Shown here in pieces: positions 1 to 61,775 of a stretch of 61,775 nt of DNA. The translations under genes were made by a program, and so were the position numbers. Each line of letters opens with the position of its first letter. The first letter of the stretch is position 1. The notes below the pieces were generated by a model. The model ran no database searches. It saw only the letters and a program-made list of their open reading frames with translations, and had not been told where the DNA came from. The stretch comes from Chlorobiota bacterium (GTDB lineage Bacteria; Bacteroidota; Ignavibacteria; OLB7). The stretch lies in NCBI GenBank assembly GCA_016788565.1, contig JAEUSP010000091.1, positions 1 through 61,775 of the forward strand. The letters run 5' to 3'.

Positions 1-82
1 AAGGACGACGATCTTTACGTTGTGTTGAACGCGATAGCGGAAGGGTGAAAAATTCCCAGCACACCACCGAATCGCGAAGTTT

Positions 83-546
83 CGTCATCGCCCCGACCAG
101 TCGGGGTCTTCGACAAGGAGCGATTAGCGACGTGGCGATCCTGCGGCCAGCACGGTGTCCGATGCCCTCTCAGAAATCCGCGAGATCGCTTCGTCGAAGA
201 CTCCTCGCGATGACGGGGCGTGAGTTTCGCAGAAGTCTTTTCGTCATCGCCCCGACGGGTCGGGGGCTTCGACAAGGAGCGTTGAGCGACGTGGCACCGC
301 GAAGCAGCGGCAAAGCCCATCTCGCGGTTGGCAGTGTGTCCGATGCCCTCTCAGGAATCCGCGAGATCGCTTCGTCGAAGACTCCTCGCGATGACAGGGG
401 GGAGTTTCGCAGAAGTCTTTTCGTCATCGCGAGGAGCGATTAGCGACGTGGCGATCCCGCGGCCAGCACGGTGTCCGATGCTCTCTCAGAAACCCGCGAG
501 ATGGGCTTGCGCCGCTGCTTCGTCGAAGACTCCTCGCGATGACGGG
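83..546. repeat. three tandem copies of a dispersed palindromic element
   Basis: Three imperfect direct copies (about 83-216, 242-397 and 422-546) each begin with a CGTCATCGC block and end with a CTTCGTCGAAGACTCC block followed by GCGATGACGG, so the two ends of each unit are inverted relative to one another. The text GTGTCCGATG recurs at 155, 336 and 471. It resembles the widespread bacterial repeat family whose ends read GTCATTGCGAGGAGCG. All short reading frames here follow the repeats, and no gene is supported in 1-592. Confidence 0.6.
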
Positions 547-592
547 GTGCGAGATTACGTTGCATACTTGTTGATGAACCACTTCATCAACC

Positions 593-1030
593 TCACCCCA
601 CCCGGATAAACAGATCAACAAACCCTTCCCCCATTTGGTTCACCCACGATTCGGCATGAAGTGTTTGGCCGCGGTGCGGAAAAAGCCATGCTCGGCGAAG
701 CATAGCATGAAGAGTGATTTCGGCATCGCCGTCGTCGGTTGGGGGGATTGGCTCCAGCGTTGCGCCGTTGTCGGCAACTGCCGTTACGTCCACAACAACT
801 CCGCCGCCAATCACTGCGCTGACCGTGACCCCAGGATCAGGGTAACGGTAGATGGGGTGAACGCCATCGGGATATGCGCCGGAGTGCATGTCAATCTGGA
901 TATGCTCGTAGGCCGCATGAGCAGCAAGATGATGTGTTGGGAAATTCATTTGGGAGCTATTGACCAATAATTGGGGACGGTTGCTTTTTTTCTTGATGAT
1001 TGACTGAATATCTGGTAGAAACGTCGCCAT
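593..1030 (-). CDS. hypothetical protein, about 145 residues
   Basis: I do not recognise this protein. The frame reads as a plausible soluble polypeptide: a basic N-terminal stretch, a His-rich segment (THHLAAHAAYEH), a Val/Gly-rich beta-like middle, and an acidic loop (PPTDDGDAE). No signal peptide or membrane segment is visible. The ATG at 1030 has a GGAG about 8 bases upstream, but that lies inside a dispersed repeat (1034-1080), so the ATG at 949 is a reasonable alternative start giving about 118 residues. It lies downstream of the FN3 gene on the same strand. It could be a spurious frame, because the opposite strand is also open here. Confidence 0.35.
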   Translation of the reverse strand: MATFLPDIQSIIKKKSNRPQLLVNSSQMNFPTHHLAAHAAYEHIQIDMHSGAYPDGVHPIYRYPDPGVTVSAVIGGGVVVDVTAVADNGATLEPIPPTDDGDAEITLHAMLRRAWLFPHRGQTLHAESWVNQMGEGFVDLFIRVG

Positions 1031-1033
1031 TCC

Positions 1034-1080
1034 GGTGGCTCCGCTCATACTTCGACTGGCTCAGCATGAGCGGAGGGCGG
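1034..1080. repeat. dispersed hairpin repeat, copy A
   Basis: The unit reads GGTGGCTCCGCTCAT then ACTTCGAC, then CTCAGCATGAGCGGAGGGCGG. Arms CCGCTCAT (1041-1048) and ATGAGCGG (1066-1073) pair. Further copies lie at 11292-11350, 11614-11672 and, reversed, 50103-50161. Confidence 0.7.
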
Positions 1081-1105
1081 CATTCGGTGCAGGCCCAAGT
1101 ATTCT

Positions 1106-1126
1106 CTACTTCCTACTTCCTACTTC
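1106..1126. repeat. heptamer array, CTACTTC x3
   Basis: Three exact tandem copies of the 7-mer CTACTTC. The third copy contains the stop codon (CTA on this strand) of the FN3 gene, so the array reaches into the end of that gene. Confidence 0.75.
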
Positions 1127-3222
1127 CCCACCACAATTTTCCCCGTGCTGGCTAACCCCGATTCCCGGCCGTCGCTTCCAACCACTTTCACTGCATAGCG
1201 GTAGGTGTTGCCTGGGAATACTTCCGTATCCACAAACTCTTTTGTGTTGGCTACCGAACGGTAGAGCGTTGGCTCGGCATCGCCAATGGCTTTGTAGAGG
1301 TAGTACTCGGCTGCCCCATCGGTTGCGTTCCACCGCACCACAACGTGCTTGCTTGCTTGGTCGAACTGGCCCACCAGCCCTTGAACTCCACTCCGCTCCG
1401 TGGCCGCTACTAACTGCGCATCCACAATGTTGGATCGCTCCGAACGTAGCCCCGCATCGTCGGCTGCGTCAAGGCTGTACTGGTACAATGTTCCCCCCAC
1501 TGCTGTTGAATCGGTGAAGCTGTTTACCGAACGATCCTTGATGTTGGCAATCGCTTTCCAATCGGTCTCCCCATCGGCACGGCGGTAGAGTGCGTGCTCC
1601 ACCACATCACCGGTCATGCTGGCTGCCCATTCGATGATGATGCTTTTTTCCCCGGGCGTGATGTTGCTGACAAACGGCGGAAATGGCGCAACAATATCTG
1701 GCTTCTTCAGCACCAGTGTGGTTGTGAATTCGGAGTGGTTGTAGTTCTGATCCAGCGCGGTGATCTTGTAGTAAATTTCCTCGCTCAAGGTCTGCAAGGT
1801 CAGCGTGTCGGTGAAGGTGGTGTCCTGGCTCAGGTCGCCGGTAAGCTGCTGGTACTCGTGGTCATCTTGGTTGGCGTAGAAGACGCGGTACCCCTTCAGG
1901 TCGCTTTCTGGATTTGCGTCCCAACGTAGCCGAACAACGCCGTTGCTATCCACCACCCCGGCCAAGCCGCGCGGCGTTGCTGGGGGGATTGAGTCAGGAA
2001 AAATGCCAAGCAGCGGAACCGAACTGACCCGGTTGCCAGCGGTGTCCACCGCTACCACCGCGTAGTAGTGTTGCGGAAGGTCGCGAACGTCGGGGTCGGT
2101 GAATTCGCGGGCATCGCGCCCAAGCATTTCGCCGATCTGCTCGAACTCACCATCCGGCCCTTCGCTTTTTCCAACCATGAACCCTTTCAAATCTCCTTCC
2201 AACGTATCCATCCGCCACGTGACTTTTATGGAGCGGCCATCAACGATTGCAATCGGCAGAATTTGTGGCGCGCTTGGCGGCGTGCGGTCGCGCCCCATTG
2301 CGGTGATAACGTTGCTGTTCGGCGAGACCTCGCCAAACGGATCAATCCCAACCACGCGGTACTGCGCTGGCTGATAGTTGGTTTCCAGCCGGACTTTGTA
2401 CTCGGCCATATCTACATTTGGGCGGTCCGATTCTCTGGAAGAATCATCTTTCTGCAGCGGAGTAAACGGCATCCGGTTCAGGCGGCTGAAGCTGCGCCCG
2501 CCATCGTTGGAACGCTCGATAAAGTAACCGCTGAACGGCTCCAGATGCTCCAGCCGATTCCACTTCAGCACCACCAACTGCTCACCTTCTTCGGCGGTGA
2601 GAGTGGCCACGTTTTTCGGCTGGTCGCGCTGGCTGATGCTGAGGGCAACATCGGCGGTATCCACCGGCTGGTTGGGGTCGTTGGCAAGTGAGTAAATACG
2701 GTAGCGATAGGTCTTGTTTGGGTCAACGGTGCGGTCAACAAACCGAAGCCCAAGCCCGTCGGCAAGGCGCGGGGCGATGTCGGCAAGCAGCAACGCAATG
2801 CCGTGCATACTCCGTTGCTGAAGGTAGATTTCGTAGATGCTGCCGAACGGGTCCTCCGATGTTGGAATGGCCTTGCCGTACAACGCCTGGACCGCCGCGC
2901 CGGCCAGCGTGTCTTCGGGGCGGTAGCGTGCTTTCCACTCGTCAATCGTTAGCGGCTTCAGCGGCTGTGGGGTCAGCACGGTTTTGATGAGTTTCCCCTG
3001 CGGGTTGTACTCGTAGCGTTCGATAATGTAGCCCGCTTTCCCGGCAACCTTCCACGAAGTGTGGCTGGTGGTTCCCCAGCGTAGCACCACGGAATCGCCG
3101 TAGCTGCGGGCAATCATCCGCAGGTTTGGGCGGACCTCGGCGGCGGTGTCAGATTCGGTTTGTGCAACGGCCGGAACCGCCACAAGCAGCAGCACGGCCA
3201 GTGTATAGATCAGCTGTTTCAT
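1120..3222 (-). CDS. secreted fibronectin type III repeat protein
   Basis: A 700-residue exported protein. Residues 1-20 form a clean signal peptide ending AVAQ. The rest is about six FN3-like modules, seen as repeated W-(20-30 residues)-GY-x-[VI] strands and Y-x-Y/Y-x-V strands followed by a D-x-x-G turn. Examples are DLKGYRVFYANQ near 430 and NTYRYAVKVVGSDG near 670. The protein ends on the last FN3 strand and has no type IX sorting domain. It is the third gene after the outer-membrane barrel and the TANFOR giant, 134 bases downstream of the latter, so the three are probably an operon. An adhesive or scaffolding surface role is inferred from the architecture only. Confidence 0.85.
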   Translation of the reverse strand: MKQLIYTLAVLLLVAVPAVAQTESDTAAEVRPNLRMIARSYGDSVVLRWGTTSHTSWKVAGKAGYIIERYEYNPQGKLIKTVLTPQPLKPLTIDEWKARYRPEDTLAGAAVQALYGKAIPTSEDPFGSIYEIYLQQRSMHGIALLLADIAPRLADGLGLRFVDRTVDPNKTYRYRIYSLANDPNQPVDTADVALSISQRDQPKNVATLTAEEGEQLVVLKWNRLEHLEPFSGYFIERSNDGGRSFSRLNRMPFTPLQKDDSSRESDRPNVDMAEYKVRLETNYQPAQYRVVGIDPFGEVSPNSNVITAMGRDRTPPSAPQILPIAIVDGRSIKVTWRMDTLEGDLKGFMVGKSEGPDGEFEQIGEMLGRDAREFTDPDVRDLPQHYYAVVAVDTAGNRVSSVPLLGIFPDSIPPATPRGLAGVVDSNGVVRLRWDANPESDLKGYRVFYANQDDHEYQQLTGDLSQDTTFTDTLTLQTLSEEIYYKITALDQNYNHSEFTTTLVLKKPDIVAPFPPFVSNITPGEKSIIIEWAASMTGDVVEHALYRRADGETDWKAIANIKDRSVNSFTDSTAVGGTLYQYSLDAADDAGLRSERSNIVDAQLVAATERSGVQGLVGQFDQASKHVVVRWNATDGAAEYYLYKAIGDAEPTLYRSVANTKEFVDTEVFPGNTYRYAVKVVGSDGRESGLASTGKIVVGK

Positions 3223-3312
3223 TGATCGTTCGGAAGGTTGTTTTGTGTTGCTTCAGTAGAGATTGATCTGCTTGGCTGCAAGCAAAGGCTTGGCGTTTCA
3301 CAGTGGCCGCCG

Positions 3313-3343
3313 GGGGCATGAAGTTGGCATTGCTCCATGCCCC
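3313..3343 (-). other. intergenic hairpin between giant and FN3 genes
   Basis: GGGGCATG (3313-3320) pairs with CATGCCCC (3336-3343) across a 15-base loop. No T-run follows on either strand, so it is more likely an mRNA-processing or stability element than a terminator. Confidence 0.35.
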
Positions 3344-3356
3344 GGCTTGCGGCAGC

Positions 3357-6300
3357 TTATGGCGGCGAGATCGTGTCCTCCAGGTCCTTCTTGTTGGTGT
3401 AGCCGTAGGTGATGACCACCTTCACATCAGTCCCTTTGTTCAGATTCATGCTGTCCAGGTTTGGGTTGGGGCCGTTGCTGTCGTAGTACCAGTTGGTTGG
3501 GTTGTTGTACTTGGCAAACGTGGCATACTCCGGCATCCCCGATAGGATTGGCCCAAACTTGTTTATCAATGCTTTCACCACTTTGTCGCGGTCAATCTGC
3601 ATCACCGTTGCGGCATCGTAGCAAACCACCAAGTAGTTTTTCTCGGCAGGCGGCTGAACGTTTTTCCCGGCGTTCGGGGCGTTCTGCAATCCGGTTTTTA
3701 TCATGTTGTTTGGCCCGCCACCGTTGTTCTCTGGCGGCAGTCCTTTCCAGTAGCTGGCGTTGATTTCCTCGTTGGTCAGCTTGCTGCTGTTGCCGGTGCC
3801 TTCGTAGTAGATGGCCGCAGCGCGAACGGGGAATGCCTGGTCGGGGATCACGGTCCCGTTGGTGAGCCGGCTTCCTGGCTGGTAGGCCCCGGCGGCGGGA
3901 TAGGAGCGCACGATTTGGTTATCCACCTGGTTGCTCCAGTCGTACTTGATGCGGTCCTTCAGCTTGCCGGAAACCAGATCCAAATAGTGGTCATGGATGT
4001 TGATCCAGTAGTAGCTGTTGCCAACTTTCCCGCGATCCACAGCCTTCACCGTCACCGGCGGCTCGATGTAGTTGGTGACGGAAGCCTGGGTGTATTGAAT
4101 CTGGTGCAGGTCGTACCAGTCCATCGGCTCCTTCCCTTCATATTTCTGGTACAACGTGTTGTTGTAGTTGCCGCCGTGGCGTGTGGCCTCAATCGGCGGG
4201 CCAAGCATCACGTAATCTTTGATCTTGCCATCGAACGTGCTGAACCGGCTGGTGCGGAACGCAAGCTGATAGACTAAGAACTCATCATCCCCCAGCCTGA
4301 TGGATTGCAACCGGTTGCGGCGCACATCAATCTTTTGCCCCTGGCCAAGTGACTTGGAGTAGTTCTGGCTGATTACTCCGCCACCCTCACTTTCTGAACC
4401 ACCACCACCGTCGCTCACTTTTTTGCGAAGGAATTGGATGATGTAGATCGTCTCGGTTTTCAGGTTTGCGGGGATGTCGAACTCCACCCGTTTTCCGGCA
4501 GCATTCCACTGCAACGGAACCTCACCCACCACTTGGCTTCCGCCACCAATTTCTTGGAACCGTGCGCGGAAGATGTACTTCTTGCCGCTCTCCTTTGGCT
4601 TGGCGTTCGGGATGTTGCTGGGGTACTGGTTGAACAGGATCACGCCATCGTTGGTCTCGCCTTTCATGAAGTAGCGGTGCATCCGCCCCGGGCGGCTGGC
4701 AATGATGTTGCTGTTCACAAACGTCTCCGGTGCCTCGCCGGTGGTGAAGCTCTGCTCCTCCACCTCGTTGTGCTCCTGGTTCGGGTTGTTCTTCTGGCCG
4801 ATAATCTTCCACTGGCCGTTGACTTTTTTCTCGCCATACACCTTCACGGTGGCCTCGTATTTGGTCTTCTCGTTGAACATCTCGTCGGGGGAGAAGAGCG
4901 TTGTTAGGCCGTTGTTGTGCAGTGAGGTGTTTCCGCTGACGGTCGCGCCGTTCTTGGTGTTCACCACCTTGAAGCTCCGTAGGCCAAAGCGGAAGGTTGT
5001 GGTGATGACTTCATCTTCGTCATCGGGGTCCGGCGTTTGGATGGACATTGGCTTGCCAAGCGGAAGGTTATAGACCGCTTCGGGATAGCTGAAGACGTTC
5101 ACATCGGTGCCGCTTGGGTTCACTTCGCTAATCACTTTCACCCCGCCGAACGGATCCCCCTGGTTCATGTCGCACTTGTTGCCGTACTTGAATTTGAAGT
5201 TGCATTGGCCGCTGAGCAATCCGTTCAGCAAGCTGTAGTGGCCGCTGACCTCACCTTGCAACCATGTTGGGTTTGGCAAGCCAGCTTTCAGCCCGGCATA
5301 CACCCCAACGTTCAAGATTTCCAACTGCGCTTTGATGAACCACAAGTTGATGTCAATCCCCACCGATGCCTCCAATCCGGCATAGACTTGGCCGGTGGCG
5401 TACCAACCGTTAAAGCCCATTTTGCCGTTGCTGAACTCGCACTCCTGATCGTAATTCAGGATGGAGATATCGTAGCCGAAATCAATGGCGATTTGGGCGT
5501 AGAAGATCAGGAACTTCAGCTTGCCGGTGTTCACGCTGATCTGCTGGCCAAAGGCAAACCCGCTTCCGGTTTCGGTGCTTGGCGCGCGCGGGTTTTTGCT
5601 GTTGAAGCTGGGCAGCTCCTTCTGGAAATTGATGGGTGAGGTTGGCAGCGGCGGCATTCCCGGAAGGCTGTTTTTGCCCACCATCAGGTAGCTGTTCACC
5701 TCCAACAGGTTCAGCACTTTCAGCTTAATCCGGTTGGATGGCTCGCCGATTTTGATGAACCATTTATCCTTGCTGAAGTGCATTGCCGCCTGGCCCCCGC
5801 CGCTGATTAAGCTCTTGTTCCCCGCCTTCAGGTTGATTGCCAACTCCAACAATCCATCAAAGGTTTTCTTGGCGTTGCTGTACTTGAACGACACGCCAGC
5901 ATACACCATTGCGGCTTCCTTTGCCGGGCGCGATTTGGGGCTTGGCGGGGTGAAGAAATATCCGTTGCCGCTCAGGCTTATCTCGTTCAATCCGCCGCCG
6001 TTGAAGAAGCTGGCCTCGATGGTGACATCGCCGTTGAAGGCGTTTGGTTTTGGCATGGTCCCCATCACCAGCGTTGCTTTGAAGCCAAAGGCAATGTTCG
6101 GATCGGGTTTATACACCACGCCGCTGCTGGTTTTTCCGGCGCTGTTTTGGTCGAAATTGTTTGCTTGGTTGGGATTGCCCTCCAGCGTTGCAGCGGTTGG
6201 GACGGCGGCTTCCGGTTTCATGTGGTAGTAGGCCCCGCCGCCAAAGCCGTAGATGCCAAAGCCAGGGAACACCGGAATCCCCGCGCCCATCACGGCCATT

Positions 6301-9300
6301 GCATCAACGTACCAGTAGCGGTAGCTGGTGTTGTTGTTTTTGTAGTTGGTGCTGCCGAACTGCACCGTGGCCGATAGCTTCAGCAGCGGCTTGAACTCCA
6401 CGTTGATTGCCCCACGGAACCCTTCACCAAACGTTGGGTCGCCGTTGTACAGGTTGATCTTTCCATCCATGTGCACCGCGGCAACGTCGGCGTTGATGCT
6501 GATTTCTTCCAGCGTTGGCATTGCCGGTATCCATGCTTGCTTCCCTTGCACCTCGGTCTTCTTTCCCCAAATGGTGAAGGCGGTTCCGCCGCTGATCGCG
6601 CTTTGCTGGTTTCCGTCCAACCCAATGTGGAACGATAATCGCAGCCCAACTTGGTCCCCCTGCGTCTTCAGCTGGATTCCATCTTCTGGGTTGATGGAGA
6701 CCGGGAAGCCGGCAAACCATTTCTGCGGGCTGGCAAACTTGAACAGCGTTGCGGTGATGTACGGCGGCTTGTTCTTGATCGTCAAATTCTCGAACTCCAC
6801 CCCAGGAATTTTGATACTGACCGCCTTCAAGTCCACAAATTTTTTGTCCAGCGTTAGGCTGCCGCTCATCACGGCTTTCACGGTAACGTCGTCGTTGACG
6901 GCGGTGATGGTGATGTTCGAGCCTTGCAGCAAGCTGAGTTTCGCGCCCCACATGGCAACGTCAATCGTGTCGAGCGTGGTGACTTGGAATGCCAGATTTT
7001 GCGAGGAGATCAGGCACTTGTAGCCGATTCCTGATTCGGCAATCGGGACCTTGATCTTCCCCAAAAACTCACCTTTGGTCAGGCTGTTGTTCAGGATTGC
7101 AAGCTCGAATTTCTCCATCGAGAAACCCCACCCCCCAATGTTCCCTTTGTTGATGTCGAACACCGGCTGGATTGTGGCGGTTCCGGTGAAACCCGTTTTG
7201 TTGATGAAGGTGTTGGCAAGGGTCAGCTCCACCTGCTTCCCATCCTTCTTCAAGAATTTTGGCAGGCGGGCTTTGATTTCTTTGAAGTAGAATCCGCGCC
7301 AATCGTTTCCGGTTCCGCCGGCGTAGTTGGCGGGGAAGGCCATCCCCTGGGCGTTGCGGGTGTCGCTGAAATCCAACACTACTTTGCTGAAGCTGAAGGT
7401 GAGTCCCTTCGCACTTTTCACGGTGAACGAGTCCAGGGTGACTTCCCCCAGCATATCGCCCCACGCCCCCACGTTGCTGAACAGGAAGCTGGCTTTCACG
7501 TCGCCGCCGCCGTTGGCTTTCTCAATCAGCTGGCTTTTGATGGTGAAGAAACCATCCACCTGCATTGCCTTGTAGCCTTCGCAATCCCACTTCACAAACG
7601 TTCCTTTGTCGCCGTTGGCGGCCTTCAGCGTTAGGGTGATTTTGTCGCCCCAGGGGAAGGTGTAATCGTTCCCAAGCATCGTCAGTTTCTGCAATCCATC
7701 CACCGATAAACCGGTGGGGTGGAAGCAGATATTCTTCTGCCCAAACGCCAAAATTTTGTTCTGCGCTTCCGGGATTGGGACCTCCATGAACGCGTTCATC
7801 CGCGCACCGTCGGGGGCAAACTCCACCGAGGCCACGTTCACCAACTGGATGTTGCTGTTCACCATTTTCTTCCAGCCGAACGGCAGGCCTTGCGCGTCCA
7901 CGTTCACGAAGTTCTCGATGTACTTCTGGTTGTTCTTCACGAAGTCGCTAACGGTTTTCACTTTCTCGGCAGCGATGTTCCCCAGGTTGTTCTGGAAATT
8001 TTTCATCGCTTCATCCACCTGCGCTCCGGGGTCGTAGCCCCCGATTGCTTTGCCAGAATAGACCTTGTTATCGGGATTGACTTTCAGCCCGGTGAAGGTG
8101 GTTTTTAGCTTCACCCGGAAGATCGGCGCGTCAATCGTCCCTTCGCCGCTCAGGCTGGCGGCGTTGGGGGAGCTCAGGCTTGTCAGCTTCAGCGTGAAAT
8201 ATCCAATCTGAATTTCCTCACCCACCTGATAGACCTTGTTGCTTGGTGTGGCCGCCGCAAGGGGTTGCGGCGCGCAGTTCAGCGTGGCGCAGGGGGGGGC
8301 GTAGTTTTCGTCAACATCGTTGGGGTCGTTGTTGTTCGGATCATCGTTGTTGGGCTGGTCGTTCGGCTGATCTTGCGGCTGGTTGTCGGCCTGGGCCTGG
8401 CCGTAGGTGAAAGCACACACCACGCTGTGGCCGTTGTTCTTGAAGTTCAGCTCCTTGCTCTCCCCTTTGTTGCGTGCGGTGATGCGGATGGCGTACTTGG
8501 TTCCGTTCTGCAGGGCGGGGTCGTTGGGGCCGTACAGGTAGGAAGTCCCCTGCACCACTTTCTGGAAGAAGGGTGGTTCGGGGGCGGCGTTCATTGCTTG
8601 GTTGGGGTTGGTGTTGGCGGGGATCACCTCCACAATTTTCAGCACGTACTCCATCTTGTTTGCCGGCGCGCCGGCGGGGGCGGTCCAGCTGAAGAGTTGG
8701 CTTTGCGGATTTTTTGGAACCACCGTGCTGTTGCAAGCTGGCTGTTGCAATGTTGGGGGTTCGTAGTGGGTGATCTTGAAGTTGGCGCAACCGGACGGGG
8801 CCGCCTGCGATTTTGCCGCGCCGCTGTTGAAATCCAACGCTTGGATGCAGAGTGAGTAATCCCCTTCCGGCAAGCCGTTCCCCTGCACCACTTCCTGCTT
8901 GCTGATGCCGCTGAATTGCAGCACATCGGGGTTCAGATATTCTTTCAGTTGCGAACCCATCAGCACCTTCACGGCTTTGGGGCCAAGCGCGATTGGCGCG
9001 GACGGAATGAAGCTGTTCGGGATCGTCACCGTTACCCCTTTCCCCCCTTTCACCTGGCCAACCAACCTCACGTTTTGCGCAACGTTGGTGGTGTTGGTTA
9101 GGGTGATCACGATTTTGTTATCGAAGCCGACGTAGTCCGAAAGGTAGGGTGAGTACGGTGGCTTCACCAGCGTCCCGATCTGCACGTCGTTTTGGGCAAC
9201 GGCAGCAACGGGAAACAGGCTTAGCAGAAGGAGAAGCAGAGCGATTGAGGAAGCCGCAACAGACGCTGCCCCCCTTCCCTCCGGTGCGTCGGTTTTGGTG

Positions 9301-9308
9301 TTCATCAT
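3357..9308 (-). CDS. giant TANFOR-type surface protein
   Basis: About 1983 residues from the chosen start. The ATG at 9308 (or the next codon, 9305) follows the upstream stop by one base (TGA-G-ATG), which favours it over the longer in-frame start at 9392. A signal peptide follows (a run of leucines ending VAAVAQ). The next 250 residues (QIGTLVKPPYSPYLSDY ... LTNTTNVAQNVRL ... LPEGDYSLCIQALD ... FSWTAPAGAP) match the TANFOR pattern as I remember it from large Bacteroidota surface proteins. A low-complexity Asn/Asp/Gln linker is followed by more than 1500 residues rich in beta-strand, with Gly-rich barrel-like segments such as FGIYGFGGGAYYH. No sorting domain is visible. Function is unknown. 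An outer-membrane or periplasmic location is inferred from the signal peptide and the barrel gene upstream. Confidence 0.85.
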   Translation of the reverse strand: MMNTKTDAPEGRGAASVAASSIALLLLLLSLFPVAAVAQNDVQIGTLVKPPYSPYLSDYVGFDNKIVITLTNTTNVAQNVRLVGQVKGGKGVTVTIPNSFIPSAPIALGPKAVKVLMGSQLKEYLNPDVLQFSGISKQEVVQGNGLPEGDYSLCIQALDFNSGAAKSQAAPSGCANFKITHYEPPTLQQPACNSTVVPKNPQSQLFSWTAPAGAPANKMEYVLKIVEVIPANTNPNQAMNAAPEPPFFQKVVQGTSYLYGPNDPALQNGTKYAIRITARNKGESKELNFKNNGHSVVCAFTYGQAQADNQPQDQPNDQPNNDDPNNNDPNDVDENYAPPCATLNCAPQPLAAATPSNKVYQVGEEIQIGYFTLKLTSLSSPNAASLSGEGTIDAPIFRVKLKTTFTGLKVNPDNKVYSGKAIGGYDPGAQVDEAMKNFQNNLGNIAAEKVKTVSDFVKNNQKYIENFVNVDAQGLPFGWKKMVNSNIQLVNVASVEFAPDGARMNAFMEVPIPEAQNKILAFGQKNICFHPTGLSVDGLQKLTMLGNDYTFPWGDKITLTLKAANGDKGTFVKWDCEGYKAMQVDGFFTIKSQLIEKANGGGDVKASFLFSNVGAWGDMLGEVTLDSFTVKSAKGLTFSFSKVVLDFSDTRNAQGMAFPANYAGGTGNDWRGFYFKEIKARLPKFLKKDGKQVELTLANTFINKTGFTGTATIQPVFDINKGNIGGWGFSMEKFELAILNNSLTKGEFLGKIKVPIAESGIGYKCLISSQNLAFQVTTLDTIDVAMWGAKLSLLQGSNITITAVNDDVTVKAVMSGSLTLDKKFVDLKAVSIKIPGVEFENLTIKNKPPYITATLFKFASPQKWFAGFPVSINPEDGIQLKTQGDQVGLRLSFHIGLDGNQQSAISGGTAFTIWGKKTEVQGKQAWIPAMPTLEEISINADVAAVHMDGKINLYNGDPTFGEGFRGAINVEFKPLLKLSATVQFGSTNYKNNNTSYRYWYVDAMAVMGAGIPVFPGFGIYGFGGGAYYHMKPEAAVPTAATLEGNPNQANNFDQNSAGKTSSGVVYKPDPNIAFGFKATLVMGTMPKPNAFNGDVTIEASFFNGGGLNEISLSGNGYFFTPPSPKSRPAKEAAMVYAGVSFKYSNAKKTFDGLLELAINLKAGNKSLISGGGQAAMHFSKDKWFIKIGEPSNRIKLKVLNLLEVNSYLMVGKNSLPGMPPLPTSPINFQKELPSFNSKNPRAPSTETGSGFAFGQQISVNTGKLKFLIFYAQIAIDFGYDISILNYDQECEFSNGKMGFNGWYATGQVYAGLEASVGIDINLWFIKAQLEILNVGVYAGLKAGLPNPTWLQGEVSGHYSLLNGLLSGQCNFKFKYGNKCDMNQGDPFGGVKVISEVNPSGTDVNVFSYPEAVYNLPLGKPMSIQTPDPDDEDEVITTTFRFGLRSFKVVNTKNGATVSGNTSLHNNGLTTLFSPDEMFNEKTKYEATVKVYGEKKVNGQWKIIGQKNNPNQEHNEVEEQSFTTGEAPETFVNSNIIASRPGRMHRYFMKGETNDGVILFNQYPSNIPNAKPKESGKKYIFRARFQEIGGGSQVVGEVPLQWNAAGKRVEFDIPANLKTETIYIIQFLRKKVSDGGGGSESEGGGVISQNYSKSLGQGQKIDVRRNRLQSIRLGDDEFLVYQLAFRTSRFSTFDGKIKDYVMLGPPIEATRHGGNYNNTLYQKYEGKEPMDWYDLHQIQYTQASVTNYIEPPVTVKAVDRGKVGNSYYWINIHDHYLDLVSGKLKDRIKYDWSNQVDNQIVRSYPAAGAYQPGSRLTNGTVIPDQAFPVRAAAIYYEGTGNSSKLTNEEINASYWKGLPPENNGGGPNNMIKTGLQNAPNAGKNVQPPAEKNYLVVCYDAATVMQIDRDKVVKALINKFGPILSGMPEYATFAKYNNPTNWYYDSNGPNPNLDSMNLNKGTDVKVVITYGYTNKKDLEDTISPP

Positions 9309-9309
9309 C

Positions 9310-10986
9310 TCAGAAATTGTAGCCATAGCTGATGGTTCCTGTGTATTCGGTAAAGCTGTTGTTTGTGGTGGCCGGGGCGTTGCCAACGGCAATGTTCAGG
9401 CCAATGTTGTGCCCCTGGGCTGGCCGCCAATTTGTGCCAAGCGTCCCGTTGGCTGCGGTCCCTGCGGGCTGGAATGCCAACCCAACCGACCCGCTGATGT
9501 TCAGCGTTTCCCCCACCTCCTTCGCTCCGCTTAGCGATGCCCCGCTGGTGTAAAATTCGCCGCCGATATTCTCCAACCGGCTGGTCCCGATGGTGGCGGT
9601 TAGGCTAAGCCCGTTGCTGGGGAAGGCAAGTGTGTAGGCGGCATCGGCGCTGGTGGTGGTGTACTGGGTGAACTGCGCGGTGAAGCTGTTGGCATCGCTG
9701 AGCAGTGTGTGCAGCAACGTCAGCGTGACGCTGTGGCCGATTGCGCTGTCGCCGGTGGAGTAGCGCGGGCTAAGCATCAGCGAAGGGGTTTGCTGATCCA
9801 TGCGGGTGGTGTCGTTCAGTGGAAGGTTGCCGGCGGCTTGGGTGGTTATCAAGCTGCTGAACTGCGCAAACACCCCAAACTCGGATGACGGACTCCAGTT
9901 CAGATCAAGGCTTGGGGTCAGCCGGGTGGTGGTGGCGTTTTTCTTCCCCTGCACGTTGTCGTGGTTCCAGCCGACGCTGGCGTTCACGTTTAGCTTGCTA
10001 TCGAACGCGCTGAAGTTTGGGGCGATGGTGAAGCTCTCCAGATCGTTGCTCATGTAGTACGCCCCCATCGAGCGATAGTCGGGATCAACCCGGCTGTAGC
10101 TTGCACGAACGCCGCCGCCGCTGAAGCTGTAGTTTGCCGCAAAGGTCATGGCGGTGTAAACAGCGGTGGAGGCACGTGGCTGGATTACCCCCCCCAGTTC
10201 GTTGATCTCGCTGGCAATCTCAATGGTGTCCGCACGAACATCCCTGGTGTAGTCGCTAACCCCCAAATCCACATCGAAGCTCAATCCCGATGCCGGGGTG
10301 ATTCGGGCGGCCGCGCCAAGCACAAGGTTTTCGCCGGGGAGCGTTTCCGAGCCGATTGGCTGGTTTTTCAGCGATGCAGGGTCATCCTTTGCTTTAAGTG
10401 CAATCAGATCAACGAAGTTTTCATCACTGCCGAACCCAATTTTCCCGGCAAACCCCGTCCGCTGGTAGGCCGGCTCCTGAACACCAATTTTCGCCGTGTC
10501 CTCCTCCACCGCCCGGTTGAACTGGCCGTTCATAAATGCGAAGCGGAATTTCCCCGGGTTCAGCTCAATCCCCGCTCCCAAAAACTGATGTCCGGCCAGG
10601 GTATATTGGCTTAGGGTCATGCTGCGGTAGCCCAGGTGAGCGGTTGCCCACCCGTAGCGGGGGCTAACGCCAAACTGGTTGAACGGCTGGCTGAAACCCC
10701 GTTCTTGGTCGCCATAGACAAAGGAGAAGGGGAGTTCAAGGTCGTAGAAGTTGAAGTTGAGGTTTCCGGTAAGGGTGTAGCCAAACGGTTTGCGGCGTTC
10801 TTCAATTCCTTCCGCGCCGTAGGCAACGCCCCGCGCCCCAACCGAGCCACTAACTTTTATCGGGCTTTCGGTGCCAACTTTCTCCAAATCTTGGGCTGCT
10901 GCTTTTCCGCAAAGAAGGAGAAGGAGCAGGAGCAGGAGCAGGGGAAGTTGGCCGACAGCGATTCCATAACGACTGGTCTTCATCAT
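9310..10986 (-). CDS. outer-membrane beta-barrel protein of TANFOR operon
   Basis: 558 residues. The signal peptide has a long Leu run and ends GKAAAQD. The remainder is alternating beta-strand with many Tyr/Phe/Gly pairs and ends in an aromatic residue (SYGYNF), as outer-membrane barrels do. It is clearly paralogous to the protein at 41015-42718: both carry LPFSF, then a Q-P-FNQFG-[VI]-SP block, then HLGYRSM and an [FY]-LGAG/FFGAG block in the same order. It is the first gene of the set and is followed by the giant after one base. It may anchor or export the two downstream proteins, but that is inference from gene order. Confidence 0.85.
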   Translation of the reverse strand: MMKTSRYGIAVGQLPLLLLLLLLLLCGKAAAQDLEKVGTESPIKVSGSVGARGVAYGAEGIEERRKPFGYTLTGNLNFNFYDLELPFSFVYGDQERGFSQPFNQFGVSPRYGWATAHLGYRSMTLSQYTLAGHQFLGAGIELNPGKFRFAFMNGQFNRAVEEDTAKIGVQEPAYQRTGFAGKIGFGSDENFVDLIALKAKDDPASLKNQPIGSETLPGENLVLGAAARITPASGLSFDVDLGVSDYTRDVRADTIEIASEINELGGVIQPRASTAVYTAMTFAANYSFSGGGVRASYSRVDPDYRSMGAYYMSNDLESFTIAPNFSAFDSKLNVNASVGWNHDNVQGKKNATTTRLTPSLDLNWSPSSEFGVFAQFSSLITTQAAGNLPLNDTTRMDQQTPSLMLSPRYSTGDSAIGHSVTLTLLHTLLSDANSFTAQFTQYTTTSADAAYTLAFPSNGLSLTATIGTSRLENIGGEFYTSGASLSGAKEVGETLNISGSVGLAFQPAGTAANGTLGTNWRPAQGHNIGLNIAVGNAPATTNNSFTEYTGTISYGYNF

Positions 10987-11142
10987 AACACCTTAGTGAG
11001 TTGTGCGGTGCGGAGTGCAACGCACAGGAACTAAGGTATCCGCCCCCGGCCACACCACCGGATTGAACCGGCCACAGTTGGGAGAAGGGAGAAAAAAAAA
11101 GTGGGATGAGGGTGAGTGGAGGGTTGGATGTGGGGTGAGGTG

Positions 11143-11205
11143 GTTAGTGGTCAGTGGTCAGTAGTCAGTAGTCAGTGGTCAGTAGTCAGTGGTGAGTAGT
11201 GAGTT
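11143..11205. repeat. heptamer array, TCAGTRG type
   Basis: About nine tandem 7-base units alternating TCAGTGG and TCAGTAG, decaying at both ends (TTAGTGG, TGAGTAG). Confidence 0.85.
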
Positions 11206-11291
11206 TCCGGCTTGGGCTCCATTTCACTTTTCCCGCCTCACTCTTCACTCTTCGCTTCAGCTTGGGTGAGGGCGGGCAGCGAAGGATTCTC

Positions 11292-11350
11292 GGTTCGGTG
11301 GCTCCCCTCATACTTCGACGGGGATCAGCATGAGCGGAGGGCTGGGTTCG
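11292..11350. repeat. dispersed hairpin repeat, copy B
   Basis: Same unit as at 1034-1080, with one arm altered (CCCCTCAT instead of CCGCTCAT). Confidence 0.7.
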
Positions 11351-11390
11351 CAACAGTGACGGGTTGGACAAAAGGAGGGGTTCCCATTCT

Positions 11391-11602
11391 TAGCCCCGAA
11401 TGGGGCGGTAGTCACATAGCCCAGCGGCGTAAGCCCTGGGAACATTGAGCACACCAACAGCCCATAGCCCCGTAGCGGGCGATAGAGTTCACCCGCACAC
11501 GCAATTCTTCCGCCCGCTACGGGGCTATGCAATCGAAATGGTTTCGTGATCCCCAAGGCTTACGCCATTGGGCTATGCTGGCTGTCGCCCCATTCGGGGC
11601 TT
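11391..11602. repeat. large imperfect palindrome
   Basis: The inner arms 11463-11481 and 11511-11529 are a perfect 19-bp inverted repeat around a 29-base loop. The outer parts also pair imperfectly: 11392-11462 against 11530-11602, including AGCCCCGAATGGGGCG, ATAGCCCA and GGCGTAAGCC in mirror order. The unit is about 90 bases per arm and resembles REP/BIME-type palindromes mobilised by RAYT transposases, but no such transposase is in the window. Confidence 0.75.
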
Positions 11603-11613
11603 TAGTGGCTCGG

Positions 11614-11672
11614 GGTTCGGTGGCTCCGCTCATACTTCGACGGGGCTCAGCATGAGCGGAGGGCGGGATTCG
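11614..11672. repeat. dispersed hairpin repeat, copy C
   Basis: Full copy of the unit at 1034-1080. It abuts the right end of the large palindrome. Confidence 0.75.
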
Positions 11673-11726
11673 CAGGCTTCCGCTCGTACGTCTATTTCCT
11701 ATTTCCTTCCCCGACTCTGGCTCCAT

Positions 11727-11760
11727 CTCACTCTTCACTCTTCACTCTTCACTCTTCGCT
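11727..11760. repeat. heptamer array, ACTCTTC type
   Basis: Four to five tandem 7-mers (CACTCTT register). A shorter array of the same unit lies near 11235-11256. Confidence 0.8.
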
Positions 11761-11839
11761 TTGCTTCCGCTTCATCCTTCAACAGCCCGATGTAACACAT
11801 TGAGGGAGTAGCCCTTCTTCGCCGATTTCCTTGCTGGGC

Positions 11840-11847
11840 TATCTTTG
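11840..11847 (+). promoter_or_regulatory. candidate -7 element for the E1 gene
   Basis: TATCTTTG fits the Bacteroidota -7 consensus TAnnTTTG and lies 45 bases upstream of the ATG at 11893. I see no TTG at the expected -33 distance (TTC is present instead), so support is partial. Confidence 0.35.
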
Positions 11848-11892
11848 CACTTCTCCATCAACCGACCCATTTCCGAAGCATACTCACACACA

Positions 11893-14049
11893 ATGGCGAA
11901 ACGTTCGACCGCAGCAGCTACATCAAAAGCATCCAACGGCAAACCGAAAGCAACCGGAACCAGCGTTCCGGCAGCCGTGGCCGCATCGCCAATAGATTGG
12001 CTGGCAGTTGCACGCCAACTGCTGGTTAGCCGTGCGCTAGATCACATCGAAGAATCGAAGCTGGTTCCCGGCGGGCTTATCACCTACCAGTTCTCCTCGC
12101 GCGGGCACGACCTTGCGCAAATCCTGCTTGGCGTGTTGATGAACCACCCGCACGATGCCGCCACCGTCTATTACCGCTCGCGCCCGTTTGTCCTGGCCCA
12201 GGGGCTTACGCCGGAGGAAGCGTTGCGCAGCACAATGGGGCGAAGCGGCGGCATCAGCGAAGGGCGCGATATTGGAGTGGTGCATAACCTGCCGTCGCGG
12301 GGGAAGGCAACGGTGCTCCCCACCAGCGGCGATGTTGGCGCGCAATACTCACCCGCTGCCGGCTGGGCGCAAGCAATCCGCTACCGTGCCGAAGTGCTGA
12401 AGCAACCGGAGTGGGATGGGGCAATCGCAGCCGCGCTTGGGGGCGATGGCTCGTGCGCCACCAACGGATTTTGGGCGGCGTTGAACATCGTCACCGTTGG
12501 CCGGCTTCCCTACCTGTTTTTTATTGAAGACAACGGCTTCGGGATTTCTGTTCCCGGAACCTACCAAACCCCCGGCGCGAACATCGCCGAAAACCTCCGC
12601 TCTTTCCGCGACCTGCGGGTGATCAGCGGAAGCGGAACCGACCCGGAAGAAACCTCCACACTCATCTCCGAAGCGGTTGCACACATCCGCGCCGGAAACG
12701 GCCCGGTGCTACTCCATCTGAAAGTCCCACGGCTTAGCGGCCACTCCTTTGTGGATACGCAAGCCTATAAATCCCCCGAACTTCTTCAGGACGAACGCGC
12801 CAACGACCCGCTCCCGAAATTGCGTGAGTATCTGATTGCCAAAGGGATACTCACCGCCGAACAATGGGAGGCGTTGGAAGCCGAAGCCGCTGCCGAAATT
12901 GCTGCCGCTGCCCAGCGCGCCACCGCCGCGCCAGAACCAGAAATTGCCACCGTGAAGGACAACGTTTATTTCACCGAAGGGAGCATCCAAACGACCGGAG
13001 GCGACCTTCCAGAAATTGGAGCGGCCAGCTACGCACAGCGGCTTCAGGGGAGCAGCCAGCCCGCGCCAAACGGCCCACGGATGAACCTGATTGATGCCGT
13101 CCGCCGCACCCTGATGCAAGAGCTGGAAACGAACAACCGCGTGCTGGTGTTTGGCGAAGATGTTGGAAAAAAAGGGGGGGTGCATGGCGCGACGGTGGAT
13201 ATGCAGATTCGGTTCGGCGAGTCGCGGGTGTTCGATACGTCGCTGAATGAAGAAGGGATTATTGGCCGCTCGGTCGGCATGGCAATCGCGGGGTTGATGC
13301 CGGTTCCAGAAATTCAATTCCGCAAGTACGCAGACCCCGCTCACGAGCAGATTAACGATTGCGGGACCATGCGTTGGCGCACCGCTAACAACTTCGCCGC
13401 GCCGATGGTGGTGCGGATTCCGGTTGGCTTCGGCAAAAAGACCGGGGACCCGTGGCACTCCGTCAGCGGCGAATCCATCTACGCTCACTTGATCGGCTGG
13501 CGCGTCGCCTTTCCCTCCAACGCCGCAGATGCTGTTGGGCTGCTACGGACCGCGCTTCGGAGCAACGACCCCACATTCTTTTTTGAACACCGCGCTTTGT
13601 TGGACACCAAGGAGGCGCGCCGCCCCTACCCTGGCGATGACTACATGATCCCGTTTGGAGTTGCCAACGTGGTGAAAGAAGGGACCGACGTGACGATAGT
13701 GACGTGGGGGGAAATGGTGCACCGCGCATTGGAAGCTGCGGCCAGCGTAGAAGCCAGCGTGGAGGTGTTGGACCTTCGGACGGTGATGCCGTGGGATCGC
13801 GAGGCGGTGCTGCGGTCGGTTCGGAAAACCAGCCGCTGCATTGTGGTGCATGAGGACAACCAGACTTGCGGTTTCGGTGCCGAGATTGCCGCGACCATCG
13901 CCCAAGAAGCCTTCACCCACCTTGATGCCCCGGTCCAGCGGCTTACCACCCCCGACATCCCAATCCCCTACAACCTCACCTTAATGGAAGGAGTAGTGCC
14001 AACAGTAGAGACGATTAAGGAGAGGATTGGGAAGGTGATGAGGTTTTGA
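11893..14049 (+). CDS. 2-oxoacid dehydrogenase E1, fused alpha and beta subunits
   Basis: A 718-residue thiamine-diphosphate enzyme, cytosolic, catalysing oxidative decarboxylation of a 2-oxoacid and acyl transfer to lipoyl-E2. The alpha half (about 30-350) carries the ThDP motif: GDG at 184-186 and the EDN Asn at 214. A linker follows, then the beta half from about 400 (VFGEDVGKKGGVHGAT, FDTSLNEEGIIG, WHSVSGE, VVHEDNQTCGFGAEIA). The sequence is closest in feel to branched-chain 2-oxoisovalerate dehydrogenases, but pyruvate or acetoin enzymes are related. The ATG at 11893 is preferred to one 48 bases upstream because the Lys/Ala/Thr-rich leader is already dispensable. E2 and E3 genes are not nearby, so the complex must be assembled from unlinked genes. 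The stop codon directly abuts a MITE-like element. Confidence 0.9.
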   Translation: MAKRSTAAATSKASNGKPKATGTSVPAAVAASPIDWLAVARQLLVSRALDHIEESKLVPGGLITYQFSSRGHDLAQILLGVLMNHPHDAATVYYRSRPFVLAQGLTPEEALRSTMGRSGGISEGRDIGVVHNLPSRGKATVLPTSGDVGAQYSPAAGWAQAIRYRAEVLKQPEWDGAIAAALGGDGSCATNGFWAALNIVTVGRLPYLFFIEDNGFGISVPGTYQTPGANIAENLRSFRDLRVISGSGTDPEETSTLISEAVAHIRAGNGPVLLHLKVPRLSGHSFVDTQAYKSPELLQDERANDPLPKLREYLIAKGILTAEQWEALEAEAAAEIAAAAQRATAAPEPEIATVKDNVYFTEGSIQTTGGDLPEIGAASYAQRLQGSSQPAPNGPRMNLIDAVRRTLMQELETNNRVLVFGEDVGKKGGVHGATVDMQIRFGESRVFDTSLNEEGIIGRSVGMAIAGLMPVPEIQFRKYADPAHEQINDCGTMRWRTANNFAAPMVVRIPVGFGKKTGDPWHSVSGESIYAHLIGWRVAFPSNAADAVGLLRTALRSNDPTFFFEHRALLDTKEARRPYPGDDYMIPFGVANVVKEGTDVTIVTWGEMVHRALEAAASVEASVEVLDLRTVMPWDREAVLRSVRKTSRCIVVHEDNQTCGFGAEIAATIAQEAFTHLDAPVQRLTTPDIPIPYNLTLMEGVVPTVETIKERIGKVMRF

Positions 14050-14174
14050 TATACTCAGTGCAAATTAGTTTGCGAAATTCTGCTTAGCTGGATTCCCGCT
14101 TTCGCCCCGACTGGTCGGGGTAAACTGGGAATGACAGCGCGAGGGTTGTCGCAAACCACTTTCGTTGGAGTATA
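14050..14174. mobile_element. MITE-like element, copy 1
   Basis: Bounded by TATACTC (14050-14056) and GAGTATA (14168-14174). The subterminal blocks TTTGCGAAAT and TCGCAAACCA are also inverted. The core holds a GGATTCCCGCTTTCG palindrome closing with GGGAATGACA. A second copy with the same ends and layout lies at 42847-42962. There is no coding capacity. It starts on the base after the E1 stop codon. Confidence 0.7.
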
Positions 14175-14248
14175 GAATTATACGGTAGGACAGACAAGGG
14201 GCGGGAGTATTAGGGGAAGAGGAAGTAGAAGGAGTCAGGAGAAGATAT

Positions 14249-14433
14249 GTGAGAATCGTGAAGAAGGGGAAGCGTGAGGAAGATCCACCGGAGCAACGAG
14301 GAGGGCGATTACAGCGGTCGAAAGGATTGAACTTAGTTGAAGGCTTGAGGAGCATCAAGCCGGAGTATTGGTATTTGCCGAACACGAAGTGGTGCCATTT
14401 ACGAATAACTTGGCCGAGCGAGATATACGTCGT
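14249..14433 (+). pseudogene. IS66-family transposase remnant (C-terminal)
   Basis: Two frames together spell the C-terminal signature of IS66 transposases. The first frame (14249 to about 14350) gives EEDPPEQRGGRLQRSKGLNL. After a frameshift near 14350 the next frame gives EHQAGVLVFAEHEVVPFTNN followed by LAERDIR. The family motif is a basic R-Q-SKA-NLL-RL stretch, then V-PFTNNQAERDLR. Only about 60 residues survive, the frame is broken, and no terminal repeats or other IS66 genes are visible, so this is a decayed fragment. Confidence 0.65.
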
Positions 14434-14444
14434 AGAGAAGAAAA

Positions 14445-14484
14445 AGAAGGCGGCGAAGAATTTTCTTCGCCGCCTTCTTTTTTT
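14445..14484. terminator. bidirectional rho-independent terminator
   Basis: Sixteen-base arms (14445-14460 and 14463-14478, AGAAGGCGGCGAAGAA and its complement), with a T-run on the plus strand to 14484 and a T-rich tract beyond 14445 on the minus strand. It would end the minus-strand giant-protein transcript that stops at 14513. Confidence 0.8.
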
Positions 14485-14512
14485 CACGATACTGAGCTAT
14501 TTCCCTTGCTCC

Positions 14513-17500
14513 CTAAATCTCCACCGTCTCCGCATACACAATCCGCTCGATGACGCGGTAGTGGTGGATTGTGGTGCTGTAACTCATGGTCTGCATTCCC
14601 CCCTCGCCGCCGCCAGGGAAGGTTCCGCCGGCAGCTCCACCGGCAACTCCTCCTGCTACGCCGCCGGAGGTTGTGGCATCCAGCTTTATCCCCTCGTTCA
14701 ATTTCATTCCCCCTTTGATTGCACCACCTCCCGGTGTCGTTACTTCTCCCCCCGGTGCCGTTACCTCACCGCCGGGAAGGATAACATCGCTTGGGTAGCC
14801 GCGCATCTCCTCGGGCGATACCCACGGGTCTTGCTCTTCGGGAATATCAATGACATCAGGCGGAAGCGGGTCGGCCTCGAATAACTCATACTCCCGGATA
14901 TTCAGCCGGTACCGTTTCGATCCCCCTTTGCTGAACGGTTTTTCTGGCAGCATCAAGGTGTTCAACCAAACAATCCGGTCGCCAACTTTTTTGGTGGGGA
15001 TTAGCTCGGCAGCAAGCTCAACATTCTGGTTCTGGTTGTCTTTCACAATCACCGGGGTCCAGGTGTCGCCGCTGATTCCTTGCTCCACCGTCACCACAAT
15101 CCGGCGGCTTTGGTTCATGTGTTTGGCAATCGGGTTTTTGTCGCTGCTGTCGTTGTGGCCGTAGATATCCACGCCGGCCACCGTGAAGGTGTTTTCGCCG
15201 GCAACGCCGCTTACCATCACCTTCACTTTTTTGTCTTCGGGAAGCTGTACGGCGGCAACGCGGTCGGGGGCAATCTGGACGAAATCGCACTGGATCACCC
15301 GCGACAAATGGGTGTTCATCAACGACTTTGGCTGGAACCGGCACAGCGCAAGCCGGATGAACGGATAGTAGCTTTCGCCGGTGTTCACCTCGATGTCGCA
15401 GTACCACAACTGCCGCTGCCAATCGTACTCCACCGGATGCCCCGCCACCGCAACCCGCGTGGTGGAGCTGCTCCCAAGCTCATCTAACGATAGCCCGGTC
15501 ATCGTCTCGGTTGCCAACGGGAAATCGGCCAGCGAAGGAGTTGGTTTCGGATAGGCCGATTTCCAGATTGGATCCATTCCCCACTCGGTTACTAATCCCT
15601 TCAGGTTCCCTTCGCTACCGGAAATGATCATCTCACCGATCCCTCCCGGGAGCTTCACGATTTTATCCTTTAGCCCTTCCACCATCCCCATCCCTCCTCC
15701 CGGGCTGCTGCCGCCACCACTGCTGCTGCTTCCGCCGCCCCCTGCGCCGCTGTTGTTGATTACCACGCCAAGAAGCTCGCCATCGCCGCTGCTGTACCAG
15801 GGGCGGTCCAGATAGACGCGCAACCCGCCACCGCAACGGCGGCTCATTTTCAGGTCCGGTTCCTCGCTCCGCTCCCACCCAAACGTTGGGATGATGTAGA
15901 GCACTTTCGGCGAATCGGGGCGCGCGCTGTTGTTGATATCTAACGGCCATTTGGGGCCAAGCCGGTGGATGCTTTTTTGTAGCTCGGCTTGCTCGGCTTC
16001 GGTGCTCGGTTCCCAGAAATCAAATTGCTGCTGGTTGATTGGGTCGCTCCAGAGCTTGATCGGCATGAACTCGCGGAACCGTGTGGTGGCTTTCATCCGG
16101 TAGTCAACGGCGCGGTAGTGAGTGTCTCCGAAATCATGCCGCCACTCGGTTGCTGGGTCCTCCGGTTTTTGGCGCGGGAAGGGGATGGGAAGGTCCCTTG
16201 CTTCCGGTGTGTTGATTCGGGGGTCAATCCAGGATTCCACGGTCTGATCCAGCACGTGCGCTTGCCGCTTGATTCGGCGCGGGCCGTTCATCGTTAAGTC
16301 ATCCACCCATTCTTCCCACTGCGCCAGCAACGTCACTTTTCCGCTGCTGCGCGCGCTGAGCGATAGGTTCCCACGGAAGATTGCGTGGGTGCTGCCAATC
16401 GCCGGCTTGGTCCCGTCAAACTTGATGAACGTTGGCTCCAGCAACGGCTGCTGCACGGCGTGCGTCAGGATCATGGTGCGCCACGGGGTTAGCATCCAGT
16501 GGCTGCCAAGCGTCCCAAGTTTTTTGGCACGGTCGCGCTTTGCTCCGTCGGTAATCATGGCTGGGATTGCCATCAACTCGGTGTCGCCTGGCTCCATCCA
16601 GCAGCTGTAGTGGACGCGCGCCATTGTTGCCTTGTGAATGAACACCGTCAGAACGGCTCCGTCCCATTTTGGCGGTGTGTCGGCGGTGGTTTCCACGATG
16701 CGGATCATAAAGGGCTTGGTTTGTGGCCAGGCCATCCCGAAGCTGACCAACGTCACGTAGTCATTGCTCCCGGGAATTTTTTTGATTTTTGCTCCCGCCC
16801 CAATGTCCCCGTCGGCGGTTGCGCCGGGCAACCCGCGGAACGCCACGCCACGCGCCAAGGGGTCGGGAAGGTAGGGGAGCAGAATGGTGGTCCCGATGTT
16901 GATCACGTACTGCCCGTGCGAGAGTGCTGCCCCTTTTAACGGAACCGACGGCAGCTTCCGGAATTTTGCCGAGGCTTCCGTTCCCGGGCGCGTTTTGGGG
17001 TCAATCGCTTCCGGGGCCGAGATCAGTCGGACGTTTGCCGAAACGTCAATCATCCCGCCGTTCAGGTCGTGGACTTCCATGTCGTCAATCCGCCCTTCCT
17101 CCTTTGCTGCAATGTGGTAGTACTTGGCAGGATTCCCCCCCGGCCCCATCGCTTTGTCGAACTCACCATGAAGCTCTGCCATCTGCACACTCACTTTTGG
17201 CGGAAGCACGTGGCGTTCGTTGAAGCCTTTGTAGCTGAAGCCGATGCCGCCATTCAGCCCTTTGAACCGGGTATCCAAACCAGCAAGAAGCTCGATGATG
17301 TAGGGAAGCGTGGAATACTCCACCGCCGTTTTGTTGAAGTTGCTGCGGATCACCAGATGCTCCAACGACTCACCTTCGCGGAAGACATCGTTCGGCAGAA
17401 GCGTTGGGCTGGAAAGCGGCTCGTGACGGAGGAATTTGTCGAGCGCGGAAGCACGGTTATCGGGGATAAGATCAAGCGGGATGCTGTTGCCAGCAAAATC

Positions 17501-19213
17501 TACAATCCGCGCACGCATCCGGTAGCTGCGGCCAAACCGGAGCCGTGGAAGCGTCCCGGGGGCAACGCGCACCTGCTCCTCCAAGTCAAATCCAGGGACT
17601 TTTTTTGGCGGGTTCACCATTGGGGTCACGATTGGGTATTCCAGCGGTTTGCCGTCGTCGTCGTACTTCTTCTGGTCAATCACCCGTCCCGGGCGCGATG
17701 CCCCCAAACTCCACCCTTCCCACGTCACCAGCGTTTCATCCAGATAGAGGTCGTCCGAGCTTCCGTCGTGGGCGGTGGTTCCGCTGGTGGTTTTCACGAT
17801 GGCTTCGGCGTTGTCCTCAAATCCCAGCCCGGCGGCTGGCAGCCGTAGCCGTTCAATCCGCTGGCTAACGGAGTGCCATTGTTTGGAGACATCATCCCAA
17901 ATTTCAATCCGGTAGCCGCGCATCAGGTCATCGCCCCACATCGTTGGGGTGGTTCCAAGTTCCACCTGCTTGTTAATCAGGGCAACGGCATCCAAACGGC
18001 CAACCGTGCGGAGTGCGCGCTGGTGCCGGATTAATGCAAAGCCAGCGGTGCGAAGCGTTGCCAACCCTTCTTCGTCGGGGATCGCGTAGGAGTGATATTC
18101 TGGCTTCTGCAGCCGCTCCATGTTGTTGGCGAACTGCAGAGTTTTGTGGCTTGCGCTGTCGGGGTCAATCTGGATCACATCGAACATTTTGGGATTCTCC
18201 AGATGAAGCATCCCATCCCCCATTTCGCTATCGCCACTTTTTGGTTTTGGCAGGAATAGCTTCCCGCTGCTCTCATACTTCGTGATCGGGAACGTATCGG
18301 CGTTGAAGGCTGCCGGGTGGCCGCCGCCGCCCCACGGAGCCAGCAGCTGAATATCGCCGGTTGGGGAAGGGAGCGGTGCGGTGAGTTCAAAATCCAGCAC
18401 GATGCCAAGCCGGCGAAGCATCAGCGCGTAATCGCCAAGCCCAACAAGCATTTGGTGGAAATCAACATCGGGAAGTTTTGGGCGCGGCGGCGGAAGCAAA
18501 CCATTGGCCCTGGCTTTGGCGGGCGAGCGGTGATAGACTGGCGTATTCCCCGATGCCATCGGGTGATTTTCCGGGCGGTTGAAAAAGCGATGCGCCTGCA
18601 AGAACGCAAGCTGCGTCACCCCCTTGTTGCTGTTCGGAAGGCTGTAATCGCCGGGGGCATTGGAATTGACCGCACGGAGTTTTTTCCCGTTCACGGTTTT
18701 CTCCTTTGCCGTGGAAACAAAACCCCCTTGCTTTTTGCGGTCGTAATCGGAGACCGGGCCGACGGTATCAATGAAGGCTTTCAGCGCAGGGTTTTGGTTG
18801 CTGCCGCGGGCGTTGGGGCGTTCGGTTTGGGCATCGGCGGCAATCTGGCCGTAGGTGTCCCGCACAAAATCCACCACTTTTTTGATTGGGTAGCTGTGGA
18901 TAAACCGTGTGTGATAGTTCGGGAACGCAAACGGGCGAACGAACGTGTTGCTGGGGAAGAGCTTGCTCCACAACTCAGCATCGGGCGTAAGGCCAGCAGG
19001 CTTCAGCGGGATGGTGGTGGCCCCAACTTTCAGTTTGAAGGTCATCCCAACTAAGGTTTTTGGCCAATTCAGGAAATCGCCGAAATCGCCAAGCACCGGC
19101 TTGGGTGCGTTGGACATCAGCTGCGGTTGCACAAAAATGGAAACGCGCGGGTTTCCCGAATCCCCAAATCCGTTGGGAAGAACTGTCCATACGATGCGTT
19201 GTGAGATAGCCAT
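14513..19213 (-). CDS. giant protein of unknown function, 1566 residues, leaderless
   Basis: I do not recognise a named domain. The N-terminus (MAISQRIVWTVLPNGFG ... RVSIFVQPQL ... LNWPKTL) has no signal peptide or membrane helix. The body reads as a large mixed alpha/beta protein. Two glycine/serine-rich linkers stand out, one near residue 1140 (GGGGSSSSGGGSSPGGG) and one near 1520 (GGVAGGVAGGAAGG). Between them is a compact conserved-looking segment (YYPFIRLALCRFQP, HLSRVIQCDFVQIAPDR) that I associate with uncharacterised large proteins of other bacteria. It lies directly downstream of the Tat-motif 1942-residue gene, separated only by a duplicated repeat spacer, so the two are likely co-expressed. 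An enzymatic role cannot be assigned. Confidence 0.8.
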   Translation of the reverse strand: MAISQRIVWTVLPNGFGDSGNPRVSIFVQPQLMSNAPKPVLGDFGDFLNWPKTLVGMTFKLKVGATTIPLKPAGLTPDAELWSKLFPSNTFVRPFAFPNYHTRFIHSYPIKKVVDFVRDTYGQIAADAQTERPNARGSNQNPALKAFIDTVGPVSDYDRKKQGGFVSTAKEKTVNGKKLRAVNSNAPGDYSLPNSNKGVTQLAFLQAHRFFNRPENHPMASGNTPVYHRSPAKARANGLLPPPRPKLPDVDFHQMLVGLGDYALMLRRLGIVLDFELTAPLPSPTGDIQLLAPWGGGGHPAAFNADTFPITKYESSGKLFLPKPKSGDSEMGDGMLHLENPKMFDVIQIDPDSASHKTLQFANNMERLQKPEYHSYAIPDEEGLATLRTAGFALIRHQRALRTVGRLDAVALINKQVELGTTPTMWGDDLMRGYRIEIWDDVSKQWHSVSQRIERLRLPAAGLGFEDNAEAIVKTTSGTTAHDGSSDDLYLDETLVTWEGWSLGASRPGRVIDQKKYDDDGKPLEYPIVTPMVNPPKKVPGFDLEEQVRVAPGTLPRLRFGRSYRMRARIVDFAGNSIPLDLIPDNRASALDKFLRHEPLSSPTLLPNDVFREGESLEHLVIRSNFNKTAVEYSTLPYIIELLAGLDTRFKGLNGGIGFSYKGFNERHVLPPKVSVQMAELHGEFDKAMGPGGNPAKYYHIAAKEEGRIDDMEVHDLNGGMIDVSANVRLISAPEAIDPKTRPGTEASAKFRKLPSVPLKGAALSHGQYVINIGTTILLPYLPDPLARGVAFRGLPGATADGDIGAGAKIKKIPGSNDYVTLVSFGMAWPQTKPFMIRIVETTADTPPKWDGAVLTVFIHKATMARVHYSCWMEPGDTELMAIPAMITDGAKRDRAKKLGTLGSHWMLTPWRTMILTHAVQQPLLEPTFIKFDGTKPAIGSTHAIFRGNLSLSARSSGKVTLLAQWEEWVDDLTMNGPRRIKRQAHVLDQTVESWIDPRINTPEARDLPIPFPRQKPEDPATEWRHDFGDTHYRAVDYRMKATTRFREFMPIKLWSDPINQQQFDFWEPSTEAEQAELQKSIHRLGPKWPLDINNSARPDSPKVLYIIPTFGWERSEEPDLKMSRRCGGGLRVYLDRPWYSSGDGELLGVVINNSGAGGGGSSSSGGGSSPGGGMGMVEGLKDKIVKLPGGIGEMIISGSEGNLKGLVTEWGMDPIWKSAYPKPTPSLADFPLATETMTGLSLDELGSSSTTRVAVAGHPVEYDWQRQLWYCDIEVNTGESYYPFIRLALCRFQPKSLMNTHLSRVIQCDFVQIAPDRVAAVQLPEDKKVKVMVSGVAGENTFTVAGVDIYGHNDSSDKNPIAKHMNQSRRIVVTVEQGISGDTWTPVIVKDNQNQNVELAAELIPTKKVGDRIVWLNTLMLPEKPFSKGGSKRYRLNIREYELFEADPLPPDVIDIPEEQDPWVSPEEMRGYPSDVILPGGEVTAPGGEVTTPGGGAIKGGMKLNEGIKLDATTSGGVAGGVAGGAAGGTFPGGGEGGMQTMSYSTTIHHYRVIERIVYAETVEI

Positions 19214-19222
19214 ATCGGGAGT

Positions 19223-19520
19223 CGGTTGTCGGTTGTCGGGAATCGGGGGTCGGTTGTCAGTTGTCAGTTGTCGGGGGTCGGGAATCGGTTACTTAAGGGC
19301 GATCGATAATGTCAAGCGAAAGAAAGGTTCCCACGCACTTCTTCGCAACTGACCACTGACCACTGACTAACCTCGGTTATCGGTTGTCGGTTGTCGGGAA
19401 TCGGGGGTCGGTTGTCAGTTGTCGGGGGGCGGGAATCGGTTACTTAAGGGCGACCGATAATGTCAAGCGAAAGAAAGGTTCCCACGCACTTCTTCGCAAC
19501 TGACCACTGACTAACCTCGG
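19223..19520. repeat. 158-bp tandem duplication in spacer
   Basis: A block starting CGGTTGTCGGTTGTCGGG at 19223 recurs at 19381 (period 158). Each copy holds GTCGGTT-type heptamers, a unique core (ACTTAAGGGCGA...CGATAATGTCAAGCG) and a CCACTGA heptamer tail. The second copy lacks one heptamer. It fills the space between the two giant genes, and no gene is seen here. Confidence 0.85.
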
Positions 19521-19549
19521 TAATCGTGAATCGGTTGTCGGGGATCGCT

Positions 19550-22500
19550 TTACTCTGCCGCGAACGCTTCGCAGTATTCGGCCCAGGGGTCCACGGTTTT
19601 TCCGCTTGGGAGCGTGAACGGCTCGAACATCTGCAGGAAGCTGGGGTCGCCGTTGCTTCCGGCAAATTTCTCCTCGTACTCAATCTCGATGCTGGGGACC
19701 AGCGGCACATCAATCTCCACAATAATGGAGGCGCGCCCGGTACATTTCCCGCTGACGCTTTCGTAGGTGAGTTCCAGCTTCAGCTCGATGGAGGCACCAA
19801 CGAACGCCACATACACCCGCCCGGTTAAATGGAGGTATCCGGTGATAACGCACGATTCGGGGTCGGTGCTGGTGGTCATCTTGAAGTAGATTCCGGCCAC
19901 CACTTTCACCTCGCCACCGGCAACCCCGAAATCAATGGAGAAGCCGGCGCCGAACTCGAAGGCAACCTCGAACAGGTGAATCCCTTTTGGGTTCAGCGTG
20001 ATGCCAAAGAACCCGCCGCCGCCGAAGATATACACCGTCAGCATGAACGGATTGTCGCGCGTGCAGAAGAAGAAACTGACCGACAGCGGATCGCCAATGA
20101 ACGGGATGGTGAACCCCGCGCCGATGCTGATGTTGCTAAGATTCAGCACACCGCAAACGATGCTGGGAATGGGAATGGAGAAGCTGGCGATGATCCCTTT
20201 TTCGCTTACGTCAATGGCCGGCGGGTCGCTGAATCCATCCAGCGGAATCGCATCCTTCAACGTCTCGATAAAACTGAGCGGGCCGATGAACTCCAACTCC
20301 CGCAACTTCACGTTCACATCGGCGCCAACGCTGCTTCCGGCAAGGAACTGAATCTTCTCAAAGTGGAGCGCGATGAAGCTGAGCGGGGCAATCAGATCCA
20401 CCGTGAAATCCTTCAGCGTGCACTCCACCTGGAAGTATGGGCTGTCCCCTTCCCCACCGTGCATTCCCGCTTCCACGCCGATAAACAGATCAGCTTTTTT
20501 GTTCCCATCTTTGGCAATAAAAATTGGATGACCCGACTCGAACCCCCAATCCTGCAACGGCGGATGCCACCCGAACCTCACCTTCTGCTCGCGAAGCATA
20601 TCCAACGCCATGAAGAACTCATCAATTTTATCCAACACCTCGGCCAGCACGTTCGAGACATCTTGCAGGAAGCCGACCACGGCGGAGCGCACGCCGGATA
20701 ACTCCTCCGGCAAATGGGTTGCCGCGCTGAAGGCGTTCCGCAGCGCGTCAAGGTCGGTTTTGAAATCGGTGAGTTTGCTGGTGATGGCACTTTCGTCAAG
20801 GTCCGCCAGCGACTCGAAGAAGGCAACGATTCCTTCCTTGTTGGGGTCGCTTGCGTCGGCGGGGTCGTCGCTGCCAATCACGTCGTTCACCACTTTTTTT
20901 GCAGCGGCCACAATGGCGTTCAGCTCCAGAACGCAATCCAGCGCGGCGGTGATGTCGGTTAAAAATCCCACCACTTGGTTGCGCACACCCACGGCCTGGG
21001 AAGGCAAATTGCTGACAGCATTGAAAGCATCTTGAACGGCGTTCACATGCCCTTTGAACGTGGTGATGGTGGTGGCCACCGATGCCGTGTCCAACTCGGC
21101 AATGTCCTCCAACACGCTGTAGATGTTGTTGGCCAAATAATCCAGCGCGGTGTTGATCGCGTTGATGATGTCCATCACCTGGCCGGCGGCAACGCTGGCG
21201 GCGTTCAGCACACCGTTCACTTGGTTCACCATCCCGTTCACCGTCTGCTCGGCTTTGGATTTTGCGTTGCTGGCAAAGCCCATTGCTTGGTCGGCAAATT
21301 TCTGCGCCTCGTTGGCCATGTTCTGGAACTTGGCCAGCATAGATTCCAGCGTGTTCATCGCCTCGTTGATGAACTTCGGCACGGCATCCAGGCCAAGCTC
21401 GTCGGCAAAATCGCCAACGGCTTCCAGGATGGCACTGAGCGGAATGCAGCCAAAAATCAGCGGAAGGATGTCGTCAAGGTCCGGCACCGGAACGCTTCCG
21501 CCGCCGAAGAAACTTTCTGGCTTGAAATTGGCGTTGGCAATGTCTTCCAAAATGGAGACATCGCCGCTGACCGGCCCCAGCTTCCGGGCAAGCCCGGCAA
21601 TGGCCATGTTCGGTTTCACCAGCGACCCCGCCTTGTCACCCTGCGTCTGGAAACTGACCTTCATTTTGTTGGCCGGCTCGGCGGTGCGGAACAGCACTTC
21701 CCCTTTGTTTTTGTGGGAGCTGTTGGCGGGCAAACCTTTGTCGTTCAGCGCCGGCATCCCGTGCTGAAGGAATATCGGGTGATACTCAAATTGGCCGGGG
21801 TCCTTGTTGCCGGCAATGGTGCGGATTGCGGGGATCACAATCCGGGCTTTCTTCACAATCGGGTAGAAGAGCGGCGCGTCGCAGTTCCCCAGCTTGGCGC
21901 GGTCGTCCAGCGCCAGCACCTCGGCACTGAAGGTGAGTTCGGCAGTTTGGAATGTGGTGTCGCCAGCCTTCGATCCGGTTGGAGCAAAGGTGACTTGCGA
22001 GCCTTCCAACGCCCGCGAGGGGCGGGCTGCATCGGTGAAACCGCCATCCTGTTTTCCCAGGTCGTAGTTGGTGACGGCTTTCTTCAGTTTTGCCGGGACG
22101 ATCTTCAGCCCGTTCTCCACAAAAATCAGCGGGGCGGTGAAGTTGAAGATGTGCCCCTCGAAATCTTCCGCCTCGAACTGCCACAACAGGTCCGCCCCGT
22201 TCACCCGAACCCAGAAGAGTTTTTCCCCTTCGCCATCAATGTCGCTATCCTTTGGGTCCTCGATGTTTGGCGTGACCAGCGTGGTCAGTTTCAGCCGCAT
22301 GATTGGCATCTCTAAATCAAGCTGCTTCAGCGGTGTGTTGCCGTTGGCGGGGATGGTGATGTTGGTCCCCAGATAACTTTTTTCTGGCTCGCGCACGATG
22401 ATGTACATGTGCTGGCGCAAGTATGCTGGGTTCCCCGGCTTGTTTTTGTGGAACTTCCGCTCGGTCACTTTAATCAAGCTGGCGCGGTGGCCAAAGGGGA

Positions 22501-25378
22501 ACAGGTAGCCTTTATACACCACGCGCACGTAGTTATCGCGCCCCATCACGGCGCGGTGCCGCCATTCCTCCACAGCCAGAAGCTGCGGTGCTGGTGGGAT
22601 GTCGTCGGCTTTGTCGGCTTGCTCACCTTCAAACTGTTTTTTCTGCTCGTCGGTCAGGTCGCACGGCAGCCCTGGCGGTTCCCAGTTTCCACGGACGTTC
22701 ATCCATGCACCAAGCGCGCTCAGCATAATCCGATCAACATTCACAGGGCGGGGCTTGTAGTTGTGCATCTTGAAGTTGGCCGAAAGCTGCACAACATCGA
22801 AGCGATCCACAGCATCCAGCGACATTCGGAAGGGGTCGTTGGCGTGCTTCGGGCGGCTGCGGAAGGTGTTGGTGCTGAAGTCGGTTTCTTCAATCCAGAA
22901 TGGATCCATCCCGCCAGAGCCTGGGGTCTGATATTGCAGGAAGTGTTCATCGCGGGACCAAACGGCGCGGATGGTTCGCATCCACGAGGCCCCTTCGTAC
23001 ACGAAATCAACTTCGGAGGCGGTGTAGGCCGCCGCGCCAACTTTCTTCATCCCTTTCAGCGCGTTCGATGCTTCCTCTTCCACCTCGTTCGGGGCGTTGC
23101 CGTCGTCGCGGATTCCGTCGTGGCCACGCACGGCAAGCCGGGTGTGCCACAGCTCGAACCGCCCGGTCCGCTCGCCAGCAACGGGTGTGGTGGAGTGCGC
23201 CCACGCCGCGTTTTTGTTGGGGCTGATAATCAGCCGGAAGGGGCATTCGATGGCTGTTTCGATGTTGGTTGGCTGGCGCAATTCGGGGATTATTTCGATG
23301 CCGGAATACTCCGACTCGACAACACCCACACCAAGCACCCCGGCATCGGCAGCCGAGGCCCACCCCGCGCCGGCCTCTGAGTTCCGGATTGCTTCGTGCC
23401 AAACGGAGGTCCGCCGGAATCGTGCGGTTCCGTACCGCTGCAACGCGGGGTTTTCGTCGTCGGTAACGGCGGTGCTAGAGTTGTCGTCCATCACTATCCC
23501 ACCACCACCACCGCCCCCTATCCGGTTGGTCACTCCTTTCTTGATTGCCTTGCTGATCTTGGTGACAGCCGCAGACTTTGCGCCAACCCCCATCTTCAGC
23601 CCCTTGAGCGCATCGTTGGGAAGTTGCAGGAAGCCACCTCCGCTAAAATGGAGTGTGCCGGGGTCACCCAACGGGCGGCCTGCCGGAGGGAGGTTCATGT
23701 TCAGCCTGCGCGCCAAGTCAAGAATTTTTTCCAGCGTGAAATCAATGTTGTTCATGCTTGCCGGAACCGTGAAGGAGATACGGCTGGGGTCGGCAATCCG
23801 CGCAAACACTGGCGGCGGCGGCGGGTTTTCCGCCGATTCGGAGTTGGGGAGGTTGGGGTCGGTTTCGAAGAAGGCTTGCTCGCCAATGTTCTGCGGCGGG
23901 AACACCAGAATAATGTGGGCCACGCCACCGCCGGTGCGGACTAACTTCCCCCCTTGCACACTCAGGTTATGCAGTTGCACACCAACCACCAGAAGGTCCT
24001 CCGGGCGGACAAACCACGTTGGCGCGGCAAGGGTGACTTCGGGTGGAGTATCCGGGGCTTGCGGGTCCAGCCGGAAGGCCCCCATCACTCCATCATCGTT
24101 GGCTTGGCCGCCAAGATGCGAGGCAATGCGGAAGAGTGCCGTTGGCGGAAGCGGGGCCGGCTCAACGATGCTGCGCCCGGTTTCCGCAGGCTGGGTCATT
24201 GCGGCCAGCAGTGCCGGAACACACTCCACCTGCTCAATTTTTCCGCCACGTGTCTGCAGGGCAAAGCGTGCGCGGGGGCTGTCGCCAACCAGCGCGCTTC
24301 CGCCATCGGTATGGATCCAGCGGGGCGAGCCGAACCGCGCAACTAATGCGGTTGCTTCCTCACGTTCGCCAAAGGCCACCGCGTAGTGCGCGCCACGCAA
24401 CGGAAGCGCGGCGGGCAGCAGATCGGCACCACGGATTGATGCCGCCGGGCGCACCTGCAATCGTTCTTCGTTATCGGGGGATTCGGCAACCAGAAGGTGG
24501 TGGGTTCCGCCGCGCCCGCTTTCGGCGGACTCAATCATCAGCCTATCGAAGGGGCTTCCAATGGCGACGGTTTGCCACATTGGGTCGTTGCTGGCGTTCG
24601 GTTCAATCGGCCAACTCCGCCCGCCGCGCTCAATCGTCAGGTGGCAGCGGCGCAGAAACGGCGGGGTGATAAGATTCGGTTCGGATTCATCGGGAAGGCG
24701 GAGCGTGGCTTGATCGGAACGGAGCGTTGGGCCAAGCCCGGTTAGCTCGGCGAAGCTGTCGCCATCAATCGTGAGCTTCCAATCGGGGGTGAACGTGGCC
24801 AGCGCACGTCCGTTGAACGCAAGCGTGGCCAACCGCCCAAGCTGGCATCCGCCGTCGTCGGCCCGCAGCCCACTGCGGGCGGGGGTTGCGCGCATCAGCC
24901 AGGCTTCGGCAGGGACTTCGGTGCTGAACCCGCCGAACTCCATTTGGATTTTCAGCATCCGGCGCAGCAGCCCCGGGCGGACGGTGATGGTCATGTTGGC
25001 GGGGATGGTGGTCCCCGGCCAGCGGGCATCGGCCAGCCGGACGTGGACAATGCCCGATTCCCGTTTCAGTTCAATCCGTGCTTTCCCGGCAAAGCGGCGC
25101 GCCTCAATCACAAACCGTTCTTCGCCGCCAAGCAAAAAGGCAACGCGGCGTTCGTCGCCAACGATTTGGAAATCGCCCACAAGCGTCCCGCCAACCGCCC
25201 GCCACGACGGGATAAACCACGTTGCCGCAGCCGCCCCCCCGGCACCCATCGCCAGCACACGCCGCCGCGACATCGCCGGCCCGTTGCCGCGAATTAACTC
25301 ACCAAGCGAAGTCTCCTCCGGAAGAGCTCCTTTCACCCTGCGTTGCAAGGCGGCGATATTTATGCTGTAGTTGGGCAT
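19550..25378 (-). CDS. giant protein with twin-arginine signal, 1942 residues
   Basis: No named family recognised. Residues 37-45 read SRRRVLAMG, followed by an Ala/Gly-rich hydrophobic stretch to about 58, which is a good Tat signal or membrane anchor (consensus S-R-R-x-F-L-K). ATG 25273, just before it, is an alternative start. Residues about 600-630 are a poly-Gly linker. Residues about 1340-1600 are predominantly helical, with two related units about 100 residues apart (LDTASVATTITTFKGHV... and LDESAITSKLTDFKTDL..., each followed by GVR-x-x-VVGFL-x-D). The C-terminal 300 residues are Gly/aromatic-rich beta-strands (VYIFGGGGFFGITLNPKG). The 353-residue TANFOR-like gene is just upstream and the 1566-residue gene downstream. 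Export as a folded protein or membrane tethering is inferred. Confidence 0.85.
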   Translation of the reverse strand: MPNYSINIAALQRRVKGALPEETSLGELIRGNGPAMSRRRVLAMGAGGAAAATWFIPSWRAVGGTLVGDFQIVGDERRVAFLLGGEERFVIEARRFAGKARIELKRESGIVHVRLADARWPGTTIPANMTITVRPGLLRRMLKIQMEFGGFSTEVPAEAWLMRATPARSGLRADDGGCQLGRLATLAFNGRALATFTPDWKLTIDGDSFAELTGLGPTLRSDQATLRLPDESEPNLITPPFLRRCHLTIERGGRSWPIEPNASNDPMWQTVAIGSPFDRLMIESAESGRGGTHHLLVAESPDNEERLQVRPAASIRGADLLPAALPLRGAHYAVAFGEREEATALVARFGSPRWIHTDGGSALVGDSPRARFALQTRGGKIEQVECVPALLAAMTQPAETGRSIVEPAPLPPTALFRIASHLGGQANDDGVMGAFRLDPQAPDTPPEVTLAAPTWFVRPEDLLVVGVQLHNLSVQGGKLVRTGGGVAHIILVFPPQNIGEQAFFETDPNLPNSESAENPPPPPVFARIADPSRISFTVPASMNNIDFTLEKILDLARRLNMNLPPAGRPLGDPGTLHFSGGGFLQLPNDALKGLKMGVGAKSAAVTKISKAIKKGVTNRIGGGGGGGIVMDDNSSTAVTDDENPALQRYGTARFRRTSVWHEAIRNSEAGAGWASAADAGVLGVGVVESEYSGIEIIPELRQPTNIETAIECPFRLIISPNKNAAWAHSTTPVAGERTGRFELWHTRLAVRGHDGIRDDGNAPNEVEEEASNALKGMKKVGAAAYTASEVDFVYEGASWMRTIRAVWSRDEHFLQYQTPGSGGMDPFWIEETDFSTNTFRSRPKHANDPFRMSLDAVDRFDVVQLSANFKMHNYKPRPVNVDRIMLSALGAWMNVRGNWEPPGLPCDLTDEQKKQFEGEQADKADDIPPAPQLLAVEEWRHRAVMGRDNYVRVVYKGYLFPFGHRASLIKVTERKFHKNKPGNPAYLRQHMYIIVREPEKSYLGTNITIPANGNTPLKQLDLEMPIMRLKLTTLVTPNIEDPKDSDIDGEGEKLFWVRVNGADLLWQFEAEDFEGHIFNFTAPLIFVENGLKIVPAKLKKAVTNYDLGKQDGGFTDAARPSRALEGSQVTFAPTGSKAGDTTFQTAELTFSAEVLALDDRAKLGNCDAPLFYPIVKKARIVIPAIRTIAGNKDPGQFEYHPIFLQHGMPALNDKGLPANSSHKNKGEVLFRTAEPANKMKVSFQTQGDKAGSLVKPNMAIAGLARKLGPVSGDVSILEDIANANFKPESFFGGGSVPVPDLDDILPLIFGCIPLSAILEAVGDFADELGLDAVPKFINEAMNTLESMLAKFQNMANEAQKFADQAMGFASNAKSKAEQTVNGMVNQVNGVLNAASVAAGQVMDIINAINTALDYLANNIYSVLEDIAELDTASVATTITTFKGHVNAVQDAFNAVSNLPSQAVGVRNQVVGFLTDITAALDCVLELNAIVAAAKKVVNDVIGSDDPADASDPNKEGIVAFFESLADLDESAITSKLTDFKTDLDALRNAFSAATHLPEELSGVRSAVVGFLQDVSNVLAEVLDKIDEFFMALDMLREQKVRFGWHPPLQDWGFESGHPIFIAKDGNKKADLFIGVEAGMHGGEGDSPYFQVECTLKDFTVDLIAPLSFIALHFEKIQFLAGSSVGADVNVKLRELEFIGPLSFIETLKDAIPLDGFSDPPAIDVSEKGIIASFSIPIPSIVCGVLNLSNISIGAGFTIPFIGDPLSVSFFFCTRDNPFMLTVYIFGGGGFFGITLNPKGIHLFEVAFEFGAGFSIDFGVAGGEVKVVAGIYFKMTTSTDPESCVITGYLHLTGRVYVAFVGASIELKLELTYESVSGKCTGRASIIVEIDVPLVPSIEIEYEEKFAGSNGDPSFLQMFEPFTLPSGKTVDPWAEYCEAFAAE

Positions 25379-25532
25379 GGGTCATTAGTCATTGGTCATT
25401 GGTCAGTAGTCAGTGGGTGGAGGGGTAGATTCGCTGAAGCCCCAGTATTTCCACTTTTCTATTCGGCATTCCGCATTTTCCCACTCTTCTATTCGGCACT
25501 CGACATTCGGCATTCGGCATTCGGCATTTTTC
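25379..25532. repeat. heptamer arrays between giant and TANFOR-like genes
   Basis: Tandem 7-mers of the TCATTGG/TCAGTAG type (25379-25425) and CATTCGG type (about 25460-25530). Copies are imperfect and no gene is seen. Confidence 0.75.
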
Positions 25533-26594
25533 TCACGGCCCGAAGCATGATTTCACCAGATCGTTCAGGAGTGCGGCGGGGATGAAGTTATCGGAGAGTT
25601 GCAGCACGCCAGCTTCCACCAATCCAACTTGATCGGGCATGTAGAAGGTTGCCCCGGCCTGCAACCCGCGCTGCAAGTTCACCATGGTAATTGGCGGTTT
25701 GCCGATCACCGGGCCGGTGTTGGTTTTCCCTTTGTAGGCAATGGTTGTGGTGCTGTCTTCGCCGATTCTGTCGGTGGTAATCGGCTTCCAGGTGAAGGAC
25801 CAAATTTCGCTTTGGCCCAGGGGGAAATCGCCGTCCGCGGCGGTGATACGCCATGCGTACCGCTGGTTGCCCCGGAACCCACGGGCAGCAATCGGGAAAG
25901 CAAACAGTTGGGAAGGGATGCGGTCGCGGGTGAAGAATGCCGGGTTGGACATCATGGCATCGTAGGGTGTTTGCCGCCCCAGAACCTCCACAATTTTCAT
26001 CTGGTAGGTGGGCCGCTGGCCGGGCTTCAGGGGTGTTGGAGCAATCCAGCTGAACACCGGAAGGCGGTCGTTCACGGTGGATTCGTCGTCGGGGTTTACC
26101 AGCACCGGCGGCGTGACAACTTGGATTGGCTGATCGAAGCAATCGGTCCCCAGTTCGGCACGGGTGGCGGCATCAATCACCCGAACGCAAACGCGGTAAT
26201 CGCCGGTTGGAGCCTGTCCGGTCCGCAGAAAAAATTGTTTGTAGCGGTCGTTGTAGTAGTCGGCATCAATCGGCTGGATGTCGTTTCCGGTGACGGTTTT
26301 TATTCCCGGGGGAAGATCGAACACCGCAGTGGTGGCCGAGACGATAGGGCCATCTTTTGCTTCGTCGGCAGTGCCGTACAGATAGACCTTGATGGTTTGC
26401 CCCGTGGTGTTGGTTAGCCGAACCCGCCACAGGTCAGCAACTTTCAGTTGGTTTGGTGGGGGCTGCGTCAGCACAATGCCAATTTGCCCTTGTGCCGGAA
26501 GCAACAACGGGAGCAGAAACATAGCCACCCCCACAGCAATCCCGGCAGCAATCCTCACAGCAATCCATCGGCGATCTATCAGTAATGCACACAT
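25533..26594 (-). CDS. small TANFOR-like exported protein
   Basis: 353 residues. The N-terminus MCALLIDRRW... is followed by a hydrophobic stretch ending PAQGQ, a signal peptide. Residues 40-330 reproduce the layout of the N-terminal part of the giant at 3357-9308: V-L-TNTT (RVRLTNTTGQTIKVYLYGTA), G-DYR-x-C-VRV-x-D, then FSWIAPTPLKP, Q-MKIVEVL and YAWRITA, matching LTNTTN, GDYSLCIQALD, FSWTAPAGAP, LKIVEVI and YAIRITA. It therefore looks like the TANFOR region on its own, without the large C-terminal domains. It lies first in line ahead of the two giant genes, 154 bases upstream of the Tat-motif gene, and after the tail-fibre-like gene. Confidence 0.8.
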   Translation of the reverse strand: MCALLIDRRWIAVRIAAGIAVGVAMFLLPLLLPAQGQIGIVLTQPPPNQLKVADLWRVRLTNTTGQTIKVYLYGTADEAKDGPIVSATTAVFDLPPGIKTVTGNDIQPIDADYYNDRYKQFFLRTGQAPTGDYRVCVRVIDAATRAELGTDCFDQPIQVVTPPVLVNPDDESTVNDRLPVFSWIAPTPLKPGQRPTYQMKIVEVLGRQTPYDAMMSNPAFFTRDRIPSQLFAFPIAARGFRGNQRYAWRITAADGDFPLGQSEIWSFTWKPITTDRIGEDSTTTIAYKGKTNTGPVIGKPPITMVNLQRGLQAGATFYMPDQVGLVEAGVLQLSDNFIPAALLNDLVKSCFGP

Positions 26595-26681
26595 GGTTCA
26601 TGGCTGGTTTGATTGCGTGCGCGGGCAGGGATAGCGGGCCTGTGTTATCCCCACCCGCACGCGCTGAAAAAGAAACGGGAA

Positions 26682-28781
26682 CTACGGCTTGAACACCACA
26701 AACTGGAAGGAGCTTGTGGTTTTCCCTCCGGTGCTGGAGGTGTAGAACGTGACCAACAGTTTTCCGTTGGCAGCATCCACTTTGGGAATGGCATACGGGG
26801 TAGCCGCGCTGCCAGCCATGGTTACGTTGGTGGCGTAGCCGGTGGTGTTGAACGTCTCACCCGTGATGGTAATCTCGAACTGGCTATTGGTAGCGTTGTA
26901 GGCGCAGGTAAAATTTCCCGTTCCGCTGTTGATGGTGACGGTTCCTGGGCCGGCTGCGCCTGGGGTGTAGGTGATGTTCCCGTAGGCTGTTGGCGTTGCT
27001 TGTTTGGTGTTGCCGCTGTAATCGCGGGTGATTTTTTTGGTGACGTGAACGTCGCCACTGAAGTACCCTGCGCGCCCGCTTCCAACGGTGGTTGCAACCA
27101 GCGCGTCGGCCCCGTTGTTTTGGCTGCTGTTGCGGAAATATCCGGCGTTGCCGCTGCCGGTGTTCAGGCCATAGACCGCGGCTCCGCTTCCGTTCGTTTC
27201 GCCAACCAACGCATCGCCACGGCTTTGATTATTGCTGATAATGAAGTGCCCCGCTTTGCTGGTAATGGAGTTGGTGGCCACCCCATAAATTGCTGTGCCA
27301 CTATTGCTTGAGTGGCCATAGATACCAAACCCGCCATTGTAACCGAACCCGGCAACGCCAGCGCTGTTGACCGCTGTGCTGTTGTTCAGCCCTGCAACCG
27401 CTTGGCTTGCAGTAGTTCCACCGAAGGTGAAGGCTGCTGCACGCCCACCACCATTGTTGGTGATGGAGAACAGATCGGCAGCGTTGGATTGAGTAGCGGA
27501 ATAGGGAAGGGTCAGCCCGGTTGGCGTTGTCCAAGCAATGGCGGTTCCGTTCCACGTTGGCACTTGGCCACTGGTGGCTCCGGTGTTGCTGATTTTTGCC
27601 AGCGTCACCGCGCCGTTGGCGATTTTTGCGGTTGCGATTGCGTTGTCGGCAAGGTCGGCAGTGGCCACCGCGCCGTCAGCAATTTTTGCACTATTGACCG
27701 CGCCGGTCACGATTGTTGGGTCCGGATAATTTCCGGTTAAATCACCCCCGGCTGGGCCGCTTGGCGGAAGGTTGCTGGGGATCACCCCTTTGGCAAGGTC
27801 ATCGGCAGTAATGGAGCCGTCGGCAACTTCATCGCTTCCCACCGCTCCTGTTTTGATTGTTGGGTCGGGATAATTTCCGGTCAAGTCCCCACCGGCCGCG
27901 CCGCTTGGCGGAAGGTTAGCGGGGATTGCCCCTTTGGCAAGGTCGTCGGCACCAATCGAGCCATCGGCAATCTCATCGCTTCCCACCGCCCCTTTTGCGA
28001 TTGTTGGGTTTGGATAGGTTCCGGTCAAATCCCCACCCGCCGGGCCGCTTGGCGGAAGCGAGGAAGGGATCACATTTGGCGCAAGTTTCGGCAGCGTTAC
28101 CGAGCCGTCGGCAATCTTTGCGGTTGTCACCGCGCCATCGGCCAGCTTGGCTGCAGTAATCGCGCCGTTCGGAATGCCGACGGTGGCAACCGGGCCGGTT
28201 GGATTTTGCACGCTGATTGCGCCATCAGTGTTCTGTACCCCCTGGATTCCGCTGGCACCAGACCCACCCGCCGAGCTGATCGTGATGGTTTGCCCATCTT
28301 TGGTGATGGTGGTTGCTCCGCCGCCAACCAGAGTCAGCGCGCCATCACTGCCGTTCAAGCTGGTGACAACACCTTTGGCACCAGGAGCCAAGCCGCCGGC
28401 CAAATCGGCATAGAAGGCGTAGGGGGAAGTTGTGAGCGGAGTGCGCGGGGTAAGCTCGGCACCGCCATCAACCGACACGCCCAAGAAGTAGGCACGATTG
28501 AACAGAAGCGATTGCGAGATTGGAGTAGCCGAGCCAATGATGATGTTGAACAACCCCCGAACAACGGGGACAGTTTGCGTTTCGCTGAAAATGGCCGCGC
28601 CACCGCTGGCCGACTCATACAAACTGAGCCGCAGCGTGTGGTTGCCATCGCTGATAAGGTTGCCGCTGGCATCGGTCAGCAACCCCTGGTAGCTTATGGT
28701 TCGCGGGGCTTGTGCAAGTGCCGTCGCGCCAAATGCCAGCGTGGCAAGTGCGACGGAAAGAGTACGGCGTAATGTGTTCAT
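26682..28781 (-). CDS. secreted tail-fibre-like repeat protein
   Basis: 699 residues from the ATG at 28781, which has a signal peptide (MNTLRRTLSVALATLAFGA...LAQ) and an upstream AAGGA. In-frame codons further up would add 50 unlikely residues. Residues 25-150 form a common Bacteroidota/Chlorobi N-terminal module (RTISYQGLLTD, LRLSLYESASGG, F-IIIGS, YFLGVSVDGG, LTTSPYAFYA). Next come three 48-residue units built on PPSGPAGGDLTGTYPNPTI and GAVGSDEIADGSI (144-bp repeats, 27711-28142). A block of short A-x-x-GFGYNG-like repeats follows, then a C-terminal beta domain. There is no intramolecular chaperone or sorting domain. A fibrous surface protein is the best guess. Confidence 0.85.
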   Translation of the reverse strand: MNTLRRTLSVALATLAFGATALAQAPRTISYQGLLTDASGNLISDGNHTLRLSLYESASGGAAIFSETQTVPVVRGLFNIIIGSATPISQSLLFNRAYFLGVSVDGGAELTPRTPLTTSPYAFYADLAGGLAPGAKGVVTSLNGSDGALTLVGGGATTITKDGQTITISSAGGSGASGIQGVQNTDGAISVQNPTGPVATVGIPNGAITAAKLADGAVTTAKIADGSVTLPKLAPNVIPSSLPPSGPAGGDLTGTYPNPTIAKGAVGSDEIADGSIGADDLAKGAIPANLPPSGAAGGDLTGNYPDPTIKTGAVGSDEVADGSITADDLAKGVIPSNLPPSGPAGGDLTGNYPDPTIVTGAVNSAKIADGAVATADLADNAIATAKIANGAVTLAKISNTGATSGQVPTWNGTAIAWTTPTGLTLPYSATQSNAADLFSITNNGGGRAAAFTFGGTTASQAVAGLNNSTAVNSAGVAGFGYNGGFGIYGHSSNSGTAIYGVATNSITSKAGHFIISNNQSRGDALVGETNGSGAAVYGLNTGSGNAGYFRNSSQNNGADALVATTVGSGRAGYFSGDVHVTKKITRDYSGNTKQATPTAYGNITYTPGAAGPGTVTINSGTGNFTCAYNATNSQFEITITGETFNTTGYATNVTMAGSAATPYAIPKVDAANGKLLVTFYTSSTGGKTTSSFQFVVFKP
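27711..28142 (-). repeat. 144-bp in-frame repeat, three copies
   Basis: GATTGTTGGGT recurs at 27711, 27855 and 27999, a period of 144 bases or 48 codons. Each unit encodes a GGDLTG-[TN]-YP-[ND]-PTI segment. Confidence 0.85.
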
Positions 28782-28839
28782 CGTGCTGTTCCTTCTCTGG
28801 TTGGTGGTTTCAATCGTGATCTGTCTGCTGATCCTTCCT

Positions 28840-28872
28840 AAAAAGTAAGGGCATCCCCTTTCGGTTGGCCAA
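28840..28872 (-). promoter_or_regulatory. candidate promoter of tail-fibre-like gene
   Basis: On the minus strand TTG (28872-28870), a 22-base spacer, then TACTTTTT (28847-28840), one mismatch from the TAnnTTTG consensus, about 60 bases upstream of the chosen ATG. The rest of 28873-29096 shows no gene. Confidence 0.35.
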
Positions 28873-29097
28873 ATTTTGATTGTCGGTTGGGGTTCAGCGT
28901 GGTTTTTTTCGGCTGCTGTATTCCCCCGCACTGCTGTTTGGCCACCCCTTACACACCTATCCGACGTGATAACTTTTTGCCGGAACGTTTAGTTCCCGTG
29001 GTTGCCGCAAGAACCCGAGCATGACCGTGGTGATAATCTACAGGTAGGCGATAACAGAAAGGAGGGAAGGCGATTACAAAGCGGAGGTGGAGAAAAA

Positions 29098-29170
29098 AGA
29101 GTGAAGAGTGAGGTGTGAAGAGTGAAATAAAGCCAAAGCCAACTACTGACTAATGACCACGGACTGCGGC
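29098..29170. repeat. heptamer arrays downstream of purN
   Basis: Imperfect 7-mers of the GAGTGAA type (from 29098) and CTACTGACTAATGACC type end at the purN stop codon. Confidence 0.6.
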
Positions 29171-29770
29171 TCACCCAAAATCTCGCGCCACCAACTCCAT
29201 CACCACACGTGGCAGCAGCCGATGCTCGGCTTCCAGAACACGGGCGGCCAATGCTTCCGGGGTGTCGGCCGGGAGCACAGGGACGCGCTCTTGGGCGATG
29301 ATTGCTCCGGTGTCGTACTCTTCATCAACCAGATGAACGGTGGCTCCGCTCTCGGTTCGCCCTGCGGCAATCACGGCTTGGTGAACGTTCAGGCCGTACA
29401 TCCCTTGCCCGCCGAAATCGGGGAGGAGTGCTGGGTGGACGTTCAAAATTTTCCCCCGCCACCGCTGCACCACACCGTGTGGAAGCCGCCGCATGTAGCC
29501 AGCCAGCACAATCAACCCAACGCCGTAGTTAGCCAGAAGCTCAATCAGCGCAGTTTCGTACTCCTTCTCTTCGGCAAACATTTTTGGGGAAAGGCGGGCC
29601 GCCGCAACACCCTGCTGGCGGGCAAAATCGAACGCGCCGGGGTTGGGGTTATTGCTAACGCACAGCACAATGGTTGCGGCGGAATCGGCAGCGCGCAACG
29701 CTTGGTGCAACGCCCGAAAATTAGACCCGCGCCCCGAAGCAAACACGGCAATGGGAACTTGTTGATTCAT
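29171..29770 (-). CDS. purN: phosphoribosylglycinamide formyltransferase
   Basis: A 199-residue cytosolic enzyme that transfers a formyl group from 10-formyl-tetrahydrofolate to glycinamide ribonucleotide in purine synthesis. The phosphate-binding loop FASGRGSN is near residue 10. The catalytic Asn and His are in NVHPALLP, and the catalytic Asp is in VDEEYDTGAII. The chosen ATG (29770) places the first beta-strand where the family has it. An identical in-frame ATG lies at 29788 because an 18-bp unit is tandemly duplicated here (29761-29796), which would add MNQQSC. No other purine gene is adjacent. Confidence 0.9.
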   Translation of the reverse strand: MNQQVPIAVFASGRGSNFRALHQALRAADSAATIVLCVSNNPNPGAFDFARQQGVAAARLSPKMFAEEKEYETALIELLANYGVGLIVLAGYMRRLPHGVVQRWRGKILNVHPALLPDFGGQGMYGLNVHQAVIAAGRTESGATVHLVDEEYDTGAIIAQERVPVLPADTPEALAARVLEAEHRLLPRVVMELVARDFG

Positions 29771-29796
29771 GCAAGATTGTTGATTCATGCAAGATT
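29761..29796. repeat. 18-bp tandem duplication over the purN start
   Basis: GTTGATTCATGCAAGATT occurs at 29761-29778 and 29779-29796. Each copy carries one in-frame ATG for purN. Confidence 0.9.
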
Positions 29797-30018
29797 GGTA
29801 TAATCGCCGCGAAAAATACAACCTGCGGGGAAGAACGATGGCCAATAACGGAGTGAATTACAGGAAACTACGACCGGCAAAAAAAATCTACCCTTGCGGA
29901 AACCTATCGCCGAAGTTTGTGTTGTTGAACTTGCCAATACCTCACGGACTGCGCACATCTTCAGAGCTAACACACGTCGCAGCTTCAAGCGGCTTCATCA
30001 TTCAACCTTCCTAACGTT

Positions 30019-30951
30019 ATGCTTCAACTACTACGGTATCGTCGGCACGTATCAGCCCGACAACAGAAGCGGATTACTCACATCGTTCTTGCTGCCACAA
30101 TGCTGATAGCAGGGGTGGCCACCACAACCGCCCAAGTAGCGGTTGATGGCTTCATGCGGGGTGCCGGCCGAACCAGCGCCTCGGTATCGTTCAGCACCGA
30201 GAGCTACGACGAGTACTGGCAGGGAACAACCCTCCGCTCGAACCCTAATCTGGGAACAATTTCCACGCAGAGTGTTGGACTGTACGTCTCGGGCGGCATC
30301 ACCGATTACGTGGATGTGATTCTTAGCCTTCCCTACATTTCTGCTCAGCCAAGCGCAGGGAACTGGGCATCGCAATCGGGGCTGCAAGATTTGGGCGCGG
30401 CGGTGAAAGTTCGCCCGCTGCATCTTGAGGTTCCAGAAGGGAATCTTTCGGTGATTGCGGCTGGCAGCATCACCACCCCGGTGGGCGATTACATCCCCGA
30501 TGCTCCGGTGGCCATTGGCCACTACTCCACCAACTTCGACAGCCGCGTAGTGGTGAATTACAACACCACGTTTGGTGGGTTTGCAACGCTGCAAGGTGGC
30601 TACATTCACCGCTCGAACGTGGATGTTGATCGTGGCTACACGGTTGCCGTGCCGGATGCTGTGGATTTCATCGGGAAACTTGGCTACTACACCGGCCCAT
30701 TCTACGTGGATGCTTGGATGCAACGCCAGAACGCACAAAGCGGAACCAACCTGAGTCCGCAAGCTCCCTTCCCCACCAACAAGCAATCGTACACAAAGAT
30801 TGGAGCCACTGCCTACTACAGCCTTCCCTGGGTGGAAAATCTTGGTGTATCGGTTGGGTTTGGAACGGTGTTGGATGGGATCAACGTTGGCAAAGCCATG
30901 CGTATCTCCGGCGGCATCTCCTATGGCCTTCCTGAATGGGGAGGGATGTAG
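30019..30951 (+). CDS. outer-membrane transporter-like beta-barrel
   Basis: 310 residues. A basic N-region (MLQLLRYRRHVSARQQKR) leads to a signal peptide ending TTTAQ at about 39. The rest is amphipathic beta-strand with short turns (TDYVDVILSLPYIS, GDYIPDAPVAIGHYSTNFDS, YYTGPFYVDAWMQRQ), typical of the small transporter-like barrels related to phenol-degradation MetA proteins. The substrate is not assignable. It precedes the PAP2 lipoprotein by 87 bases on the same strand and may share its transcript. Confidence 0.75.
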   Translation: MLQLLRYRRHVSARQQKRITHIVLAATMLIAGVATTTAQVAVDGFMRGAGRTSASVSFSTESYDEYWQGTTLRSNPNLGTISTQSVGLYVSGGITDYVDVILSLPYISAQPSAGNWASQSGLQDLGAAVKVRPLHLEVPEGNLSVIAAGSITTPVGDYIPDAPVAIGHYSTNFDSRVVVNYNTTFGGFATLQGGYIHRSNVDVDRGYTVAVPDAVDFIGKLGYYTGPFYVDAWMQRQNAQSGTNLSPQAPFPTNKQSYTKIGATAYYSLPWVENLGVSVGFGTVLDGINVGKAMRISGGISYGLPEWGGM

Positions 30952-31038
30952 TACGTGGGAAGAAGTATGCTTGCTCTTCTTTTCCAACTACTAACGGCTT
31001 TTTCATTCGACATCTGACATTTCTAACCAACTTCCAAT

Positions 31039-32556
31039 ATGAAAACAACACCATTACGACAACGTGCAACTGCCGCCGGGCTTGGGCTGGTGGCCGTGTT
31101 TGGCATGGGGCTTTTGGCATCATGCGACAAAGTCATCATCGAGCCACCAATTCCAACATTAGTCCCCACCAGCAACGACATCAGCGGTGGAGCCTGGAAG
31201 ACCTACATCGTGAATGCCGATTCGGTAGTAGCACTGATGACTCCGCTGGATTCCACCAGCGACACCTACAAAGCAGAACTGAACGAAATCAAGCAACTTC
31301 AATCAGCCTTGACTCCGGAGCAGACGGCAGACATTCAGTATTGGAGTTCCGGAGCAGTGCTCCGCTGGAATGAAATTTCGCGCAAGTTGGTGGTGAAGTA
31401 CAACGTGGCCCCGATTGTTGGCACACCACCAAACCCAAAAGTTCCCTTTGCACAGCCACCGTTTGCTTCGCGTGCGTATGCACTGCTTAGTGTTGCCCAG
31501 TACGACGCGCTGGTGTGTGCTTGGAAAGCCAAATTCAAATTTGGCCGCCGTGCTCCATTCCTTGCCGATGCTGGAATCAAGCAGATTGTTCCTATCGTCA
31601 ACGACCTGCCATCGTATCCATCGGAACATGCCGTGGTTGCGCGCGCTTCCGCCGAAGTGCTGAAATATCTGTTCCCTGGCGATTCGGCTCAGATTGAAGA
31701 GCAAGCCGGAAAGCACCTTGACACCCGCGTCTGCGCCGGCGCAAACGTCCGTAGCGAGATTCGCGCTGCTGACAGCTTGGGGCGGATGGTCGCGGCCCAA
31801 ATTGTTGCCTACGCCAAAACCGACAATGCCAACAAAGCTGGCGGCAACGTTAGCTACTGGACGAACGTCACAAACTTTACAGACCCCAAAAAGTGGACTA
31901 GCCTTGAGCTACCATTCCGCGGCGGGATGACCCCAGAATGGGGGAAAGTCAAAACATGGCATATCCCTTCAGTGGAAGCACTTCGCCCTGGCCCCCCACC
32001 AGACTTTGCAACTGTAGAGTTCGACGCTTCCCTGAAAGAGTTGGGGAACATGAGCGATAGCCGCACCCGTGAACAATGGCGCATCACCGACTTCTGGGCC
32101 GATGGGGCAGGAACGGAAACGCCCCCAGGGCACTGGAACATCATTGCCGAAGATTTAATCCGAAAATACGCGCAAAGCGAAATCCGTGCGGCACGCACCA
32201 TGGCACTGATGAATACGGCAATCATGGATGGCGGCATTCAGTGCTGGGATGCCAAATACTTCTACATGCTCCCACGCCCTTCGCAGATGAATCCTGAGAT
32301 CAAAACAGCAACGGGGATTCCCAACTTCCCAGCATATACTTCAGGGCATTCCACCTTCTCGGCAGCAGGGGCTACCGTACTCAGCTACATCTTCCCCAAC
32401 GACAAAACAGCGGTTGAGAACATGGCAATCGAAGCAGCAATGTCGCGGCTGTACGGCTGTATCCACTACCGTTTCGATAACGACACCGGCTTAGTCTATG
32501 GCACTAAGGTGGCGGAGTTTGCCGTTGCACGCGGCCGCGCCGACGGCTCGCCGTAA
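31039..32556 (+). CDS. PAP2/vanadium-haloperoxidase-like lipoprotein
   Basis: 505 residues. A lipoprotein signal with lipobox LLASC places Cys29 as the lipidated residue. The complete acid-phosphatase/haloperoxidase signature is present in the C-terminal half: K406-x6-R413-P, S435-G436-H437, and S469-R470-x5-H476. The enzyme should therefore be a phosphatase or haloperoxidase acting at the periplasmic or outer face. The N-terminal half contains a second partial motif (PSYPSEHAVV, S195-E196-H197) followed by a similar helix, consistent with the two helical bundles of vanadium chloroperoxidase-type folds. A perfect 15-bp-stem terminator follows. Phosphatase and haloperoxidase activity cannot be told apart from the sequence. 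Confidence 0.85.
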   Translation: MKTTPLRQRATAAGLGLVAVFGMGLLASCDKVIIEPPIPTLVPTSNDISGGAWKTYIVNADSVVALMTPLDSTSDTYKAELNEIKQLQSALTPEQTADIQYWSSGAVLRWNEISRKLVVKYNVAPIVGTPPNPKVPFAQPPFASRAYALLSVAQYDALVCAWKAKFKFGRRAPFLADAGIKQIVPIVNDLPSYPSEHAVVARASAEVLKYLFPGDSAQIEEQAGKHLDTRVCAGANVRSEIRAADSLGRMVAAQIVAYAKTDNANKAGGNVSYWTNVTNFTDPKKWTSLELPFRGGMTPEWGKVKTWHIPSVEALRPGPPPDFATVEFDASLKELGNMSDSRTREQWRITDFWADGAGTETPPGHWNIIAEDLIRKYAQSEIRAARTMALMNTAIMDGGIQCWDAKYFYMLPRPSQMNPEIKTATGIPNFPAYTSGHSTFSAAGATVLSYIFPNDKTAVENMAIEAAMSRLYGCIHYRFDNDTGLVYGTKVAEFAVARGRADGSP

Positions 32557-32602
32557 TGGCAGTGCTTCACAGCACTTCGCTGTAATCCAGAGCTAACAAA
32601 AC

Positions 32603-32646
32603 AATGGGGTGGCGCACAAATTGGTGCGCCACCCCATTATCTTTTT
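32603..32646. terminator. convergent rho-independent terminator
   Basis: AATGGGGTGGCGCAC (32603-32617) and GTGCGCCACCCCATT (32624-32638) form a perfect 15-bp stem with a 6-base loop, followed by a T-rich tract. It lies between the PAP2 gene (plus) and the YebC gene (minus) and can serve both. Confidence 0.85.
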
Positions 32647-32668
32647 CGCTGTTGTTCTTGCTTCCCCG

Positions 32669-33376
32669 CTACACCACCGTGTGATAGACTGCCTGCACGT
32701 CGTCATCTTCCTCCAGCTTGTCAATCAGTGCCATCACGGCTTCTTCCTGCTCCTCGTTCAGCTGCACAGTGGTGGTTGGGATGCGTTGGAATTCGGCACT
32801 GATAACGTTTACCCCCCGTTCCTCCAACGCCTTGTTCATCGCGCCAAAATCGCTGAACTGGGTGTAGATGTAAATCGCATCCTCCTCGGCTTGGATATCC
32901 TCGGCGCCGTAATCAATCAGCTCCAACTCCAACTCTTCAAGGTTCACTCCATCGGGGGCTATTTTGAAAACCCCTTTGCGGTCGAACATAAAATCAAGCG
33001 AACCGCTGGTTCCAAGCGAGCCGCCGGCCCGGGTCAGAAACGAACGGACGTTGGCGACGGTGCGGGTTGGGTTATCGGTGGCGCATTCCACCACAATGGC
33101 AACGCCGTGAGGGCCGTAGCCTTCGTAGGTGAGTTCGTGGAAATCGCTGGCCTCGCGCGAGGAAGCGCGCTTAATCGCCGACTCCACTTTATCCTTCGGC
33201 ATATTCGCCCCTTTGGCGTTCTGGATAGCAACGCGAAGGCGTGAGTTGGTTGCGGGGTCCGGCCCCGACTGCTTCACGGAAATGGCAATCTCGCGGCCAA
33301 TTCTGGTGAACATCTTCGACATTTTGTCCCAGCGCTTTTCCTTGCGTGCGCGGCGGAATTCAAATGCTCTGCCCAT
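32669..33376 (-). CDS. YebC/PmpR family protein
   Basis: 235 residues, the usual family size. The conserved N-terminus has GRAFEFRRARKEKRWDKMSK and F-T-RIGREI, with R-x-AIQNAKGANMPKDKVESAIKRA and YEGYGPHGVA following, then T-DNPTRTVANVRSFLTRAGGS. The family was long annotated as transcriptional regulators (PmpR), and more recently members have been linked to relief of ribosome stalling. It is monocistronic here and shares a terminator with the PAP2 gene. Confidence 0.93.
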   Translation of the reverse strand: MGRAFEFRRARKEKRWDKMSKMFTRIGREIAISVKQSGPDPATNSRLRVAIQNAKGANMPKDKVESAIKRASSREASDFHELTYEGYGPHGVAIVVECATDNPTRTVANVRSFLTRAGGSLGTSGSLDFMFDRKGVFKIAPDGVNLEELELELIDYGAEDIQAEEDAIYIYTQFSDFGAMNKALEERGVNVISAEFQRIPTTTVQLNEEQEEAVMALIDKLEEDDDVQAVYHTVV

Positions 33377-33550
33377 ATCTATACTGTTCTCTGATGTTAG
33401 TTGTTTGATGAACGTGTTGTTGAACCGGCCACAAAGTTATTGCCGCCACCACAATCCCCCCACACCATGCACGCCACAGAACGTGAAGAAAATGTAAATC
33501 GAAGAATGAGGGGTGAGATGGACGGAGGCAAATATGTCGGCCGGGGCCTT

Positions 33551-33966
33551 GTTGGGCATCATGACGGCCTCAGCTCTTGTAGGCGCAGCAACACGTTACG
33601 AACAGAACCGTCTTCGATAACCCCCCCCCCCCAGTGTCCCTCGCAGAAGCGCTCGCCGCGCGCGCACCAAGTGAGCATAGTTTTGATCTGCTGCAGTGTT
33701 GCGCGGGCCACTCGTTCTGGGTCGTAGATGACCTCTCCGATGTTCTTTGATATGTAGTTGTAGTCCATCCAGCACTCTTTCGAAGCGAAGCCAAAGAACT
33801 GGTGTACGGCCTCCTCGTACTCAGCCCAAGGCATGACAAACACGCCTTCTTCCACCTTGTCACCACCACCCCAGCGGGCAATAGGCTTGAAGCCATCGGC
33901 ATAGAGAATTGGCAGGTAGGCTAGTAGCTCGTCGAAATCGGCGGACGTGGGTTCAACTGTTTTCAT
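33551..33966 (-). mobile_element. putative integron gene cassette (partial)
   Basis: On the minus strand the DUF6508 gene starts about 40 bases after an attC-like site (34093-34005). One base after its stop codon it meets GCCCAAC (33557-33551), a perfect match to the attC R'' box RYYYAAC, continuing AAGGCCCCGGCC as attC sites commonly do. The partner GTTRRRY box expected 60-130 bases further on was not found, so the cassette's own attC looks truncated. Confidence 0.5.
33559..33966 (-). CDS. DUF6508 domain protein
   Basis: About 135 residues, unknown function. The DUF6508 pattern is clear: F-x-LLAYLPILYADGF near the start, MPWAEYEEAVHQFFGFA, W-DYNYIS, and the C-terminal ATLQQIKTMLTWCARGERF followed by C-GHW and IEDG. 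The ATG at 33966 is preferred over an in-frame TTG at 33975. A run of 12 G (C at 33621-33632) lies inside the CEGHW...IEDG motif. A one-base slip there would change the last 20 or so residues. attC-like sequences flank the gene, so it appears to be an acquired cassette. Confidence 0.8.
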   Translation of the reverse strand: MKTVEPTSADFDELLAYLPILYADGFKPIARWGGGDKVEEGVFVMPWAEYEEAVHQFFGFASKECWMDYNYISKNIGEVIYDPERVARATLQQIKTMLTWCARGERFCEGHWGGGVIEDGSVRNVLLRLQELRPS

Positions 33967-34004
33967 GATGCCCAAGTAGTTCGTAAAACCCCAAACTCCA
34001 TCCA

Positions 34005-34093
34005 GCCTAACACGCTGGACTGCGAACTTGGGAAGTACGCTGCGCTTCTGAAATATAAAACTTTGCTCCCAAGTACGCCGGCTGTTGTTAGGA
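34005..34093 (-). other. attC-like integron recombination site
   Basis: Read on the minus strand it begins TCCTAAC and ends GTTAGGC, a perfect match to the R' consensus GTTRRRY and one base off RYYYAAC at the other end. Inner boxes ACTTGGGA and TCCCAAGT are inverted (34074-34067 and 34033-34026 on the plus numbering). The outer pair CCTAACA/TGTTAGG spans 87 bases. Size, imperfect pairing and position just before a small gene fit attC. No intI gene is in the window. Confidence 0.55.
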
Positions 34094-34212
34094 GAAGTCG
34101 GCCAGTATTCACCACCATAGTGAACCTTGCGCTGCGGTACGCCCTGACTTGCGCCCAGAGCCTTCCCCGCGAGGAAAGGATCCCCACGATGACGTGCTAA
34201 AAGAATTTACCG

Positions 34213-37200
34213 CTACCGCGCCACCACAATCCGCTGCGCGGCCACGCCATGCGCCGTTTGCAGCAGCAGCTGATACGCCCCCGAAGCGATTCTCCCAAGC
34301 TCTATTCTTACCCGCTCAACATGCTCGGCGGCGGCGGTTCCGGTAAGGGTGATTGGGATTGGATGGAGCACCTGCTTCCCACTCATATCCACCACCAGAA
34401 GCTGGGCGTTCAGGTTGCCAGTGCCGCGCACGCTGATGGCAACCTCAGCCGCATCCCGCACCGGATTCCCGGCAACAGGAAGCAGCATTGCCGTTACTCC
34501 ACCAGCCGTGATCGCCCCTTCCTGAACGCCGCTGACGGTTGGCCCGTAGCCGATAAGTGTGAAGTTGGTTGGTGAGGCAAGCCCGTTGTGCGTCAGGCGA
34601 AGCTGGGCGATATGCCGGCGGTCGGCATCCGGCGTGTAGCGGATTGGCAGGCCAACCGTTTGCCCCGGCGGAATCACCAGCGGAAGCGTTGGCGGCGCGA
34701 CGATTGCAAACACCGTGGCATCGTTGCCGGCGATACTCACTGCCGTGATCGTCAGCGGATAATCGCCGCTGTTGGTGATGCTGAACGTTGAATCGTGCAT
34801 GGCCTGAACCGCTGTTCGGGGGAAGATCAGCGTGTCGCGGGGGGCATCGGCAATGCCGGCAACGCCGGTGCCGTACACCGCAAATTCGCTGAAGCCTGCG
34901 ATGTCGTCGTGCAGCAGCCGGATGGTGGAAGAATACCGCCGCCGCTCCTGCGGGTCGAACCGCACACGCAGCTTGAAGGTTGTCCCCGGCACCACCGTGG
35001 TGCTTCGTGCGCCGGAGTAGCGCAGCCGCGCCGAATCGGCTCCGGTGGTAACGATGTCGCTAATCCGCAACGTGTCGCTGCCATTGTTTTTCAGCACCAC
35101 GGTATCCACCAGCGTGGTTGCGCCAACCCTCCGTTCTTTCACATCAATCTCCGCCAACAACTCCTGGGCCACCGATTGCCCTGCGATTCCGTTCAGCTGG
35201 ATTCCCAGCGGCGAGCCAGGGGCGTTGCTTGCCAGCACCAGCAGCGCGTTCCGGTTCCCAGTGGTGACGGTTGGGTTGAACCGCAGCGTCATTTGGTGCG
35301 TTCCCCCTTTGTTCACCGTGAAGGGTCCGCCACCGCTCACCACGCTGAACTCCGTTTGGTGAGTCCCGCTGATTGCCGACGAACTGACGTTCAGCACCGC
35401 ACTCCCTGGGTTGGTGATGGTGACGGTTTGCTCCACCGGTTTGCCGGGCTGTGTGGTTCCAAAGCTGACGGGATTTGGCGCGAAGCTCAATGCGGCCTGC
35501 GGCGATCCAGCGGTGACGGTGGTGTAAACCGCGGTCATCCAGATGGTAACGCCCGCGCCGCCGGGAACTCCATCGGGGAAATTTTTCCAGCCGCTTGCGG
35601 TTTTGTAGCTGCTGCGGTTTTGGGTGGGGGTTCCGTCATCGGTTGGGATCATCACCATCCCCAAGTGATTGGTCAGGACAATGTGGAAATCCTCCCCCGC
35701 GCTGAAGTTCACCGGCGCGCCAATCCCCCGCAGCCAAATCTCATTTTCTTGGTTGGTCATCAGATACTTGTAGGGGATCGTCACCGACCCCAGCAGCGCG
35801 TTCGGGATACCCGCCACGCTCCCCGCTTTGTTGGAATAGACCGACACCGTGAGCGATCCCCCAACAGGCATCACCGACGGTGCCAAAAGCAGCAGTTTTA
35901 TCCCAACCAGCGAACCGTTGGAGGGGGCGGTGAATCGGCTGGCGTAGCCGGTGATATCGGTCCCGGCAACCGGCAACTCCAAAGAACTTCCCAGCCCCTC
36001 TTGGTAGTGGGCAACATCCGTCACCAAGGTGGATTGGTTGGTGAGAATGGCGACGTTCTTGGTTGTGTCGCCAGCCTGGACCCTGACCACGGTGAAGTCG
36101 TTCCAATTATCCAGCAGAAGATCGGCGGATTCCCCGGGGTTGTTGTACCACTCCATCGCGGTGTTGGTGTTGATTGGCGTGGAGTAGCTGGCAATGGAGG
36201 ACCCCTGCTTAAACGCCTCAATCACCGGCTCGATCCGCACGGCGTAGTATCCCGGCGGAAGCCCCGAAATCGTAAACGTCCCGTTGGCCGCCGGTGGATT
36301 TTCGAACGCTGGGTGGCCGCCGGAGTAGTAATCAACAATCGTGCTGTAGGCGTTGCCGGTTGCGGTATCTACGGCAATCACGCAAACGCCGCTCACCTTT
36401 GCGTTGCCACCGGTCCGCACCGTGCCGGAGATAAAGCCAACGCTGGCCAGATAGGTGGGGGTTGGATAGAGGAGCGAGACGGTTGCCACATCTTCTGCTT
36501 CCAGAGTTTTTTGCTCCAGAGATTCGATGGAGGGATACATGGTGGCATAGCCGGCGTGCATGGCGTTTTGGGCGTGGGCCAAGCCAAGAAAGTGCCCAGC
36601 TTCGTGAGTGATAACCGCCTTGAAGCGATCCTCATCTTCTGCCGACCCGGTTCCGCTCAGGTGGCCGTTGATGATAACGAAGCCTTCGTACAAATCGGTG
36701 CCAATCCCAACCGAAGCCGCAAAGCCATACACCACATTTTTTGCGCCAACGCCAATTCGGGAATCGGTGATGGAGCCGTCGTTGTCGAACACCACGGGAT
36801 TGATCCCATCGTTGAACTGACCCACGCCCGAGATGTAGGGGTCGGTTGCCGAGGTGACGTTGTTGGCCAGCGTCCCGCCGTTCAGGATTGTTAGCGAGGC
36901 AGTTGGCACATTATCCCACTGCTGGAATGCGTAATCAGCAATGGCGCGCCCAGCCACGTTGCTGAACCGCCCCAACGTTCCCAAGTCAATTTTATACACG
37001 ATTGGCAACGCCGATGCAGGGTAGGTGTTTGACCTTGTTCCCGTTGCCCCCAACGGCCCGCCAGCCGTTGCCGTGCCAACCGCCGACAACAGCACCAGCA
37101 AGAACACAAGAAGTGAAGAATATCGAACGGAACAGAATCCTCCTCCCCCTCCCCTTCTTTGCAACTGACCACTGACTACTGACCACCGTCCAACGGACTG

Positions 37201-37266
37201 CCCCCCCTCTCTTCCCTGCAACTGACCACTGACTACTGACCACTGACTAATGACTCCCCTTTTCAT
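34213..37266 (-). CDS. secreted matrixin-like metalloprotease with type IX sorting domain
   Basis: About 1017 residues. The zinc-binding motif HEAGHFLGLAH and a downstream Met-turn (ATMYPS) mark a metzincin protease domain at roughly 70-290. A carboxypeptidase-regulatory-like segment follows (ISGTVRTGGNAKVSGV...GTFTISGLPPGYYAV). Then come two or three ASPM/SPD-2/Hydin-like beta modules (SFGTTQPGKPVEQTVTITN). The C-terminal 90 residues resemble the type A T9SS sorting domain (AGNPVRD...VVDMSGKQV...G-YQLLLQT-HGVAAQRIVV). The ATG at 37266 follows the upstream stop by one base (TAA-G-ATG). The first 50 codons translate heptamer repeat DNA (WSVVSGQLQ twice) before the signal peptide (SLLVFLLVLLSAVGTATAG), so the start region may be damaged. 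Confidence 0.85.
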   Translation of the reverse strand: MKRGVISQWSVVSGQLQGREGGQSVGRWSVVSGQLQRRGGGGGFCSVRYSSLLVFLLVLLSAVGTATAGGPLGATGTRSNTYPASALPIVYKIDLGTLGRFSNVAGRAIADYAFQQWDNVPTASLTILNGGTLANNVTSATDPYISGVGQFNDGINPVVFDNDGSITDSRIGVGAKNVVYGFAASVGIGTDLYEGFVIINGHLSGTGSAEDEDRFKAVITHEAGHFLGLAHAQNAMHAGYATMYPSIESLEQKTLEAEDVATVSLLYPTPTYLASVGFISGTVRTGGNAKVSGVCVIAVDTATGNAYSTIVDYYSGGHPAFENPPAANGTFTISGLPPGYYAVRIEPVIEAFKQGSSIASYSTPINTNTAMEWYNNPGESADLLLDNWNDFTVVRVQAGDTTKNVAILTNQSTLVTDVAHYQEGLGSSLELPVAGTDITGYASRFTAPSNGSLVGIKLLLLAPSVMPVGGSLTVSVYSNKAGSVAGIPNALLGSVTIPYKYLMTNQENEIWLRGIGAPVNFSAGEDFHIVLTNHLGMVMIPTDDGTPTQNRSSYKTASGWKNFPDGVPGGAGVTIWMTAVYTTVTAGSPQAALSFAPNPVSFGTTQPGKPVEQTVTITNPGSAVLNVSSSAISGTHQTEFSVVSGGGPFTVNKGGTHQMTLRFNPTVTTGNRNALLVLASNAPGSPLGIQLNGIAGQSVAQELLAEIDVKERRVGATTLVDTVVLKNNGSDTLRISDIVTTGADSARLRYSGARSTTVVPGTTFKLRVRFDPQERRRYSSTIRLLHDDIAGFSEFAVYGTGVAGIADAPRDTLIFPRTAVQAMHDSTFSITNSGDYPLTITAVSIAGNDATVFAIVAPPTLPLVIPPGQTVGLPIRYTPDADRRHIAQLRLTHNGLASPTNFTLIGYGPTVSGVQEGAITAGGVTAMLLPVAGNPVRDAAEVAISVRGTGNLNAQLLVVDMSGKQVLHPIPITLTGTAAAEHVERVRIELGRIASGAYQLLLQTAHGVAAQRIVVAR
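37158..37256. repeat. heptamer arrays inside the 5' end of the metalloprotease gene
   Basis: Two blocks each starting TGCAACTGACCACTGACTAC (from about 37158 and 37217) and made of CACTGAC/TACTGAC 7-mers. They lie between the ATG at 37266 and the signal-peptide codons. Confidence 0.8.
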
Positions 37267-37267
37267 C

Positions 37268-37834
37268 TTACTCACCCCCCTTCTGAATATCCCGCACCAA
37301 CGCGCTGAACGTGGCCACAGGAATTGAAACGGTGGTGGTAGTTGCGGCGGCAATCCCATACTTTTTCAGCAATGCCGGAATCTGCTTCAGGCTGGCGGCG
37401 GTGATGCCGGTCACCATTCCATTGCTCACCGTCCAAGCCGCTTGCGACAACCCGACCGGGCTGGTAAATCCAAGATCGCTGACGGGATAGAGCATCACCA
37501 TCACCCGCTCCCCTTTTTGGAAATAGCGCAGATGCGGGATCAGCAGCGTCCGCCCGTTCCAGCGCCCGCCAAATTGCTTGATGGTGAGCGTCATGGAGTT
37601 CGCCCCCTTCACGTTCGCCTCCACAGTGAAGGTGGTGTGGGTGACGATGTCGCCCCGTTGGTCCAGCCCGCTGCGGACCTGGGTGACGCGCCCGGCAAAA
37701 ATCGTTTCGGCAGATTGGATCATCTCCCGTAACTCTATTGTTCGCACCTGTGCTTGCGCGTGCGGCGGGGTGCTGGCAACCCAGCAAAGCAGCCCGCAGA
37801 AAAGAAGCCAATACCAGCGGTTCCATTGCCTCAT
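37268..37834 (-). CDS. exported protein of unknown function
   Basis: About 188 residues from the ATG at 37834. The signal peptide MRQWNRWYWLLFCGLLCWVA ends near PPHAQAQ. The mature part has a beta-rich core (AETIFAGRVTQVRSG, THTTFTVEANVKGAN, MTLTIKQFGG, HLRYFQKGERVMVMLYP) that looks like a small secreted beta-sandwich. I do not recognise a family with confidence. It is translationally coupled to the metalloprotease (TAA-G-ATG), which suggests a partner, propeptide-like inhibitor or shared export fate. Confidence 0.75.
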   Translation of the reverse strand: MRQWNRWYWLLFCGLLCWVASTPPHAQAQVRTIELREMIQSAETIFAGRVTQVRSGLDQRGDIVTHTTFTVEANVKGANSMTLTIKQFGGRWNGRTLLIPHLRYFQKGERVMVMLYPVSDLGFTSPVGLSQAAWTVSNGMVTGITAASLKQIPALLKKYGIAAATTTTVSIPVATFSALVRDIQKGGE

Positions 37835-38057
37835 GGCGTAATCGTGTTGTTTGTGTCGTTGAACAGTTGAAAGACCGAGGAGAGAGGGGGGATAAAATAG
37901 GCAGAAGCGCGTGGCACGGGCAACACACGCTTTGTGGCTTTTCAAGCGTCATCACACACCGATGCAGCGATGCGGTGTGTGATGTGTATTTTTAGCGGCC
38001 AATAAATCCGCCGGGCTGCGGCTGGTTGATGTACCACAGCACTTCAAAACAACCACT

Positions 38058-38762
38058 ATGAGAATTTTGGTCATCGAAGATGAGAAGAAGGTTGCCAACT
38101 TCGTTATGCAAGGCTTGCGCGAGGAGAACTACGAGGTGGAGGTGGCCTACGACGGCGAGCAAGGCCTGGAGAAAGCGTTGGCCGGCGAGTTCGACGGCAT
38201 GATCCTGGACCTGATGCTGCCGAAACGGGATGGCATATCACTGCTTCGCGAACTTCGCGGGCGGGGGATCAACACCCCCGTGCTGATCCTGACAGCAAAA
38301 GGAACAACCCAGGATAAAATCGTTGGGCTGGATGCCGGGGCCGATGATTATCTGGCAAAGCCGTTCCACTTTGAAGAGCTTACGGCTCGCATCCGTTCGC
38401 TACTGCGCCGAAGCGTCAGCGTGGAAAAAACCACCCAACTGAAAGTTGGCGATCTGGTGCTGGACACCATCACCCACAAAGCCAAACGGGGAACCGTGGA
38501 GATCGACCTCACCTCGCGCGAGTACGACGTGCTGGAATATCTGATGCGGAACTCCAACCGCATCCTTAGCCGCTCGGTTATCACCCAACACGTCTGGAAC
38601 TACAACTTCGCCACCGATTCCAACTTGGTGGATGTGTATATCAACCGATTGCGGAACAAAGTGGACCCCCCGGAACTGCCGCGCCTGATCCGCTCCATCC
38701 GTGGCGTGGGCTACATCATGCGCGAAGCCGAACCGGGGAACAACGATTTTCAGGAGGACTAA
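38058..38762 (+). CDS. OmpR-family response regulator
   Basis: 234 residues. The receiver domain has acidic residues in VIEDE, phospho-acceptor Asp51 (MILDLMLPKRDG), Thr79 (LILTAKG) and Lys101 (DDYLAKPF). A C-terminal winged helix follows (EIDLTSREYDVLEYLMRN, VDVYINRLRNKVD, IRGVGYIM). It resembles CusR/CopR and other envelope or metal regulators, but that specificity is not proven. Its stop is two bases from the kinase GTG, and the pair forms one operon. Confidence 0.93.
   Translation: MRILVIEDEKKVANFVMQGLREENYEVEVAYDGEQGLEKALAGEFDGMILDLMLPKRDGISLLRELRGRGINTPVLILTAKGTTQDKIVGLDAGADDYLAKPFHFEELTARIRSLLRRSVSVEKTTQLKVGDLVLDTITHKAKRGTVEIDLTSREYDVLEYLMRNSNRILSRSVITQHVWNYNFATDSNLVDVYINRLRNKVDPPELPRLIRSIRGVGYIMREAEPGNNDFQED
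38752..38757 (+). promoter_or_regulatory. Shine-Dalgarno AGGAGG deciding a GTG start
   Basis: AGGAGG lies 7 bases upstream of GTG 38765 and overlaps the last codons of the response regulator gene. It is one of the few strong SD sequences in the window. Confidence 0.8.
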
Positions 38763-38764
38763 CG

Positions 38765-40522
38765 GTGAGCCTTTCGCTACGTGGCCGGCTTACGTTGTGG
38801 TTTGGGCTGGTGATGGCCCTCTCCATCGGCATCTTCAGCACGCTGATCTACACCTCCGTCTCCAACGAGCTTCGCACCAGCCTGGACCTTTCGTTGGAGC
38901 GGATGATCGGCTCCATCGTGCTGATGATCCGCACACAAGGGGAGAAAGGGGAAGGAAAAAAAGAGGGCGATGCGGCCACCGCAAAAGCACGCCTTCAGAA
39001 CGACACCGCAAAAGATGTTCTGCAATTTCTTCGCGACGGCGACTCGCTTCGGCAAGACTCGCTGCGCCGCGCCGGAATCGAGCCACCGCAGCAGAAGCCT
39101 GCCGAAGCAGAAAAAATCGTCTGGACGGAGATTTACGAGCATATCGTCCTGAACCCCCGCAACTCCCTGATTCAGGTGATGGACACGGCAGGGGCAATCG
39201 TCTTCCGGTCCAAAAATCTTGGGGCCGATTCACTCCGTATCGAGCAAGACTTCCTGCGGCTTGCGGTGGACACCATCCCCCGCTACACCACGATCTACCA
39301 AGCGGTGATTGACACCACCAGCGGCCCGCAACCGATCCGCATTGCCGCCGCCCGAACCCGCTCGGCCATCATCATTGTTGGCTACCCACGGAACGAAGTC
39401 CAATCTATTCTGGAGCAGCTTTTCAGCACGCTGCTGCTGCTGGCCCCAGTGGTGCTGCTATTCTCGATTGCTGGCGGGTTCTTCCTTGCAAAAACCTCAC
39501 TTCGCCAAGTGGATGCCATCACACAAACAGCCAAGGAAATCACCGCCTCCAACCTCTCGCGACGGCTTCCGGTGCCAAACACCAACGACGAAATTTCCCG
39601 ACTGAGCGACACCCTGAACGACATGATCTCCCGGCTGGAAAGCTCCTTCGAACGCACCAAGCAATTCAGCGCCGATGCCTCGCACGAGCTGCGCACCCCG
39701 CTCACCATTCTAACCGGCGAAATGGAGTTGGCGCTTCGCTCGCGAAAAACTCCAACGGAATACCAGGATGTGATCTCGAGCGCGTTGCAGGAGGTGTTGC
39801 GGCTGTCGCGTGTGGTGGAGTCGCTGCTGCTCCTTTCGCGGACCGACGGTGGGAAGCTATCGCTGCACCGCGAGCCGACCAACCTCACCGATATGCTTGC
39901 CGACCTTGCCGATGCAGCCAGCATTTTGGGTGGGGCAAAAGATATCTACATCACCTTCCGGGCCAACGAAGATTTAACCATTGATGCCGACCGCGCCAAG
40001 CTCTATCAGGTATTCCTGAACTTGGTGGATAACGCCGTGAAATACACTCCCGAAGGGGGGATGATCTCCCTGACCGTTCACCGTGATAAAAACATTGCGG
40101 AGGTTCGCGTGCGCGACACCGGAATCGGGATCAGCGGCGAGCATCAGAAGAAGATTTTCGACCGATTCTACCGTGTGGATAAGGCGCGCAGCCGCGAGAT
40201 GGGGGGGGTGGGGTTGGGCCTATCCATCGTGCAGTGGACTGTGCAAGCGCACGATGGCGAAATTCGTGTGGAGAGCGAGCCGGGGCAGGGGAGCACCTTC
40301 GTGGTGCGGCTTCCGCTGCTGAACCCGACGTTGCAAAACGAGGACATGGGGATCACCCCGCCACGCCACCGTACGCTGGCGCAAACCTTCGACGTAAAAC
40401 GCCTGCTAAAAAAACCGAGGGGAAGCAGTGATGAAAAAAAGAAGAAAGACCCCGCCGCCGAAGAATTGAGAATTGGAGAAGAACCAAAAATCATCGAAGA
40501 GCCGGAAGCGAAGCAGGGGTAG
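38765..40522 (+). CDS. sensor histidine kinase
   Basis: 585 residues with a GTG start set by AGGAGG. The first membrane helix is at about 10-33, followed by a periplasmic domain of about 180 residues with an Arg/Lys/Glu-rich stretch. The second helix is near 220-240 (LLLLAPVVLLFSIAGGFFL), then a HAMP segment. HisKA carries phospho-acceptor His307 (SADASHELRTPL). The ATPase domain has an N-box (NLVDNAVKYTPEGG), DTGIGI and GGVGLGLSIVQW. The C-terminal 60 residues form a charged, Lys/Glu-rich tail after the catalytic domain, absent from most family members. Signal unknown. Confidence 0.93.
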   Translation: MSLSLRGRLTLWFGLVMALSIGIFSTLIYTSVSNELRTSLDLSLERMIGSIVLMIRTQGEKGEGKKEGDAATAKARLQNDTAKDVLQFLRDGDSLRQDSLRRAGIEPPQQKPAEAEKIVWTEIYEHIVLNPRNSLIQVMDTAGAIVFRSKNLGADSLRIEQDFLRLAVDTIPRYTTIYQAVIDTTSGPQPIRIAAARTRSAIIIVGYPRNEVQSILEQLFSTLLLLAPVVLLFSIAGGFFLAKTSLRQVDAITQTAKEITASNLSRRLPVPNTNDEISRLSDTLNDMISRLESSFERTKQFSADASHELRTPLTILTGEMELALRSRKTPTEYQDVISSALQEVLRLSRVVESLLLLSRTDGGKLSLHREPTNLTDMLADLADAASILGGAKDIYITFRANEDLTIDADRAKLYQVFLNLVDNAVKYTPEGGMISLTVHRDKNIAEVRVRDTGIGISGEHQKKIFDRFYRVDKARSREMGGVGLGLSIVQWTVQAHDGEIRVESEPGQGSTFVVRLPLLNPTLQNEDMGITPPRHRTLAQTFDVKRLLKKPRGSSDEKKKKDPAAEELRIGEEPKIIEEPEAKQG

Positions 40523-40535
40523 AAATTGATGAAAA

Positions 40536-40577
40536 CGGGCTTGCCAAACATCCGCTTGGCAAGCCCGATGTTTTTTT
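40536..40577 (+). terminator. rho-independent terminator after the kinase gene
   Basis: CGGGCTTGCCAA (40536-40547) and TTGGCAAGCCCG (40556-40567) form a 12-bp stem, then ATGTTTTTTT. Confidence 0.9.
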
Positions 40578-41014
40578 GCTCACTCCAAAATTTTCTCGGT
40601 AGCTCGGGATCATACGCTGCACAAGCCTGCTGATCCAACTCTGCAGAGTGTGGGGTTGCTTGGTTTGATGGTCTTCCTCGGCCTCCTTTCTCTCTCGCAT
40701 GATCTGACAGATCCTGACTCTACTGGCTCGCCAACCCCAGTTGATTCCGAAAAGCTCACGATGCTCCCATGAACACCACCCTCCCACCACCGCTCGGTTG
40801 CACCGTGAAAAAGGTGGGAAGATTGCCACTGCTGGAATGTTTTTTGGGCTTCATGCGGCCACCTTCTGGGCGATTTTCCGCTTGAGGGCGAAATCTTTCA
40901 CGAAAAAAAATTCCCCTTTTTCAATCTTGGCATAGGCTGCCGCAAATCTTGGCATCGGGCGCGTACCTTGAATGGCGTAGGGCAACTTCCGCTACTTCAA
41001 ACCTGGTGAACGAC
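40578..41014. other. intergenic region without supported gene
   Basis: A 112-residue minus-strand frame crosses it but overlaps the terminator and kinase end and has no recognisable family. The stretch before 41015 is A/T-rich and may hold the promoter of the barrel gene, but no clear element is seen. Confidence 0.5.
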
Positions 41015-42718
41015 ATGAACCGCTTGGCACATTCTCTGAAAATCTCGACAATGGCAATCTGGACAATTCTTGCAACGGCAGCCGCAGTTGGGCAGGAGCT
41101 TTCGACGATTGACCAGCAGAAGCCGTTCACCATGGGTGGTGCGGTGAACACCAACCTGACCGCCAGCACCATCAGCGGCGCGCCCCGCCGCCAAGACCCG
41201 TTCAGCTGGACGGTTGGCGGATCGCTTACGCCAGCGTTGTACGGCGTGCAGCTCCCCTTCTCGTTCATCTTCTCCAGCCAAAGCAAAAGCTACACCCAGC
41301 CGTTCAATCAGTTCGGAATCTCACCCAGCTATAAATCTTTGCGGACACATCTTGGCTACCGCTCGATGAATTTCTCCCGGTACACCATGTCCGGCACAAC
41401 ATTTTTTGGGGCGGGGATGGAGTTCAACGCTGGGCCGGTGCGGAGCGCGGCAATGGTGGGGCGGTTCAAAGAAGCGATTGATGAGGACACGCTGAACCCC
41501 AGCGCGACCCCAAGCTACCAGCGGAATGGCTACGCCGTGAAATTGGGTTTTGGCAGCGAGCGCACCTTCTTTGAAACCAGCTACCTTCACGCCGCCGACG
41601 ACACCAACTCCTTGCGGAAGGCCCCAACAAAAGGTGATGCCCCGGCGGAAAACTCGGCACTTGGCGGAACCATGCGGTTTGGCATCACCAACAGCATTGC
41701 TATCGAAGCCGAAGGTGGAGCAAGCCTTTATACCAGCAACCTGCGCGCCGCCGGCGTGGATGTTGACTCGGCCAGCAGCATCCCCGATTTTTTAACCGGC
41801 ATCTACCAGCCACGGGTCTCCACTTCTTTCACCATGGCCGGGCGCGTTGGCGTATCCTGGACCGAAAGCGATTACGGCGTGCGTGTTGGCTACGAGTATG
41901 TTGAGCCAGATTATGCCACGCTGGGCGCGTACAGTTTCACCACCGACATCTCCAACTGGACCATCGCCCCAAGCCTGAACCTGCTGAACAGCGCGCTGCG
42001 GCTAAGCGGTTCGGTCGGTTTGCAAAGCGACAACGTGCTGGGGAACAAACTGGCCCAGACCGAGCGGGTAATCGGATCGTTCAACGCTGGCTACAACAGT
42101 GGCGATTGGGGCGTTGATGCCAGCTACAGCAACTACTCCACCAACCAGAAAGCGGGCCGCGCCCCCATCAGCGATAGCATCCGCGCACGGAACATCATGC
42201 AAAGTGCCACGCTGGCCCCGCGCCTGACGCTGCAAAGCGAAGACCTTAGCCAGACCGTAGCCCTTTCCACAGGCTACCAGGAGTACAGCGACCTGAACGC
42301 CTTCACCAGCGCGCTAACCGATAACCGCGCACTGACGGCCGCGGCCAGCTACAACGTGGCGTTCCTGAAAAGCAAAACCAACGTTGGCGGATCGCTGGTG
42401 TATGCCAACACGCAATCGGGGCTTGCCACCAGCAACACCCTTAGCGCATCGCTGAACGGCGCGCTAACCATGCTGGCCAACGACGAACTAAGCCTGAACG
42501 GAACACTTAGCTACTCCACCTCATCGGTGACCGGAACCGATGGAGCAAGCAGCACCATCGCCCTGAACATCGGCAGCACCTACCAACTAACGAAGGAGGA
42601 CAACATCAACCTGAGCTTCAACGCAACCACCAACGGCAACACCATGCCCGGCGCAACTGGCTTCACGGAACTCAGCTCATCGCTAAGCTACAGCCGGTCG
42701 TTCAACATCTTCAACTAA
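41015..42718 (+). CDS. outer-membrane beta-barrel protein, paralogue of 9310-10986
   Basis: 567 residues from ATG 41015 (an in-frame ATG 66 bases upstream would precede the signal peptide). The signal peptide ends TAAAVGQE. The long antiparallel beta body is Tyr/Phe/Ser/Asn-rich and ends FNIFN. It shares with the other barrel the ordered blocks LPFSFIF, Q-P-FNQFGISP, HLGYRSMNFSRYT, FFGAGMEFN, YQRNGYAVKLGFGSE and PRVST. No TANFOR or FN3 gene follows it, so the family also acts outside that operon. A terminator follows. Confidence 0.85.
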   Translation: MNRLAHSLKISTMAIWTILATAAAVGQELSTIDQQKPFTMGGAVNTNLTASTISGAPRRQDPFSWTVGGSLTPALYGVQLPFSFIFSSQSKSYTQPFNQFGISPSYKSLRTHLGYRSMNFSRYTMSGTTFFGAGMEFNAGPVRSAAMVGRFKEAIDEDTLNPSATPSYQRNGYAVKLGFGSERTFFETSYLHAADDTNSLRKAPTKGDAPAENSALGGTMRFGITNSIAIEAEGGASLYTSNLRAAGVDVDSASSIPDFLTGIYQPRVSTSFTMAGRVGVSWTESDYGVRVGYEYVEPDYATLGAYSFTTDISNWTIAPSLNLLNSALRLSGSVGLQSDNVLGNKLAQTERVIGSFNAGYNSGDWGVDASYSNYSTNQKAGRAPISDSIRARNIMQSATLAPRLTLQSEDLSQTVALSTGYQEYSDLNAFTSALTDNRALTAAASYNVAFLKSKTNVGGSLVYANTQSGLATSNTLSASLNGALTMLANDELSLNGTLSYSTSSVTGTDGASSTIALNIGSTYQLTKEDNINLSFNATTNGNTMPGATGFTELSSSLSYSRSFNIFN

Positions 42719-42783
42719 GCCGGAAAGAAGGGGCAGAGAGAGAAAAAAAAGAAAAACTCCATCGGGTGCTTTTTTGCACAACA

Positions 42784-42833
42784 AGCACTGCGCGCAAGGT
42801 TGATTAGGCCCTTCCTTGCGCGCAGTGCTTTTT
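42784..42833 (+). terminator. rho-independent terminator after barrel gene
   Basis: AGCACTGCGCGCAAGG (42784-42799) and its complement (42814-42829) form a 16-bp stem, followed by TTTTT. Confidence 0.9.
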
Positions 42834-42846
42834 CATCAACAGCGGC

Positions 42847-42962
42847 TATACTCGGATGAAATTGGTTTGCGAAACTCTACTCAGCTAGGTGTGGTATGGA
42901 TTCCCGCTTTCGCGGGAATGACAACGACTAGATTTTTCGCAAACCATTCTGTTTGGAGTATA
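42847..42962. mobile_element. MITE-like element, copy 2
   Basis: Same ends as copy 1: TATACTC at 42847 and GAGTATA at 42956-42962. Subterminal GGTTTGCGAAACTCT and TTTTCGCAAACCATTCT blocks are inverted, with the core GGATTCCCGCTTTCGCGGG. 116 bp, non-coding. Confidence 0.75.
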
Positions 42963-42964
42963 CC

Positions 42965-42972
42965 TATCTTTG
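42965..42972 (+). promoter_or_regulatory. candidate -7 element for phnE-like gene
   Basis: TATCTTTG (TAnnTTTG type) two bases after the MITE-like element, 88 bases before the ATG. No TTG is present at the usual spacing. Confidence 0.3.
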
Positions 42973-43060
42973 AGCGGGGCCACCGAGCAAGAAGAGCGCA
43001 GGCCGAAAATCTACACCTACCGATTGTGCAAATCGGGCCAACGTTCATCCAGAAACCAAC

Positions 43061-43828
43061 ATGCCCAAACACCTTTTCCTTTATCTGCTTGTAGCCCTTG
43101 TGATTGGGTTCACCGTCTGGAGCCTGCAGACCACGGAAATTGATCTGGAAAAAATCCGGCAAGGCTTTTTTGTGAAGCCTTTTTTTGGTGAGTTTCTACA
43201 AGGCTTGTGGCCGCCGAACTGGGGTATTCTTGGCGAGGTTTCGTGGCAGATGTTGGTCACGATTCAAATGGCGTGGATTGGCACGGTGCTGGCCACCGCC
43301 ATCTCGCTCCCCCTCTCCTTTGTTGCTGCCAGAAATATCACTCCGGCGGTTGCCGTGGGCGCGCTCACCCGTTTCTTTTTCAACGTGGATCGCTCGGTTG
43401 ATGTGTTGATTGTGGCGCTGATTCTGGTCTCGGCTGTGGGACTGGGGCCGCTTGCGGGAGTGCTGGCACTGGCGGCCCATTCGGTGGGATCCATGGGGAA
43501 GCTGTTTGCCGAAGCGATTGAGACGATTGACCGCGGCCCGATTGAGGCGTTGGAATCCACCGGGGCTTCCCGCTTGCAAGTAATCCGTTGGGGAGTGGTT
43601 CCGCAAGTGATGCCGTTGCTGGTCTCCAATTTTTTCTACCGGTTGGAGCTGAACATCCGCTCATCGGTGATCCTGGGCATTGTGGGCGCTGGCGGAATTG
43701 GGTTTATGCTGTACGACAACATCAAGCAGTTCCAATACCAGAATGTTTCGATGATCCTGCTGGTGATTATCGGGGTTGTGATGAGCATTGATTACGTGAG
43801 CGGGAAACTGCGGAAAGCAACGGTGTAG
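43061..43828 (+). CDS. phosphonate-type ABC transporter permease (PhnE family)
   Basis: 255 residues with about six membrane helices. The BPD-type permease EAA loop is present (EALESTGASRLQVIRWGVVPQ) and the C-terminal region reads LELNIRSSVILGIVGAGGIGF, both typical of PhnE. It would move phosphonate, phosphite or a related anion across the inner membrane with a PhnC ATPase and PhnD binding protein. Neither partner gene is adjacent: left is a barrel and MITE, right is queC on the opposite strand. It is therefore an orphan permease gene that must rely on unlinked partners. Confidence 0.85.
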   Translation: MPKHLFLYLLVALVIGFTVWSLQTTEIDLEKIRQGFFVKPFFGEFLQGLWPPNWGILGEVSWQMLVTIQMAWIGTVLATAISLPLSFVAARNITPAVAVGALTRFFFNVDRSVDVLIVALILVSAVGLGPLAGVLALAAHSVGSMGKLFAEAIETIDRGPIEALESTGASRLQVIRWGVVPQVMPLLVSNFFYRLELNIRSSVILGIVGAGGIGFMLYDNIKQFQYQNVSMILLVIIGVVMSIDYVSGKLRKATV

Positions 43829-43873
43829 AAACCCCAGCCAGCCGCCACCCAGTTGATGCGAAAATGGCCGACT

Positions 43874-44566
43874 CTATTTCGGCTGCGCGTAGGCGATTGG
43901 ATCGGCCGCGCCGGCCAGTTGGAAACCGCGTAGCCGCAGCGCGCAGCTATCGCACCGGCCACACGCCAGCGATTCGCTTTGGTAGCAGGACCAAGTCAGA
44001 TGAAGTGGGGCGGCAAGATTTATCCCCGTTTCCACAATATCCCCTTTTGACATGTGGATAACTGGGGTGATGATGGCGATGGCGGTTTCCGGGCGAGTGC
44101 CAAGGTCCACCACGGTTTGGTAGGCTTCGTAGAAAATTTTGCGGCAATCGGGATACCCGCTGGAGTCCTCCTCGACCGCACCGATGGCAATCGCACCGGC
44201 CCCGATAACCTCGGCCCAACTAACCGCCACCGATAGCATCCCGGCGTTGCGGAACGGAACGTAGCTGGTGGGGACTTCCTGCGAATGGAGGTTGGCCGGG
44301 GTGACTTCGATGTGAGTATCGGTTAGGCTTGAGCCGCCGATCATTCCCAGGTGGCGCATATCCACAATCAGCCGCCGCGCTGCGTTGAAATGGTCGGCAA
44401 GCGCGTGGAAGCATTCCAGCTCCTTCCGCTCGGTGCGTTGGCCGTAGTTGGTGTGCAAAAAATTCAACTGGTAGCCTTGCGACTGCATGATTGCGGCAGT
44501 CACACAGCTATCCATCCCGCCGCTAACCAGAATAACGGCGCGGCGCGGGTCGCTGGGAAGGTTCAT
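43874..44566 (-). CDS. queC: 7-cyano-7-deazaguanine synthase
   Basis: 230 residues. Converts 7-carboxy-7-deazaguanine to preQ0 with ATP and ammonia in queuosine biosynthesis. The PP-loop SGGMDS is near residue 15, Y-QR-x-E-LECF follows, then the C-terminal zinc cluster [20 protein letters not shown] with RLRGF. The ATG at 44566 gives the usual family N-terminus; codons upstream would add an unlikely leader. No other queuosine gene is adjacent. Divergent from the iron-permease-family gene. Confidence 0.93.
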
Positions 44567-44682
44567 GGGAAAATAGGTTGGTTGTTGTAGGTTGCCCTTG
44601 CTCTTCTGGGCAAAGCTCAGCCCGGGCGTAACGGTTTCCGCATCAGCAAGAAGGCACGAAGCCAATATAACCACACAGATTT

Positions 44683-45135
44683 ATGAGTGAGTTCTTCCGA
44701 CGGTTCTCGCAAAAAGCAGCCGAGCTGCTGGGAAGCGCGTGGGCGTTTGTGGCGGCGGCAATGATTATCATCCTTTGGGCGGCCACCGGACCGTTGTTCG
44801 ATTTTTCCGACACGTGGCAACTGGTGATTAACACCGGAACAACCATCATCACCTTCCTGATGGTGTTCCTAATCCAGAACACGCAGAACCGCGACACCAA
44901 GGCGTTCCACTTAAAAATTGATGAGCTCATCCGCGCCCAAAGCCACGCCCGCAACAGCCTGATCCGGTTGGAAGAAATGAGCGATGCACAGCTTGAAAGT
45001 TTGCACCAGGAATTCCTTCATATCAGCCAGCAGCGGGAGCATCAACGTGAACATCACCGGGCGCGCAACGCAGCACACGCGGCGGCAGCCACCAAGCCGG
45101 ACTCACCCGCCGCCCCTTCCCCCAAGCCGAATTAA
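44683..45135 (+). CDS. low-affinity iron permease family membrane protein
   Basis: 150 residues with two membrane helices in the family arrangement (LGSAWAFVAAAMIIILWAAT, then INTGTTIITFLMVFLIQNTQ), followed by NRDT-AFHLKIDELIRA and a charged His/Arg/Gln tail ending in a Pro/Ala linker. The name comes from the yeast Fet4 relationship; bacterial members are short and their transport role is unproven. Confidence 0.8.
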   Translation: MSEFFRRFSQKAAELLGSAWAFVAAAMIIILWAATGPLFDFSDTWQLVINTGTTIITFLMVFLIQNTQNRDTKAFHLKIDELIRAQSHARNSLIRLEEMSDAQLESLHQEFLHISQQREHQREHHRARNAAHAAAATKPDSPAAPSPKPN

Positions 45136-45193
45136 TCCTCGCCAGCATGGATGCGTGGCACGGCATGGAAGGTGGTTCATCTTTCTCACTCTT

Positions 45194-45485
45194 TAATTCG
45201 GTATTTGGCATTTCCTTCACTGATGGATTGTGGTCAGTGGTCAGTTGTCAGTTGCAAGAACTAATTCGGCATTTCCTTCACTGATGGATTGTGGTCAGTG
45301 GTCAGTTGTCAGTTGCAAGAACTAATTCGACATTTCCTTCACTGATGGATTGTGGTCAGTTGTCAGTGGTCAGTTGCAAGAACTAATTCGGCATTTCCTT
45401 CACTGATGGATTGTGGTCAGTTGTCAGTGGTCAGTGGTCAGTTGCAAGAACTAATTCGACATTCGACATTCGACATTCGGCATTT
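45194..45485. repeat. 61-bp minisatellite built on heptamers
   Basis: TTTCCTTCACTGATGGATTG starts at 45211, 45272, 45333 and 45394, a period of exactly 61. Each unit carries a TCAGTGG/TCAGTTG heptamer block and GCAAGAACTAATTCG. The last copy gains one heptamer and runs into ATTCGAC 7-mers. There are no unique spacers, so it is not a CRISPR array. Confidence 0.92.
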
Positions 45486-45503
45486 CCCAACTCGCCTCCC
45501 ATT

Positions 45504-48329
45504 CTACGCTATCACCCCTAATTCGCGCGCTTTTGCGATTGCCCTTGTTCGGCTATCCACCCCCAACTTTTCGTGGATGTTGTGGATATGCCGCTTCACG
45601 GTTCCGGGGGCCACAAACAACTGCTCGGCAATTTGCCGGTTGGAGTTCCCCGCCGCCACCAACCGAAGCACCTCTAACTCACGCTGGCTAAGCGGATCCA
45701 GCAGGAAGAGCGCGGTCCGGTTTGCCGTGATCGGTTGCGGCGTTGCGTGGTGGGAGCCTTCGGCATCGTGGTGGCCCGTGGGGAATGCCCCCAGCAGACG
45801 ATCAACATACTCCACCATCCGCCCCTGGCTCCGTTCTTCGCTTTCGCGGCCCACCAATTTTCTCCGTAGCCGGATCAGCAGCGTGCGCAGTGCTTGGCCT
45901 TCATCAACAAAAGTGCGGGTGTAGCGTTCCGGCTGGCCAAGCCGAAGTGCACGTTCCAGCAGGGCCAGCGATTGCGGCTCGTCGCCCCGGCGGCAGTGTG
46001 CAATCGCCATCAGGTTCAGCAGCACAATCAGGTTGCCGTTGCGTGCTTCCGATTCGGCAAGCTGGGCAAGCTCGGCAAGGATTGCCAACGCTTCGGTTGT
46101 TTCCCCCAGGGCAATCAACACGCGGGCCACGGTTCGCCGCTCGATTTCGCTGTAATCGGTCCAGCCGCTTAGTTGCCATCCGTCGCTGGGGTGGCGTTCC
46201 AGCCGCGGGCGTTGTTCCTGCATCCATGCGGCGGCGGAATCAAGCTCACCCCGCTCCAGATGCAGCCGCGTGCGGAAGGTTGCCAGCGGCGAACGGATCC
46301 AATCGGGGACGCTGTACCGGTGGGCAAGCTCCTCGGCTTTGGCAAGGATTTCCAGCGCGCCTTCGTCGTCGCCGCTGGCGTGCTGCAATCGCGCTGCGGC
46401 AACGTAGCCGTCACGCTGGGTCAGCACATCACCGCTTAACTCCGCCAACCGGATTCCTTCGCTTAAATGGGCTTTGGCTTGTTGGATATTATTCCACTCA
46501 TACTCCAACTCACCAATGCTTAAATGCACAACGGCGGTGGATAGATGCCCGGTTTCCTCCCCGGCCTCGTGGCGCGCAAGCTCCAGCCCCTGGCGGCACC
46601 ACTCCATTGCTTGATGCAGCTTCCCGTGGACCACTTCCAACCGTTCCAGCAGCCGTATCGAAGCCAGCGCAGCATACGGGTGGCGCGCCGACATACTGAG
46701 CGGAAGTGCCTCCAAGCAGGAAGCGCGCGCACGCTCCACGTTCCGTTGCATCAGGTATCCCAGCGCAAGGTTCAGCTTCACCGCGCCGCGCACGCCAAGC
46801 TGTTCAATGGGGAGTATCGCAAGGGCTTGCAGCGCCAGGGCAATCCCCTGCTCGGCATCGCCGTTGATCCGTGCCATGAAGGAGTGAATGGCAACGATAT
46901 GCCCGGCGTACATCGCATGTTCATCGGGCGCGCCGCTGGCCAGTGCTTGCTCGCTATCGCTGATTCGTTTGTGGACTTTGGAGATTTGCCCGGTGAAAAT
47001 CAGCACCCAAGCATAGATCACCGAAAGCCCCACGTTCTGCCCAATGGCCGATTCCGGAAGCATCCGATACCAGAGCAGCAGCAGCGAAAGCTCACTTCTG
47101 ACTAACTTCCCCGGCGCGTGGCGAAGCACGATTTTGCAGGCGGCGGCAACGTCATCGGCAGCAAGAAAATGGCGGATGGACTCGGTCAGCAATCCTTCCG
47201 ATTGATACCAGCCGGCAGCGCGGCGGTGCAGTTCCGGGATAGCCTCCGGGAAATCGGAAGCAAGCCGCGCCCGCAAGAAATCGGCAAACAGATGGTGGTA
47301 GCGGTACCAGTAGCGCGCTTCGTCCAACGGCACAACAAACAGGTTGGCATCTTCCAGCATCCGCAGCCGCGCAACACCCGATTCGGTGGCGACTTCGGCA
47401 ATTTTTTCGGTGATTTTTTCGACCCCGGCAACAGCATCACAAAGGCTTCCGGTCAGCCGATCCAGGATGGAGGTTTCCAGAAGGAACCGCTGGACCGGTT
47501 CCGGCTGGCGATGCAGCACTTCATCGGCAAGGTAATCCACAACGTGGCGGTGGCTTCCGGTGAAGGCTTGGATAAATCCGGCAACGTCGTCGCGGTTTTG
47601 CACCGATAACGCGGCAAGCTGCAACCCCGCAACCCACCCTTCGGTTCGCGCCTCCAGCGCGGCAACGTCGGCGGCTTCAAGGTTCAGCCCCATCACAGCG
47701 TTCAGAAATGCGGCGGCTTCGTCGGGTGCAAACCGAAGGTCGCCGGAACGCACCTCGGTCAGCTGGCGGCGGCCACGCAGCCGCGCCAACGGCAACGGTG
47801 GGTCAACCCGGCTGGTAAGGATAATGTGGCATTCATCGGGAAGATGATCCAGCATGAACAGCACCGCTTCGTGAACCTCGGCGGACTCAATCGTGTGGTA
47901 GTCATCCAGCACCAACACGGCTTGGGTGTCGGCTTCCAACAGGTCGTTCAGCAGTGTGGTGAGCACCGCTTCGGGTGTCCCTTGTGGCGATTGCAGCAAC
48001 CCCAACGCGGTGGCCCCAACCCGCTGATCCAAGCGGTGCAGCGCGGCGGCAACGTAGCGGAGGAATCGGCGCAGGTCGTTATCCCCTTCGTCCAAACTCA
48101 CCCATGCCACCATCCGTTCGGTGCGCCAAACCCACTCGCTCACCAGCGTGGTTTTGCCAAACCCCGGCGGTGCCGAAACCAACGTTAGGCGGCTACCCAA
48201 CCCTTGGTCTAACAACGCAATCAGCCGGCCACGCTCCACAAGGTTTGGCTGCGGGCGCGGCACGTACAGTTTGGTTTGCAACAGCGCGATTGTTGCGGAA
48301 ATGGCAGAGTGTGCAAAAGCGTGTGGCAT
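45504..48329 (-). CDS. MalT-like LuxR-family transcriptional regulator (LAL)
   Basis: About 941 residues from the ATG at 48329. The N-terminal STAND NTPase has a Walker A (APPGFGKTT, about 55-63) and a Walker B (VLVLDDYH). A long TPR-like helical sensor region occupies about 430-830. The C-terminal LuxR helix-turn-helix reads LSQRELEVLRLVAAGNSNRQ, IAEQLFVAPGTVKRHIHNIH. It probably binds an inducer and activates transcription as an oligomer. It is divergent from the aldehyde dehydrogenase with about 230 bases between, so that gene is a plausible target. Confidence 0.9.
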   Translation of the reverse strand: MPHAFAHSAISATIALLQTKLYVPRPQPNLVERGRLIALLDQGLGSRLTLVSAPPGFGKTTLVSEWVWRTERMVAWVSLDEGDNDLRRFLRYVAAALHRLDQRVGATALGLLQSPQGTPEAVLTTLLNDLLEADTQAVLVLDDYHTIESAEVHEAVLFMLDHLPDECHIILTSRVDPPLPLARLRGRRQLTEVRSGDLRFAPDEAAAFLNAVMGLNLEAADVAALEARTEGWVAGLQLAALSVQNRDDVAGFIQAFTGSHRHVVDYLADEVLHRQPEPVQRFLLETSILDRLTGSLCDAVAGVEKITEKIAEVATESGVARLRMLEDANLFVVPLDEARYWYRYHHLFADFLRARLASDFPEAIPELHRRAAGWYQSEGLLTESIRHFLAADDVAAACKIVLRHAPGKLVRSELSLLLLWYRMLPESAIGQNVGLSVIYAWVLIFTGQISKVHKRISDSEQALASGAPDEHAMYAGHIVAIHSFMARINGDAEQGIALALQALAILPIEQLGVRGAVKLNLALGYLMQRNVERARASCLEALPLSMSARHPYAALASIRLLERLEVVHGKLHQAMEWCRQGLELARHEAGEETGHLSTAVVHLSIGELEYEWNNIQQAKAHLSEGIRLAELSGDVLTQRDGYVAAARLQHASGDDEGALEILAKAEELAHRYSVPDWIRSPLATFRTRLHLERGELDSAAAWMQEQRPRLERHPSDGWQLSGWTDYSEIERRTVARVLIALGETTEALAILAELAQLAESEARNGNLIVLLNLMAIAHCRRGDEPQSLALLERALRLGQPERYTRTFVDEGQALRTLLIRLRRKLVGRESEERSQGRMVEYVDRLLGAFPTGHHDAEGSHHATPQPITANRTALFLLDPLSQRELEVLRLVAAGNSNRQIAEQLFVAPGTVKRHIHNIHEKLGVDSRTRAIAKARELGVIA

Positions 48330-48559
48330 CGGCGGAACGGTCGGCGTCGGAAAAAAAATCGGGGCAAATCTACGCCAAACAGTCCGCCAAATTGCAGAGC
48401 AATGCCGTGGTGGAGCAAAGTTTTGCATCGGCCAGCAGTGTTGTTGCTCACCTTCCGGTGTAACCCTTCCAAACCAACGGCTTCCTTCCGGTGGTGCTAT
48501 TTTGCTGGCCGTTTCGGTATCACAAACAATACTATCAACTCAACAACCAACAAGCACAG

Positions 48560-50044
48560 ATGGCTGAGTCGTTCCGCAATTTTATCAATGGCCGCTGGGT
48601 GGATTCCCAGCAAGGGCAAACCTTCCAGAATCAGAATCCCGCCAACCTTGACGACGTTATCGGCAGCTTCCCGCTAAGCACCGAAGCCGACGTTGCCGCC
48701 GCCGCCGAAGCCGCCGCCCAGGCCTACAAAACATGGCGGATGATCCCCGCGCCAAAACGGGGCGACATCCTGCGGCGTGCCGGTGATATCCTTGCCGAAC
48801 GGAAAGATGAGCTTGCACGCGCCATGACCCGCGAAATGGGGAAACCGGTGTTCGAGACCAAAGGGGATGTGCAGGAAGCGATTGACACCGCCTACTACTC
48901 CGCCACCGAAACCCGCCGGCTGTTCGGCTACAACACCCCCAGCGAGCTTCCCGACAAAATGAACTTGTCGTTCCGAATGCCGGTGGGTGTCTGCGGCATC
49001 ATCACCGCTTGGAACTTCCCGATGGCGGTCCCAAGCTGGAAAATTTTCCCCGCGCTGGCTTGCGGAAATACTGTGGTGTATAAGCCCTCCGAGGACGCAC
49101 CGCACTCCGGCAATTTGCTGGCCGAGGTGTTGGCCGAAGCTGGGCTTCCGGCTGGGGTGTTCAATGTGGTGCATGGCGCGGCCCAGTGCGGCGCAGCCAT
49201 TGTCGAGCATCCGCTGATTAAGGTGATTGGCTTCACCGGCTCCACGCAAGTTGGCGCCGAGATCGCTTCGCGCGCGGGGGCAATGAACAAAAAAGTCTCG
49301 CTGGAAATGGGGGGGAAAAATGCCCAGATTGTGATGCCCGATGCGGACTTGGATTTGGCGTTGGATGGCGTTGTGTGGGGCGCGTTCGGGACCACCGGCC
49401 AGCGTTGCACCGCCACCAGCCGATTGATTCTGCACGAGGCCATTTATGATGACTTCATCAACCGCTTAATCACCCGCGCCGCAAAACTTCGGCTGGGGCC
49501 GGGGCTGGAAGAAGGGACCGATGTTGGGCCGGTGATTAACCAGAAGCAGCTGCGGCGTGTGCAAGAATACACCGCCATTGGCCGCGAAGAAGGCGCGCTG
49601 TGCGTTCTTGGTGGCGACCGTGCCGACGAAGGCCAGTTGGGGCGTGGATGCTTCTTCCACCCAACCATCTTCATCAACGTTGACCGCAACATGCGGATTG
49701 CGCGCGAGGAAATTTTTGGCCCAGTGCTCTCGGTGCTGAAAGCGCGTGACCTTACCGATGCCATCGAGATTCTGAACGACACCCCGTATGGGCTTTCCTC
49801 CAGCTTGTACACCTCCAACGTCAACGATGCCTTCCGTGCGGTGCGGGATATCGAGGCGGGGATCACCTACATCAACGTGCCAACAATTGGGGCCGAGGCG
49901 CACATGCCGTTTGGTGGGGTGAAAGGGACCGGCAACGGACACCGCGAAGGGGGCTGGACGGTGTTCGACATCTTCACCGAATGGAAGACGGTTTATATTG
50001 ATTACAGCGGGTCGTTGCAGCGGGCGCAGATTGATAACTACTAA
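48560..50044 (+). CDS. NAD(P)-dependent aldehyde dehydrogenase
   Basis: 494 residues, full length for the superfamily. Visible features are the cofactor-binding region (ITAWNFPMAVPSWKIFPALA, KPSE), GFTGSTQVG, catalytic Glu in LEMGGKNAQIV, catalytic Cys in GTTGQRCTATSR, and EEIFGPVLSV. The C-terminus (INVPTIGAEAHMPFGGVKGT) resembles ALDH7-like or semialdehyde dehydrogenases. The substrate cannot be fixed. Start ATG 48560 (MAESFRNFINGRW) is the family N-terminus. A long upstream run adds nothing recognisable. Confidence 0.9.
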   Translation: MAESFRNFINGRWVDSQQGQTFQNQNPANLDDVIGSFPLSTEADVAAAAEAAAQAYKTWRMIPAPKRGDILRRAGDILAERKDELARAMTREMGKPVFETKGDVQEAIDTAYYSATETRRLFGYNTPSELPDKMNLSFRMPVGVCGIITAWNFPMAVPSWKIFPALACGNTVVYKPSEDAPHSGNLLAEVLAEAGLPAGVFNVVHGAAQCGAAIVEHPLIKVIGFTGSTQVGAEIASRAGAMNKKVSLEMGGKNAQIVMPDADLDLALDGVVWGAFGTTGQRCTATSRLILHEAIYDDFINRLITRAAKLRLGPGLEEGTDVGPVINQKQLRRVQEYTAIGREEGALCVLGGDRADEGQLGRGCFFHPTIFINVDRNMRIAREEIFGPVLSVLKARDLTDAIEILNDTPYGLSSSLYTSNVNDAFRAVRDIEAGITYINVPTIGAEAHMPFGGVKGTGNGHREGGWTVFDIFTEWKTVYIDYSGSLQRAQIDNY

Positions 50045-50049
50045 CGGGG

Positions 50050-50090
50050 GAAATGTCGAGTGCCGAATGTCGAATGCCGAATGTCGAGTG
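50050..50090. repeat. heptamer array, GAATGYC type
   Basis: Tandem 7-mers alternating GAATGTC, GAATGCC and GAGTGCC just after the aldehyde dehydrogenase stop codon. Confidence 0.75.
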
Positions 50091-50102
50091 ATGAGCCTCC
50101 GC

Positions 50103-50161
50103 CGAATTCAGCCCTCCGCTCATGCTGATCCCCGCCGAAGTATGAGCGGAGCCACCGAACC
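50103..50161. repeat. dispersed hairpin repeat, copy D (reversed)
   Basis: Reverse-orientation copy of the unit at 1034-1080, with intact arms CCGCTCAT and ATGAGCGG. Confidence 0.75.
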
Positions 50162-50214
50162 GAGAAGCAGACGTTCTTCCACCGACTACCGGACGGATTT
50201 TCAAGTTGGCATTT

Positions 50215-50249
50215 GCCGCCGCAGAAAAAATTTCTGCGGCGGCTTTTTT
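50215..50249 (+). terminator. rho-independent terminator
   Basis: GCCGCCGCAGAAA (50215-50227) and TTTCTGCGGCGGC (50231-50243) then TTTTTT. Ends plus-strand transcription from the aldehyde dehydrogenase. The minus-strand side lacks a T-run. Confidence 0.85.
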
Positions 50250-50250
50250 G

Positions 50251-52512
50251 TTATTTCTCCGCCCGCTTCAGCCGCAGTGAGTTGGTGACGACGCTGACCG
50301 AGCTCATGGCCATTGCCGCGCCGGCAACAATGGGGCTAAGCAATCCAAACGCGGCAAGCGGAATGCCGATGACGTTGTAGATAAACGCCCAAAACAGGTT
50401 CTGCCGAATCACCCGCATGGTCCGGCGCGAAAGCGCGACCGCATCGGGGACGCGCTCAACATGGCCACCAACAATGGTGATATCGCTGGCGGAAATGGCC
50501 ACATCGGTTCCGGTGGCCATCGCAATTCCAACATCGGCGGCGGCAAGCGCGGGGGCATCGTTCACGCCATCCCCCACCATCGCCACCACGTTTCCGCTGG
50601 CTTGCAATTCTTTCACCTTCTCCCCTTTTTCCCCTGGCATCACTTCGGCAATTACTTGGGATATTCCAAGCTGGCCCGCGATTGCTTCGGCGGCGGCGCG
50701 GTTGTCGCCGGTGAGCATCACCGTCTGGATTCCCATCTGGTGAAGCGCGGCCACCGCTTGGCTGGCGTTCGGCTTCACGGTGTCGGCAAGGGCGATTGCG
50801 CCGGCCACGTTTCCGTCAAGCTCAATCCACACCACACTGCTTCCGACAGGGGGAGTCCAGGCCGTGGCTTCCGGGGAAGCGGCCACCCCTGGGATGGTGC
50901 TGGCGCGCCCTGCGAACAAGGTCCGCCCGTTGGCAACCGCATACACCCCCATCCCCGCTGCCGATTTGAATTCTTCCACCTTCACCCCGCCCAACTCCAC
51001 CCCCTGCTGCGCGGCGTGGCGAACAATCCCTTGCGCCAATGGATGCTCACTGTGCGACTCCACCGCCGCCACCAATTGCAGCAGTGTTGTGGGGTCGTTG
51101 CCGTTGAAGGTTTCCACGACAACCACTTCTGGGCGGCCGTAGGTCAGCGTTCCGGTTTTATCGAACACCATCACGTTGATGCTTCCGGCGCGCTCCAGCG
51201 ACTCGGCATTGCGGATTAAAATTCCCCGCTTCGCACCGCTCCCCGATCCAGCAATCACCGCCGTTGGGACCGCAAGACCCATTGCGCAGGGGCAAGCAAT
51301 CACCAGCACGGCAACGGCGTTAATCAGCGCGTGGGCCAGCCCGGCATCGCCAACCAACAGCCACCCCAAAAACGCCAGCAGTGCAATGCCGATCACCACC
51401 GGAACAAACACCCCGGCGATAGAGTCGGCAAGCCGCTGCACCGGGGACTTGGAGCTTTGCGCTTCTTCCACGGTGCGGATAATCTGCGCCAGCACGGTTT
51501 CCTGGCCCACCCCTTCGGCCCGCATGGTGAACGCACCGTAGGCATTGATGGTCCCGCCAACAACCTTGGAGTCAATCGTTTTTTCCACCGGGATTGATTC
51601 GCCGGTCATCATGGATTCATCCACTGCGGTGGCCCCTTCCACCACAACTCCATCGGTGGGAACTTGCTCGCCCGGGCGCACCAGCAACAGATCGCCCTGG
51701 CGGATGAACTCGGCTTCAACATCGCTCACGGTTCCATCTGGGGCGCGGCGGTGGGCAATTTTTGGGGCAAGCCGCATCAGGCTGTGGATTGCCTCGGTTG
51801 CTTCCGATTTCGCACGCGACTCCAGCCACCGCCCCAACAGCACCAACGCCACCACCACCGCGGCCGTGTCGAAATAGACCTCATGCTGGCTGATGCCGGG
51901 CAACGCGCCCGGGAAGAATGTCACCACGCTGCTGAACAGCCACGCCGCGCCGGTCCCGACGGCAACCAGTGTGTTCATGTCGGCAACAAGGTGGCGTGCG
52001 TTGCGGAAGGCCAGCCGGAAAAAACTCTGCCCGGGAATCGCAAGGATCAGCGTGGCCAGGATGAATTGAAAGATGTTCAGCTCCGTCATCCAACGCATGG
52101 CCAGCGGTCCCAGCCCGGCCACAACCATCGGAAGCATGCTGACCAGCATCACCACAGCGGCGGCGGGCGCGGCCAGCAGGAAATTGCGACGGTAGGTTCC
52201 GGTTTCTTCCTGTTGGTGGTTGTGCAAGGCAGCATCGGTTGCGGGGGCCGCGGTGTAGCCGGCACGCTCCACACGATCTTGCAACGCCGCAATCGGAACG
52301 CCAGCGGCCATCTTGATGCGGGCGCGATTGGTGGCAAGGTTCACGGCAACTTCCTGCACCCCCTCCACTTTCCGCAGCGAGCGTTCCACCCGCACAACGC
52401 AGCTTGCGCAGGTCATCCCTTGCACGTCAAGATCAACGATTTCGGTGGTGGGTGTTGCTGGTTCTTGGTTGGTTGCCAGCGTTGCTGTTTGCGGCGATTC
52501 CGTTGCTGTCAT
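50251..52512 (-). CDS. copA: copper-translocating P1B-type ATPase
   Basis: 753 residues, inner membrane. Exports Cu(I) from the cytosol using ATP. An N-terminal HMA domain has MTCASC. The transmembrane metal-binding motif ACPCAMGLAVP is near 407. The phosphorylation site DKTGTLTYG is near 450, with HSEHPLAQ and GDGVNDAPALAAADVGIAMA following. A GGAG stands 7 bases before the ATG. It is last in the sigma, copZ, copA operon, 23 bases after copZ. Confidence 0.94.
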   Translation of the reverse strand: MTATESPQTATLATNQEPATPTTEIVDLDVQGMTCASCVVRVERSLRKVEGVQEVAVNLATNRARIKMAAGVPIAALQDRVERAGYTAAPATDAALHNHQQEETGTYRRNFLLAAPAAAVVMLVSMLPMVVAGLGPLAMRWMTELNIFQFILATLILAIPGQSFFRLAFRNARHLVADMNTLVAVGTGAAWLFSSVVTFFPGALPGISQHEVYFDTAAVVVALVLLGRWLESRAKSEATEAIHSLMRLAPKIAHRRAPDGTVSDVEAEFIRQGDLLLVRPGEQVPTDGVVVEGATAVDESMMTGESIPVEKTIDSKVVGGTINAYGAFTMRAEGVGQETVLAQIIRTVEEAQSSKSPVQRLADSIAGVFVPVVIGIALLAFLGWLLVGDAGLAHALINAVAVLVIACPCAMGLAVPTAVIAGSGSGAKRGILIRNAESLERAGSINVMVFDKTGTLTYGRPEVVVVETFNGNDPTTLLQLVAAVESHSEHPLAQGIVRHAAQQGVELGGVKVEEFKSAAGMGVYAVANGRTLFAGRASTIPGVAASPEATAWTPPVGSSVVWIELDGNVAGAIALADTVKPNASQAVAALHQMGIQTVMLTGDNRAAAEAIAGQLGISQVIAEVMPGEKGEKVKELQASGNVVAMVGDGVNDAPALAAADVGIAMATGTDVAISASDITIVGGHVERVPDAVALSRRTMRVIRQNLFWAFIYNVIGIPLAAFGLLSPIVAGAAMAMSSVSVVTNSLRLKRAEK

Positions 52513-52535
52513 GGCTGCTCCAAAAAAAACGAATT

Positions 52536-52775
52536 TCAGTGTGCTGGTTCTTGATTGATGCCGCTGACGGTGTAGCCGGCATCCTCGATTGCATCAACAA
52601 TTTGTTGATTGCTCACCTGGTCTGGGTCGCGCTGGATGTGCGCGCTTCCGATAGCTACTTCCTGAACTTCAACTCCATCTATTTCCTGCAAGGCTTGCCG
52701 CACCGCAGCAACGCAGTGGCCGCAGCTCATGCCGGCGATGGTGATGATTTCGGTGGTGGTTGGTGTGTTGTTCAT
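52536..52775 (-). CDS. copZ: copper chaperone, HMA domain
   Basis: 79 residues from the ATG at 52775. A single HMA fold with the metal-binding motif GMSCGHC near the N-terminus and the typical A-x-I-x-R-D...I-DAIEDAGYTV ending. Carries Cu(I) to CopA. The longer upstream frame overlaps the sigma gene and adds no homologous residues. Lies 70 bases after the sigma gene and 23 before copA. Confidence 0.9.
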   Translation of the reverse strand: MNNTPTTTEIITIAGMSCGHCVAAVRQALQEIDGVEVQEVAIGSAHIQRDPDQVSNQQIVDAIEDAGYTVSGINQEPAH

Positions 52776-52845
52776 GTTGATGTTTTTTTTGATTTGAGAT
52801 TTGTGAGGTTGCTCAGATATGCAGCTTCTGCCTCCGCTGGCTGGG

Positions 52846-53397
52846 CTACGGGCGGCGGCAGCTGCAATCAAGGCATCCATGCTGGGCGCAAACGCGGCAG
52901 GTTTCCTGAAGACGTTCGCGTAGCTGGGTTCGTGCGCGGTGGCGGCGGACTTTCAGGTTGTTACGGGTGATGCCCAACTGGTTGGCCACGAACTCTGGGT
53001 CGCCATCTTCCAACTCCAACAGCCGGATCAGCTCGGCTTGTTCTGGCCGAAGTGTTGGCAGAATATCGGCAAGGCAGGCGCAGACGACGGCTTGCTCATC
53101 GGGGAGCAATTCGGTGTCGGCACGCAGATCGTCCAAGTCTTCACGCCCTTGCTCGATGTACTTCCCCTGAACAGCCTTGTGGCGGTAGTAATCAATAATC
53201 GCGTTGTTGATAATCCGGTGAAACCAGGGGATCAGCCGCTCTTCGTCGCGTAAGTCGGGGATTGTGCGGAGCACTTTTACCAGGCTGTCTTGCAAAATAT
53301 CTTCGGCCATTTCAGGGTCGCTGATTTTGCTGCGGATGTAGCGCAGGGTGGCCTGGCGTCCGTTCACCAGCATTTGTGCGATAGCGTCAAGTTCCAT
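52846..53397 (-). CDS. ECF sigma factor with C-terminal Cys-rich domain
   Basis: 183 residues. Region 2 (MAEDILQDSLVKVLRTIPDL) and region 4 (VANQLGITRNNLKVRRHRAR) are intact. After region 4 comes an extra tail, ETCRVCAQHGCLDCSCRR, with five Cys and one His in 15 residues. Cys-rich C-terminal tails of this type occur in metal-responsive ECF factors such as CorE of Myxococcus, where the tail senses copper. With copZ-copA directly downstream it is probably the operon's copper-dependent regulator. No anti-sigma factor gene is adjacent. Confidence 0.88.
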   Translation of the reverse strand: MELDAIAQMLVNGRQATLRYIRSKISDPEMAEDILQDSLVKVLRTIPDLRDEERLIPWFHRIINNAIIDYYRHKAVQGKYIEQGREDLDDLRADTELLPDEQAVVCACLADILPTLRPEQAELIRLLELEDGDPEFVANQLGITRNNLKVRRHRARTQLRERLQETCRVCAQHGCLDCSCRRP

Positions 53398-53433
53398 GTT
53401 GGTAGTCCTTTTGGATGATGTTGCAACAGAAGA

Positions 53434-53458
53434 GACGGGAAGGGGAAACAGCGGTTAC
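53434..53458 (-). promoter_or_regulatory. candidate ECF-type promoter of the copper operon
   Basis: On the minus strand GTAACC (53458-53453), a 15-base spacer, then CGTC (53437-53434), the usual ECF layout of an AAC-containing -35 and CGTC -10. It lies 37 bases before the sigma ATG, so the factor may drive its own operon. Confidence 0.45.
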
Positions 53459-53480
53459 AAGAATGGAGTAGCGGCCCGGA

Positions 53481-54050
53481 TTACGCCGCTGGGAAGCGAT
53501 CAAGATTGCTCCATCCATACCCCACGTCGCGGTAGGTGAAGCCGTCAATCATTACGTCCGATTCTTCTTCAAAATCGGGATGAAAAGCGGAGTAGAACTT
53601 GCGCGCGGCAACGTTGGCTTTCAGCACAAACAGAAGGAACGAATCAATCCCCCGCCGCCGAAATTCCTGCACACACCGCAAGAACAATCTGCGCCCCAGC
53701 CCGGCCCCCTGATGTTCGGGAAGCAGATAAATCGCCAGAAGCTCGCCAGTGAACGGAAGCTCCCCACGGCGGCTGAATCCCCCCAACACGTAGCCCACAA
53801 TGTGCGGTGGGTCGGTTGGTGCGATTGGGTCCAGCTGGGCCACAAAGCAGAACATCGCGCGGTTTGCTGGCATCAGCCGATTGTGCCAACGCTCGGCCAA
53901 CTGCTCGTGATCCATGTTGTCCAGCGCGGCATCATCAATCAACCCCCGGTAGGTGCTGCGCCAAGCTGCAATGTTGACGGCGGCGCAGCCGGGGGCATCG
54001 TTCACCGTGGCCAAACGGATGGAGTACGAACGCGAAGTTGGATTGGGCAT
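53481..54050 (-). CDS. GNAT family N-acetyltransferase
   Basis: 189 residues. The start region (SIRLATVNDAPGCAAVNIAAW) and RSTYRGLI are typical of the RimI-like branch. The acetyl-CoA loop reads LLPEHQGAGLGRRLF, followed by LFVLKANVAARKFYSAF. The substrate is unknown. It lies 84 bases upstream of the copper operon on the same strand, but the ECF-type promoter between them suggests separate control. Confidence 0.88.
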   Translation of the reverse strand: MPNPTSRSYSIRLATVNDAPGCAAVNIAAWRSTYRGLIDDAALDNMDHEQLAERWHNRLMPANRAMFCFVAQLDPIAPTDPPHIVGYVLGGFSRRGELPFTGELLAIYLLPEHQGAGLGRRLFLRCVQEFRRRGIDSFLLFVLKANVAARKFYSAFHPDFEEESDVMIDGFTYRDVGYGWSNLDRFPAA

Positions 54051-54158
54051 GGTTGCGTTGGAGTTGTTGCCCGGCCAAGATAACCAGATAGCTTCCGCGC
54101 TGGGGCCCCCAGCCCGCCACCCCCAGCACTGGCATTCAGTATCGAACGGTTAGAACCG

Positions 54159-54189
54159 TTGGCTGTACTTTCCCCCTCCTGTAATTTTG
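54159..54189 (+). promoter_or_regulatory. Bacteroidota-type promoter of acyl-CoA dehydrogenase
   Basis: TTG (54159-54161), 20-base spacer, TAATTTTG (54182-54189). This is a close match to the -33/-7 pair used by the primary sigma factor in Bacteroidota. It leaves a leader of about 115 bases before ATG 54308. Confidence 0.55.
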
Positions 54190-54307
54190 CCCGCTGCAAG
54201 TAAACGCCGAATCGGGTTGTTTTCCTTCCATCCATTGGTTGGGATTCGCCGCGCCAGCGGCGCACATATCACGCACGTTTGTAACCGCACAGCAAGGAAC
54301 CTTCACG

Positions 54308-55465
54308 ATGCTTCAGTTGGAACTAACCGAAATGCAGGAGATGATCCGCGACACCGCTCGCGAATTTGCACAGAACGAAGTAGCACCCAGTGCTATCGAA
54401 CGGGACATCAAAGGGGAGTTCCCCGCCGAGATTGTGGCAAAACTTGGTGAGCTTGGATTCCTGGGGATGATGGTCTCGCCGGAATGGGGTGGCGCGGGGC
54501 TTGACGCAGTTAGCTACGTGGTGGCAATGGAGGAAATCTCCAAAGTTGATGCCTCGGTTGGCGTTATCATGTCGGTGAACAATTCGCTGGTCTGCTGGGC
54601 ATTGGAGACGTTCGGAACCGATGACCAGAAGGAGCGTTTTTTGCGCCCGCTGGCAAGCGGACAGAAGCTGGGGGCTTACTGCCTTTCCGAGCCGGAAGCC
54701 GGAAGCGATGCCCGCAACCAGAACACCGCCGCAACCCAAAACGACGACGGTTCATGGACCCTGAACGGAACCAAAAACTGGATCACCAACGGAACCAGCG
54801 CCGATGTCTATTTGGTGTATGCCCAAACCAACCGCGAGCTTGGCCACAAAGGGATCAGCGCGTTTATTGTGGAGAAAGGCGCGCCGGGCTTTACGCACGG
54901 AGTGAAGGAAGACAAGCTGGGAATCCGCAGCAGCGACACCTGCTCGTTGCAGTTCCAGGATGTTCGTGTTCCCGCCGAGAACGTGCTGGGCGAAGTTGGC
55001 CGTGGCTTCAACCTTGCCATGGAGACGTTGAACGGTGGGCGCATCGGCATTGCGTCCCAGGCGTTGGGGATTGCGCAGGGGGCGTTCGAGGCCGCCGTGG
55101 CGTACTCCAAGGAGCGGAAGGTGCTGGGCAAGCCGATTGCCGACCTGCAAGCAATCCAGTTTAAGCTGGCCGATATGGCAACCAAAATTGCTGCGGCGCG
55201 CGCGCTGGTTTATCAAGCCGCCAGCAAGAAGGACAAGCACGAGCGGTTTGTGAAGGAAGCCTCCATGGCCAAACTGTTCGCATCCAAAACTGCCGTGGAA
55301 GTTGCCCTGGAAGCAGTGCAAGTTCACGGCGGATATGGCTACGTGCGGGAGTACAAAGTGGAGCGGTATCTGCGCGATGCAAAGATCACCGAGATTTACG
55401 AAGGCACCTCCGAAATCCAGCACATCGTGATTGCTCGCGAGCTTCAGAAGGAGTTCGGGGGATAA
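54308..55465 (+). CDS. acyl-CoA dehydrogenase
   Basis: 385 residues, full family length. An FAD enzyme of fatty-acid or amino-acid acyl-CoA oxidation. Features: YCLSEPEAGSDARN, W-LNGTKNWITNG, the gatekeeping R-G-F region, GQAL-AQGAFEAAVAYSKER, and a C-terminal segment with the catalytic Glu (ITEIYEGTSEIQHIVIAREL). The sequence is nearest to short-chain (butyryl-CoA) dehydrogenases. The ATG at 54308 is chosen because the in-frame codons before it lie in the untranslated leader of the promoter above. No electron-transfer flavoprotein gene is adjacent. Confidence 0.92.
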   Translation: MLQLELTEMQEMIRDTAREFAQNEVAPSAIERDIKGEFPAEIVAKLGELGFLGMMVSPEWGGAGLDAVSYVVAMEEISKVDASVGVIMSVNNSLVCWALETFGTDDQKERFLRPLASGQKLGAYCLSEPEAGSDARNQNTAATQNDDGSWTLNGTKNWITNGTSADVYLVYAQTNRELGHKGISAFIVEKGAPGFTHGVKEDKLGIRSSDTCSLQFQDVRVPAENVLGEVGRGFNLAMETLNGGRIGIASQALGIAQGAFEAAVAYSKERKVLGKPIADLQAIQFKLADMATKIAAARALVYQAASKKDKHERFVKEASMAKLFASKTAVEVALEAVQVHGGYGYVREYKVERYLRDAKITEIYEGTSEIQHIVIARELQKEFGG

Positions 55466-55478
55466 CCATCTCAGCCAT

Positions 55479-55526
55479 AAAAAAACTTCAACGGAGCCTT
55501 TCCCTTGCGGGGGTAAGGCTCCGTTG
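55479..55526 (-). terminator. rho-independent terminator for the efflux operon
   Basis: CAACGGAGCCTT (55489-55500) and AAGGCTCCGTTG (55515-55526) form a 12-bp stem. On the minus strand it is followed by a run of seven T (55485-55479). It lies about 210 bases past the TolC stop; on the plus strand there is no T-run. Confidence 0.7.
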
Positions 55527-55528
55527 CA

Positions 55529-55712
55529 ATGTCGAGTGTCGAATGCCAAATGTTGAATGGAAGAGAGGGAAGGAGGAAATATTGGAGTTTTTACCGAACC
55601 CCGCCCTCACCCAAGCGAAGAGTGAAAAGTGAAGAGTGAAATGGGGCCAAAGACGAAAACTCACTACTGACCACTGATCACTGACCACTGACTACTGACC
55701 ACTGCCCCCCAA
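55529..55712. repeat. heptamer arrays between acyl-CoA dehydrogenase and efflux genes
   Basis: Imperfect 7-mers: GAATGCC/GTGTCGA type (about 55530-55560), GAAGAGT type (about 55615-55640) and CTGACCA/CTACTGA type (55660-55712). No gene is seen. Confidence 0.7.
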
Positions 55713-55736
55713 ACCTCACCCTCCACTTCCACTCCG

Positions 55737-57047
55737 CTACAATCTTCCGCTCATTCTCATCAAATCAACTTGGCTACGGTAGGCATCGTACAGCGCGGCA
55801 AGCAGGCGCGAGCGTGCTTCGGTCAGCGCGGTTTGGGCTTCGCGTAGCTCCAGCGGGATAATGGTTCCAACGTTGAATCGCTCCTGCGCTATTCCCAAGC
55901 TCTGCTCGGCTATCCCCACATTTTCCCGCTCCAATTTCACCAACTCCAACCGGCTGCGCCAGGTGATGAAGGCTTGCGCAAGCTGCGAAGTAACAGCGCG
56001 CTCGGCATCCTGATATTGCAGCTCGGCCGCTTGGATTTCAATCTGCGCGTTCTCCATTTGGCGGCTTGTGTTGAAGCCATCGAACAGGTTCAGCGATGCG
56101 GTCGCGCCGTAGGTTAGCCCGTCGCTGGTGTTGCTGTTGATAAAGCTGGCTTCGGCACTGCTTCCGGTGAAGTTGTAACCCAGATTTAATCCTAACCGTG
56201 GATAGTATCCGGCACGCGCTTCGTCAACTCCTAAGCTGGCAAGCTGGCGTGCAATCCGTGCCGCGCGAAGCTGGCGGTTTGCGGCAATGGCCTCCTGGCG
56301 AAGCACGGTTTCATCCAGCGATTGGTCCAGCAGAATGGTGTCGGGAACGGTGAACTCGGTTGCGGGGTCGCGAACCAGCAGAAGGTTCAGCGCGGCCTTT
56401 GCGTTCCGCAGCGTTGCTTCCTGGCGCAACGCTGCCGAGCGGTCGCTGTTCAGATCTACCTTTGCCGGAAGAAGCTCACGTTTGGAGTTCTCGCCAACCT
56501 CATATTTCATCTCCACCCACCGCAGTCTTTCTTCCGACATGGTGATGGACTGGCGCAGAACCCGCAGTTGCTGCTGCTGCCGAACCACATCATACCAGGC
56601 CACGGCCACCTGCCACGCCACCTCCTCAATCGCCGATTCCAAACCGGCGTTGGCAAGCTCCTGGCGTTTCTGCAGTTGGTCGTAGGCATTGAACATTCGG
56701 AAGCCATCGAACGCAATCCAGCTTACGCCAACTCCGGCGTTGTAGTTAGTGGCGGTGGCTCCGTTGCGGTTCACCACTTCGCCGGTGCGGTACTCCTGGT
56801 TGGTGTTGGTGACGCTTCCGCCGAAGCCAGCCGTTGCATCCACTTTGGGCAGGAACCCTGCGTTGCCACGGGTGGTGTTGTTTTGCGCAATCTGCAGATC
56901 AGATTCGGCAAGGCGGATTGCGGCGTTGTTCTGGCGCGCTATCTGTTGCGCCCCCTCCAACGTCAGAACCCCTTGCGACCGCGCCACGCCGGTGGCGGCA
57001 ATCACCGCCACAAGAAGGTGATATTTCCGGTGATATTTCCAACGCAT
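55737..57047 (-). CDS. TolC-family outer-membrane efflux protein
   Basis: About 436 residues from ATG 57047, which follows the pump stop by one base (TAA-G-ATG). Signal peptide ends GVARSQ. Two tandem OEP repeats each carry a helical hairpin and strand (LTLEGAQQIARQNNAAIRLA, then the second near GLNLGYNFTGSS). The C-terminus runs LEREN-x-x-I-EQSLGIAQERF and L-EAQTALTEARSRLLAALYDAY. Forms the outer-membrane duct of the RND pump encoded upstream. Confidence 0.93.
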   Translation of the reverse strand: MRWKYHRKYHLLVAVIAATGVARSQGVLTLEGAQQIARQNNAAIRLAESDLQIAQNNTTRGNAGFLPKVDATAGFGGSVTNTNQEYRTGEVVNRNGATATNYNAGVGVSWIAFDGFRMFNAYDQLQKRQELANAGLESAIEEVAWQVAVAWYDVVRQQQQLRVLRQSITMSEERLRWVEMKYEVGENSKRELLPAKVDLNSDRSAALRQEATLRNAKAALNLLLVRDPATEFTVPDTILLDQSLDETVLRQEAIAANRQLRAARIARQLASLGVDEARAGYYPRLGLNLGYNFTGSSAEASFINSNTSDGLTYGATASLNLFDGFNTSRQMENAQIEIQAAELQYQDAERAVTSQLAQAFITWRSRLELVKLERENVGIAEQSLGIAQERFNVGTIIPLELREAQTALTEARSRLLAALYDAYRSQVDLMRMSGRL

Positions 57048-57048
57048 C

Positions 57049-60000
57049 TTAGTTCCCCTCCCGCATTGTTGCAAGCCCCGGGTGTGGAATGGCGGCCCCA
57101 TTGTGGGGGAGCAGTGTGGCGTTTGTTGGTGCGTTGTCGTGTGTGTCGTCACGTGTGTCATCACGAAGGTGAGGTTGGACTTGTTTTCGGGTGAGATAGG
57201 AGTACATGGCCGGGATCACATACAGCGTCAGGAAGCCGCTGAGGATCAGCCCGCCAACAACGGCAATGCCCATCGAGACACGGCTTTCGGCACCGCCGCC
57301 AAGCGCAAGGGCAATCGGCAACGTGCCCAGAATGGTGGAGAAGCTGGTCATCAGAATTGGGCGGAACCGCGCTGCCGAGGCATCAATAATCGCATCCATC
57401 ACCGCCAGCCCGTCCTCCTTCCGCTGGTTGGCAAACTCCACAATCAGGATTCCATTTTTTGTCACCAACCCAACCAGCATAATCACCCCAATTTGGCTGA
57501 AGATATTCAGCGTTTGGCCGAAGTACCAGAGCGAGATCACCGCCCCGGCCAACGCCAGCGGAACCGTCAGCAGAATGATGAACGGGTCGCGGAAACTTTC
57601 GAACTGCGCCGCCAGCGTCAGATAGACCAACACCAACGCCAGCAAGAAAGCGAACAAAATGGTGGATGAGCTATCGGCGAAGTCGCGGCTGCTTCCGGCA
57701 AGGTCGGTGCTGAACGATGCGTCCAACGTTCGCGCAGCAATCGCACGCATGGCCTCGATCCCATCAGCAATCGTTTTCCCCGCGACTGGGTCCGCCGAGA
57801 CCGTTGCCGAAACGTAGCGGTTGTAGCGGAACAGTTGCGGCGGGCTGCTTTGCTCGGTCATCGTCACCAAGTTATCAAGCTGAATAAGCTGGCCACGGCT
57901 GGAGCGGACGCTTAGCGAGCGAAGGTCCAGCGGCTTCATCCGGCTTTCGGGGGTAAGCTCGCCAATCACTTGGTACTGCTTCCCCTGCTTGATGAAGTAC
58001 CCGATCCGCTGCTCGCTTAACGCCAGCTGCAAGGTTTGCGCAACCTCCATCACCGACACCCCCAAGCTGCGCGCTTTCTCCCGGTTGATCTCGATCCGCA
58101 ACTCCGGCTTGTTGAATTTTAGATTGACATCCACAAAGCGGAAGGTGGGGTCCTTGCGCGCTTCTTCCAGAAATTTTGGCAAGGCTTCGCGCAGTTTCTG
58201 CAGAGTTGGAGCCTGGATCACAAACTGCACCGGAAGCCCCGCGCGGCGGTCGCCGATGGTGGCTTCCTGCGAGGCAAACGCCCGCGCACCGCTAAGCGTG
58301 GAAAGGGCGCGGCCCAAAAAATCGGAAACCTGCTGCTGGGTTCGCTTCCGTTGATCGGGGGATGTCAGGATAAGATTGACGAACCCAGTGTTGTTGGAGC
58401 CGATAAACCCGGGTGAGGTGACGGTGATTGCTGCGGCACGTTCCGGGATGCTGTCGGCAATCAGTTTCTCCAGCTCCTTCATGTACCCTTCCATGTAGGT
58501 GTAGGTGGCCCCTTCTTGTGCGGTGGCGGTAATCCTCATTCGGCTCCGATCTTCCAGCGGCGCAAGCTCCGATTTCAGCCCGCTTCCCAGCCACCAGATA
58601 ATCCCAGCAACAGCAAGAATAATCGGCACGGCAAGCCAGCGGTGACGCATGAAGGTTTCTAAGCTGGTGCGGTAGCCGGTGGTGAGCTTCTGGAAGAACG
58701 GCTCGGTGGCGCGGTAGAAGCGGTTGTGCGCCCCGGATTTGATGATTCGCGTGCTGAGCATCGGGGTCAGTGTAAGCGCAACAAACGCGCTGATAATCAC
58801 CGACCCAGCAATCACCACCCCGAACTCGGTGAACAATCGCCCGGTTAATCCCTGCAGAAACAGCAACGGCATAAACACGGCTGCCAGCGAGACGGTGGTG
58901 GCAATCACGGCAAGGAAAATTTCTTTTGCTCCGGCAATCCCCGCCTGCATTGGGGGCATTCCCTGCTCAATTTTTGCGTAGATATTTTCCAGCACCACAA
59001 TGGCATCATCCACCACAAGGCCAATCGCCAGAACAATCCCCAACATCGTCAGCACGTTGATGGAGAAGCCGGCAACCGACATGATGAAGAATGTTCCGAT
59101 CAGCGAAACAGGAATGGCCAGCACCGGGATGATGGTGGTACGCCAATCGCGCAAAAACAGGAAGATGATAAGCGCCACCAACCCGAACGCAATGGCGATG
59201 GTTTCCACGACTTCGTTGATGGATTGGCGGATATACTGGGTGGTGTCGAACCCAATGCCAACCTGAATATCGGCGGGAACATCGGCCTTGATGTGATCTA
59301 ACCGTTTATAGACTTCGTCGGCAATGGCCACGTTGTTGGCCCCGGGCTGGGGGAACACCGCAATCCCAACCAGCGGCACGCCGTTGCGGCGCAAACTGGT
59401 GCGGATATTTTCGGCGGAAAGCTCGGCATATCCAACATCCCGCAGGCGGACGTTCTTGCCATCGGTTGAACGGAGAATAAGGTTGTTGAACTGCTCCGGC
59501 GTTTCAATTCGCCCCTGCGTCCGGACCGAAAGCTCCATGGTGCTTCCTTCCACTTTTCCGCTGGGAAGCTCCACATTTTCGGCGGTGATTGCTGCGCGGA
59601 TGTCCTGGGGTGTCAGGCCGTAGGCGGCAAGCCTGGCGGGGTCCAGCGAAATACGCATGGCATATTTTTTCTCCCCCCAGATATTGATTTCACTCACCCC
59701 GGCAACCGTCTGCAATCGCTCCTTGAAGACGTTGCTGACAATATCGTTGATCTCCAACGGGGTGCGTGTCGCGCTCTCGACGGTGATAAACAGAATCGGG
59801 TTTTGGTCGGCATCGGCTTTGGCGACCGTTGGTGGGTCGGCATCGGGGGGAAGGTTCCGCACCGCACGCGAGACGCGGTCGCGGACATCGTTAGCGGCGG
59901 CCTCAAGGTCCTGGTCAATGTTGAACTCAACGGTGATCTGGCTGCGGCTGTCGCGGCTGGTGCTGGTGATGGTTCGCACGCCGGAGATACCGTTGATGGA

Positions 60001-60207
60001 GGCCTCCAGCGGTTCGGTGATTTGCGATTCGATCACATCGGCATTGGCCCCGGCGTAGCTGGTGCTAACGGTCACGATTGGCGGGTCCACCGCCGGATAC
60101 TCCCGAATGCCAAGCTGGGAAAAACCGATCGCGCCAAACAGAATGATGACGATGGAAAGAACGATGGAGAGAACCGGGCGGCGGATACTGACGGTGGCCA
60201 GGCTCAT
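57049..60207 (-). CDS. RND efflux transporter, HAE1 family
   Basis: 1052 residues, the usual AcrB/MexB size. N-terminal helix and the family start RRPVLSIVLSIVIILFGAIG. Two large periplasmic loops and twelve membrane helices. The proton-relay Asp pair in TM4 (GLVVDDAIVV) is intact. C-terminal helices read YLTLAAQFESFRDPFIILLT and LVGLVTKNGILIVEFANQ. Start overlaps the fusion-protein stop (ATGA, 60207-60204). Probable drug or hydrophobic-compound exporter; substrate unknown. Confidence 0.95.
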   Translation of the reverse strand: MSLATVSIRRPVLSIVLSIVIILFGAIGFSQLGIREYPAVDPPIVTVSTSYAGANADVIESQITEPLEASINGISGVRTITSTSRDSRSQITVEFNIDQDLEAAANDVRDRVSRAVRNLPPDADPPTVAKADADQNPILFITVESATRTPLEINDIVSNVFKERLQTVAGVSEINIWGEKKYAMRISLDPARLAAYGLTPQDIRAAITAENVELPSGKVEGSTMELSVRTQGRIETPEQFNNLILRSTDGKNVRLRDVGYAELSAENIRTSLRRNGVPLVGIAVFPQPGANNVAIADEVYKRLDHIKADVPADIQVGIGFDTTQYIRQSINEVVETIAIAFGLVALIIFLFLRDWRTTIIPVLAIPVSLIGTFFIMSVAGFSINVLTMLGIVLAIGLVVDDAIVVLENIYAKIEQGMPPMQAGIAGAKEIFLAVIATTVSLAAVFMPLLFLQGLTGRLFTEFGVVIAGSVIISAFVALTLTPMLSTRIIKSGAHNRFYRATEPFFQKLTTGYRTSLETFMRHRWLAVPIILAVAGIIWWLGSGLKSELAPLEDRSRMRITATAQEGATYTYMEGYMKELEKLIADSIPERAAAITVTSPGFIGSNNTGFVNLILTSPDQRKRTQQQVSDFLGRALSTLSGARAFASQEATIGDRRAGLPVQFVIQAPTLQKLREALPKFLEEARKDPTFRFVDVNLKFNKPELRIEINREKARSLGVSVMEVAQTLQLALSEQRIGYFIKQGKQYQVIGELTPESRMKPLDLRSLSVRSSRGQLIQLDNLVTMTEQSSPPQLFRYNRYVSATVSADPVAGKTIADGIEAMRAIAARTLDASFSTDLAGSSRDFADSSSTILFAFLLALVLVYLTLAAQFESFRDPFIILLTVPLALAGAVISLWYFGQTLNIFSQIGVIMLVGLVTKNGILIVEFANQRKEDGLAVMDAIIDASAARFRPILMTSFSTILGTLPIALALGGGAESRVSMGIAVVGGLILSGFLTLYVIPAMYSYLTRKQVQPHLRDDTRDDTHDNAPTNATLLPHNGAAIPHPGLATMREGN

Positions 60208-61337
60208 TGCGCCCCCTTGTTCGTTGCGTTGTTGGTTGCGTTCGTCACTTCGGTGAAATTCAGCGGCGACCCAGCCCGAACGGTCAGCACACCGCTGGTG
60301 ATGACGGTATCGCCGGGCTGCAATCCCCCCAACACCTGCACCATCGTCTCGGTGCGGACTCCGGCTTTGATTGGCTTGGCAACAGCTTTGCCACCGTTGG
60401 CCACAAACACTTTCTGCCCATCCGCCTCCGGTATCACCGCCTCGGCTGGGATCAGCAAGGTTGCAGCATCGTTCCCAACCGGAAGGAAGACTTCGGCAAA
60501 TGCGCCGGGCTGAACTTCGCCGTCGGCGTTGGGGGATTGCGCCCGCACCAGCAGCGTGCGTGTGGTGGGGTCAATCATCGGTTCGGTGGCAAACACTCGC
60601 GCACGGAACCGGCGTTCGTTCCCCTGAATCGTGAACGAAATCTCGGCTCCCGGCTCCATCAGCCCCGCATATTTTTCGGGAATGGAGAACTCCACTTTGA
60701 TTGGGTCAATGCTGTACAGCGTGGCGATTGGGGTGGTGGGTGAGATGTAGCTTCCCTGGCTAATCGAGCGCAACCCAACGCGCCCGGCAAAGGGTGCGCG
60801 AACCTCCGTTCTGGCAATTTGGGCGCGGATCAGATCAATCTGGGCGGTGGCTGTGTTCAGCTCACTTAATGCCACGTCGTACTCCGCTTGGCTCACGGCT
60901 TCTTTCATCAGAAGCTGATGTTGGCGGCGTTCTTTGGCCTCCGATAGTTGCTGGCGGTAGATTGCTTGCTTCAGTTGGGCTTGCAGTTCTTGGTCGTTAA
61001 TTTTCACCAGCAACGCACCGTTCCCAACGGGCCTGCCTTCGCTAAAATTCAGGCTTACCACCCGCCCCGATGCCTCGCTGCGAAGCTCCACCGATTCGTT
61101 GGCAATGATTGTTCCCGGCACCATCATCCCACCATCCAGGCTTTGCTGAGAAACCACAAAACCTTTTACGCTAACGGCCTGGGGGCTGCCGCCAGTGCCA
61201 CCCCGCGCTCCAGCGGCTGCGGTCCCTTTCTGGCCGGCTTCCTCCTTCTGCACGGAGATGATTTTGGGAATAGCTAGGGCGGCAAGGCCAGCAATCACAA
61301 TTCCGCCAATAATTATTCGCTTTGTCAGTTTGGTCAT
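60204..61337 (-). CDS. RND membrane fusion protein
   Basis: About 377 residues from ATG 61337 (MTKLTKRIIIGG), which starts the membrane anchor. A lipoyl half-domain (VVSLNFSEGRPVGNGALLVKIN) is followed by a coiled-coil hairpin (about 100-150), the second lipoyl half (VRAPFAGRVGLRSISQGSY) and beta-barrel and membrane-proximal domains (VEFSIPEKYAGL, VLVRAQSPNADGEVQPGAFA). First gene of the efflux operon, overlapping the pump by 4 bases. No regulator gene is adjacent inside the window. Confidence 0.93.
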   Translation of the reverse strand: MTKLTKRIIIGGIVIAGLAALAIPKIISVQKEEAGQKGTAAAGARGGTGGSPQAVSVKGFVVSQQSLDGGMMVPGTIIANESVELRSEASGRVVSLNFSEGRPVGNGALLVKINDQELQAQLKQAIYRQQLSEAKERRQHQLLMKEAVSQAEYDVALSELNTATAQIDLIRAQIARTEVRAPFAGRVGLRSISQGSYISPTTPIATLYSIDPIKVEFSIPEKYAGLMEPGAEISFTIQGNERRFRARVFATEPMIDPTTRTLLVRAQSPNADGEVQPGAFAEVFLPVGNDAATLLIPAEAVIPEADGQKVFVANGGKAVAKPIKAGVRTETMVQVLGGLQPGDTVITSGVLTVRAGSPLNFTEVTNATNNATNKGAQ

Positions 61338-61775
61338 GGGGAAATAGAGATACCATTGGAGAGGTTGCGCAGGCATTGCGCGATGTGCTGCTTTCCTGAC
61401 GAATGGAAGGTGGGTGGATTATGAATCAGTGTGCATCGGCGGGTGTGCCGGGCTGGTGGGTTACGCAGCGCAGGCTGACGACCTGCGCCTACCGAATCTC
61501 ACATTGCGCCCTGCCGATGTTACGCGGAAGAACATCAAAACAGCAAGAACGAAGAAGCCCCCCAACCCCTCACAACTTTCTCGCCGCTGTTTTTCAATTT
61601 TTTTGCCTCTGATGTTTGCAATGTAGCTGCCGCTGCACCTATATTGCCCGTTGCACTCAGCATCCACTTACGATGAACGATTCCAGTGATGATTGACTGA
61701 TGTTTCTTGCCTCCTCCATCCTGCTTCTCCCCCTGCTCTGCTCCCCTTGTTTGGGGAGCCATCACGGTAGTGCCA
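61338..61775. other. upstream region of the efflux operon, no gene
   Basis: I see no supported gene to the right edge. A small hairpin GCGCAGG/CCTGCGC (61468-61488) sits in a CGCAGGCTGACGACCTGCG-type dispersed repeat. No clear promoter or operator for the operon could be picked out. Confidence 0.5.

Follow-up and report, generated by a model that had tools for sequence, protein, structure and literature searches.

A probably horizontally acquired DUF6508 gene with integron-core-like motifs at both ends in a Chlorobiota bacterium

Gene cassettes can integrate at non-canonical (attG) sites. The term attG appears in PMC12901181. The attC site is defined by features of its folded strand, namely R and L boxes, an unpaired central spacer and extrahelical bases (PMC2727003), and IntegronFinder 2 reports a CALIN at two or more sites to limit false positives, although single sites can be true (PMC9024848). 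We analysed a window of 61,775 nucleotides from a Chlorobiota bacterium, in which an earlier note had described a lone captured integron cassette carrying a DUF6508 gene. With an integron cassette or a single-attC CALIN the locus shares a short gene without obvious promoter, core-like 7-mers near both ends and a start codon near a TTRRRY motif, and with attG-integrated cassettes it shares a solitary gene, set in a site that is otherwise intact and has an empty counterpart. It differs from the former in lacking an array, a genomic integrase and an attC that shows R and L boxes, and from the latter, which require an attC on the 3′ side, in having a half-site at most. The locus falls short of both the folded-strand definition of attC (PMC2727003) and the CALIN criterion (PMC9024848). 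We find it probable that the gene is an ordinary horizontally acquired one, that the core-like motifs beside it reflect chance plus coding sequence, and that the palindrome upstream is something other than an attC site (Table 1).

Table 1. Features of the DUF6508 locus; positions are those of the window.
Feature	Position	Strand	Remark
Matrixin-like secreted protein gene, 1048 aa, left neighbour	34213..37359	(-)	stop at 34215-34213; same place in G001
Imperfect palindrome TCCTAAC...GTTAGGC, 89 nt, claimed attC	34005..34093	(-)	not called by the attC model
Left arm of 13-bp perfect inverted repeat, TTGGGCATCATGA	33963..33975	(-)	across start codon
DUF6508 gene, 135 aa	33559..33966	(-)	ATG 33966, TGA 33561-33559; PF20118 match
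Poly-G tract, 12 G, within DUF6508 gene	33621..33632	(-)	one codon more than homologues
Right arm of 13-bp perfect inverted repeat, TCATGATGCCCAA	33552..33564	(-)	across stop codon
GCCCAACAAGGCCCCGGCCGACA, claimed truncated attC half-site, alternatively first codons of ORF MMPNKAPAD...	33535..33557	(-)	overlaps DUF6508 stop
Stretch absent or unalignable in sister genome G001	33499..34212		left edge blurred, ~34212 to ~34175
yebC/TACO1 gene, right neighbour	32669..33376	(-)	start 33376; same place in G001

The neighbours are ordinary chromosomal genes, as had been stated before, encoding a host-type YebC and a matrixin-like secreted protein. No gene is recognisable in the roughly 240 nt that separate the stop codon of the latter gene from the DUF6508 ORF and include the palindrome, and neither a scan of the locus for promoters and terminators nor an Rfam search gave a match. 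The ORF shows a full-length match to DUF6508 (PF20118; E=3.2e-23, 82.4 bits with a curated cutoff of 23.6, positions 2-127 of 129) and keeps the RGERFCEGHW motif, differing from the family by one additional codon at the 12-G tract. Its ATG is the start that agrees with the homologue alignment, and a TTG at 33975 is a possible alternative. The nearest relatives found for the protein are 45-49% identical to it (Desulfobacteraceae, Spirochaeta and Marinobacter). The protein structure model is confident (pLDDT 83), but its comparison with the PDB yielded no confident structural match, so that we draw no functional conclusion from the fold. PADLOC found nothing and PHROGs nothing significant; DUF6508 was not found in phages and viral contigs, and the literature searched did not mention it.

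In the sole same-genus genome compared (G001), YebC and the metalloprotease are 97% and 85% identical, respectively, to their counterparts here and stand in the same order, no DUF6508 gene was found, and the distance from the metalloprotease gene to yebC is 170 nt, compared with 836 nt here (about 666 nt shorter). The empty site that the earlier note had proposed to look for between these two genes is therefore present in this one relative, with conserved flanks, as is expected of a horizontally acquired insertion. By alignment the extra DNA runs from ~34212/34175 to 33499, with edges blurred by divergence of the intergenic DNA. The distribution of the gene is patchy: a protein search of 395 genomes of the phylum matched at 1e-8 in its own genome only, the DUF6508 family model matched 11 of the 395, and the gene was absent from three other family members compared. 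One class member (G024) carries a different DUF6508 gene, without attC nearby. As the site in G001 is empty and the gene is sparse in the phylum, we infer that the event was a gain and not a loss in the sister; loss in G001 following an older gain is possible. A single accessory DUF6508 gene would then have been gained horizontally between the secreted metalloprotease gene and yebC, where it lies with ~200 nt of upstream and ~50 nt of downstream DNA, probably through illegitimate or homologous recombination. Neither flank of the gene within the insert had relatives among plasmids or in Pfam. A perfect 14-bp direct repeat, CGCCACCACAATCC, brackets the stretch missing in G001 (33444-33457 and 34219-34232, 775 nt apart) and could have mediated a deletion or an insertion; both of its positions are present in G001, in diverged form.

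Another possibility, which we think unlikely, is that a genuine integron cassette, TTGGGCATCATG...gene...TCATGATGCCCAAC with a truncated attC and its boundary at 33975, integrated directly in the chromosome outside an integron and has since decayed. The gene ends lend it some appeal. A perfect 13-bp inverted repeat, TTGGGCATCATGA/TCATGATGCCCAA, has its arms over the start and stop codons of the DUF6508 gene, and among the 215 ORFs of the window the next best repeat across start and stop spans 9 bp; some 13-bp inverted repeat is contained in 6 of 153 equal-sized stretches. Part of the repeat is to be expected, because its core, TCATGA, is self-complementary and often occurs where start and stop codons overlap. 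Its outer six bases, TTGGGC (33975), are perfectly complementary to GCCCAA, as in a cassette start and R′′, yet the base preceding TTGGGC is C and not the G of a cassette start of the TTRRRY type. The context TTRRRYATCATG also occurs where the aadA5 and dfrB4 cassettes begin (L061 and L060, respectively), real cassettes in these two records have 5′ ends similar to TTGGGCATCATG, and a cassette in a relative (L042) likewise extends the R-box palindrome outward. The empty sister site would suit a cassette too, and 15 of the 61 genomes of the class have an IntI that exceeds the curated cutoff. If a cassette exists, TTGGGC (33975) makes a better 5′ boundary for it than GTTAGGC (34011). The gene would then be a rare cassette-borne DUF6508 in a genome without detectable integron, and lone cassettes outside integrons, if real, would be evidence of cassettes seeding the chromosomes of integron-free lineages, a topic of current interest.

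The letters on which the claim of a cassette had been built are all there: on the minus strand the palindrome opens with TCCTAAC at 34093 and ends with GTTAGGC (34011-34005), the small gene follows, and GCCCAAC (33557-33551) stands one base beyond its TGA, where GCCCAACAAGGC begins. The arrangement turned out not to be rare, with two instances in the window under a loose definition. We built an attC covariance model from 18 attC sites, taken from integrons of class relatives and from plasmid records, and shortened their variable loops in the alignment; the model is small and purpose-built and may miss atypical attC sites. It gave up to 64 bits on its training sites and 44 to 18 bits on five held-out sites (L062 5223, L045 6887, L058 8093, L059 4527 and L061 5934). 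The palindrome was not among the matches of a default search of the window, and with all filters off it obtained 7.5 and 6.8 bits, where the outer R boxes alone aligned; likeness to an attC site directly 5′ of a cassette was not confirmed beyond the outer 7-mers. A covariance-model search of the whole 4.58-Mb genome found no convincing site (best 15.2 bits, E=9). Lack of a covariance match was one of the two outcomes that the earlier note had itself named as speaking against a cassette. GTTAGGC at 34011 pairs with R′′ at 6 of 7 positions, and a half-site weight matrix placed the R′′ side of the palindrome 801st in the window. Such palindromes arose at just 0.05 per window in dinucleotide shuffles, a background that is understated, because two palindromes of the same or higher score sit inside other coding genes of the window. 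The bottom strand folds as a single hairpin, with equal stability in 7 of 200 shuffles, and a BLAST search for the palindrome in its own genome yielded two matches, both short and weak, of which one lies in an unrelated coding gene.

On the 3′ side of the gene, where a complete attC would show R′′, L′′, L′ and R′, a central spacer and extrahelical bases, positions 33557-33535 hold an R′′-like 7-mer and a weak L′′-like stretch only, and no L′ or R′ was found downstream. The R′′-L′′ spacing is 7 as opposed to the expected 8-9, and the weight matrix ranks GCCCAACAAGGC... 74th in the window, both of which argue against a decayed cassette. In viral contigs, GCCCAACAAGGC followed by RGCCGAC had 12 exact matches, of which the model identifies two as attC sites; it gave no match in the remaining ten, and several of these translate as coding sequence of the type Pro-Asn-Lys-Ala-x-Ala-Asp. 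Here these letters also translate as MMPNKAPADIFASVHL..., from an ATG sharing bases with the DUF6508 stop (ATGA) into host sequence, and this coding reading is equally good as the attC reading. The same kind of overlap joins DUF6508 to the next gene in two Desulfobacteraceae contigs. The truncated attC that had been assigned to the gene thus has a coding alternative, and we infer the latter: GCCCAACAAGGCC would be the beginning of a truncated downstream ORF overlapping the DUF6508 stop. The locus calls for caution, as core-like 7-mers and a small gene are insufficient for a cassette call, and GCCCAACAAGGC...GCCGAC also resembles ordinary coding sequence, such as that for Pro-Asn-Lys-Ala-x-Ala-Asp.

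The genomic context likewise argues against a decayed cassette. The locus bears no integrase, in agreement with the previous description, and a family-model search for the integron integrase in the whole genome (G000) found only tyrosine recombinases below the cutoff, so that the intI that was to be sought elsewhere did not turn up. Neither an IntI nor a cluster of at least two attC sites, by which a complete integron or a CALIN is recognised, was found genome-wide, and 15 other DUF6508 loci showed no attC and no cassette context. What stands of the lone captured cassette is a lone, apparently acquired gene in a host-like setting, with an empty site and no integrase; the integron label is either mistaken or unproven. 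A same-family genome has an integron integrase over the cutoff (G002:C71:92490-93428, 326 bits), with no attC found within 18 kb around it. Some observations count against ordinary acquisition, the reading that we prefer: it leaves the unusual 13-bp repeat over the start and stop codons unexplained, TTGGGCATCATG is like real cassette 5′ ends, the bottom strand of the palindrome makes one hairpin, and neither the DNA upstream nor the truncated downstream ORF has recognisable relatives.

It is improbable, in our view, that the genus inherited the gene at this place from its ancestor and G001 lost it by deletion, with an intergenic region that is merely fast-evolving. A single congeneric genome with diverged intergenic flanks would allow it, as would the G+C content of the stretch (55.6%), which is near that of the window (57.6%), but the gene is missing from the three other family members and from nearly the whole phylum, so that a gain is required at some point. 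There is very little probability that the gene is carried by an invertible segment or by a 424-bp element bounded by 13-bp terminal inverted repeats, despite the perfect repeat at both gene ends, since the sequence shows no target-site duplication, the exact 13-mer has no other copy in the genome, the paired 13-mers occur in none of the viral contigs, and the stretch missing in G001 exceeds 424 bp.

Relatives of the gene offer clues to its role. In a class relative (L089 1459-2838) DUF6508 is fused with an ADP-ribosylglycohydrolase domain (PF03747, E=3e-76), and in two Desulfobacteraceae contigs (L019 1930-3095 and L021 1-1211) it overlaps the co-directional next gene by 4 nt (ATGA). From its sequence we take this next gene to be of HNH type in both contigs, and the two overlapping genes are a candidate for a conserved pair. 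Together, the overlap and the fusion suggest, as a lead only, that DUF6508 may have an accessory role, possibly defence- or nucleotide-related. At the 12-G tract (33621-33632) a shift of 1-2 bases would swap the C-terminus of the protein. G tracts of at least 11 number roughly 17 in the genome, by our estimate about twice as many as by chance, and the assembly also contains an unbroken 82-nt G run (G000:C37:50664-50745), possibly a sequencing artefact. Elsewhere in the window, at 19213-19500 between two large genes, lie short direct repeats that are nearly identical (TCGGTTGTCGGGAATCGGGGG and neighbours).
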